A DNA stretch of 36,591 nucleotides, taken from NCBI GenBank assembly GCA_945787575.1, contig CALZKB010000066.1, forward strand, positions 1 to 36,591. The letters are read 5' to 3'. The DNA comes from Thermoanaerobaculia bacterium (GTDB taxonomy: Bacteria > Acidobacteriota > Thermoanaerobaculia > Multivoradales > JAHEKO01). The notes beneath the pieces are model-generated. The model was not told the DNA's origin. It saw only the letters and a list, made by a program, of their open reading frames with translations, and made no database searches. Of this stretch, positions 1-36,591 are shown one piece after another. A program made the position numbers and the translations under genes. Position 1 is the stretch's first letter. Every line of letters starts with the position of its first letter.

Positions 1-126
1 GTTTCGCATCGAGGCCGAGTCGTGCCGTATCGATAGAGCACCGCTTGGGTTAGATTGACCGGTGGCGGCTGTCGCTCGGTTCTTCCGCCGCAGCCGATCC
101 TGCCGTCCGCCAATGGAGACCATGCA

Positions 127-2277
127 ATGCTGAAGAGAAAGGCCTCTCTCTCCGTTGCCTCGACCGGGCTGGCACTGCTCGGAGCCGCAGCCTGGGTGCC
201 CGAGCTTCCGGCTCAGACACGATTTGCCGACCGCCGCGATGTCGTGCTCGTGGAGATTCCGGTGCAGGTGGAGAAGGACGGCGTGCCGGTCCGTGGCTTG
301 ACGCGCGACGACTTCGAAGTACGCGACGGTCGCAAGAAGGCGGAGATCGTGACCTTCGACGTCATCGATCTGGACATGCTCGGCGGTGCGGATGGCTCGG
401 GCGTCGCGCCCCTCCCGTTGGCGGCGCGCCGGCACTTTCTCTTCCTGTTCGATCTGTCGCTGTCCGACCCATCCAAGATCGCCGAGGCCCAGCGGGCGGC
501 CAACGAGCTCGTAGTTGCCGGTCTCCATCCTTCGGATCTCGCCGCAGTGGCGACCTATTCGAGCCGTTCCGGCATCGCCTTGAAGCTCGGCTTCACGTCG
601 GATCGCCGGCAGCTCGAAGTCGCGATCCGGACCTTGGGCCTGCCTCAACTGGTCAACCGAACCCTGGATCCCCTGAGCCTCACCTTGACCGAGCTGGCAC
701 CGTCGGTGGTGGATCCCGCCGGGGGCGGCGGCCGGGAGGCCGAGGCGGAGGCGGAGATCGCCGCCCTCATCCAGGAGATCGAGGGAGAGGTCACCGCGGC
801 CGCGCGGCGCAATCAGATGCTCGCCTTCACGAGCAGCCTGGCTGGTCTGGCTGAGAGTCTGGGTGGCCTCGACGGGCGCAAGCACGTCGTCTTGCTGTCG
901 GAGGGCTTCGACGCTTCGTCGATCCTGGGCACCGGTGTGGGAACCGCGACCGAGCAGGAGCGGATCGCACGGGTGAGCGATGCCGCGATGGAAGGGCGGA
1001 TATGGGAGGTTGGCGACGACGAGCGTTTCGGCGCGACCGAGGACCAGGGCTTTCTGCGCCGGATGGCGGAAGAGTTCATCCGGGCGGACTGCACGGTCCA
1101 GTCGGTCGACGTCGGTGGCCTGCGCGCGGGTGGCTCGGCGACGGGGACGTCGACCGAATCGGGATCCGAAGCCACCGGCCAGGACGGTCTCTTTCTCATC
1201 GCCGATCAGACCGGTGGCGAGTTCTACCGCAATTTCAACCGGCTGGACGAGGCGATGAATCGGATGCTCGTGCGCACCAGCGTGACCTACGTGCTGGGCA
1301 TCCAGCCGGACAAGATCGAAACTGACGGCTCGTTTCACCGGCTCAGAGTCAAGCTCAAGAACGACGTCAAGGGTGCGCGTCTGGCGCATCGCCAGGGCTA
1401 CTTCGCGCCCAAGCCCTCGGATGAGATCGAGCCGTTCGAGAAGAAGCTGACTGTCGCGGGCCAGATTCTGGGTGGAGGCGAAGGAGGGACCATCCGGACC
1501 GCGGTTCTGGCGGCGGCCCACGAAGTCGCGGCCGAGCGAGCCCACGTGCCGGTGCTGATCGAGGTCGACGGCTCCTCTCTGTTGGACGGGCAGAAAAGCG
1601 GAGTGGTGCCTACCGAGATCTATGTGTACGGCATCGATCGCGAGGGTGCCATCGTCGACTACTTCACCCGTATCCTCGGTCTCGATCTGAAGGAACTGGG
1701 ACCGATGCTGCGGGAGACCGGCCTCAAGTACTGGGGTCACCTCGAGCTTCCGCCCGGCGATTACCTGCTGCGAGTGGTAGTGCGCAACGACGCCTCGGGT
1801 CGCGTCGGTATCCGCAAGCTGCCGCTCAAAGTGCCGGACTTCGTGGGCGGTGAAGGGGCGCTGTGGCCACCGATGATTCCCGAGCCCCAGGGCAAGTGGG
1901 TCTTCGGGCGGGAGAAGCCCGAAGAGCAGGGAGATTTCCCTTATCCGTTCGTCGCCAACGGCCAACCGTTCATTCCGGCGGTGCGGCCGACCGTAGCCGG
2001 CGGACAGGATGTCCAGCTGATCGTCGCCGGTTACCACCTGGGGCCGTCGCCACGAGTCTCCGGGGAGCTCTACGCGTCGGATGGCAGCAAGGTCGAGAGC
2101 TACACGGTGGCGCTGGAAAGCGCCGGCTCGGCGACCGGCGATGGTCCCGATCACTGGCTCGCCCGATTCACCACCGGGAGTCTCGCCCCCGGAGACTACC
2201 GACTCGTGATCACCGTTCCCGGCGGCGGTGGAGCCGACGACCGCCGGAGCGAGATTGCCATTGTGGTGGGAGGATAG
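127..2277 (+). CDS. Secreted VWFA-related (Acidobacteria-type) domain protein
   Basis: A 716-residue protein. The ATG at 127 is chosen over an upstream in-frame ATG at 55 because it follows GGAG (115-118) by 8 bases and begins a signal peptide (KRK, hydrophobic stretch, likely cleavage after LPAQ near residue 30). A short beta-rich segment (about 38-80) precedes a von Willebrand A fold. The metal-site motif DxSxS is intact as D109-L-S111-L-S113. Length, order and the QTRFADRRDVVLVEIPVQV-type lead-in match the VWFA-related family abundant in Acidobacteriota. After the VWA part (to about 430) come several hundred residues of beta-rich sequence with no recognised enzyme motif. Probable role is periplasmic or surface adhesion or protein-protein contact; the function is unknown. 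DUF3179 follows 49 bases downstream on the same strand. Confidence 0.85.
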   Translation: MLKRKASLSVASTGLALLGAAAWVPELPAQTRFADRRDVVLVEIPVQVEKDGVPVRGLTRDDFEVRDGRKKAEIVTFDVIDLDMLGGADGSGVAPLPLAARRHFLFLFDLSLSDPSKIAEAQRAANELVVAGLHPSDLAAVATYSSRSGIALKLGFTSDRRQLEVAIRTLGLPQLVNRTLDPLSLTLTELAPSVVDPAGGGGREAEAEAEIAALIQEIEGEVTAAARRNQMLAFTSSLAGLAESLGGLDGRKHVVLLSEGFDASSILGTGVGTATEQERIARVSDAAMEGRIWEVGDDERFGATEDQGFLRRMAEEFIRADCTVQSVDVGGLRAGGSATGTSTESGSEATGQDGLFLIADQTGGEFYRNFNRLDEAMNRMLVRTSVTYVLGIQPDKIETDGSFHRLRVKLKNDVKGARLAHRQGYFAPKPSDEIEPFEKKLTVAGQILGGGEGGTIRTAVLAAAHEVAAERAHVPVLIEVDGSSLLDGQKSGVVPTEIYVYGIDREGAIVDYFTRILGLDLKELGPMLRETGLKYWGHLELPPGDYLLRVVVRNDASGRVGIRKLPLKVPDFVGGEGALWPPMIPEPQGKWVFGREKPEEQGDFPYPFVANGQPFIPAVRPTVAGGQDVQLIVAGYHLGPSPRVSGELYASDGSKVESYTVALESAGSATGDGPDHWLARFTTGSLAPGDYRLVITVPGGGGADDRRSEIAIVVGG

Positions 2278-2326
2278 CCATCCAGGCTGGACCAAACCGG
2301 TGGCCGGGCGAGGCCGTACCCCTGCC

Positions 2327-3754
2327 GTGATCCGACTACCGACCGTACCCTTGGGTCGCTCCTGTTCTCCGTCGGTGGGCGGGCTGGTCGCAATCGTGGT
2401 GGCGGGTATGCTGTCGCCCGCGCCGGCGGGCGCTGACGAGCTGTCGCCCCAGGAGGGCTACCGGTTGGTCGCCCAGCTCGTTGCCGCGGAGGGGAAGGAC
2501 TCCAAGATCGCGGCGGAGGCGCTGATCCGGGCGGACGACGAGAGCTTGGTGCCCGCCATCGTCGACGGCCTGTTCTTCGTTCCCAGACCGCAGCGGGCAC
2601 CGGTGCGCAAGGTGTTGGAGCGACTCACCGGCCACGATGCCGGCAACCGTCATCGCGATTGGGTCGAGTACGTCGGTTCGCGCACCGATCTTCGCCCCAA
2701 GCCGGGATACGACCAGTGGAAGTCGCTCCAGCTCAGGAGAGTGGACGCGAACTTCGGCCGGGTGATCTACGGCGGCGTCCCGGCTCGAATCCGGCTGGAA
2801 GAGATCGTCTGGGGTGGCGTCCGGTTGGACGGAATTCCCTCGATCGACGACCCTGCGATCACCAGTGCGGCCGAGGCCGCCTTCATGCGCGATCGAGAGC
2901 TGGTCTTCGGCGTTCACGTGGGGGGCGTCTACCGCGCGTACCCGAGGCGGGTGCTCTCCTGGCACGAGATGCTCAACGACGTGGTGGGCGGCGAGCCGGT
3001 GACCCTGAGCTACTGCACCCTGTGCGGCTCGGCGGTGCTCTACGCGACCGGGCTCGACCACGACCGCCGCGTGCTCGGCACCTCCGGCTTGCTCTACCGC
3101 AGCAACAAGCTGATGTACGACCGGGCGACCTACAGTCTGTGGAGCAATCTGACCGGGGAGGCGGTCTTGGGTCAGGAAGCGGCCTTGGGTGAAAAGCTCG
3201 TTTCGCTGCCCCTGACGCTGATCCAATGGGGTCGATGGCGCGAGGCTCATCCGACGACCGAGGTTCTCGACATCCCCGCGCTCAAGCAGAAGATCGGGCG
3301 AGAGTTCAGCTTCGACTACACGATCGGCGCGGCCGACCGAGCTCGCGAAGGCGTCTCCTTCCCGGTGTGGCGCAAGAGCGCCGCGCTCGAGCGCAACGCC
3401 GAGATCTATTCGCTCAAGGTCGGTGACGCCGCCAAGGCTTACCCGCTGGACGTGCTGTACGAGACGCCGGTCGTCAACGACGTGCTCGGGGGGGTGGAGA
3501 TCGTCTTGGTCAGCGATGTCCAAAGCGGAGCCGTCCGCGCCTACCGAAGCGAAGGTGAGAGATTCGCCGCGGGCGATGGCGCCGATCTGGTCGAGGACGG
3601 GAAAGGCCGAGTCTGGCGCCTGGAGGAGCAGGCCTTGATCCTCGGGGAAGGCGCCGGCGCTCGCCGACTCGAACGCCTGGCGGGTCACGTCGCCTTCTGG
3701 TTCGGCTGGTTCGGTTTCTACCCGGAGACGGAGATCTACGGCATCCCTCGATGA
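2327..3754 (+). CDS. DUF3179 domain-containing secreted protein
   Basis: A GTG at 2327 is preferred, giving 475 residues with an N-terminal hydrophobic export segment (GGLVAIVVAGMLSPAPAGA). No clear ribosome site supports it, and the in-frame ATG at 2408 is an alternative. An upstream ATG (2228) would overlap the VWFA gene and destroy the signal peptide. The body carries the DUF3179 hallmark SYCTLCGSAVLY and repeated W-x-N-L-T-G and YPLDVLYETPVVND-like segments. The family is widespread in marine bacteria and its biochemical function is not established. The two close Cys residues could bind metal or form a disulfide, but this is inference. It probably shares a transcript with the VWFA gene. 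Confidence 0.8.
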   Translation: MIRLPTVPLGRSCSPSVGGLVAIVVAGMLSPAPAGADELSPQEGYRLVAQLVAAEGKDSKIAAEALIRADDESLVPAIVDGLFFVPRPQRAPVRKVLERLTGHDAGNRHRDWVEYVGSRTDLRPKPGYDQWKSLQLRRVDANFGRVIYGGVPARIRLEEIVWGGVRLDGIPSIDDPAITSAAEAAFMRDRELVFGVHVGGVYRAYPRRVLSWHEMLNDVVGGEPVTLSYCTLCGSAVLYATGLDHDRRVLGTSGLLYRSNKLMYDRATYSLWSNLTGEAVLGQEAALGEKLVSLPLTLIQWGRWREAHPTTEVLDIPALKQKIGREFSFDYTIGAADRAREGVSFPVWRKSAALERNAEIYSLKVGDAAKAYPLDVLYETPVVNDVLGGVEIVLVSDVQSGAVRAYRSEGERFAAGDGADLVEDGKGRVWRLEEQALILGEGAGARRLERLAGHVAFWFGWFGFYPETEIYGIPR

Positions 3755-3852
3755 TCCCGCGATCGACCCGAGGCGTGCCCCGGTCCTTCGATCTCCGCCG
3801 AGGAGGCACTTTCGGCGAGCCTCGCGGATCGGCGCCGCTCGTCATCATGGGA

Positions 3853-3881
3853 TTGACACCGTTTTTCCCCCTTGCTAGCGT
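3853..3881 (+). promoter_or_regulatory. Candidate sigma70-type promoter for the tRNA-Val/thrS transcript
   Basis: A perfect -35 TTGACA (3853-3858) is followed after 17 bases by TAGCGT (3876-3881). The -10 is preceded by TGC, an extended -10. Expected start is near 3888, about 32 bases before the first tRNA. The -10 itself is poor (three of six), so this is a prediction from spacing and position. Confidence 0.5.
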
Positions 3882-3919
3882 CGACCGCCCTCGGAGGAGT
3901 GGTTCCGAGAGGATTGTAA

Positions 3920-3996
3920 AGGCCCGTAGCTCAGATGGTTAGAGCGCTACGTTGACATCGTAGAGGTCAGCGGTTCAAGTCCGCTCGGGCCTACCA
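3920..3996 (+). tRNA. tRNA-Val (anticodon GAC)
   Basis: A full cloverleaf can be drawn. The acceptor AGGCCCG pairs fully with CGGGCCT, the D stem is GCTC/GAGC, and the anticodon stem CTACG/CGTAG holds loop TTGACAT with anticodon GAC at 3954-3956. The T stem AGCGG/CCGCT has loop TTCAAGT. Discriminator A and CCA are encoded (3993-3996). It reads GUC and GUU. Confidence 0.97.
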
Positions 3997-4080
3997 CATT
4001 TGCCACGAACCGACCACGGAGAGCAGGATGGAAGGATGGACTACCAGCTTCTGCGCCTCCAGGTGCGTCAAGTCGACTCC

Positions 4081-4157
4081 AGGCGCTTAGCTCAGCTGGT
4101 TAGAGCGCTACCTTCACACGGTAGAGGTCAGCGGTTCGAGTCCGCTAGCGCCTACCA
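4081..4157 (+). tRNA. tRNA-Val (anticodon CAC)
   Basis: Acceptor AGGCGCT pairs perfectly with AGCGCCT. The D stem is GCTC/GAGC, and anticodon stem CTACC/GGTAG holds loop TTCACAC with anticodon CAC at 4115-4117. The T stem is AGCGG/CCGCT, and CCA is encoded (4155-4157). It reads GUG. It shares its D and T arms with the tRNA-Val(GAC) 84 bases upstream, suggesting duplication and divergence. Only 20 bases separate its 3' end from the thrS start. Confidence 0.97.
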
Positions 4158-4177
4158 TCCCCTCGAGGCCGACGGCC

Positions 4178-6097
4178 ATGATTGAACTGACGCTTCCCGA
4201 CGGGTCGGTCCGCGAGGTGGCGCCCGGCTCGACGCCGCTGGACGTGGCGGCCCAGATCGGCCCCCGGCTCGCCAAGGCGGCGGTCGGCGCGGAGCTCGAC
4301 GGAGCCCCGGTCGATCTGCGCCATCCGCTCGACAGAAGCGGAGCGTTCCGCTTGTTCACCGATCGCGACTCCGAGGCCGGAGACTTCATCCGCCACAGCG
4401 CCGAGCACGTACTCGCCGACGCCGTCAAGCGCCTCTGGCCGGAGGTCGAGATCGACGCCGGACGGCAGGATCACTCGGAGAAGTACCAGTACGACTTCCG
4501 GTTCCCGCGAGCTTTCACGGCGGAGGACCTCGAGCGGATCGAGGCCAAGATGCGCGAGATCCTGAAGGAGGACAGCGTTTTCGAGCGGGTCGAGATCTCG
4601 CGTCAGGAGGCCGCCGAGCTCTTCGCTTCGATGGGTGAGAACCTCAAGGTCGAGCGCCTCGAGGACATTCCCGAAGGCGAGGCGATCACGCTCTACAAGC
4701 ACGGCGACTTCGTCGATCTCTGTCGCGGACCGCACGCTCAACGCGCCTCACAGGTCGGCGCGGTCAAGCTCCTGGAGGCGTCCGGGGTCTACTGGAAGGG
4801 CGACGAGTCGAACGAGATGCTGCAGCGTATCTACGGCACCGCCTTCGGCAGCCAGAAGGAGATGGACGAGTACGTCGAACGCGTGGAGCAGGCGAATGCC
4901 CGCGACCACCGACGTCTCGGCCCGGAGCTCGATCTCTTCAGCTTCGACGACACGGCGCCGGCCAACCCGTTCTTCCATCCCAAGGGCGCGGTGATCTACA
5001 ACGAGCTGGTCGACTTCGTGCGCGAAGTCCAGGTCGCCGACGGCTTCGACGAGGTCATCACGCCGCAGATCCTCGACGTCGACCTCTGGCACACCTCCGG
5101 GCACTACGACAACTACCGCGAGAACATGTTCTTCACCGCGGCCGACGAGCGGCAGTTCGCCGTCAAGCCGATGAACTGCCCGACCCATTGTCTGATCTAC
5201 TCGACCGGGCTGCGCTCGTACCGCGACCTGCCGATCCGTTACGCCGACTTCGGCCGCCTGCACCGCTACGAGCGCAGCGGCGTGACCTCGGGGCTGACCC
5301 GGGTGCGCACCTTCTGCCAGGACGACGCGCATGTCTTCTGCACGCCGGAACAGGTCGAGTCCGAGGTGCTGATGATGGTGTCCATGATCCGTGGGATCTA
5401 CGACACCTTCGGTTTCGAGGGCACCCTGATCGAGCTCTCGACGCGACCGGAGAAGCGAATCGGTGCCGACGAGCTATGGGACGAAGCGGAAGCGGCATTG
5501 GCGGCGGCGCTCGACACGGCGGAGATCGAGTACGAGCTCAACGCCGGCGACGGCGCGTTCTACGGCCCGAAGATCGACTTCCAGATCGAGGACGCCATCG
5601 GCCGCTCCTGGCAGCTCGGGACCGTCCAGCTCGATTACTTTCTGCCGGAGCGCTTCGGGCTAGCCTACGTCGGCGACGACGGCGAGGAGCATCAGCCGGT
5701 GATGATTCATCGCGCGATGCTCGGCTCGATCGAACGGTTCATGGGCATCCTCATCGAGCACACCGCCGGTGCTTTCCCGATCTGGCTCGCACCGGTGCAG
5801 GCGGTCGTGATCCCGGTCTCGGAGAAGAACCTCGACTACGCGCGGAAGGTGCACGACGAGATCGCGGCGACCGGAGCGCGGGTGAAGGTCGACCTGCGCA
5901 ACGAGAAGCTCGGCTACAAGATCCGGGATGCGCAGCTGCAGAAAGTGCCGTATATGCTGGTCGTGGGTGCTCGCGAGGAGGAGAGCGGCCAGGTGGCGCT
6001 GAGGCTGCGCAACGGCGAGGACCTCGGCGCGACTCCGGTGGCCGACGTCGCGCGGAGGATCGCCGAGCGGATCGCCGAGCGATCTCTCGAGCTCTGA
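4178..6097 (+). CDS. thrS: Threonine--tRNA ligase
   Basis: A 639-residue cytoplasmic enzyme that charges tRNA-Thr. The start is ATG 4178 with GAGG at 4165-4168. Domains in order are TGS (1-60), the editing domain with all four key residues (H73, H77, C182, H186), the class II catalytic core and a C-terminal anticodon-binding domain (about 535-639). The zinc ligands fall at C334, H385 and H511, the same numbering as the E. coli enzyme. Motif 2 (RYADFGRLHRYERSG) and motif 3 (HRAMLGSIERF) are intact. It should therefore be active and able to hydrolyse mischarged Ser-tRNA. There is no room for its own promoter after the tRNA, so it is probably co-transcribed with the tRNAs. No T-box leader is possible in 20 bases. 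Confidence 0.97.
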   Translation: MIELTLPDGSVREVAPGSTPLDVAAQIGPRLAKAAVGAELDGAPVDLRHPLDRSGAFRLFTDRDSEAGDFIRHSAEHVLADAVKRLWPEVEIDAGRQDHSEKYQYDFRFPRAFTAEDLERIEAKMREILKEDSVFERVEISRQEAAELFASMGENLKVERLEDIPEGEAITLYKHGDFVDLCRGPHAQRASQVGAVKLLEASGVYWKGDESNEMLQRIYGTAFGSQKEMDEYVERVEQANARDHRRLGPELDLFSFDDTAPANPFFHPKGAVIYNELVDFVREVQVADGFDEVITPQILDVDLWHTSGHYDNYRENMFFTAADERQFAVKPMNCPTHCLIYSTGLRSYRDLPIRYADFGRLHRYERSGVTSGLTRVRTFCQDDAHVFCTPEQVESEVLMMVSMIRGIYDTFGFEGTLIELSTRPEKRIGADELWDEAEAALAAALDTAEIEYELNAGDGAFYGPKIDFQIEDAIGRSWQLGTVQLDYFLPERFGLAYVGDDGEEHQPVMIHRAMLGSIERFMGILIEHTAGAFPIWLAPVQAVVIPVSEKNLDYARKVHDEIAATGARVKVDLRNEKLGYKIRDAQLQKVPYMLVVGAREEESGQVALRLRNGEDLGATPVADVARRIAERIAERSLEL

Positions 6098-6111
6098 CCG
6101 GCGCACCGTTC

Positions 6112-6813
6112 ATGGACTCCTCCGCACTCGTCGACGGCCTCGTCTTCTACGTCGTCTTTCTGCTTTCGGTCACCCTTCACGAGGCGGCGCACGCCTGGGC
6201 CGCCAAGCGCGGTGGTGATCCCACCGCCTATCTCGGAGGCCAGGTGAGCCTCGACCCGCTGCCGCACATCCGCCGGGAGCCGTTCGGGATGGTGATCCTG
6301 CCGCTGCTCTCGGTCTTCCTCACCGGCTGGCCGTTCGGCTTTGCCAGCGCTCCCTACGATCGAAACTGGGCGGTACGTCATCCGCGTCGCGCGGGCTGGA
6401 TGGCACTGGCCGGCCCCGCGGCCAACCTGTTGCTGATGGGAGCGGCCGCGATCGCCGTCTTCGGGGGGGTGCTGGCGGGCGCCTTCGAGCCGCCCCAGGC
6501 GATCGGCTTCAGCCGCGTGACGGCGGCCACCGGAGACCTCGGTCCTCTCGCCTTCTTCCTGAGCGCGCTGTTTTCGATGAACCTCTTGCTCGCCGTCTTG
6601 AATCTGATTCCGGTGCCCCCGCTCGACGGCAGCGGTGCGCTGCCCCTCCTACTGCCGGCGCGGCTGACGGCGCGTTATCAGGAGTTTCTCTGGGGCAATC
6701 CGATGCTCGGATGGATCGGCATCCTCGTCGCATGGCGGCTGCTCGACTATCTGTTCCATCCGATCTGGCTGGCGGCGGTCAATCTGATCTACCCGGGCCT
6801 CTCCTACGGCTGA
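6112..6813 (+). CDS. Site-2 protease family (peptidase M50) membrane protein
   Basis: A 233-residue integral membrane protein starting 14 bases after thrS. The zinc motif HEAAH is at residues 23-27 inside the first hydrophobic segment. The second metal motif, N-L-I-P-V-P-P-L-D-G, lies in a later segment near residue 170. About five hydrophobic stretches are visible. This matches the short M50 rhomboid-neighbour type (YwhC/Rv1417-like) rather than RseP, as no PDZ domain is present. Such proteins cleave substrates within the membrane, but the target here is unknown. The ORF is open far upstream inside thrS in another frame; the ATG at 6112 is chosen because it begins the M50 homology. It occupies the position where infC is usually found. 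Confidence 0.85.
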   Translation: MDSSALVDGLVFYVVFLLSVTLHEAAHAWAAKRGGDPTAYLGGQVSLDPLPHIRREPFGMVILPLLSVFLTGWPFGFASAPYDRNWAVRHPRRAGWMALAGPAANLLLMGAAAIAVFGGVLAGAFEPPQAIGFSRVTAATGDLGPLAFFLSALFSMNLLLAVLNLIPVPPLDGSGALPLLLPARLTARYQEFLWGNPMLGWIGILVAWRLLDYLFHPIWLAAVNLIYPGLSYG

Positions 6814-6858
6814 AGATCGAGCCGGCCCGCGCTCGTCGCCGGCTGGGCCGAGGTGGCC

Positions 6859-7032
6859 GGCCCTGCGGCGAGAGAGCACTGACCCCCAGGGGGACGCTCG
6901 CGCGTACTCGGTCTGCGAGTCGGCGACGCGCGGCTCACTCGCCGTCGCTGGACAGCCGGATGGGATCTTGAACGGTGAAAGCCCCGCTCGGCTCGAGCCC
7001 CCTGGGCTGTCAGTGCTCTCTCGCCTTGGGCC
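6859..7032. repeat. Long imperfect inverted repeat, candidate structured RNA
   Basis: The arms pair as GGCCC (6859-6863) with GGGCC (7028-7032), then 17 perfect base pairs (6867-6883 with 7009-7025), then 9 more (6885-6893 with 6998-7006). The joins are small internal loops of 3x2 and 1x2. The roughly 100-base centre can itself fold into CGCGT...ACGCG plus ACTCG/CGAGT (6901-6930) and CGGCT/AGCCG (6931-6935 with 6954-6958). The result is a branched structure closed by 31 base pairs. No gene lies in this stretch. It sits upstream of the likely rpmI promoter, so it is not clearly a leader of rpmI. The strand of any transcript is unknown. Confidence 0.6.
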
Positions 7033-7086
7033 TACCGTGGGTCGCGAGGAAAGCGATGAAGCCAGCTCACAGGCCTCGGCGAGGGG

Positions 7087-7115
7087 TTGTCTCCCTCCAT
7101 CGCCGCCCCTATAAT
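7087..7115 (+). promoter_or_regulatory. Candidate rpmI-rplT promoter
   Basis: The -35 is TTGTCT (7087-7092), followed after exactly 17 bases by a perfect -10 TATAAT (7110-7115). Predicted start is near 7122, leaving about 20 bases of leader. The leader includes the strong ribosome site AGAAGGAG (7128-7135), 8 bases before the GTG start of rpmI. Confidence 0.65.
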
Positions 7116-7143
7116 CAGCGGCTCTCTAGAAGGAGTGTTCGTC

Positions 7144-7338
7144 GTGCCCAAGATCAAGTCACATCGGGGAGCCAGCAAGCGCTTCAAGACTACCGGAACC
7201 GGCAAGGTCAAGCGCAACCACTCGATGCATTCGCACCTCCTCACCAAGAAGGCCCAGAAGCGTAAGCGTAAGCTGCGCAAGAGCACTCTCGTCGTCGGCA
7301 AGTTCGCCAAGACGATCAAAGGTCTCATCAGCGGCTGA
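7144..7338 (+). CDS. rpmI: Large ribosomal subunit protein bL35
   Basis: A 64-residue basic protein beginning [16 protein letters not shown], the bL35 signature, and ending in a [16 protein letters not shown]-type segment. The start is GTG at 7144, fixed by AGAAGGAG 8 bases upstream and by family N-termini (MPKIKTxR). An upstream in-frame ATG (7087) would fall inside the promoter. It precedes rplT, the conserved pair order. Confidence 0.97.
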
Positions 7339-7356
7339 CACCCTCCACGAATCGTA

Positions 7357-7377
7357 GGCGGGACGAACCTGTCCGCC
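7357..7377 (+). other. Possible stem-loop between rpmI and rplT
   Basis: GGCGGGAC (7357-7364) can pair with GTCCGCC (7371-7377) with one bulged G and a six-base loop. No T-run follows, so it is not a classical terminator. It lies in a 107-base spacer and could affect mRNA stability or rplT translation. The evidence is only pairing potential. Confidence 0.3.
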
Positions 7378-7445
7378 GCGATCGACCACGGCCTCCACGA
7401 GCGGGGCCCCAACAGCCCGTGCAGGGCGCAAGAACGAGGTTCACG

Positions 7446-7850
7446 ATGAGAGTCAAACGCGGTAACCGGCGCTCCCAGAAGCGCAAGAAAGTACTCAAGC
7501 TAGCCAAGGGCTACTACGGCCGGAAGTCGAAGGCCTATCGGGTCGCCATGGAGGCGGTCGACCGCGCCGGGCAGTTCGCCTATCGCGATCGACGAAACAA
7601 GAAGCGCTCCTTCCGGCGGCTGTGGATCGTGCGGATCAACGCCGCGGCGCGGCTCAACGGCATCTCCTACAACCGCCTGATCGAGGGCCTCAAGAAGGCC
7701 GGCGTCGAGGTCAATCGCAAGATGCTGGCCGACCTCGCGGTCCGGGACGCCAAGGCATTTACGCAGTTGGCCGAGATCGCCAAGCAGACGGTGGGCTCGA
7801 CGGCGGGCCTCCAGGCGATCGCGGCGGACCCGAGCTCCGAGGAGGAGTAG
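7446..7850 (+). CDS. rplT: Large ribosomal subunit protein bL20
   Basis: A 134-residue rRNA-binding assembly protein starting [20 protein letters not shown], the bL20 N-terminal tail. It continues with [13 protein letters not shown] and [15 protein letters not shown], all diagnostic. The start is ATG 7446 with GAGGT upstream; an earlier in-frame ATG (7419) lacks family support. An acidic tail (DPSSEEE) extends slightly beyond the usual 117-120 residues. In E. coli bL20 represses its own operon, but no equivalent operator can be assigned here with confidence. Confidence 0.97.
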
Positions 7851-7852
7851 CC

Positions 7853-8905
7853 ATGGCCGGAGGTGGCACTCCGGACTCGGTCGGCGATCTCGCGCGCGAA
7901 CGCGAGCGCTTCGAGCGAGAAGCGGCGGAAGTCTCCTCACGCGACGCGTGGGAGGCGCTGCGACTGCGCTGGGTCGGTCGCAAACAGGGGGTCGTCCGCG
8001 CGCTGCTGGCGGCGATCAAGGAGGTGCCGGTCGAGCAGAAGCGGGAGTACGGCCAGGTGGTCAACCTCCTCAAGCGGCGAGTGGAGAGCAGGCTCGAAGA
8101 GCTCGAAGGAGAGCTCGAGAGGGCGGAGAGGCAAGCGGCGATCGGCGCGGCCGCCGTCGACGTCACCCTTCCCGGCCGCCGGCCGGCGCTCGGCTCGCTG
8201 CATCCGGTGTCGATCGTCACCCAGGAGATCGTCGAGATCTTCTCGGCGATGGGCTACTCGGTGGCCGAGGGTCCGGAGGTGGAGGAGGACTACTACAACT
8301 TCCAGGCGCTGAACTTCCCGCCCGATCACCCCGCTCGGGACACCCAGGACACCTTCTTCGTCGAGGGGGGCAAGCTGCTGCGCACCCACACGTCGCCGGT
8401 TCAGGTCCGCACGATGCTCGAGCGTGAGGAGCCGCCGATTCGAGTGATCTGCCCGGGGAGGGCCTACCGCTTCGACAACGACCTGCGGCATTCGCCGATG
8501 TTCCATCAGGTCGAGTGCCTGGTGGTCGACAAGGGGATCACCTTGGGCCACCTCAAAGGAACCCTCGAGGCCTTCGTCCGGAAGCTCTTTCGGCCCGAGA
8601 CCGGAGTCCGGCTGAGGCCGAGCTACTTTCCGTTCACCGAGCCTTCGGCCGAGGTCGACATCACCTGTCCCTTCTGCTCCGGCGACGGCTGTCGCACCTG
8701 CTCCGACACCGGTTGGATGGAGATCCTCGGCTCCGGCATGGTCGACCCGCGAGTGCTGGCGGAGTGCGGGTTCGACCCCGAGATCTACAGCGGCTTCGCC
8801 TTCGGTCTCGGCCTCGACCGGGTGGCGATGATTCGCTTCGACATTCCGAACATCCGGGTTCTGTTCGAGAACGACGAGCGCCTGTTGCGTCAGGTGCGGG
8901 GATAG
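7853..8905 (+). CDS. pheS: Phenylalanine--tRNA ligase alpha subunit
   Basis: A 350-residue catalytic subunit, starting ATG 7853 two bases after rplT with GAGGAGGAG overlapping the end of rplT. An N-terminal coiled-coil arm (about 1-105) binds tRNA. The class II core follows with HPVSIVTQEIVEIFSAMGY, RTHTSPVQVR (motif 2 region) and GFAFGLGLDRVAMI (motif 3). A four-cysteine insert, CxxC-x4-CxxC at C272, C275, C280 and C283, resembles a zinc knuckle seen in part of the bacterial PheS family. It pairs with PheT as an alpha2beta2 enzyme. Confidence 0.97.
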   Translation: MAGGGTPDSVGDLARERERFEREAAEVSSRDAWEALRLRWVGRKQGVVRALLAAIKEVPVEQKREYGQVVNLLKRRVESRLEELEGELERAERQAAIGAAAVDVTLPGRRPALGSLHPVSIVTQEIVEIFSAMGYSVAEGPEVEEDYYNFQALNFPPDHPARDTQDTFFVEGGKLLRTHTSPVQVRTMLEREEPPIRVICPGRAYRFDNDLRHSPMFHQVECLVVDKGITLGHLKGTLEAFVRKLFRPETGVRLRPSYFPFTEPSAEVDITCPFCSGDGCRTCSDTGWMEILGSGMVDPRVLAECGFDPEIYSGFAFGLGLDRVAMIRFDIPNIRVLFENDERLLRQVRG

Positions 8906-8907
8906 CG

Positions 8908-10953
8908 ATGGACTTCTCCCGCGATTGGATCGGGCAGTATGTCGAGCTGCCGGCGGTGGACGAGCTGGCCGCCGGGCTGACCGAAGTGGGCCTCACCGTC
9001 GAGGGGTCGACCGAGAGCGATGGGGATGTCCTTCTCGATGTCGACGTCACCACCAATCGACCGGACTGTATGTGTCATCTCGGGCTCGCCCGGGAGGTCG
9101 CGGTTCGCTTCGACAAGATGCTGCGGGTCCCCTCCATCCAGCTCGCGGAGGTGAACGAGCCGGCCGCCGATGCCGTCGAGGTGGCGCTCGCCGACGGCGG
9201 CGGTTGCCCCCGCTACGTCGCTCGCGTGGTTCGCGGCGTCAAAGTCGGTCCCAGCCCGGGATGGCTGCGGACGGCGCTCGAGTCGATAGGCCAGCGCTCG
9301 ATCAACAACATCGTCGACATCACGAACTTCGTGCTCTGGGAGAGTGGACAACCGGTGCACGCCTTCGATCTGGCGAAGATCGAAGGTGCCGAGATCGTCG
9401 TGAGGCGAGCCGAAGAGGGGGAGAAGCTGACGACGCTCGACGGCGAGGAGCGGCGGCTCGATCCCGAGATTCTCGTGATCGCCGACGCCGCCCGGGCGGT
9501 CGCGCTGGCGGGGATCATGGGTGGTCTCGACAGCGAGGTCGGCGAGCGGACGACCGATGTCCTGATCGAGTGTGCTCACTTCGATCCGACGGTCGTGCGC
9601 AAGGGCGCCGGCCGCCTGGCGATGCACACCGACGCCAGTCACCGTTTCGAGCGCGGCGCCGACCCGGAAGCTCCGAAATGGGCGGCGGCCCGAGTCGCCG
9701 GCCTCATCGCAGAGATGGCGGGCGGAGAGATCCTCGCGGGCGCCGTCGACCAACGCTCCGAGCACTATCCGGCACCCCTTGCGGGCCGTCTCGACTTGGG
9801 ACGGCTCGAGGCTTTTGGCGGCGTCGAGATTCCGCGAGAGGAGGTCGTGCGCATCCTGACCGGCCTCGGCTTCGAGCTCGCGCCGGACGGAGAATCGGCC
9901 TGGCAGGTGGCCGTTCCCTCCTGGCGCTACCACGACATGAAGTTCACTCGCGCCGACGGCGCCGTCTACGAGGCGGATCTGTTCGAGGAAGCGCTGCGCC
10001 ACGTCGGCTTCGAGAACATCCCGTCCGCCCTGCCGCCGGTCGAGAAGCCGGACTCGGGCTCGAGTGCGCCGCACGAGCAGCGGCAGCGGATCCGGAGCTA
10101 CCTGGCGGCGTGCGGCCTCGCGGAGACGATCAACTACGCCTTCCACGCCGCGGCCGATGACGGCAGCTTCGGGATCTGGGCCGAAGGCGAGCCGATCAGG
10201 GTGGCCAACCCCCTTTCCGAGCTCTACGACGTGATGCGGCGCTCGCTCCTGGTCGGGCTCGTCGACAGCGCCTGGTTCAACATCAGGCGCGGCGCCGAGG
10301 CGGTGCGGCTGTTCGAGAGCGGTCATCTCTTCCCGGCGGCGGGCGCGCCGGAGTTGGAGACGGTCGGCCTGGTGATGGGCGGGGCTCGCGGCATGCCGTG
10401 GCAACGTCGTACCGAGCTCGACTTATTCGATCTCAAGGGGTGCGTCGAGGGGCTCGCCGCTCACTTTGGCGTCTCCGTCGAGGCGCGCGTCGCCGACCCG
10501 CCGGGGGTCGTGGCGGGCACCGGTGCGACGGTTCACGTCGCCGGCCGCCTCGAAGTGGTCGGCTGGATGGGTAGGCTCGAGCTCGATACCCCCTATCCGG
10601 TCTTCGGCGCCGAGCTCGAGGTCGGCGCATTGGCCGAGGGTGAGCGGTTCTCGACGGTGTCCGCGCCCTCCCGCCACCCCGCCGTCGCCGTCGATCTCAC
10701 CTTGACCCATGCCGCCGACCTACCGTGGCGCGAGATCGAATCGGCGATCACCTCCGCCGGGGTCGAGAACCTCACGAGCTTCGGTCTCAAGGACCGCTAC
10801 GAGGGGGAAGGCGTTCCGTCGGGCGCCGTCAACACGACGATCTACTTCGTCTACAATGCCGAGGATCGTTCGTTGACTCAGGACGAGGTGAATTCCCGCC
10901 AGCGGGCGCTGACCGAGAAGCTCGAGGCGCGTTTCGGCTGGCGGCAAGCGTGA
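8908..10953 (+). CDS. pheT: Phenylalanine--tRNA ligase beta subunit lacking the EMAPII-like domain
   Basis: A 681-residue subunit, starting ATG 8908 two bases after pheS. The N-terminus (MDFSRDWIGQYVEL...TEVGLTVEG) matches PheT. It then jumps near residue 36-40 straight to DVDVTTNRPDCMCHLGLAREVA, which in E. coli PheT (795 residues) lies after an approximately 110-residue tRNA-binding OB fold. That domain is therefore missing, with no frame disruption. The B3/B4 editing domain (PRYVARVV, NNIVDITNFVLWESGQPVHAFD, AGIMGG), the B5 and core-like domains, and the C-terminal anticodon-binding FDX-ACB domain (about 590-681) remain. The enzyme is probably functional. The missing OB fold is an architectural variant rather than decay. 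Confidence 0.95.
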   Translation: MDFSRDWIGQYVELPAVDELAAGLTEVGLTVEGSTESDGDVLLDVDVTTNRPDCMCHLGLAREVAVRFDKMLRVPSIQLAEVNEPAADAVEVALADGGGCPRYVARVVRGVKVGPSPGWLRTALESIGQRSINNIVDITNFVLWESGQPVHAFDLAKIEGAEIVVRRAEEGEKLTTLDGEERRLDPEILVIADAARAVALAGIMGGLDSEVGERTTDVLIECAHFDPTVVRKGAGRLAMHTDASHRFERGADPEAPKWAAARVAGLIAEMAGGEILAGAVDQRSEHYPAPLAGRLDLGRLEAFGGVEIPREEVVRILTGLGFELAPDGESAWQVAVPSWRYHDMKFTRADGAVYEADLFEEALRHVGFENIPSALPPVEKPDSGSSAPHEQRQRIRSYLAACGLAETINYAFHAAADDGSFGIWAEGEPIRVANPLSELYDVMRRSLLVGLVDSAWFNIRRGAEAVRLFESGHLFPAAGAPELETVGLVMGGARGMPWQRRTELDLFDLKGCVEGLAAHFGVSVEARVADPPGVVAGTGATVHVAGRLEVVGWMGRLELDTPYPVFGAELEVGALAEGERFSTVSAPSRHPAVAVDLTLTHAADLPWREIESAITSAGVENLTSFGLKDRYEGEGVPSGAVNTTIYFVYNAEDRSLTQDEVNSRQRALTEKLEARFGWRQA

Positions 10954-10970
10954 CGGCAGGAGGCGAAATC

Positions 10971-11213
10971 ATGGCCGACCCGAAATGGCTCGAGGACCTG
11001 TGCGGCAACGTCGAAGGCGCCGTCAAGGAGATCGCCAAGCTTCGGCGCCAGAACAAGAGTCTGAAGACTCAGCTCGACAAAGCCAAGAAGGCGGCCGAAC
11101 AAGGCGCCGCCGAGGCCGAGCCGGACCCCGAGGCCGAGGCGTGGCGAGATGAGCGCAAGGAGGTTCGCCGGCGGGTGGCGCGGCTGTCCAAGCACCTCGA
11201 AGAGCTGATCTGA
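10971..11213 (+). CDS. Small coiled-coil protein, possibly ZapB-like
   Basis: An 80-residue acidic and basic helix-forming protein. The ribosome site AGGAGG (10958-10963) is near-perfect, 7 bases before ATG 10971, so translation is credible. Residues about 10-45 and 55-80 show heptad-like Leu/Val spacing (VKEIAKLRRQNKSLKTQLDK, VRRRVARLSKHLEEL) separated by an acidic Glu/Ala/Pro linker. There are no catalytic motifs. Small coiled-coil genes between pheT and zapA occur in other Gram-negative groups and are sometimes called ZapB-like division factors. That assignment rests on context and coiled-coil character only. The convergent fabH ends 31 bases away with no obvious terminator between. Confidence 0.75.
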   Translation: MADPKWLEDLCGNVEGAVKEIAKLRRQNKSLKTQLDKAKKAAEQGAAEAEPDPEAEAWRDERKEVRRRVARLSKHLEELI

Positions 11214-11244
11214 CCTCCGGGCAAGCGGAAGGCGACCAGGGCTG

Positions 11245-12231
11245 CTAGAACTCGAGCAGCAGTCCGGCCCAGTGAAAGCCGGCGCCGAACGAGGTCAGCA
11301 GCACCAGATCTCCGGCCGCGATCCGACCCTGCGCGCGCGCGTGGCAAAGCGCCAGCGGCACCGAGGCCGAGCCGGTGTTGCCGTACTCCCGGATGTTGCT
11401 GAAGACTCGTTCCGGCGCCAATCCCAGCCTCTTGCCGACCGCCTCCAGGATTCGCATGTTGGCCTGATGCGGGACGACGAGGGCGATGTCAGACAGGCTC
11501 TTGCCGGCCTGCTCGAGCAGCTCGTGGGTGACCTGGCTCATCCGCCTGACCGCCTCGCGGAAGACCTCCCTGCCGTGCATGACGACCTTCTGGTGGAGTC
11601 CGGCGGCGGCCACTTCGGCGGAGAAAGGCACCCGGGTGCCGCCCGCTTCGAGGCAGAGGATGCCCGCCTTGCTGCCGTCGGTGCCGGCGGCGGCTCCCAG
11701 CATTCCGATGACGTCCTCTCCCGGACCGACGACGGCGCCGCCCGCGGCATCACCGAAGAGCACGCAGGTGTCGCGATCGTTCCAGTTCATCAACCGTGAG
11801 ATCAGCTCCACGGCCAAGACCAGCACCCGCTTGCGCCCCAGCTGGGCGCGGGTTCGGGCTACGTCGAGCGCCATCAAGAAGCCGGCACAGCCGCTGCCCG
11901 CCAGGTCGAACGCCGGAATCTCGCGGGCGCCGAGCTGATACTGGACGAAGGCGGCGGTATCGGGTGCGTACATCTCGGGCGTGTCGGTGGCGAGGATGAT
12001 CTCGTCGATGTCGGTGGCGTCGAGCCCGGCGTCGTCCAGGACCCGGTGGGCGGCGGAAACCGCCATGTCGGCGCTCGTCTCGTCGGCGGCCGCGAAACGG
12101 CGCTCCTTGATGCCGGTGCGAGTCGTGATCCACTCGTCGGAGGTGTCGACGAGCTCGGCCCAATCGGCGTTGGTCATGACCCGCTCGGGCGCGTAGGCGC
12201 CGAGGCCGAGGATGCCGACCGTCTCCGTCAT
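11245..12231 (-). CDS. fabH: Beta-ketoacyl-ACP synthase III
   Basis: A 328-residue cytoplasmic thiolase-fold enzyme that condenses acyl-CoA with malonyl-ACP to start fatty acid synthesis. The catalytic triad is intact: C115 (GSGCAGF), H255 (VPHQAN) and N285 (REYGNTGSAS). The motifs DEWITTRTGIKERR and CVLFGDAAGGAV are typical of FabH. The start is ATG at 12231, where MTETVGILGLGAYAPERV fits the family; the ribosome site is weak. It stands away from other fatty acid genes. A specialised role in making an unusual starter acyl chain is possible but not shown. It may be co-transcribed with the secreted-protein gene 70 bases upstream. Confidence 0.93.
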   Translation of the reverse strand: MTETVGILGLGAYAPERVMTNADWAELVDTSDEWITTRTGIKERRFAAADETSADMAVSAAHRVLDDAGLDATDIDEIILATDTPEMYAPDTAAFVQYQLGAREIPAFDLAGSGCAGFLMALDVARTRAQLGRKRVLVLAVELISRLMNWNDRDTCVLFGDAAGGAVVGPGEDVIGMLGAAAGTDGSKAGILCLEAGGTRVPFSAEVAAAGLHQKVVMHGREVFREAVRRMSQVTHELLEQAGKSLSDIALVVPHQANMRILEAVGKRLGLAPERVFSNIREYGNTGSASVPLALCHARAQGRIAAGDLVLLTSFGAGFHWAGLLLEF

Positions 12232-12301
12232 GGCTCGATCAACGGCGAAAGGAGTAGAGGTCCGTGAGTCGATCCGTTGGCGATTCCCGCTCGGGGCTTG
12301 C

Positions 12302-13123
12302 TCAGGGAACCGTGTTGCTCCAGGCCGTCGTGTCACCGGACTCGAACCCGTCCTCGAAGATCCGATCGTCACAGGCGTTGACGCACATGTCGGCGGTGAA
12401 GGTAAACGCTGACCCCGCGCCGATGACGGAGCCCGTCTGGTAGGCGCCGGTGAAGTCGGCCGGGCCGAACGGCAGCCCGGTGCCGGTGAAGTTGTCGATG
12501 TCGGAATCGAGCAGGTTGTCGCGGACGACGGGGAAGACGTCGACCTGGTAGTTGGCTGAAAGCCCGAAGTACTGAGCGACCGAGGCCTCGGTGATCTCCA
12601 TCTGGGTGGGAGTGATCTCGGTGGCGCTGTCGTTGGCGAGGGTGCCGTCCATGTCCATGTCGGCGTAGTGAAAGACCTGGATGTCGAGGTCGCCGCCGGT
12701 GAGGTTCGTGATCTCGAGATCCTGAAGGAGGATCGAGCCCGAACCGGCAACGATGATCCGGACCACCAGCGACGCGGAGAAGAGGCCGCGCCCATCGACG
12801 TCGTTCCAGGTCAGGGTGGCGGTGTCGCCGCTGAAGTCGTCGAGGTCGGGTGGCGGCAGCAGGGTCTCCTGGCTGTCGCCGGCGACCCGGTACCACCACC
12901 AGGTCGCGAACTGGTGATCGGTGCCGATCGGGACCTCGAAGTCGGTGGTCGCACCGGTCGTCGTGCTGTACGTGTTGACCTCCCATCGGTTGACGCCGTC
13001 GGTGATGAACCCGACCGCGCCCTCAGTGGGCAGCACGACTTCTTCTTTCCCGACTTCTTGGGCCAGGGCCGAGGTCGCGATCAGGCAGACCGCCAGCGTC
13101 GACAGGACAGAATGTACTCGCAT
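12302..13123 (-). CDS. Secreted hypothetical protein with GFESGDT-type C-terminal tail
   Basis: A 273-residue protein starting ATG 13123, preceded by AAGGGGA. The signal peptide MRVHSVLSTLAVCLIATSALA ends with an ALA|Q cleavage site near residue 21. The mature part is beta-rich with many Asp, Thr and Gly and no Lys/Arg clusters, resembling a secreted beta-sandwich; no enzyme motif is recognised. It ends with two Cys (CVNAC, 247-251) and the tail IFEDGFESGDTTAWSNTVP (255-273). Related tails occur at the C-termini of otherwise unrelated secreted proteins, as I recall from gammaproteobacterial and acidobacterial genomes. That suggests a sorting or anchoring tag, an idea that is not established. 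An upstream in-frame extension to 13270 would place the signal peptide internally and is rejected. Confidence 0.75.
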   Translation of the reverse strand: MRVHSVLSTLAVCLIATSALAQEVGKEEVVLPTEGAVGFITDGVNRWEVNTYSTTTGATTDFEVPIGTDHQFATWWWYRVAGDSQETLLPPPDLDDFSGDTATLTWNDVDGRGLFSASLVVRIIVAGSGSILLQDLEITNLTGGDLDIQVFHYADMDMDGTLANDSATEITPTQMEITEASVAQYFGLSANYQVDVFPVVRDNLLDSDIDNFTGTGLPFGPADFTGAYQTGSVIGAGSAFTFTADMCVNACDDRIFEDGFESGDTTAWSNTVP

Positions 13124-13205
13124 GGACTTTCCCCTTTGGTGGTGCTCTCCGACCGCTTTGCAGCTGGTGTCGTCAGGCGTTCTCCAACACGCTTCCGGTC
13201 CCTCG

Positions 13206-13214
13206 ACTCTAGCA
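13206..13214 (-). promoter_or_regulatory. Candidate extended -10 for the secreted-protein gene
   Basis: On the minus strand this reads TGC-TAGAGT, with the hexamer at 13211-13206. It lies about 85 bases upstream of the ATG at 13123. No -35 is visible. It fits the TGCTA pattern found upstream of several genes in this window. Confidence 0.3.
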
Positions 13215-13255
13215 TCCAGGCCCGGCGGACGGCGATCACCCGGCCCGCGCGAAAC

Positions 13256-13264
13256 TGCTATCTT
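13256..13264 (+). promoter_or_regulatory. Candidate extended -10 for the dehalogenase gene
   Basis: TGC-TATCTT places a transcription start near 13271, only about 5 bases before the ATG at 13276. The gene has no ribosome site in that interval, so a near-leaderless message is implied. No -35 is recognised. Confidence 0.35.
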
Positions 13265-13275
13265 GGTCATTCGTC

Positions 13276-14163
13276 ATGGAGACCGCGCGCACCCCGGAAG
13301 AGCGCTTCGCCGAGCTGCCCGACTTTCCGTTCGAGCCGCACTATGAGGAGATCGCGGGCGGACTGCGAATGCACTATGTGAACGAGGGGCCGGCCGACGC
13401 CGAGCCGATCCTCATGCTGCACGGCGAGCCGTCGTGGTCCTACCTCTACCGATCCATGATCCCGCCTTGCGCGGCGCGTTATCGGGTCGTCGCACCCGAC
13501 CTGATCGGCTTCGGACGCTCCGACAAGCCGACGAGGGTCGCCGACTACAGCTACCAATCGCACATCGACTGGCTGCTCGAGTTCGTTGAGCGCCTGGATC
13601 TGATCGGCATCACCCTCGTCTGCCAGGACTGGGGCGCGCTGCTCGGGCTGCGCCTCGCCGCCGAGCATGAGGGCCGCTTCGCCCGGATCGCCGTCGGCAA
13701 CGGGATCCTCGTCACCGGCGACCAGACGTCGCCGCGGGCGTTCAAGTTGTGGAAGCGCTTCGCTCGCTGGTCGCCGTGGTTCCCGATCGGCCGGATCGTC
13801 GACCTGGGCTGCTTCAAGAAGCTCTCGACCGCGGAACGGCGCGCTTACGACGCGCCGTTCCCGACGGCTGAGCACAAGGCGGGAACCCGCGCGTTCCCGC
13901 GGTTGGTTCCGGTGAGCCCGGAAGACCCGGCCGCGCCGGCCTGCCGGCGGGCGTGGGCCAAGCTCGGGCAGTGGGAGAAGCCGTTTCTCACCGCGTTCTC
14001 GAACGGCGACCCGATCATGCGCGGCGGCGACCGGGTGCTCCAGAAGCACGTTCCGGGAGCCCACGGCCAACCTCACACGAAGCTCGAGGGAGGTCACTTC
14101 CTGCAAGAGGACGCGGGACCGGAGTTCGCGGCGGCGGTGCTCGCCTGGATGACTGCCGGTTGA
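13276..14163 (+). CDS. Haloalkane dehalogenase (HLD-I type alpha/beta hydrolase)
   Basis: A 295-residue alpha/beta hydrolase predicted to replace halogen with hydroxyl on haloalkanes. The nucleophile is D118 in VCQDWGALLG, immediately followed by the halide-binding W119. The catalytic acid is D245 (SNGDPIM), placed as in subfamily I (DhlA-like), and the base is H274 (EGGHFLQED). The oxyanion segment HGEPSWSYLYR (50-60) is characteristic of the family. A second halide-binding Trp is probably W165 or W168 in the cap. All active-site positions are present, so activity is likely, but substrate cannot be predicted. Haloacid or epoxide hydrolase activity is less likely given the D-W pair and HGEP. 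It stands alone between a divergent gene and zapA. Confidence 0.88.
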   Translation: METARTPEERFAELPDFPFEPHYEEIAGGLRMHYVNEGPADAEPILMLHGEPSWSYLYRSMIPPCAARYRVVAPDLIGFGRSDKPTRVADYSYQSHIDWLLEFVERLDLIGITLVCQDWGALLGLRLAAEHEGRFARIAVGNGILVTGDQTSPRAFKLWKRFARWSPWFPIGRIVDLGCFKKLSTAERRAYDAPFPTAEHKAGTRAFPRLVPVSPEDPAAPACRRAWAKLGQWEKPFLTAFSNGDPIMRGGDRVLQKHVPGAHGQPHTKLEGGHFLQEDAGPEFAAAVLAWMTAG

Positions 14164-14288
14164 CGCCCTCCGGGACGTCTTTCACCCCGGCGCGCGGCGC
14201 GCGAAGACGCAAGTCGAGCGCGCGACGCCGCGGGTCTAGAGCACGGAGCGTCGACTGGCCGGCACGCCGTTCAGTGGATTGGAGGCTG

Positions 14289-14297
14289 TGCTACTAT
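14289..14297 (+). promoter_or_regulatory. Candidate extended -10 for zapA
   Basis: TGC-TACTAT, an extended -10 with five of six matches to TATAAT, lies about 68 bases before the zapA ATG. The best -35 candidate (TTCAGT) is poor. The 201-base gap upstream holds no gene. Confidence 0.4.
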
Positions 14298-14364
14298 CCC
14301 TCTGTAAGCTGTTGGTAGATCTGCACTTGAGCGGGTCTACCGGCGAGAACGGTGGATGCACTAG

Positions 14365-14661
14365 ATGGCCAAGAAGATCACGACATCAGCTGAGATCGAG
14401 GTGTTCGGGGCCGTCTATCCTGTTCGAGGAGACAAGGATCCTGAGTACCTGCAGGAACTGGCGAGCCTCGTCGACGGCAAGATGCGCGAGATCGCGCGTC
14501 AGGTTCAGACCGTCGACACGGGCAAGATCGCGGTTCTCACGGCACTCAATTTGGCGGACGAACTAGTCCAATGCCGCGAGCGGCAGGATGGGGACTGGGG
14601 CAACGTACAGGAAACGGTGACCGCTTTGGCCGAGGACCTCGGCAAGGCAGTTCAGGAATAG
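14365..14661 (+). CDS. zapA: Cell division protein ZapA
   Basis: A 98-residue FtsZ-ring-associated protein that bundles FtsZ filaments at mid-cell. The start is ATG 14365 with GGTGGA 8 bases upstream. The family pattern is clear: an N-terminal strand segment (EIEVFGAVYPVRGDKDPEYLQ), then LASLVDGKMREIARQ and AVLTALNLADEL, then a C-terminal coiled coil. It precedes a probable 6S RNA and rny, a context seen in other Gram-negative bacteria. Confidence 0.9.
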   Translation: MAKKITTSAEIEVFGAVYPVRGDKDPEYLQELASLVDGKMREIARQVQTVDTGKIAVLTALNLADELVQCRERQDGDWGNVQETVTALAEDLGKAVQE

Positions 14662-14701
14662 TCACGATCAACGAGAGCGGTCTGAGATCACCGATAGATT
14701 T

Positions 14702-14906
14702 GGGACAAGCATCCCCTGCGTGGTTTGTGATGAGTCGACGCGTTTTAGAACCAACTCTAATGTCTAGGGAGCCTCACTTCGGCGCGGCCTGTGCCAGCCC
14801 CGCATGCACGGGGACGCTAACGGCTCGCAGAGAGGGCACCCACCTGGTAAGCGCCAGGTTCTAGACTTCCGACTCACACGGCTTGCGCGGGGGGTGCGGG
14901 TTCTTT
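14702..14906 (+). ncRNA. ssrS: Probable 6S RNA
   Basis: The 288-base gap between zapA and rny has no gene but can form a 6S-like closed rod. The closing stem pairs 14710-14721 (CATCCCCTGCGT) with 14885-14896 (GCGCGGGGGGTG) in 12 continuous pairs, three of them G-T. A weaker extension pairs 14702-14709 with bases after 14896. Inside are a large unpaired region, hairpin ACCTGG/CCAGGT (near 14842-14860) and a GC-rich apical part with CCCG/CGGG. Size (about 200 bases) and location next to zapA match ssrS in many bacteria. 6S RNA mimics an open promoter and sequesters sigma70 RNA polymerase. Exact ends are estimates; the identification rests on fold and context, not on sequence search. Confidence 0.65.
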
Positions 14907-14949
14907 GCCCTCAGCCTCTCACCTGCGGCTCCGTTAAGGAGGCGCGAAG

Positions 14950-16431
14950 GTGGAACAGACGACTTGGATAGCGGCGGGCGCGGCATTGGCGGTCGTCTTC
15001 GCTCTGTGGTGGCTGGTAATGCGCCGCAAGGCGCAGGCCGCCCTGGCCGAGGCTGAGCGCAAGGCCCAGGAACTGGTCGAGAAGGCTCGGCGTGAAGCCG
15101 ATGCCAAGCTCCGCGAGGCCGACGTGGCGGCCAAGGAGAAGCTTCTTCAGGCGCGAACCGAGTTCGAGAAGGTTTCGCGCAAGCGGCGGTCCGAGCTCGA
15201 GGCTCAAGAGCAGCGGATCGTCCAGCGCGAAGACAAGTTCGATCGGAGGCTCGAAGAGGTTCGGCTGCGCGAGAAGGAGGTCGAGGGCCGCGAGCGGGCG
15301 CTGTCGAAGACCGAGCGCCGCCTCGAGTCGAAACGGGAGGAGCTCGCGACGGCGATCGAGGAGCAGCGCACGAGGCTCGAACAGATCGCCGGCCTCACCG
15401 CCCAGCAGGCGACCGAAGAGCTTCGGCGTTCGCTGGAGCACGAGGCGCGCCTCGACGCGGCGCATCTGGTCAAGCGGGTCGAGGACGAAGCGCGCGAGAA
15501 GGCGGAAAGGGAGGCACAACGGATCATCGGAACGGCGATCCAGCGCTCAGCGTCGGACTACATCGCCGAGACCACCGTCTCCGTCGTCCACCTCCCCAGC
15601 GACGACATGAAGGGTCGGGTGATCGGCCGCGAGGGTCGCAATATCCGTGCGCTCGAGCTCGCCACCGGTGTCGACCTCATCGTCGACGACACTCCCGAGG
15701 CGGTCATCCTCTCCGGTTTCGATCCCTATCGGAGGGAGATCGCGAGAGTCAGTCTCGAACGGCTCGTCAAGGACGGCCGTATCCATCCCGCGCGGATCGA
15801 GGAGGTCGTGGAGAAGGTCAAGGTGGACGTCGAGAAACGGGTCCGGCACCCCCAGGAGCCAATCCTCATCTTGGGTCACCCGGTCCGCCAGCAGGTCGCG
15901 TTCCTGGCCGCCACCATGGCGGGCGAGCTCAAGTCCAACGTGCCGATCGCCAAGCGAGCGGGCCTCTTTCACGACGTCGGCAAGGCGGTCGATCGGGAGC
16001 TGGAGGGGACCCACGTCGAGCTCGGCATCGACCTGCTCCGCAAGTACGGCGAGAGCGAGGAGGTCATCCACGGGATGGCATGCCATCACGGCGACTACGA
16101 GCCCGAGACGGTCGAGGCGGTGCTGGTGACCGCCGCCGACGCGCTGTCGGCCGCGCGGCCGGGGGCGCGCCGCGAGGTTCTCGAAACCTACGTCAAACGG
16201 CTGGAGAAGCTGGAGGAGATCGCCCGCGCCTTCAAGGGTGTGCAGAAAAGCTACGCGATTCAGGCCGGCCGCGAGGTTCGGGTGATCGCCGACTGCAAGC
16301 GGGTGAGCGACGAAGAGGCGATCTGGCTGTCGAAGGACATCGCCAAGAAGGTCGAGGCGGAGCTCACCTACCCCGGGCAGATCAAGATCACCGTCATCCG
16401 GGAAAACCGCGCAGTCGAGTACGCCAAGTGA
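14950..16431 (+). CDS. rny: Ribonuclease Y
   Basis: A 493-residue membrane-anchored endoribonuclease that initiates mRNA decay. The start is GTG 14950, fixed by AAGGAGG (14936-14942) 7 bases upstream. The order is an N-terminal membrane helix (about 6-24), a long charged coiled coil (25-200), a KH domain with GREG at 226-229 and an HD domain. The HD domain has first His H310 (LGHPVRQQVAF) and metal motif H341-D342 (AGLFHDVGKAVD). The C-terminal YPGQIKITVIRE segment is typical. The gene ends in a GTGA overlap with the next gene, so the two are translationally coupled. RNase Y and YmdB are often adjacent. Confidence 0.96.
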   Translation: MEQTTWIAAGAALAVVFALWWLVMRRKAQAALAEAERKAQELVEKARREADAKLREADVAAKEKLLQARTEFEKVSRKRRSELEAQEQRIVQREDKFDRRLEEVRLREKEVEGRERALSKTERRLESKREELATAIEEQRTRLEQIAGLTAQQATEELRRSLEHEARLDAAHLVKRVEDEAREKAEREAQRIIGTAIQRSASDYIAETTVSVVHLPSDDMKGRVIGREGRNIRALELATGVDLIVDDTPEAVILSGFDPYRREIARVSLERLVKDGRIHPARIEEVVEKVKVDVEKRVRHPQEPILILGHPVRQQVAFLAATMAGELKSNVPIAKRAGLFHDVGKAVDRELEGTHVELGIDLLRKYGESEEVIHGMACHHGDYEPETVEAVLVTAADALSAARPGARREVLETYVKRLEKLEEIARAFKGVQKSYAIQAGREVRVIADCKRVSDEEAIWLSKDIAKKVEAELTYPGQIKITVIRENRAVEYAK

Positions 16432-17213
16432 TCTTGCTCTTCGTCGGAGACGTCGTCGGCAAGCCTGGGCGCCGGGCGCTGGCTCAGCTTCTGCCGCGGA
16501 TCGTGGACGAGCGGCGCGTCGACTACGTGATCGTCAACGTCGAGAACGCAGCGGGCGGATTCGGGGTGACCGTCCCGGTCTTCAGGGAGCTCGACGAGCT
16601 GCCGATCGACTGCTTCACGAGCGGTAATCACATCTGGGACAAATCGGACGGCGTAGAGCTTCTCGATCTCGAGCCTCGTCTCCTGCGACCCGCGAACTAC
16701 CCCGAAGGCGCTCCCGGGTCGGGAATCCACGTCGGCGAGACCGCCGCCGGCATCCGGGTCGCCACCCTCAACCTCGAAGGGCGGGTCTTCATGAAAGCGC
16801 TCGAGTCGCCCTTCCGAGTCGCCGAGCGCCTCCTCGAGGCGCTCGACGATGACATTCGAGTCGTCTTCGTCGACGTCCACTGCGAAGCGACGAGCGAGAA
16901 GCAGGCGCTCGGCTTCTTTCTCGACGGCCGGGTCAGCGCGGTCATCGGGACCCACACCCATGCGCCGACCGCCGACGAGCGGATTCTGCCGGCCGGCACC
17001 GCGTTTCAGACCGACGCCGGGATGACCGGCCCCTACGAGTCGGTGATCGGGATGCGTCAGGATAGAGTCGTGAGACGCTTCCTGACTCAGCTGCGAGAGG
17101 GGTTCGACGTGGCCAAGCGCGACGTTCGGCTGGCCGGCGCCCTGATCGACATCGACGAGACCAACGGTCGCGCGCGCTCCATCGAGCGGCTGTTGATTCC
17201 CCATGCGAGCTAG
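16428..17213 (+). CDS. ymdB: TIGR00282/YmdB-type metallophosphoesterase
   Basis: A 261-residue calcineurin-like phosphoesterase. The start is GTG 16428, overlapping the rny stop (GTGA), giving V-I-L-L-F-V-G-D-V-V-G as in the family. Metal-ligand motifs are GDVVGKPGR, NVENAAGG, GNHIWD, VDVHCEATSEK and GTHTHAPTADERILP. Family members hydrolyse 2',3'-cyclic nucleotides in vitro and, in Bacillus, affect RNase Y, biofilm and motility. The tight linkage to rny supports an RNA-turnover role here too, but that part is inference. Confidence 0.92.
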   Translation: MILLFVGDVVGKPGRRALAQLLPRIVDERRVDYVIVNVENAAGGFGVTVPVFRELDELPIDCFTSGNHIWDKSDGVELLDLEPRLLRPANYPEGAPGSGIHVGETAAGIRVATLNLEGRVFMKALESPFRVAERLLEALDDDIRVVFVDVHCEATSEKQALGFFLDGRVSAVIGTHTHAPTADERILPAGTAFQTDAGMTGPYESVIGMRQDRVVRRFLTQLREGFDVAKRDVRLAGALIDIDETNGRARSIERLLIPHAS

Positions 17214-17219
17214 CGACCG

Positions 17220-18140
17220 ATGATGTCCACAGCGAGACCGCGCGCACTTCGCTCGAGGGGCTCCAAGAAGAAGACGGGTCTCGAAGAGCTCCGACAGCGG
17301 CCCGATCGCGCCAAGGTGTCGGTGATCATCACAACCTTCAACGAAGAGGTGAACATCGGCCACTGCATCGAGTCCGTGCACTGGGCGGACGAGGTGCTGG
17401 TCGTCGACTCCTTCTCGACCGATCAGACAGAGGAGATCGCCGAGCGCAACCCGGTGAGACTGCTGCAGCGCCAGTACTTCGGCTCCGCGGCCCAGAAGAA
17501 CTGGTCGATCGATCGGGTCGAGAACGACTGGGTGTTCATCCTCGACGCCGACGAGCGGGTTACCGAGGAACTCGCCCGCGAAGTGCTCGGGCTGCTTTCG
17601 AGCACGCCCAAGGCGGTCGGCTATTCCGTGCGGCGGCGCAACATAGTCTTCGATCGTGAGATCAAGCACTCGGGATGGTCGACCGACAGGGTGATTCGAC
17701 TCTTCCATCGGGCCCACGGCCGCTATCCGAACCGCCGAGTGCACGCGGATCTCGACATTCCCGGGAACGTGCCGATCTTGAGACACGCCTTGATCCACTA
17801 CACGTACCGCTCGCTCAGTCAGTACATCGAGAAACTGATGAACTACGCGGAGTGGGGTGCGGCGCAGGCATTCCGAGAAGGACGCACGGCCGGGTTCGTG
17901 GAGCTCGGGGTGCGACCTCTCTACCGCTTCGTCCGGACCTACTTCCTTCAGTTGGGGATTCTCGACGGCCTCCACGGCCTCGTCGTCTGCGGACTCCAAG
18001 CCTACGGGACGTTCCTGAAGTACGTGATGCTCTGGGACTACCGGGTGCGAGACGGGCGGGGCGAGAAAGTCGAGCTACCCGCCTTCGACGACAGCGTCGA
18101 AACCTGGGAGAAGCCGCACTCCGAGCCACCCGTCGCCTGA
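17220..18140 (+). CDS. Glycosyltransferase family 2, WaaE/KdtX-like
   Basis: A 306-residue GT-A fold transferase. It shows SVIITTFNEEVNIGHCIESVHWADEV at about 34-59, the VVDSFSTDQT nucleotide-binding segment and the DxD motif D109-A-D111 (ILDADERV). The continuation SGWSTDRVIRLFHRAHGRYPNRRVHADL and the helical C-terminus with PLYRFVRTYFLQLGILDG resemble LPS inner-core beta-1,4-glucosyltransferases of the WaaE family. It probably acts at the inner face of the cytoplasmic membrane on lipid A core or another surface glycan; donor and acceptor are not predictable. A second ATG at 17223 is equally possible. It begins 6 bases after ymdB and ends 1 base from the convergent GH38 stop. Confidence 0.87.
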   Translation: MMSTARPRALRSRGSKKKTGLEELRQRPDRAKVSVIITTFNEEVNIGHCIESVHWADEVLVVDSFSTDQTEEIAERNPVRLLQRQYFGSAAQKNWSIDRVENDWVFILDADERVTEELAREVLGLLSSTPKAVGYSVRRRNIVFDREIKHSGWSTDRVIRLFHRAHGRYPNRRVHADLDIPGNVPILRHALIHYTYRSLSQYIEKLMNYAEWGAAQAFREGRTAGFVELGVRPLYRFVRTYFLQLGILDGLHGLVVCGLQAYGTFLKYVMLWDYRVRDGRGEKVELPAFDDSVETWEKPHSEPPVA

Positions 18141-18141
18141 T

Positions 18142-21100
18142 CTAGGTCGAGGCGAGGAGGGTCGCCGCGAAGATCTTGACGTCGGGACTTTCCGGCAGGG
18201 TGAGCTGCGTGTCGGCGGGATCGAGGTCGATCCGGTAACGGAAGATGTAACCGAAGTCGTAGACGAGATCCTTGCCCTCCGCATCGTGGCGGTGGGTCGA
18301 CAGCCAGGCGAGTCGATGTCGGCGCACGAATCCGCCGCCCGGCTTGGCCCAGCGCAGGCCGTTCATACCTCGCCGCCACCCCTTCCAGCATCCGAGCAGA
18401 CCGTCCCAGCGGTCGATCTCGAGCGCTCGCCGGCGGTCGCCCGCCCAGAAGACCGTCCGCCGCAACGGCCCGGTGACCGAAGCGGCTAGATAGACGGCCT
18501 CGGCGGAGCGGTCCCAGCTCAGCGCCTGGCCGCGACAGGCGACGGCGTTTTCGCCGTCGGCGGGGCCGAACTCGAACGGCAGGGCGCCGCAACGGACCGC
18601 CGACGGCCACAGCTCGGCCGGGAAGCTCGAGCCGTCGCCGTCGAAGGGCACGGGCTCGTCTTGAAGGCTGGAGGCTCGCGTGTCCCACGGCAGCTCCAAG
18701 GGGACGGTGTCCTCCCGGTAGAGCGGGCGGGGTGGAGGCTCGATCCCGAGCCCCAGAGTCTTGAGCTCGAACGGTCGGAGCTCGACGTTGACCCGATCGC
18801 CGGAGTCGAGCTCGGCGAGAGATCGTTCGCGTCCGTCGAGCAGTCGAGCCCGCTGGACCTTGTTGGAGAACGAGAAATTGACGACCGACCTCGACCTCCC
18901 GCCGGCCTCCTGCAAACGGAGCACGATCTCGTCGCGGTCCTCGGCCTTCTTGAGCGCTCGGACGACGGCACCGCGCTCGACGTCTAGGAAGGAGCGGGAA
19001 CGCCCGAAATCCCCTGCGTGCGCCGTGGTCGCGAAGGCGAGCGGCGGATTGGAGAAGCGGCGAGCCGTCTCCTCGATCGCCGCCGCCGCATCCCAATCGG
19101 CCTCGGAGTAGATCGCGAAGCGGAGCTGGTGCTCACCGAGATCCTGGTCGCCCTGGTGACGGAACTTACGCAGCACTCGGGGGGAGCGCAGCAGACTCAG
19201 TCGCAGCGTGGCGTCATTCGGTTTGTCCCAGCCGTAGTTGCCGTCGGTGAGAATGGCCACGGCGCCGCGCTGGTCCGCGAGCGCCGCCCACGACTCGGCG
19301 GGAACCTCGTACTTCGCGCGTTCGTTGTTGCCGCGCTCGATGGTGCCACAGGCCAAGCCGTAAGTTGCCGTCGGGCTGGCGCAGGTGAGCGGGAAGGCCG
19401 CCTTCAACAGCCGCCCCCGACTTCGCCAATCGATGTCGAGCTCGAACTCCACTCGATGACCGGCAAGGCCCGCGCAGAGGATGACGCGCTGCACGAAGGT
19501 GGAGCCGGCCCGCTTGCGTCTCGTCTCGAGGACCGCACGGACGGGGCCGCTCTCGACGACGGACCACTCTGCCTTGCCATCGACCGGATGGGGGGTGGCG
19601 ATGACGTCCTCGTGGAGAATCTCCCAAGCCGGCCAGCGCGCCGAACGGTCGGGTAGGAGCTCGAGGCGCAAGGTGTCCGCCAACAGCTCGCGACCGGAGT
19701 GACGATCGATCAGGCTCGCGACATCGCCCGACTCGTTCCAGGTCAGGCGGAACCTCTCGTTGGTGAATGCGTGACGGTCGACGGCGAGGTCGCTCTCCGG
19801 ATCGTTGTCCGTGGCTGGGCGAAGTCGCCAAGACGCCATCCCGAGAGAGGGGAGCGGGGGGGCGAAGACCGCCCGCACGTGGTCCATCTGACGCTCGAGC
19901 ACCTGGACCGGCACGACCTCGTTCTGGGGACCGACCGCTTCGATCGCCAGCGGCGCACCAGGCCACTCGAGGTCGATCTCAACCGGATCGCACCGCGGCT
20001 TCTCCAGAGGGTTGAACAGGACGACGGCGCGGCCTTCACCGCTGGTGTCGATGTTGCGCGCCAGGGCTCCCAGGGCGTCGGCGGCGACAGTCTCGAACGC
20101 GTTCTGGGCGATCAGCTGGTCGTTCCACGTGAAACGATAGGCCTCGGGGATGCTGGTACCGGTCACGTCGTCGTGCATCTGATGCCAGAGAAAGCGCTGC
20201 CATGCCTCGCGCAGCTGCACTTCCGGATAGTCCATCACCCCGAACCAGTGGGCGATGGTCGCGGCTCTCTCCGCGGTGTCGGCGAGTCGCTCGCATCGCC
20301 GGTTCCAACGTTTGGTGACGGCTTGGGAGGTCCAGCAGCCGGTGCCGTGAGTCGGGAGCAACAGCTCCCCCTGATGGCGTGGAAGGCGCTCGTGCTGTGC
20401 GGGCGTGAGACGGCGGAAGAGCTCGTCCGAGGCGACCTGCAAGACGTTGAGCGGTCCCACCCCTTCGACGCTCTTCTCCAGCCACTCGAGAGACTCGTCG
20501 TCGAGATGCCCGCCTCGATCGCCGACGCCGACGTACATCATCGCCACGCGGAGGCGACTGCTCTCATACTGCTCATCGATCCGCTCGAGCCATCGCTCGG
20601 CTTCGCTCAGGTCTTCGTGGAGCCCCTCGCCGTAGCCTTCCGGCCTGAGCGCCGCGACGAGCCCGCTGCCGTCGGGCCCGAGCCAGCGACCGATGTCGAA
20701 GGGCAGTTCGGCGGGGGCGCCCCAGTTCCCGAACTTCTGGGCCGAGAAGCCTATGAGGCCGCAGTGGGCGGCGATCGTGGGCAGTGCGTGACCGAAACCG
20801 AAGCAGTCGGGGAGGAAGAGATCGCAACTCGTCGTCCCAAAGGTCTTTTCGAAGTAGCGCTGGGCATAGAGGATGTGGCGGAGCAGTGACTCCGGCGCGA
20901 CGCAGTTGACGTCGGGCGCGTCGAGCATGGCACCGGCGGGTCGCCAGTTGCCGTTGGCGACGGCTTCCCGCAGTCGGTCGAACGCCTTCGGGTAATACTC
21001 CTCGACGAGGCGATAACGGAACGCACCCTCGAAGCTCAGGACCCGGCTCGGATAGCGCTCGAAGAGCTCGAAGTTCCCCTCGAGAGTGGCGGGTAGGAAG

Positions 21101-21222
21101 TCGGCGATCGTCTCCCGAATGGTCCATCGCCATTGAGTGTCGAGGTGGACGGTGTAGACCAGAAACAGCGTGGGGTGGCGCTCGAGCCGGGGCCGCGGCG
21201 CCTCTTGTCGGCTGGAGTCCAA
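18142..21222 (-). CDS. Glycoside hydrolase family 38, alpha-mannosidase-like
   Basis: A 1026-residue zinc glycosidase. Motifs in order are VHLDTQWRW with zinc ligands H26 and D28, the nucleophile D139 in LPDCFGFGHALP, GVGDRGGH (232-239), and H350-D351 in WHQMHDDVTGTS. C-terminal beta-domains (about 430-1026) match GH38 architecture. No signal peptide is visible, so a cytoplasmic location is likely. The start is TTG 21222, placed because homology begins about 15 residues in and no upstream codon is available before the divergent gene; a later start would remove H26. It probably cleaves alpha-mannosides or a related sugar. The neighbours suggest glycan turnover, but the substrate is unknown. 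Confidence 0.9.
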   Translation of the reverse strand: MDSSRQEAPRPRLERHPTLFLVYTVHLDTQWRWTIRETIADFLPATLEGNFELFERYPSRVLSFEGAFRYRLVEEYYPKAFDRLREAVANGNWRPAGAMLDAPDVNCVAPESLLRHILYAQRYFEKTFGTTSCDLFLPDCFGFGHALPTIAAHCGLIGFSAQKFGNWGAPAELPFDIGRWLGPDGSGLVAALRPEGYGEGLHEDLSEAERWLERIDEQYESSRLRVAMMYVGVGDRGGHLDDESLEWLEKSVEGVGPLNVLQVASDELFRRLTPAQHERLPRHQGELLLPTHGTGCWTSQAVTKRWNRRCERLADTAERAATIAHWFGVMDYPEVQLREAWQRFLWHQMHDDVTGTSIPEAYRFTWNDQLIAQNAFETVAADALGALARNIDTSGEGRAVVLFNPLEKPRCDPVEIDLEWPGAPLAIEAVGPQNEVVPVQVLERQMDHVRAVFAPPLPSLGMASWRLRPATDNDPESDLAVDRHAFTNERFRLTWNESGDVASLIDRHSGRELLADTLRLELLPDRSARWPAWEILHEDVIATPHPVDGKAEWSVVESGPVRAVLETRRKRAGSTFVQRVILCAGLAGHRVEFELDIDWRSRGRLLKAAFPLTCASPTATYGLACGTIERGNNERAKYEVPAESWAALADQRGAVAILTDGNYGWDKPNDATLRLSLLRSPRVLRKFRHQGDQDLGEHQLRFAIYSEADWDAAAAIEETARRFSNPPLAFATTAHAGDFGRSRSFLDVERGAVVRALKKAEDRDEIVLRLQEAGGRSRSVVNFSFSNKVQRARLLDGRERSLAELDSGDRVNVELRPFELKTLGLGIEPPPRPLYREDTVPLELPWDTRASSLQDEPVPFDGDGSSFPAELWPSAVRCGALPFEFGPADGENAVACRGQALSWDRSAEAVYLAASVTGPLRRTVFWAGDRRRALEIDRWDGLLGCWKGWRRGMNGLRWAKPGGGFVRRHRLAWLSTHRHDAEGKDLVYDFGYIFRYRIDLDPADTQLTLPESPDVKIFAATLLAST

Positions 21223-21234
21223 ATCGTCGCCAGT

Positions 21235-21244
21235 CTATTAGAAT
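21235..21244. promoter_or_regulatory. Candidate overlapping divergent -10 elements
   Basis: Only 29 bases separate the GH38 start from the PagL-like start. The plus strand reads TAGAAT (21239-21244), 7 bases before the ATG at 21252. The minus strand reads TAATAG (21240-21235), 12 bases before the TTG at 21222. The AT-rich core is the only such stretch here. It implies a bidirectional promoter giving leaderless or near-leaderless messages both ways. Confidence 0.4.
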
Positions 21245-21251
21245 CCCGCGC

Positions 21252-21830
21252 ATGCTCCAGCGAGTCCTAGCCTTGCTGTTCTCGCTCGGCGTCGTTCCGT
21301 GGACGGCCGGCGCCCAAGAGGTACCGGCCGTTGCGTTCGGCGCCGGTCTTTTCGATACGGCGGCCTGGTTCGACGACCAGGGAGACTTCGAATCGGTCGA
21401 GATCGGAGTGGAGTGGCGGGGGAGCGGAGGGTCGTTGCTCGGCGTCGGTGCGATCGCCGGCGTCTCGGTCAACGACGACTCGGCCGCCTGGGTCTACCTG
21501 GGCGGCCGCCGGCCGTTCGCCCTCGGTTCGCGATGGAGCGTCGCGCCGAGTTTCGCCGCCGCCTACTACGACGAGGGGGACGGCAAGGACCTGGGTGACG
21601 AGCTCGAGTTCCGCAGCGGCATCGACTTGAACCGCCGCACCGCTCGCGGCGCCAGGTTCGGGGTCGAGCTCTACCACCTGTCGAACGCCAGCATCTCGGA
21701 TGTGAACCCGGGGAGCAACTCGCTCCGGCTGGTGTACGCGATCCCGCTCCGACAGTCCGCGACCGGCCGCACCGCGGGTGGGTCTACCAAGTCTTCCAGG
21801 GCACCTCGCCGGAGGACCACACCTCATTGA
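21252..21830 (+). CDS. PagL-like lipid A deacylase (acyloxyacyl hydrolase family)
   Basis: A 192-residue outer-membrane beta-barrel candidate. The signal peptide MLQRVLALLFSLGVVPWTAGAQ is followed by alternating beta-strand sequence. The C-terminal segment ELYHLSNASISDVNPGSNSLRLVYAIPL carries the PagL catalytic His and Ser as H142-x-S144-N. The third triad residue (Glu in Pseudomonas PagL) would fall at N156, so the acid is replaced. PagL removes the 3-O acyl chain from lipid A. The barrel should end near residue 166. The last 25 or so residues (RQSATGR...TTPH) look unstructured, and their final 15 or so are coded antisense to the end of the convergent cytidylyltransferase gene. Confidence 0.72.
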   Translation: MLQRVLALLFSLGVVPWTAGAQEVPAVAFGAGLFDTAAWFDDQGDFESVEIGVEWRGSGGSLLGVGAIAGVSVNDDSAAWVYLGGRRPFALGSRWSVAPSFAAAYYDEGDGKDLGDELEFRSGIDLNRRTARGARFGVELYHLSNASISDVNPGSNSLRLVYAIPLRQSATGRTAGGSTKSSRAPRRRTTPH

Positions 21831-22587
21831 GGTGGAGGTAGTCGCGGTAGGTGTCCATCGAGTGCCAATAGTCTTCGTGGGGGTAGACCGCGAGCTGGCT
21901 GTCGCGGGCCATATCGCGCAGCGGCTCGATCTCGAGTAGCAGCGAGGGCTCGTCGCTCAAGTAGTCGAAGACCTTGCGCTCGAAGACGAAGAACCCGCCG
22001 GAGACGAAACCATCGGCCACCGTCGGCTTCTCGTTGAACTCCGTCGCCAGTCCGTTTGCGAGGTGCAGCTCGCCGTAGCGAGAAGTGGGGTGGACGCCGG
22101 TGACGGTGGCGACGCGCGCCTTCTCGTAGTGATAGGCGATCAGCTTGTCGATGTCGACCTTGCCGACCGCGTCGCCGTAGGTAAAGAGGAAGGTGTCGGT
22201 GTCGATGTAGTCGCGGACGTTCCACAGTCGACCGCCGGTGCCGGTCTCGGCGCCGGTCTCGACGCAGGTCACCCGCCAGTCCTCGACCCCGACCCGGTTG
22301 TGGAACTCCGGCGCCGAGCCGTCCATCCTCACCGTGAAGTCGCGCATCATCTCGTGGAAGCGCAGGAAGTACTGCTTGATCACCCACCCCCTGTAGCCGA
22401 GACAGAGAATGAAGTGCTGGAAGCCGTGATGGGCGTAGATCTTCATGATGTGCCAGAGGATCGGCATCCCGCCGATCTCGACCATCGGCTTGGGCCGGTA
22501 CTCGGTCTCCTCGCGCAGACGGGTGCCCTGACCACCGCAGAGGATCACGACCGGAATGTCGGCCTTCGAGGGACGTTCGTGGCTCAT
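21784..22587 (-). CDS. rfbF: Glucose-1-phosphate cytidylyltransferase
   Basis: A 267-residue nucleotidyltransferase making CDP-glucose from CTP and glucose 1-phosphate. The signature [25 protein letters not shown] (start about residue 16) is followed by the family-specific [11 protein letters not shown] and [12 protein letters not shown]. The start is ATG 22587 with GGAG 6 bases upstream; a TTG at 22602 lies before that ribosome site and is rejected. Usually the next genes make CDP-dideoxyhexoses (rfbG dehydratase, rfbH). Neither is within the window, so the downstream pathway is unknown. It is divergent from rmlA across 128 bases and overlaps the PagL-like gene by 47 bases, tail to tail. Confidence 0.93.
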
Positions 22588-22673
22588 GGAAGCTCCGAGC
22601 AAGTGAGTGTGAAGAGGCCCGGTCGGGCCCGTCGACGGGGCCAGACGTTACCACGGCATGGGAGCCTGTCGGG

Positions 22674-22682
22674 TGCTACCAT
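22674..22682 (+). promoter_or_regulatory. Candidate extended -10 for the rmlACDB operon
   Basis: TGC-TACCAT lies 33 bases before the rmlA ATG, with no recognisable -35. On the other strand TGG-TAACGT (22653-22645) is a weaker candidate for the divergent rfbF. Confidence 0.35.
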
Positions 22683-22715
22683 CCTGTCGTCGAAGGCGAC
22701 CTGGGGCTCCTCGAA

Positions 22716-23612
22716 ATGACGAAGAAAGGCATCATTCTGGCTGGCGGGTCCGGCACCAGGTTACTGCCGCTGACGCAGAGGTTCTGCAAGCAGCTGCTGC
22801 CGGTCTACGACAAGCCGATGATCCACTATTCGCTGTCGACGCTGCTGCTGGCCGGTATCCGCGACATCCTCATCATCTCGACTCCACGGGACACGCCGTC
22901 TTTTCAGAGCATCCTCGGTGACGGCTCGCGTTGGGGCATCGAGCTCTCCTATGCCGTGCAGGAACGTCCCGAAGGGATCGCTCAGGCCTTCCTCATTGCA
23001 GCGGACTTCATCGACGGCGACCCCGTCTGCCTGATCCTCGGTGACAACATCTTCTATGCCGAGAGACTCTCCTCGAAGCTGCAGACCGTCGGCGCGGCGA
23101 CCGGCGGGGCCACGGTTTTCGGTTACTACGTCAGGGACCCGACCGCCTACGGGGTGGTCAGCTTCGACGCCGACGGGCAGGTCGTCGACATCGAAGAGAA
23201 GCCGGAGAAGCCGAAGTCGAACTTCGCGGTGACCGGTCTCTATTTCTACGACGGTCGGGTCGTCGACTTCGCGAAGTCGCTGACGCCCTCGGCGCGTGGA
23301 GAGCTCGAGATCACGGATATCAACCGCTGCTATCTCGCGCGCGGCGAACTCTCGGTGGAGATCTTCTCTCGCGGGACTGCCTGGCTCGACACCGGCACCC
23401 ATGCCGCGCTGCTCGAAGCCGCGAACTTCGTCCAGGTCATCGAACAGCGGCAAGGCCTCAAGATCGCCTGTCCCGAAGAGATCGCGTTTCGGATGGGATT
23501 CATCGACGCCGAGGCGCTCGAGCGGCTGGCCGACGGTTTCGGAGCCAACGCCTACGGCGAGTACCTTCGCTGGGTGCTGGGGATACTCTCCAGGCCCCAA
23601 GAGGTCACGTGA
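22716..23612 (+). CDS. rfbA: Glucose-1-phosphate thymidylyltransferase
   Basis: A 298-residue enzyme, the first step of dTDP-L-rhamnose synthesis (dTTP + glucose 1-phosphate). Clear RmlA motifs are [16 protein letters not shown] (5-20), [16 protein letters not shown], the catalytic region LILGDNIFY, and [20 protein letters not shown]. The start is ATG 22716; no strong ribosome site is visible. The stop overlaps the GTG of rfbC (GTGA), indicating coupled translation. Confidence 0.96.
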
Positions 23613-24169
23613 GTTTCACCGTCGAGCCGATTCTGGCGCTCCCCGAGATCAAGGTCGTCAAGCCGCTCGTCCACCGCGACGATCGAGGGATCTTCTTCGA
23701 GAGCTGGCGGCGCGACCGTTTCGACGCCCTCGGATTGGGCGTGGAGTTCGCTCAAGACAACCAATCGGTCTCTCGCCAGGGAGTCCTCAGAGGACTTCAC
23801 TACCAGCTCCCTCCCGTTGCCCAGGGCAAGCTCGTCGGCGTCGCGGCCGGCGAGGTCTTCGACGTCTCCGTCGACGTCCGCCGCTCGTCGCCCACTTTCG
23901 GGAAGTGGGCGGCGAGGACGCTCTCTGAAGAGAGCCACGAGATGCTGTGGATCCCGCCGGGGTTCGCCCACGGCTTCTACGCGGTGAGCGAGGTCGCGGT
24001 ATTGATCTACAAGTGTACGGCGCCCTACTCCGGCGAGCACGATCGAGCGGTGCGCTGGGACGACAGCGAGCTGGCGATCGACTGGCCGCTCGAGCCGGGT
24101 GCCCGACCGATCCTGTCGGCCAAGGACTCGGCGGCTCCGGGACTGCGGTCGGCGGACCTGTTCCCGTGA
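23609..24169 (+). CDS. rfbC: dTDP-4-dehydrorhamnose 3,5-epimerase
   Basis: A 186-residue cupin that epimerises C3 and C5 of the dTDP-4-keto-6-deoxyglucose intermediate. The catalytic base is H64 (VLRGLHYQ). A conserved [10 protein letters not shown] segment (H121) and the [20 protein letters not shown] segment with the likely catalytic Tyr (Y140) are present. The start is GTG 23609 overlapping the rfbA stop. The gene ends in a GTGA overlap with rfbD. Confidence 0.95.
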
Positions 24170-25047
24170 GGGTGATACTCACCGGAGCCGGCGGACAGCT
24201 CGGTCGCGAGCTCGTGAGTGCGCTGCCGCCGTCGATCGACCTCGTCGCCTTCGACCGGGCGGCGCTCGACATCACCGAAAGCGATCGTGTGGCAGCCGTC
24301 GTCGAGGAGGTCGGGCCTGCGATGATCCTGAACGCGGCTGCTTTCACGGCGGTCGACCGCGCCGAGAAGGAGACATACACAGCCCGAGCCGTCAACCGAG
24401 ACGGCGTGGAGTATCTGGCGACGGCGGCACGCGAGGTCGGCGCGCGGATGATCCAGGTGTCGACCGACTTCGTCTTCGGCGGCTTCTCACCGGGAGCCTA
24501 CTCGCCCGACGACCCGGCCGACCCGCTCTCGACCTACGGCCGAACCAAGCACGAAGGCGATTGCCGAGTGCAGGAGATTCTCGGGGCGCGAGCGCTCGTC
24601 GTTCGGACCTCGCGCGTCTATTCGCGCCACGGGGACAACTTCGTCACCAAGATGCTGACGCTGATGGGCGAGCGGGAAGTCGTGCGGGTCGTGGACGATC
24701 AGGTCGGGTCGCCGACTTGGGCCGCGCTTCTCGCTCGAGTGCTCTGGAAAGCCACGAGATCCGACCTCTCCGGCATCCGTCACTGGTGCGACGGCGGGAG
24801 CTGTACGTGGTTCGAGTTCGCGACCGCCATTCAGGAGGAGGCTCTCGCTCGCCGAATCCTCGAACGGAGGGCGGATCTCGAGCCCGTGAGCAGCGACGAG
24901 TTCCCCACTGCCGCCCGGCGCCCCGCCAACAGTGTGCTCGACAGCTCGACGTTGTGCCGCGAGCTGGCGCTCGAAGCGACACCTTGGCGAATCGCCCTCG
25001 GTAGGATGTTGGACGAGGTGGCGGGAATCGAGACACTCCATGAGTAG
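24166..25047 (+). CDS. rfbD: dTDP-4-dehydrorhamnose reductase
   Basis: A 293-residue NAD(P)H-dependent short-chain dehydrogenase for the last rhamnose step. The nucleotide motif TGAGGQLG (6-13), STDFVFGG and the catalytic Y124-x3-K128 (STYGRTK) are present. The start is GTG 24166, overlapping the rfbC stop; a second GTG at 24172 (VILTGAGG) is possible. The end overlaps rfbB by 8 bases. Confidence 0.94.
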   Translation: MRVILTGAGGQLGRELVSALPPSIDLVAFDRAALDITESDRVAAVVEEVGPAMILNAAAFTAVDRAEKETYTARAVNRDGVEYLATAAREVGARMIQVSTDFVFGGFSPGAYSPDDPADPLSTYGRTKHEGDCRVQEILGARALVVRTSRVYSRHGDNFVTKMLTLMGEREVVRVVDDQVGSPTWAALLARVLWKATRSDLSGIRHWCDGGSCTWFEFATAIQEEALARRILERRADLEPVSSDEFPTAARRPANSVLDSSTLCRELALEATPWRIALGRMLDEVAGIETLHE

Positions 25048-26161
25048 GTTGCTGGTGACCGGTGGTGCCGGTTTCATCGGGGCGAATTTCGTCCGCTATT
25101 GGCTCGAGCATCACCCGGAGGATCGTGTCGTGGTGCTTGACGCCCTGACCTATGCGGGCAACCGCAGCAGCCTGCCGCCGGAGGACGAGCGCTGGCGCTG
25201 GGTCGAGGGCGACGTCGTCGATCGCGCCGGCAACGAGCAGCTGCTGCGCGAGGAGGAGATCGATACGGTCGTCCATTTCGCGGCCGAGTCGCACGTCGAT
25301 CGGTCGATCGAGAGTCCCCAACGGTTCGTCGAGGTCAACGTCGTCGGCACGAATGCGCTGCTCGAAGCGGTGCGCCGCGTCTGGGGTGAGTCCGAAGAAG
25401 GAGGCCTCTCGCCGACGCCGAGGCGGTTCCACCACGTTTCGACCGACGAAGTGTATGGCTCCCTGGGCCCGGCCGACCCGCCGGTCAGAGAGGCGACTCC
25501 CTACGCGCCCAACTCGCCCTACGCGGCGAGCAAAGCCGCCGCCGACCACCTGGTGCGCGCCTACTTCGAGACCTACCGACTCCCGGTGACCCTCAGCAAC
25601 TGCTCGAACAACTACGGGCCGTACCACTATCCCGAGAAGCTCATCCCTCTGTTCATCGTCAACCTCCTCGAAGGGCGCGAGCTGCCGGTCTACGGGGCCG
25701 GGATCAACGTACGGGATTGGCTTCACGTCGAAGACCACTGCCGCGGCCTCGAAGCGATCCTGCTGCGAGGCTTGCCCGGTGAGACCTACAACGTCGGCAG
25801 CCGCAACGAGCGGACCAATCTCGAGGTCGTGGAGGGACTCTGTGACGCCGTCGATCGAGCTTTCGCTGCCGAACCCGAGTTGAGCAAGCACTTCGCGAGC
25901 GCGCCGCCGGCGGCCGGCGTCCCCTCGAGATCCAAGATCCACTTCGTCAAGGATCGCCCGGGACACGACTTGCGTTACGCGATCGACCCATCGAAGCTCG
26001 AGCGCGAGCTGGGTTGGTCGCCGCGGGTGGAGTTCGATGAAGGCCTCGCGGCGACCGTGCGCTGGTACCTCGATCACGAGCGGTGGTGGCGGGAGATTCT
26101 CGGGCGCGGCGGCTACCGCGGATGGATCGCTCGACAATACGGGAGGCCGTCCGAGCTCTGA
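25040..26161 (+). CDS. rfbB: dTDP-glucose 4,6-dehydratase
   Basis: A 373-residue extended short-chain dehydrogenase for the second step of dTDP-rhamnose synthesis. It has GGAGFIG near the N-terminus, the dehydratase-specific T135-D136-E137 (VSTDEVYG), Y161-x3-K165 (SPYAASKAAAD), CSNNYGPYHYPEKLIP, and FVKDRPGHDLRYAID near the end. The start is ATG 25040 inside the end of rfbD. The gene order A-C-D-B completes the pathway in one overlapping operon. Confidence 0.96.
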   Translation: MSRLLVTGGAGFIGANFVRYWLEHHPEDRVVVLDALTYAGNRSSLPPEDERWRWVEGDVVDRAGNEQLLREEEIDTVVHFAAESHVDRSIESPQRFVEVNVVGTNALLEAVRRVWGESEEGGLSPTPRRFHHVSTDEVYGSLGPADPPVREATPYAPNSPYAASKAAADHLVRAYFETYRLPVTLSNCSNNYGPYHYPEKLIPLFIVNLLEGRELPVYGAGINVRDWLHVEDHCRGLEAILLRGLPGETYNVGSRNERTNLEVVEGLCDAVDRAFAAEPELSKHFASAPPAAGVPSRSKIHFVKDRPGHDLRYAIDPSKLERELGWSPRVEFDEGLAATVRWYLDHERWWREILGRGGYRGWIARQYGRPSEL

Positions 26162-26187
26162 ACCTGATCGATTCCACAGTGGCTCCG

Positions 26188-28005
26188 ATGAAAGCTGCTC
26201 TCTTCGTCCTCGTGGCGATTGCCTGCGGAGAGCCCGCGACCCCGCGCGACAGTGCGAGTCCGGGGCGACCGTCGACGGTGAGCGACGGATCCGGTCTCGT
26301 CGTCTGGGAGTCGAACCGCTCCGGCGCCTGGCGGATCTGGAGCGCCAGCCTCGAAAGCCGAGCGCCGCGCCAGCTGACCGCGGACGAATCGGGTCGCCGC
26401 CACTGCTGCCCTCACATCTCGCCGGACGGGCGGCGCATCGTGTTCCTCAGCCTGCCGGCCGGACCGCAGCGTTATCTCGATGATGACGCCCGCGGGTCGC
26501 TGCGCTGGGTCACGATCGACGGTCGCGAGGGCGGTGAAGTTGCGGAGGGCGCACGCACGTATTTCGAGCACCGGGCGGCGGTGTGGGTATCGGAGAACGA
26601 GCTGCGATATATCGCCGCCGACCGCTCGGTGCGGACTGCCGATCTGAGGACCGGCGTCGAGAGTACGACGCTCGAGCCTCAGCCGGACGAAGCGAGGCGC
26701 TGGCTGATCGACCCCACCGGCCGCTGGGCGGCGAGCGGCCGCGCCGTCCTCGCGCCGGTCGAAGACGGTCGCCTCGGGCGGCAGGTACCTCTGCCCGGCT
26801 GCCAGCCTTACTTCACCTCGGACGGCCGCTGGGCGTTCTGGACCGCAGGTGCGGGCGGCCCCATCGACCGCTACGACCTCGCGACCGGAGAGGCGTCGAC
26901 GATGCTCGAAAAAGGCGACGCACGCCTACCGGCCGACCGGGGCTACCTCTACTTCCCGATGCTCTCCTCCGATCGCACCCTGCTCGCCTTCGCGGCGTCG
27001 GGGGCGGAGCACGACCACTTTCGGGCCGACTACGACGTCTTCGTCGCGGAGGTCGATCCGGAATCGTTGGAGGTTCTCGCGGATCCGTTGCCGGTCGCGG
27101 CAGATCCCGCCGTCGATCGATTCCCAGATGTCTGGCGCCGGCCTCTCGAGCTCGGCCGGATCGTCGGTGAGACTCCTTTGGACGTCCGCGTCGCCGCTCC
27201 CGATGGCGAGTCTCGAGAGTGGAGATTGGGCTCCGAGACGGCGATCGGCCCCGTCTTCGAGTCGACTCTGACCGAGCCGGGCGTCTACCCGATAACTGCT
27301 CGCGGTGGCGACGGACGGCTGAACGGCGTGGTCGTCGCGACGGCGCCTCCGGTGCCCGTCCCCCCGAGTCGCGGTTGGCCGAGCCGGACGGACGGGAATC
27401 TGTGGAGCTGGGCGCGCGACTCGGCGCGGGCGACGACCACGCTGCAGGGTCCGGGACTCGGGTCTTCCGGCGAAGTGCTGAATCTCGCCGAAGGATCGGC
27501 GGTGGCTCAGGACAGCGCTGACCTCCTGTTCGCCGGGTTGCGGCGGACGAATCGTTTCTCGTTGGAGCTCGAGGTCGTTCCGCCACGCGAGTCGAGCAGC
27601 GAGCTCGGCGCGATCGTCTCGATCGGAAGCGACGCCAACCGAGAGAACCTCCTTCTCGGAGAGCGCGGCGGCCGACTGATCCTCCGGCTCCGAGTAGGGC
27701 CGAAGGCCGAACCCTTCGCGGAGGCGGACCTCGGACCGGCGGACCGAACGCCGGCCCACCTGGTCCTCACCTATACGCCCGGCCGGCTCGTGCTCTTCCG
27801 CGATGGCAGGGAGGTGCTGCGAACGACGGCGCTCCGCGGTCACTTCTTCCACTGGCGCCCCTACCCGCTGGTTCTCGGCGACCGTTGGAAGGGCGGGGCT
27901 CGTTGGTCAGGGACGCTCGATCGGATCGCCGTCTACGACCGGCTGCTATCGGCCGAGGAAGTCGCCGTCAACGCCCGACTCAGTCGAGATAGCCGAGCGC
28001 CCTGA
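26188..28005 (+). CDS. TolB/LamG-like two-domain exported protein, putative lipoprotein
   Basis: A 605-residue protein starting ATG 26188, 26 bases after rfbB. The N-terminus (MKAALFVLVAIAC) ends in a Cys at 13 and could be a lipoprotein signal, but the residue at -3 is Ala rather than Leu/Val/Ile, so the lipobox is imperfect. Residues about 35-340 contain TolB/WD40-type repeats (LVVWESNRSGAWRIW, CCPHISPDGRRIVFLS, PYFTSDGRWAFWTAG). Residues about 430-600 look like a LamG/concanavalin jelly roll (HLVLTYTPGRLVLFRDG, GTLDRIAVYDRLLSAEEV). Such folds bind proteins or sugars. A role in glycan export or recognition is suggested only by location. Its last 26 bases overlap the convergent sulfatase-like gene. 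Confidence 0.78.
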   Translation: MKAALFVLVAIACGEPATPRDSASPGRPSTVSDGSGLVVWESNRSGAWRIWSASLESRAPRQLTADESGRRHCCPHISPDGRRIVFLSLPAGPQRYLDDDARGSLRWVTIDGREGGEVAEGARTYFEHRAAVWVSENELRYIAADRSVRTADLRTGVESTTLEPQPDEARRWLIDPTGRWAASGRAVLAPVEDGRLGRQVPLPGCQPYFTSDGRWAFWTAGAGGPIDRYDLATGEASTMLEKGDARLPADRGYLYFPMLSSDRTLLAFAASGAEHDHFRADYDVFVAEVDPESLEVLADPLPVAADPAVDRFPDVWRRPLELGRIVGETPLDVRVAAPDGESREWRLGSETAIGPVFESTLTEPGVYPITARGGDGRLNGVVVATAPPVPVPPSRGWPSRTDGNLWSWARDSARATTTLQGPGLGSSGEVLNLAEGSAVAQDSADLLFAGLRRTNRFSLELEVVPPRESSSELGAIVSIGSDANRENLLLGERGGRLILRLRVGPKAEPFAEADLGPADRTPAHLVLTYTPGRLVLFRDGREVLRTTALRGHFFHWRPYPLVLGDRWKGGARWSGTLDRIAVYDRLLSAEEVAVNARLSRDSRAP

Positions 28006-30163
28006 GGTTCTTCTCGACCGTTTCGGTCAGCGCCTCGGCGTCGCTCCCGGGCTGGAGCGCCTGTCCGAGCTCGACCCAAGCGCGCAGATGCCCGCGAAGC
28101 CAGTCGGTCTCGAGACTGGGCGTGCCGGCGAGGTTGGTCGTCTCGTGGGGATCGTTGACGAGGTCGAAGACGTACTCCGGCTCCCGGTCACGGCCGGGGC
28201 CAGTCCCCATGCCCCACTGGGTATTGCGCCGCGGTGCCCAGACGAGCTTGCGAGTCGGCGTGGAGGCGGCGAAGATGCCCCCATCGACCCCCGGAGCCGC
28301 GGCGAAGCGCACGAGCGGCGGTTCTGCTGAATCCGGCCCGAGGAGGAGCGGCCAGAGCGACCTCCCCGACAGAGGCGGCGGATCGTAGTCGTCGACCAGC
28401 TGTCGGAGGGTGACGTAGAGGTCCTGGGTCGAAGTCGGGGAGGAGATCGATCGCGGCTCGATGACGCCGGGCCACCAGGCGACGAGCGGCACGTGGAGCT
28501 GGTGGCGGTAGAGCGAGAAGCCGTGGAGCGCGCCGTTGTGGTCGAAAAGCTCCTCACCGTGGTCTGAGGTGACGACCACGAGCACCTCGCCGGGCTCGTA
28601 ACGGCGGCCGACGTCGGCCAGCAGCTCGCCGAGCTGCGCGTCGCCGTAAGCGAGGCCCCCGCGGTAGAGCGCCCGGATGCGCTCTCGGTCGGCCGGCTCG
28701 GTGCGGATCTCACCCTTGCGCACCTTCAGCAGCGTGCCCGAATCTCCGCCGATCTGCGACGGGATCGCGGCGAGCCCGGGCGGCTCGAAAGCGGCCGGCG
28801 GGTCGTAGGGGTTGTGGGGATGGATGGTGTGGACGTACAGGAAGATCGACTCCCCCTCGCCGATCCCGGCCAGCCAGTCGAGCGCGGCCGCGTGGACCCA
28901 CTCGGCGTTGTCGTTGTAGGCGCCCTTCGGATGCTCGTCCAAGAGCACGCTCCGGTCGCAATGCTCGAAACCTCGGGTGAAGCCGTAGTCGTCGGAGACG
29001 AAGATATTGCCCGAGAACAGCGCCGTCCGACGGCCGGCAGCCGCAAACAGCTCGGCCAGCAGCGGCGGTCCGTTGGGCGGGAGCGGGCTGCGGTCGCTGT
29101 GAAGCACGGGGCGGCCGGTGAAGAGCGTCTTGGTCGACGGCAAGGTGTTCGGAGCGAGAGACTGGTGATCGGTGAAGGTGACCCCCTCACGGGCTAGCCG
29201 ATCGAGGGCGGGGGTGATCGTCTCTCCTCCCCCGAGATGGCCGACGGTGTCGGCGCGCAGGGCGTCGAGCACGTAGAGGAGAACGAGCCTCGGGGGTGCC
29301 GGCAAAGTCGGTGCCAGTGGCGCCGGGGGCGGTGGAGTCACCAGCTTGAGATCGCTCCAAACCGCGGGCTCTCCCGTCCCGCGGGCGAGAAGTCGGATTC
29401 TGACGAGTCCGGGTGCATCGCCGAGCGGAAGATCGAAAGAGCTCCCCGACAGCCGACGCCACCAGGCCTCGGGCCAGGCGAACATTTCGTCCATCCGTCC
29501 GTCCTCGGTTTCGAAGTGAATCTCGAAGCTCTGCTCGGCGCGCGGGTCCGCGGGCGGTGTCAGCCGGCCACGGAGCCGGCTGCCGGCCGAGACGCGTCGG
29601 ACGAGATCGACGATCGAGTAACCGCTCTGGCGAATCGTCCGGTCCTCGAAGTCGACGCGACCGGCCGGGAGCGCCTCCTCGAAGGTGGCGCGCTCGATAC
29701 CGACCTCGCTCCCTTCCGGCCAGAGGAAATCGACGGCCTGGCGACCGATCGGCAACGGCGGCAGTACGAGCACCTCCGGATCGAGCGGCAGGGTCGCCAC
29801 CGGCCTGCCGCCGGCCGTGACCTCGACGACACCGCTGTCGGCCAGCTGATGAACCTTGGTCTCGAATCTGAGCGTGCGCGGACGCGGCTCGAGGGTGGCC
29901 ACCTCGATCCGAGCGGGGCGGCGATAGGGGACCAGGCGGAGGGTCTGACTCTCGACCCAGCCCCACCAGCCGTGAACGAACCGATTGGCCGCCATCGACG
30001 GAGGCGGCTCCAACGTCCTTCCCTCGGTGATGATCTCGGGGCTCTGTAGCGGATCGAGGAGCGGACGCTCGACGAGGCTCGGGTCGGATTCGCAGGAGAG
30101 CAGGGCGCCGGCCGCGATCAGGACTCCGACGGCAGCGGCAGCCGGGCCGTCAAGTCGAGCCAT
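27980..30163 (-). CDS. Sulfatase-fold lipoprotein with Thr at the nucleophile site
   Basis: A 727-residue alkaline-phosphatase-superfamily protein. The signal ends LLSC (C24), a good lipobox, so the enzyme is probably membrane-anchored and periplasmic. Residues 60-290 are an extra beta-rich domain. Metal motifs of the sulfatase domain are present: D300 and D305 (VLDALRADTVG), IHPHNPYDPP (448-456), and D534-H535 (TSDHGEELFDH). At the formylglycine position the usual C/S-x-P-S-R reads T340-L-P-S-T344, so the Cys/Ser and the Arg are both replaced. A classical sulfatase is therefore unlikely. Thr nucleophiles occur in phosphoethanolamine and phosphoglycerol transferases of this superfamily, so a phosphotransferase or phosphoesterase is a better guess. 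Its ATG overlaps the previous stop (TGATG). Confidence 0.82.
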   Translation of the reverse strand: MARLDGPAAAAVGVLIAAGALLSCESDPSLVERPLLDPLQSPEIITEGRTLEPPPSMAANRFVHGWWGWVESQTLRLVPYRRPARIEVATLEPRPRTLRFETKVHQLADSGVVEVTAGGRPVATLPLDPEVLVLPPLPIGRQAVDFLWPEGSEVGIERATFEEALPAGRVDFEDRTIRQSGYSIVDLVRRVSAGSRLRGRLTPPADPRAEQSFEIHFETEDGRMDEMFAWPEAWWRRLSGSSFDLPLGDAPGLVRIRLLARGTGEPAVWSDLKLVTPPPPAPLAPTLPAPPRLVLLYVLDALRADTVGHLGGGETITPALDRLAREGVTFTDHQSLAPNTLPSTKTLFTGRPVLHSDRSPLPPNGPPLLAELFAAAGRRTALFSGNIFVSDDYGFTRGFEHCDRSVLLDEHPKGAYNDNAEWVHAAALDWLAGIGEGESIFLYVHTIHPHNPYDPPAAFEPPGLAAIPSQIGGDSGTLLKVRKGEIRTEPADRERIRALYRGGLAYGDAQLGELLADVGRRYEPGEVLVVVTSDHGEELFDHNGALHGFSLYRHQLHVPLVAWWPGVIEPRSISSPTSTQDLYVTLRQLVDDYDPPPLSGRSLWPLLLGPDSAEPPLVRFAAAPGVDGGIFAASTPTRKLVWAPRRNTQWGMGTGPGRDREPEYVFDLVNDPHETTNLAGTPSLETDWLRGHLRAWVELGQALQPGSDAEALTETVEKNLRALGYLD

Positions 30164-32403
30164 CAGGACGGGGATGCGATCTCAACGGTGGCCTCGCAGA
30201 AGTTCTCGCCGTTGCGACTCGAAAACCAGGCGACCGCTTCGCGCACGACATCGACTTTCAGCACGTAGGTTCCAGGTACGCGCGGCGCTTCGACGAGCAT
30301 CAACGCGCCGCCCTCTTCCCCGGGCTCGAGAGTGGCCGGAAGGGCGGTGCGGGAGCCCTCGAAGACCGCCACCTCGCCATCACGGTACCAGTGATAGGAG
30401 AGGGCGACACGGGTCAGCCCGAAACGGTTCCAGCGGAGGTTACCGGCGTTTCGCAGGCGAGTTTCGACTCGGAACTCCTCGCCGGTCGCCACGGTCGACG
30501 GCGCCTCGCAAGCGAGCCACTCGACCTGGAACGCCTCGTCGGCGTACACCTTGCGGCGCGGCCCGAGGTAGCGGACGCCGGCGCCTAGAAAGTAGCGATC
30601 CTTGACTCTACCGTTCTCGCGGTGGACCTTCCCGGTCCGGGGGTGGACCGTGAGTTGGTAGAGGTAGGAGGGCGGCTCGTCGTCCGGGACGATCCGCACC
30701 GGTCTAAACAGCTCCGGGTCGCTGGGTTGCAGCTCGACGATTTGCACGTCGTCGTCCGGATCTTCCGCGGTGAAGGGGACGACGACGGTGTCGTCGCCCA
30801 CCGACAGGGTGACCTCGTTGTCGGCGGCCTGGCTCCGGACCTCGAAGAGCACCGGTTCTTCGATCGGTTGCGGATGAACCATCCAGACCTGGGCGGCGAG
30901 GTTGCCGTAGAACAACATCTCCTCGCCGCGAACCACCATCACGTCCTTGCGACCGCGGAACCAGACGTGATCGATGACGACTCCACTGTAGCCGGGTATC
31001 GAATTGTGAATCGTTTTCTCCGTGGGAAAGAGCTTGAACGCCCGTCCCCGGACGTGCGATTGGAGAGTCGGTTCGCGAACCGGCGAGCCGAGGGGATGGA
31101 AGACGAGCACGCCGAGGAGCGCGCCTCCGAAGGCGAACGCCGGCACCAGCGACCAGGACGGGCGGACCCTAGTGACGAGAAAGAGAAACGCCGGGTAGGC
31201 GGTGACGAAGTAGCGGTTGCCGACGAAGCCGGCTCCTCCGTGCCAGTTGAAGGGAATCCAGACGAGGAAGAAGAGGGCGAGCGCGGCGGCCGAGGCGATG
31301 ACCGTCCAGCGCGTCCCGTCCCGCGCGCCGTTCACGAGAAACAGAATGATGGCGAGCACCGCGAACGGCATGTAAGGGATGAAGCCGGTGTGCCGACCCC
31401 ACAGGAAAGAGCCGAGGCTGCCCAAAGTCTTGTGGAGCTTGAACTCCGGCAGTCGCCAGAGCCAGGACCACGACTTGTTGGTCTTCAGCCGCTCGAGCTC
31501 GGCTTCGCTTTGAGGCGCGAGGGGGACGGCGTCGGGGTTGGCGATCCGAATGCCGGTGCGTTGGACGCCGAGATAGGCGCTCGGATGACCGGTGAAGGCG
31601 ACCGCGATGCCGCCGAAGGCTCCCATCGCGATGACGGCTGCCAGCAGCCAGGTCGCGATCGCCTTCCAGCGTCGCTCACGGCCGAGCGCCCAGAGCACGG
31701 GAACGCCCATTACCGCGAGCATCGGCTTGTGGTAGGTCGCGGCTGCGAGAGCTGACGCAGACACCGCCAGCCGGACAGCCGGCCGGCGAGAGAAGCTCCC
31801 CAGCCGATGCCACCAGCCTTCGAGGCGAGGCCGTGGCTCGGGCTCCACCAGGCCGAAGTAGAGGCAGGCGCAGACGCCGGTAGCCATGAACACTTCCGGA
31901 TGCAGCCAGAAGACGTAGACGAAGAGGCCGCTCACGATGAAGAAGCCTGTCGCGAAGAGGGCTGCCAGCCCCTCGCTGTTATAGCGCCGCAGGTACGACG
32001 TGCCCATTCCGACCATCGCCATCAACAGCAGGACGTTGAACGCCATCATCCCGTCGGCGCCGAACCAGTTGGTCAACGGTGCAGCGGCCATCGAGAAGAG
32101 ATAGGGCTTGCCGAAGTAGGTTGTCCGCCAACCGTCGTCGGTCATCACGATCGTGTTCTCGGCCGGCAGATGGGGAAACTCGTCGACCGCTCGCCGGCGG
32201 TCTTCGAGGTTGCACTCGAGGTCGCCGTCTTGAATCAGGCTCAGCGCCATCAGGAAGTAAGCCGGCTCGTCCGCCTTGTAGGTCAGCGGCATGCCGGGCT
32301 TACCGACGCAGAGCGGGAAGAGGAAGAGAAACGCGGTCAGGCAGATGAGAACGAGCGGGGTGAGCCTCTCCGCCGGGCGATTCGCGAGCTCTCTAGGTGA
32401 CAT
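30163..32403 (-). CDS. GT-C-like polytopic membrane protein with C-terminal Ig-like domain
   Basis: A 746-residue protein with about ten membrane helices in residues 15-430. An acidic pair D45-E46 sits in the first external loop (LTYKADEPAYFLMAL), the usual catalytic place in GT-C glycosyltransferases that use lipid-linked sugars. Residues about 440-640 are soluble and beta-rich. The last 100 or so (TRLRNAGNLRWN...LSYHWYRDGE...PGTYVLKVDVVREAVAWF) resemble an NBR1/Ig-like domain often fused to acidobacterial glycosyltransferases. The likely site is the periplasmic face of the inner membrane. The start overlaps the flippase end by 11 bases and the stop overlaps the sulfatase-like start. Substrate is unknown; identification as a glycosyltransferase is moderately supported. 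Confidence 0.75.
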   Translation of the reverse strand: MSPRELANRPAERLTPLVLICLTAFLFLFPLCVGKPGMPLTYKADEPAYFLMALSLIQDGDLECNLEDRRRAVDEFPHLPAENTIVMTDDGWRTTYFGKPYLFSMAAAPLTNWFGADGMMAFNVLLLMAMVGMGTSYLRRYNSEGLAALFATGFFIVSGLFVYVFWLHPEVFMATGVCACLYFGLVEPEPRPRLEGWWHRLGSFSRRPAVRLAVSASALAAATYHKPMLAVMGVPVLWALGRERRWKAIATWLLAAVIAMGAFGGIAVAFTGHPSAYLGVQRTGIRIANPDAVPLAPQSEAELERLKTNKSWSWLWRLPEFKLHKTLGSLGSFLWGRHTGFIPYMPFAVLAIILFLVNGARDGTRWTVIASAAALALFFLVWIPFNWHGGAGFVGNRYFVTAYPAFLFLVTRVRPSWSLVPAFAFGGALLGVLVFHPLGSPVREPTLQSHVRGRAFKLFPTEKTIHNSIPGYSGVVIDHVWFRGRKDVMVVRGEEMLFYGNLAAQVWMVHPQPIEEPVLFEVRSQAADNEVTLSVGDDTVVVPFTAEDPDDDVQIVELQPSDPELFRPVRIVPDDEPPSYLYQLTVHPRTGKVHRENGRVKDRYFLGAGVRYLGPRRKVYADEAFQVEWLACEAPSTVATGEEFRVETRLRNAGNLRWNRFGLTRVALSYHWYRDGEVAVFEGSRTALPATLEPGEEGGALMLVEAPRVPGTYVLKVDVVREAVAWFSSRNGENFCEATVEIASPS

Positions 32404-33748
32404 GGGTCTCGGTTGCTGCCACGGGGTCGCGGAAGAAGGCGGTGAACTGTGAGCCGTGGCGGAGCCACGTAACGGCCATCACGGCACCGAGCGCGAGTAG
32501 CGAGACTCCGAACCGGACCCAAGGATCTTCGACAACCGCCTGGACGAGGAGGAATACTAGCGCTGGGGTCAGATAAATCAACCCGATGTCCCCCAGCAGT
32601 CGCCGGAACCCGCCGGGGGCGAGTCGGTAGAGAAACGCCGCGATGATCACTCCGCCCAGCGGAAGGTAGTTGATCCACGCCATGCCCATCGGGCCGAATC
32701 GACGGGTAGCCCACCAGCCGCCCAGACCGAAGGCGGCGAGCGTCAAGAGATTCGAGGCGATCCAGACGCGGTCGCGATGGAGGGTCTTCAAGACCTCGCC
32801 GCCCAGCCTGCCGATCGGTTCGATGAGCGGCGCGAAGCAGAGGACCTTCAGGAAGGCGGGCGCCGCTTGCCACTGCGGTCCTCCGAGAATCCGGATCGTG
32901 ATCTCGGGATTGACGAACAGAAACCAGGCGATCGGCGCCTGGATCGACACCAGCAGCACGGTCGCGAGCCGGTAGGCCTCGAACAGCTGTTTGGGGAAGT
33001 TGCGGAACGCGACGAGCGCCGGGTAGAGCGTGCGGGTGATGGCGGGTGTCAGTATCGTGCTGGCGAGAAACGCGCGGGTGTAGGCGTAGCTGTAGTTGCC
33101 CAGGGTGCCGGCGTCATGCAGCTTGCCGACGACGACGACATCGATCCGATCGATCAGGATGATGAGAAACCAGATAAGGGCCAGAGGCCAACTCCTGGCG
33201 ACGAGCGCCAGGGTACCCTTGGAGCCCACCGTGAGCGGCATCTTGCCCCAGGCCCGCTGCCAGAGAAGCGCGGCGTAGAGCCCCGCGGCGGCGACCTGAG
33301 CGACGACCAGGCTCCAGACCCCGAAGCCGAGGCGGGCGAGGGACAGGGCGATCAGAGCCATCGCCAGGTTGCGCAGGATCTCCGGCTTCACCGCCCGCCC
33401 GACCTGGAGCACGTCGGCCCGAGCCTCTTGGAATCCGGTGGCGATCAGCGGCGCCACAAGAAAGGTCGCCGCCACGAGCGCCGCGCCCCAGACGAGCTCG
33501 AGCCGCAAGAGGCTGCCGTAGGGGCGCTCGCGGTCGCGCACGACGTGGTAGACGAGGCCGAGATCCCGGACCGCTCCGAGCACGAGGAAGGCGGTGAGCG
33601 CCCAGTCCCAGAGGCCGTGATCGGCCGCCGGGATCCACCGTCGCAGGACGAGATCGACCCCGAAGGTGACGCCGACCCGCCACAGCTGCGAAAAGGCCGC
33701 GGCGCCCGCGGATCGGTAGAAGCGCTCGGCGGTATTCTTGGCGCTCAA
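32393..33748 (-). CDS. Polysaccharide (O-antigen) flippase family protein
   Basis: A 451-residue polytopic protein of the MOP/MATE-like Wzx group with about 12 hydrophobic helices. The N-terminal SAGAAAFSQLWRVGVTFGVDLVLRRWIPAADHGLW and the YSYAYTRAFLASTILTPAITRTLYPAL segment are typical of lipid-linked oligosaccharide flippases. The start is TTG 33748 since no ATG or GTG precedes the homology; no ribosome site is evident. It would move undecaprenyl-linked glycan across the inner membrane. It heads a three-gene operon with the GT-C-like protein and the sulfatase-fold lipoprotein. Confidence 0.85.
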   Translation of the reverse strand: MSAKNTAERFYRSAGAAAFSQLWRVGVTFGVDLVLRRWIPAADHGLWDWALTAFLVLGAVRDLGLVYHVVRDRERPYGSLLRLELVWGAALVAATFLVAPLIATGFQEARADVLQVGRAVKPEILRNLAMALIALSLARLGFGVWSLVVAQVAAAGLYAALLWQRAWGKMPLTVGSKGTLALVARSWPLALIWFLIILIDRIDVVVVGKLHDAGTLGNYSYAYTRAFLASTILTPAITRTLYPALVAFRNFPKQLFEAYRLATVLLVSIQAPIAWFLFVNPEITIRILGGPQWQAAPAFLKVLCFAPLIEPIGRLGGEVLKTLHRDRVWIASNLLTLAAFGLGGWWATRRFGPMGMAWINYLPLGGVIIAAFLYRLAPGGFRRLLGDIGLIYLTPALVFLLVQAVVEDPWVRFGVSLLALGAVMAVTWLRHGSQFTAFFRDPVAATETHVT

Positions 33749-33790
33749 GATGGTCGGTGTGGGTTCGCTGGGAAAGGAAAGACCGGGGGA

Positions 33791-33799
33791 ATGCTAGCA
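33791..33799 (-). promoter_or_regulatory. Candidate extended -10 for the flippase operon
   Basis: The minus strand reads TGC-TAGCAT (33799-33791), giving a start near 33784 and about 36 bases of leader before TTG 33748. The sequence ATGCTAGCA is nearly palindromic. No -35 is clear. Confidence 0.35.
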
Positions 33800-33862
33800 G
33801 GAAGGGTGAGCCACGAGTGCAAGGCTGCCGGCAGACGACTGCGACCCGACCGGCGAGCCTGC

Positions 33863-33871
33863 TGCTAGGAT
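33863..33871 (+). promoter_or_regulatory. Candidate extended -10 for the acetyltransferase gene
   Basis: TGC-TAGGAT gives a start near 33878, upstream of the ribosome site GGAG (33890-33893), which lies 7 bases before the TTG start. No -35 is visible. Confidence 0.35.
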
Positions 33872-33900
33872 CACCGCGACTTCGCTCCCGGAGCTCAAGC

Positions 33901-34437
33901 TTGCTGGCGAATCTACGAGAAGACACCCGTCGCCTGCTCGAGATCAAGAGCAAGGGCTTCCCCTGGTACGTCCTCGAGTCCCTGCTCTTCGAGAACGGGT
34001 ACCAGGCGGTCGTGCTGCACCGGATCGCCCACTGGTTTCGCCGTCGCCGGATCCCGGTGGTGGGACCCCTCGTGGCGCGGCTGTCTCTGTTCTTGACCGG
34101 CGTCGACATCGCACCCGAGGCCGAGATCGGCCCCGGATGTCGGATCGCGCACGGGGTGGGGCTGGTGATCGGCAACAAGGCCCGGATCGGCTCCGGAGCG
34201 ACCCTCCTGCACCGGGTGACGATCGGCGCCCCCTCGACCCGCCGGATCGGGCAGATGCCGACGATCGGCGACGACGTCTTCATCGCCGCCGGCGCCTGCT
34301 TGATCGGCGGCATCACGGTCGGCGACCGGGTGTTCGTCGGAGTCAATACACTGGTCGCCGAGGACGTACCGAGCGATGCCAAGGTGACCCAGGGCGAAGC
34401 ACTCGAGATCGAGGTCCGCGCCGGCGAGGAAGAGTAG
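33901..34437 (+). CDS. Hexapeptide-repeat acetyltransferase, serine acetyltransferase-like
   Basis: A 178-residue left-handed beta-helix protein. TTG 33901 is chosen because GGAG precedes it by 7 bases and the helical N-terminal segment (LREDTRRLLEIKSKGFPWYVLESLLF) begins here. The longer reading from 33757 would run back through the promoter. Hexapeptide repeats are evident (VDIAPEAEIGPGCRIAHGVGLVIGNKARIG, TIGDDVFIAAGACLIGGITVGDRVFVG), with likely catalytic H84. It matches the C-terminal part of CysE but is much shorter (E. coli CysE has 273 residues). In a polysaccharide locus, O-acetylation of a sugar is at least as likely as cysteine biosynthesis. Confidence 0.83.
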   Translation: MLANLREDTRRLLEIKSKGFPWYVLESLLFENGYQAVVLHRIAHWFRRRRIPVVGPLVARLSLFLTGVDIAPEAEIGPGCRIAHGVGLVIGNKARIGSGATLLHRVTIGAPSTRRIGQMPTIGDDVFIAAGACLIGGITVGDRVFVGVNTLVAEDVPSDAKVTQGEALEIEVRAGEEE

Positions 34438-34519
34438 GGCGGATCCCAACCTCGTCGAAGAAGAGATGAACGTCTGGCGGCAGCCCAAGGGACGTGCCCT
34501 GGTCCCCTGAGAGGCGCGC

Positions 34520-35827
34520 CTACGAAGTGCCACCCGAGAGGACCTTGGCCGCCGCCCGCTCGCCGCTGACGAACGACTGGTCGGTCCACAGGTACCCCCA
34601 CTCGCCGTAGCGTCCCGCCCAACGGATCCCCACGTCGTCGAGGAAGCCGTGAACGGTCTCCAGCGCCGCTGGTCGGTCGAGGTCGAAGATGACGTTCGCC
34701 CAGCGGATCGGCCGCACTTCGGTCATGAGGATCTCGTCGTCCTCCCGGACGAGGCCACAGCGGCGAAGATCCCGCACCACCCGCTCGATGCACTCCTCCG
34801 GCGTCACGTCGATCGGCCGGTACTTGTCCGAGTAGTAGCACTCGGCCTGGATGGCGCTCGTCCCCGGCGGCACTGTCTCCGGTGAGAACAGGTGGGGGAA
34901 GGAGAGTCGGGTGAAGAAGTAGTCGCGATCGTAGAAGTAGGTCCACTGGTGCTCGGAGATGTCCTCGCGGGCGACCCCGACGTTGACGGTCATGCAGCGG
35001 GTGCAGGCGAGCCGACTCGCCGCCTCGATCACGTCGGCGGGCGCCCCGGCGACCATCGGAACGAGGGCGGGAAGCGGGATCGAGGAGATTAGCCGGTCGT
35101 AGTCGGTCTCCCGGCCGTTTGCGAAATGCAGTCGTCGATCGCTCGGGTCGACGGCGACGAGCTCGTGATCGAGGTATAGATCGGCGTCGTCGACCCACGG
35201 CTCGAGATAGGAGTAGAAGCCGCCGCGGGTGGGGTAGCGAAAGTGACTGACGTAGTGGACCTCCGGCGTCTCGGGATGGGTGGCACCGTAGCGAACCTCG
35301 TCGAGATCGGGCTTGTAGAGGCGGGGACCGAGCCAGTCGGTGGTCATCTCCTCGGCGGCGCAGGTGTGGTACTTGAGGCCGTACTCCATCGGAAAAGTGC
35401 GACTGAAGGTCTCGCCGTAGGTCGCGACCAGCCAATCGGCATAGTTGCGGATCTCCGGGATCGGCGCTTCCTGCAGCGCCTCGAACTCGGCGATCACCTC
35501 GGCGATGAGCTTCTCGGGCAGCCCGTACAGGTTGCACTGCGCCGGGTGCTTGATCCAGTGCCCTCGCCAGTGGTTGTTGACCCGGCACTGCGGGGTCTCG
35601 TAGGCGCCGCCTACGCTCTCGGCGAGGAGATCCCGCAGCCGCTCGTTCTTGGTGAACGAGATGTGAGGGCCGTCGTCGAAGACGAATCCGGTCGGATGCC
35701 GGAAGGACGCGGTGTGGCCGCCGGGAAACGGTCGCTTGTCGTAGAGCACCGGGGCGACGCCCTCGGAGCGCAGCTGGTGGGCGGCACCGAGGGCTGCCAT
35801 CCCCGATCCGATCACGACGACCTTCAA
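34520..35827 (-). CDS. FAD-dependent amine-oxidase/UDP-galactopyranose-mutase-like protein
   Basis: A 435-residue flavoprotein. The dinucleotide-binding motif GSGMAALG is at 7-14, followed by YDKRPFPGGHTASF and DDGPHISF, as in UDP-galactopyranose mutase and protoporphyrinogen-oxidase-like proteins. HWRGHWIKHPAQCNLYGLP and YADWLVATYGETFSRTFPMEYGLKYH parallel mutase segments. TTG 35827 is chosen: it gives MKVVVIGSG, has GGGAG 8 bases upstream, and overlaps the preceding stop as TTGA. The alternative GTG at 35851 would overlap by 28 bases. It probably interconverts or oxidises a nucleotide-linked or lipid-linked sugar; the exact reaction is not predictable. Confidence 0.8.
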   Translation of the reverse strand: MKVVVIGSGMAALGAAHQLRSEGVAPVLYDKRPFPGGHTASFRHPTGFVFDDGPHISFTKNERLRDLLAESVGGAYETPQCRVNNHWRGHWIKHPAQCNLYGLPEKLIAEVIAEFEALQEAPIPEIRNYADWLVATYGETFSRTFPMEYGLKYHTCAAEEMTTDWLGPRLYKPDLDEVRYGATHPETPEVHYVSHFRYPTRGGFYSYLEPWVDDADLYLDHELVAVDPSDRRLHFANGRETDYDRLISSIPLPALVPMVAGAPADVIEAASRLACTRCMTVNVGVAREDISEHQWTYFYDRDYFFTRLSFPHLFSPETVPPGTSAIQAECYYSDKYRPIDVTPEECIERVVRDLRRCGLVREDDEILMTEVRPIRWANVIFDLDRPAALETVHGFLDDVGIRWAGRYGEWGYLWTDQSFVSGERAAAKVLSGGTS

Positions 35828-36591
35828 GCGCCCGTCTCCCGGCGCCACCACGCGATCGTCTCGGCGATTCCCGACTCGAGATCATGGCGGGGGCGCCAGC
35901 CGACCTCGTTGGCGAGCCGCGTCACGTCGGCGCGCACCTCTGCCGCTTCGTCGGCCCGGGCCTCGATCGCTCCGAGTCGCACGAGATGCTCGCCGTCGAG
36001 TTGCCGGGCGACGGTGCCGATGATCGTGCGCAGCGGCACGGCGTTTCCCGAGCCCAGATTGACCGCCCCGGTGAGGTCGCTGGCGATGACCGCGGCGAGG
36101 GCCTCGGCGAGATCTCCGACGTGGAGGTAGTCTCGCAGCTGGCGCCCATGCGAGGTGAGCGCCGGCTCGCCGGCGAGGAGCGACCGGACGGTCGCCGGCA
36201 CCAGGCGGTTGGGCGCCTCGCCCGGTCCGTAGACGAAGAAGATCCGAGCCCAGACGCCGCTGAGCCCCGTCGCTTCACAGCTGCCGGCGAACAACCGGGC
36301 GAGGGCGTCCTTGGCGATGCCGTAGGGGGTCGCCGGTCGCCGCGGCGCCCGCTCGGTGAGCGGTTGGGCCGCGTGCCAGTCGTACTCGGCGCAACTGCCG
36401 GCGAAGACGCATCGCCGGCCGCCGTTGTCGCGGAAGGCGTCCAACAGCTCGAGGCTCGCCCGCGCCCATTCGAAGTTCTCGACTCCGCTCGCGGCCACGT
36501 GCCAGGCGAGGTGGAGCAGGGTATCCGGCTCGCAGTCGGCGACCAGGCCGCTCGACTCCCCGGGAGCGAGCAGGTCGCTCTGGTGCCAGAC
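35824..36591 (-). CDS. NAD-dependent epimerase/dehydratase (5' end outside window)
   Basis: The C-terminal 255 residues of an extended short-chain dehydrogenase. The frame stays open to the window edge and the earliest part (CEPDTLLHLAWHVAASGVENFEWA) is a typical internal segment, so the true start lies beyond 36591. Visible motifs are the GSCAEYDW substrate-binding strand, catalytic Y-x3-K (TPYGIAKDAL), RIFFVYGPGEAPNRLVPA and GAVNLGSG. The N-terminal GxxGxxG is not in view. It likely makes a nucleotide sugar for the same locus. It is translationally coupled to the flavoprotein gene. Confidence 0.88.
   Translation of the reverse strand, partial: VWHQSDLLAPGESSGLVADCEPDTLLHLAWHVAASGVENFEWARASLELLDAFRDNGGRRCVFAGSCAEYDWHAAQPLTERAPRRPATPYGIAKDALARLFAGSCEATGLSGVWARIFFVYGPGEAPNRLVPATVRSLLAGEPALTSHGRQLRDYLHVGDLAEALAAVIASDLTGAVNLGSGNAVPLRTIIGTVARQLDGEHLVRLGAIEARADEAAEVRADVTRLANEVGWRPRHDLESGIAETIAWWRRETGA

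Follow-up and report, generated by a model that had tools for sequence, protein, structure and literature searches.

Positions 6852–7050 of the window (the whole stretch of DNA that was analysed, 36,591 nucleotides from a Thermoanaerobaculia bacterium) were identified, with moderate confidence, as one copy, probably solo or decayed, of a non-autonomous mobile hairpin element resembling REPINs and MITEs. The hairpin belongs to an apparently undescribed family of folding repeats of about 200 bases. Within one order of Acidobacteriota, the family is found at dozens of sites, most of them immediately behind genes. The open-access papers searched contained no description of repeats in the Thermoanaerobaculia. 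The spread to so many sites marks the sequence as one of a mobile-repeat type, rather than a switch controlling the ribosomal genes.

The extent of the window copy (plus strand, like the other features of the window given with a strand below) was defined by BLAST matches covering positions 13–211 of a query made from 6840–7060 and by alignment. The upstream neighbour is a Peptidase_M50 gene (6112–6813, plus strand, Pfam PF02163) with its stop codon approximately 40 bp before the unit, which is the usual position for the family according to the context statistics. Further neighbours identified with Pfam were the genes for ThrRS (4178–6097), L35 (7144–7338) and L20 (7446–7850). A promoter scan located the rpmI promoter TTGTCT-17-TATAAT, conserved from its −10 region onward in a genome of the same genus (G001), at 7087–7115 (plus strand), outside the element and downstream of it as the preliminary description of this region had stated. 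The window also contains two tRNA genes upstream of thrS (3920–3993 and 4081–4154, plus strand) and an ordinary known RNA, 6S RNA, at 14710–14897 (plus strand; Rfam, 79.6 bits).

When 6850–7040 was folded with RNAfold, the closing stem reported in the preliminary description was reproduced exactly, with 5 + 17 + 9 pairs joining a 5′ arm (6859–6893, plus strand) to a 3′ arm (6998–7032, plus strand) across a centre of 104 nt (6894–6997, plus strand). The helices are 6859–6863/7028–7032 (5 bp), 6867–6883/7009–7025 (17 bp) and 6885–6893/6998–7006 (9 bp), and an additional outer helix of 4 bp was predicted at 6852–6855/7033–7036. The earlier judgement that such pairing was unlikely to arise by chance also held, as the fold (−116.3 kcal/mol) had a z-score of −6.07 and none of 200 dinucleotide shuffles was as good. 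The closing stem was retained on the opposite strand (z −7.39) and with DNA parameters (z −5.73). The centre is branched and carries a conserved core motif, ACGCTCGCGC, on its 5′ side, as judged from the alignment, the predicted hairpins and a comparison of core profiles. The inner hairpins originally proposed at 6901–6930 and 6931–6958 were not recovered, and RNAfold predicted other ones at 6894–6905, 6906–6920, 6921–6950 and 6954–6993. Neither a T run nor a terminator match was found at the element in the window, so it does not have the features of an intrinsic terminator, and no promoter consensus was present within or ahead of the unit.

A search for other genomic copies, which the preliminary description had proposed, was performed on the source genome (5.6 Mb in 484 contigs) with the copies collected region by region. 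At least 17 loci contained related units, sharing 74–87 % identity, with short fragments reaching 100 %. Several of these loci sit at contig ends, where assemblies are broken by repeats. Two unit types occur, A (which includes the window copy) and B, with different arms and with small indels distinguishing their cores. In the fullest form, found in contig C18 (locus L009, 2395–2985), an A unit is separated by about 110 bp from an oppositely oriented B unit, and the composite is a single palindrome of approximately 590 bp. Composites with internal deletions were still palindromic. Complete copies have terminal inverted repeats close to GGGGGACCCGTGCCCCCGGTTCTTTGAGTCSTCGCTCCCTGATTGCCGGCCC, which are not recognisable in the window copy. 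Ends belonging to the same copy matched at 0.87–0.88 in four of the six copies compared, while ends of different copies matched at a mean of 0.74 and a maximum of 0.83. None of the 13 loci examined for context in this genome lay between divergent genes. A MITE-like repeat, one of the options first put forward, is the one favoured by these loci, the terminal inverted repeats of the complete copies and the patchy occupation of orthologous sites described below.

Searches of the 17 other genomes of the genus and family with BLAST and with an initial covariance model detected no copies. In a genus from another family of the same order (here g11), BLAST recovered 13–42 copies per genome in a sample of 13 genomes, and a covariance model (R2) found at least 7 copies in all 21 genomes (7 to at least 16 each). 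We read the g11 bins as sponge symbionts from their isolate names. Candidatus Multivorans thiocomprendens (Acidobacteriota, Thermoanaerobaculia) is among the records containing the core pattern, along with other Thermoanaerobaculia bins. Of 297 sampled genomes of the phylum, only members of the same order gave matches at E 1e-5. Single covariance-model matches of approximately 45–58 bits in other families look alike and were left out of the firm counts because the palindromic shape alone earns about 36–46 bits, as measured on the reverse strand of true copies. The element was not found in viral contigs using one exact pattern, plasmids contained no match to a g11 copy and phages contained none to the window copy.

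The repeat family of the source genome and that of g11 have a common motif, CCAGGGG(G)ACGCTCGCGC. With core-only sequence profiles, the best copy from the source genome was detected at E 6e-5, and several of its other copies, together with copies from G008 and G005, aligned in the right register with weaker E-values. The short core motif and these weak profile matches suggest that the two repeat families are homologous. In another genome of the same family as the source genome (G012), two long palindromes with little loop are found close together (L169, 251–327 and 409–524) and are possibly internally deleted relatives of the element.

The preliminary description had also proposed that compensatory changes be sought in the arms, and these were present among the dispersed copies. 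In 38 non-redundant g11 copies, two-sided changes occurred in 29 of 39 pairs, and the covariation score was 0.396 compared with 0.135 when shuffled (0 of 500 as high), collapsing once the partners were slid by one column. In a larger set of 108 copies sharing less than 90 % identity, compensation extended over the outer arms and main stem and into two inner helices, as at pairs 48/163 (CG in 50 and GC in 45), 59/86 (GC 79, CG 17, AT 11) and 101/153 (GC 86, CG 10, AT 10). The 14 units from the source genome followed the same pattern more weakly. The helices thus covary in the way used to recognise structured RNAs (Rfam-type). When orthologous loci were compared across species, the arms were found to change in concert, including a paired single-base indel, and the asymmetric core and the end sequences were strongly conserved over many loci and genomes.

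Selection acting on one RNA strand is expected to leave G·U pairs common and A·C mismatches rare. In the 108 copies, the arms contained 62 G·U and 51 A·C among 2,962 cells, and the inner helices contained 1 G·U and 17 A·C; an independent arm-to-arm comparison of 73 copies gave 22 G·U and 33 A·C. Seven tRNAs from the same loci, used as a control, showed 10 G·U and no A·C. A preference for G·U over A·C on the transcribed strand was therefore not found in the g11 copies. The 17 A·C mismatches of the inner helices would be wobbles on the minus strand, but they lie mostly at one pair and are non-independent. An exception came from the small set in the source genome, where one inner helix had 5 G·U and no A·C. 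Because G·U is not in excess over A·C, unlike in tRNA stems, and the arms change together, the sequence comparisons point to pairing that matters, or gets repaired, in DNA. Of the candidate new structured RNA first proposed here, the structure is supported by the strong covariation. Its being an RNA is not supported, as the arms show no excess of G·U over A·C and the inner helices have fewer G·U than A·C. This is a caution, since from covariation alone a new structured RNA would have been suggested.

The context of the g11 copies was examined using genes called with a simple purpose-made codon model. A gene reads towards the left end in 76 of 96 copies, and its stop codon is a median of 28 bp away. 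Flanking gene pairs in the same sense as the element (++) outnumbered those in the opposite sense (−−) by 36 to 10 (p = 1.6e-4; 39 and 38 in background gene pairs). Convergent gene pairs were over-represented around the copies (p = 0.003) and divergent pairs were not significantly rarer (p = 0.29). Perfect inverted repeats are generally enriched 50–80 bp behind bacterial stop codons, which has been attributed to terminators (PMC13155455), so that position alone is no proof of a special mechanism.

The ends of the element are sharp. Target duplications, which the preliminary description had expected of a mobile element, were not found, as comparison of the flanks revealed no copy-specific target-site duplication. 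The right-end profile of the g11 copies ends in GTCGTCGG, not T. The left flank ends in a CGG motif in 54 of 86 cases, and a CGG-type motif is found at both ends. The motif at the left flank would also account for a tandem array of three copies with a period of 203 bp. Many copies occupy the same place in different species, and orthologous sites that lack the element or contain remnants of it also occur between species, none of them with an insertion junction clean enough to define the target. At four loci (L076, L106, L111 and L115) with approximately 90 % identity in the flanks, the elements belong to core subtypes that clearly differ, which suggests replacement or gene conversion between copies.

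The search for a mobilising enzyme included Y1 transposases, which were absent above the cut-off from several copy-rich genomes. In the source genome, none of the 10 Y1 matches had a copy in the searched flank, and no cognate RAYT flanked by the same repeat was found, several of these Y1 flanks being cut by contig ends. An association with Y1/RAYT genes was rejected because the genes were not consistently present or were not adjacent to copies. The terminal repeats themselves were seen, and no full transposon sharing them was found among the Y1 genes searched. Two g11 RAYT-type Y1 genes are flanked by a different, small GTAG-tagged palindrome, GTAGCCGCCGGCCARCGGCCGGCG (at about 1326–1352 in L218, and about 1064–1090 and 1880–1906 in L219), which is apparently a conventional REP family distinct from the large element. 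An integron integrase was rejected as the mobiliser, there being no match over the cut-off of 265 bits in 11 genomes. The source genome encodes a tyrosine recombinase (L309; contig C321 of G000, 2273–3082, minus strand) with a partial integron-integrase match of 119 bits, which falls below this cut-off. Reverse transcriptases were rejected as they were absent or patchy, and the listed open reading frames between inverted pairs in the sponge genus included no obvious transposase by eye.

Among known elements, the family comes closest to REPINs and tagged REPs, and to the terminal inverted repeats (TIR) of tyrosine transposases in Acidobacteria. REPINs and tagged REPs lie behind genes, build tandem arrays and have inverted halves that pair into long hairpins and show compensatory changes (PMC3116915, PMC3733652). 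The present family is likewise dispersed and extragenic, mostly behind genes, and lacks an autonomous gene, as do GTAG/CGTC-tagged REPs. Its many copies, some of them in a tandem array, fold from a pair of inverted halves into a long hairpin in which changes are compensated. In the source genome, GTAG was seen by eye before a CCGGGGG/CCCCCGG-type hairpin at about half of the complete ends, with one perfect case. In g11, CGTC was found in 56 of 106 right ends compared with 13 in the control flank, and GACG was not enriched at the left end (15 versus 11). However, published REPs are 20–40 bp (PMC3116915, PMC3733652), whereas the unit here is about 200 bp, with composites to approximately 590 bp and a branched core that is asymmetric and conserved, and the searches made here found no cognate RAYT. 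TIR repeats of TIRYT tyrosine transposases are known in Acidobacteria (PMC3733652) and share with the family the phylum, long terminal inverted repeats, moderate copy number and dimers. The family differs from them in class, no TIRYT gene was found beside the copies, and the GGGGWSAS motif has no exact match in the family. NEMIS/Correia and ERIC are MITE-like structured repeats of 100–200 bp with terminal inverted repeats that form a hairpin when transcribed, as would the present element, which differs in its larger conserved core and in lacking a target duplication. Integron attC sites are imperfect hairpins with variable arms and conserved ends, oriented and directly behind stop codons. The family shares the imperfect hairpin, the variable arms, the conserved ends and the orientation directly behind stop codons, but cassette arrays were not seen, no integrase exceeded the cut-off and the ends lack the attC core consensus.

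Other explanations for the element would place its function in RNA. As a 3′ untranslated element, the hairpin would end the transcript of the upstream gene and protect, process or terminate the message, with selection on the RNA keeping the structure and dispersal being secondary. The short distance from the stop codon and the orientation bias would fit, as would the strong covariation, inner helices included, the inner helix with G·U only in the source genome, and the fact that inverted repeats behind bacterial stops are common and tied to termination (PMC13155455). We nevertheless consider this explanation unlikely, as the g11 copies lack the G·U excess that tRNAs show, neither a T run nor a terminator match was found and copies are patchy at orthologous loci. 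What stands of the 3′ element of the thrS–M50 transcript initially suggested is its position, behind stop codons and mostly in the sense orientation. An independent small RNA gene on either strand that has been multiplied is improbable. The conserved branched core of about 100 nt, the covarying inner helices and the minus-strand wobbles (17, against 1 on the other strand) speak for it, but most of those wobbles come from the one pair, the window unit has no promoter consensus and there is no Rfam match. A bL20/rpmI leader, or another cis-regulator of ribosomal genes, was rejected and is given almost no credence here. The element does lie in the gap upstream of rpmI, but the promoter is downstream of it, no Rfam match was obtained even at E 5, G001 keeps the rpmI −10 region and the genes with no element upstream, and other copies adjoin unrelated genes. 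The caution expressed about such a leader in the preliminary description was justified.

It is also conceivable, though a shade less so than a small RNA gene, that the structure is functionless, and consists of long inverted repeats derived from duplication and kept perfect by hairpin-templated repair, with copies surviving behind genes by least-harm chance. The concerted changes of the arms, with their paired indels, the lack of a wobble bias and the general enrichment of inverted repeats behind genes (PMC13155455) agree with this, whereas strong conservation of the asymmetric core and ends across many loci and genomes, and covariation in the short inner helices, do not. Under the favoured reading, a non-autonomous mobile hairpin, the unit is an imperfect palindrome of which a single strand would fold up, with a long stem closing off a conserved branched core, and it probably moved as folded single-stranded DNA. 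A recombinase or transposase acting in trans would recognise it, much as with REPINs, and insert it 3′ of a CGG-type motif resembling its own right end. The arms may stay complementary because the substrate is folded DNA, or through hairpin-templated repair. Copies would persist where they are least harmful, behind genes, and the hairpin there may in addition influence the 3′ end of the message. We tentatively raise the possibility that this is a new class of mobile nucleic acid. Such a unit, 200 bases long and folded around a conserved branched core, would be recognised in single-stranded form. An enzyme so far connected with no repeat would insert it behind stop codons, and it would double as a 3′-end element for genes.

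With this family, a little-studied group to which sponge symbionts belong gains an abundant and apparently unannotated repeat whose folded core is conserved. Its helices covary without tolerating wobbles, its ends are sharp and show no duplication, and it sits immediately behind stop codons, which makes it a good natural system for testing whether large hairpins move or homogenise as single-stranded DNA.
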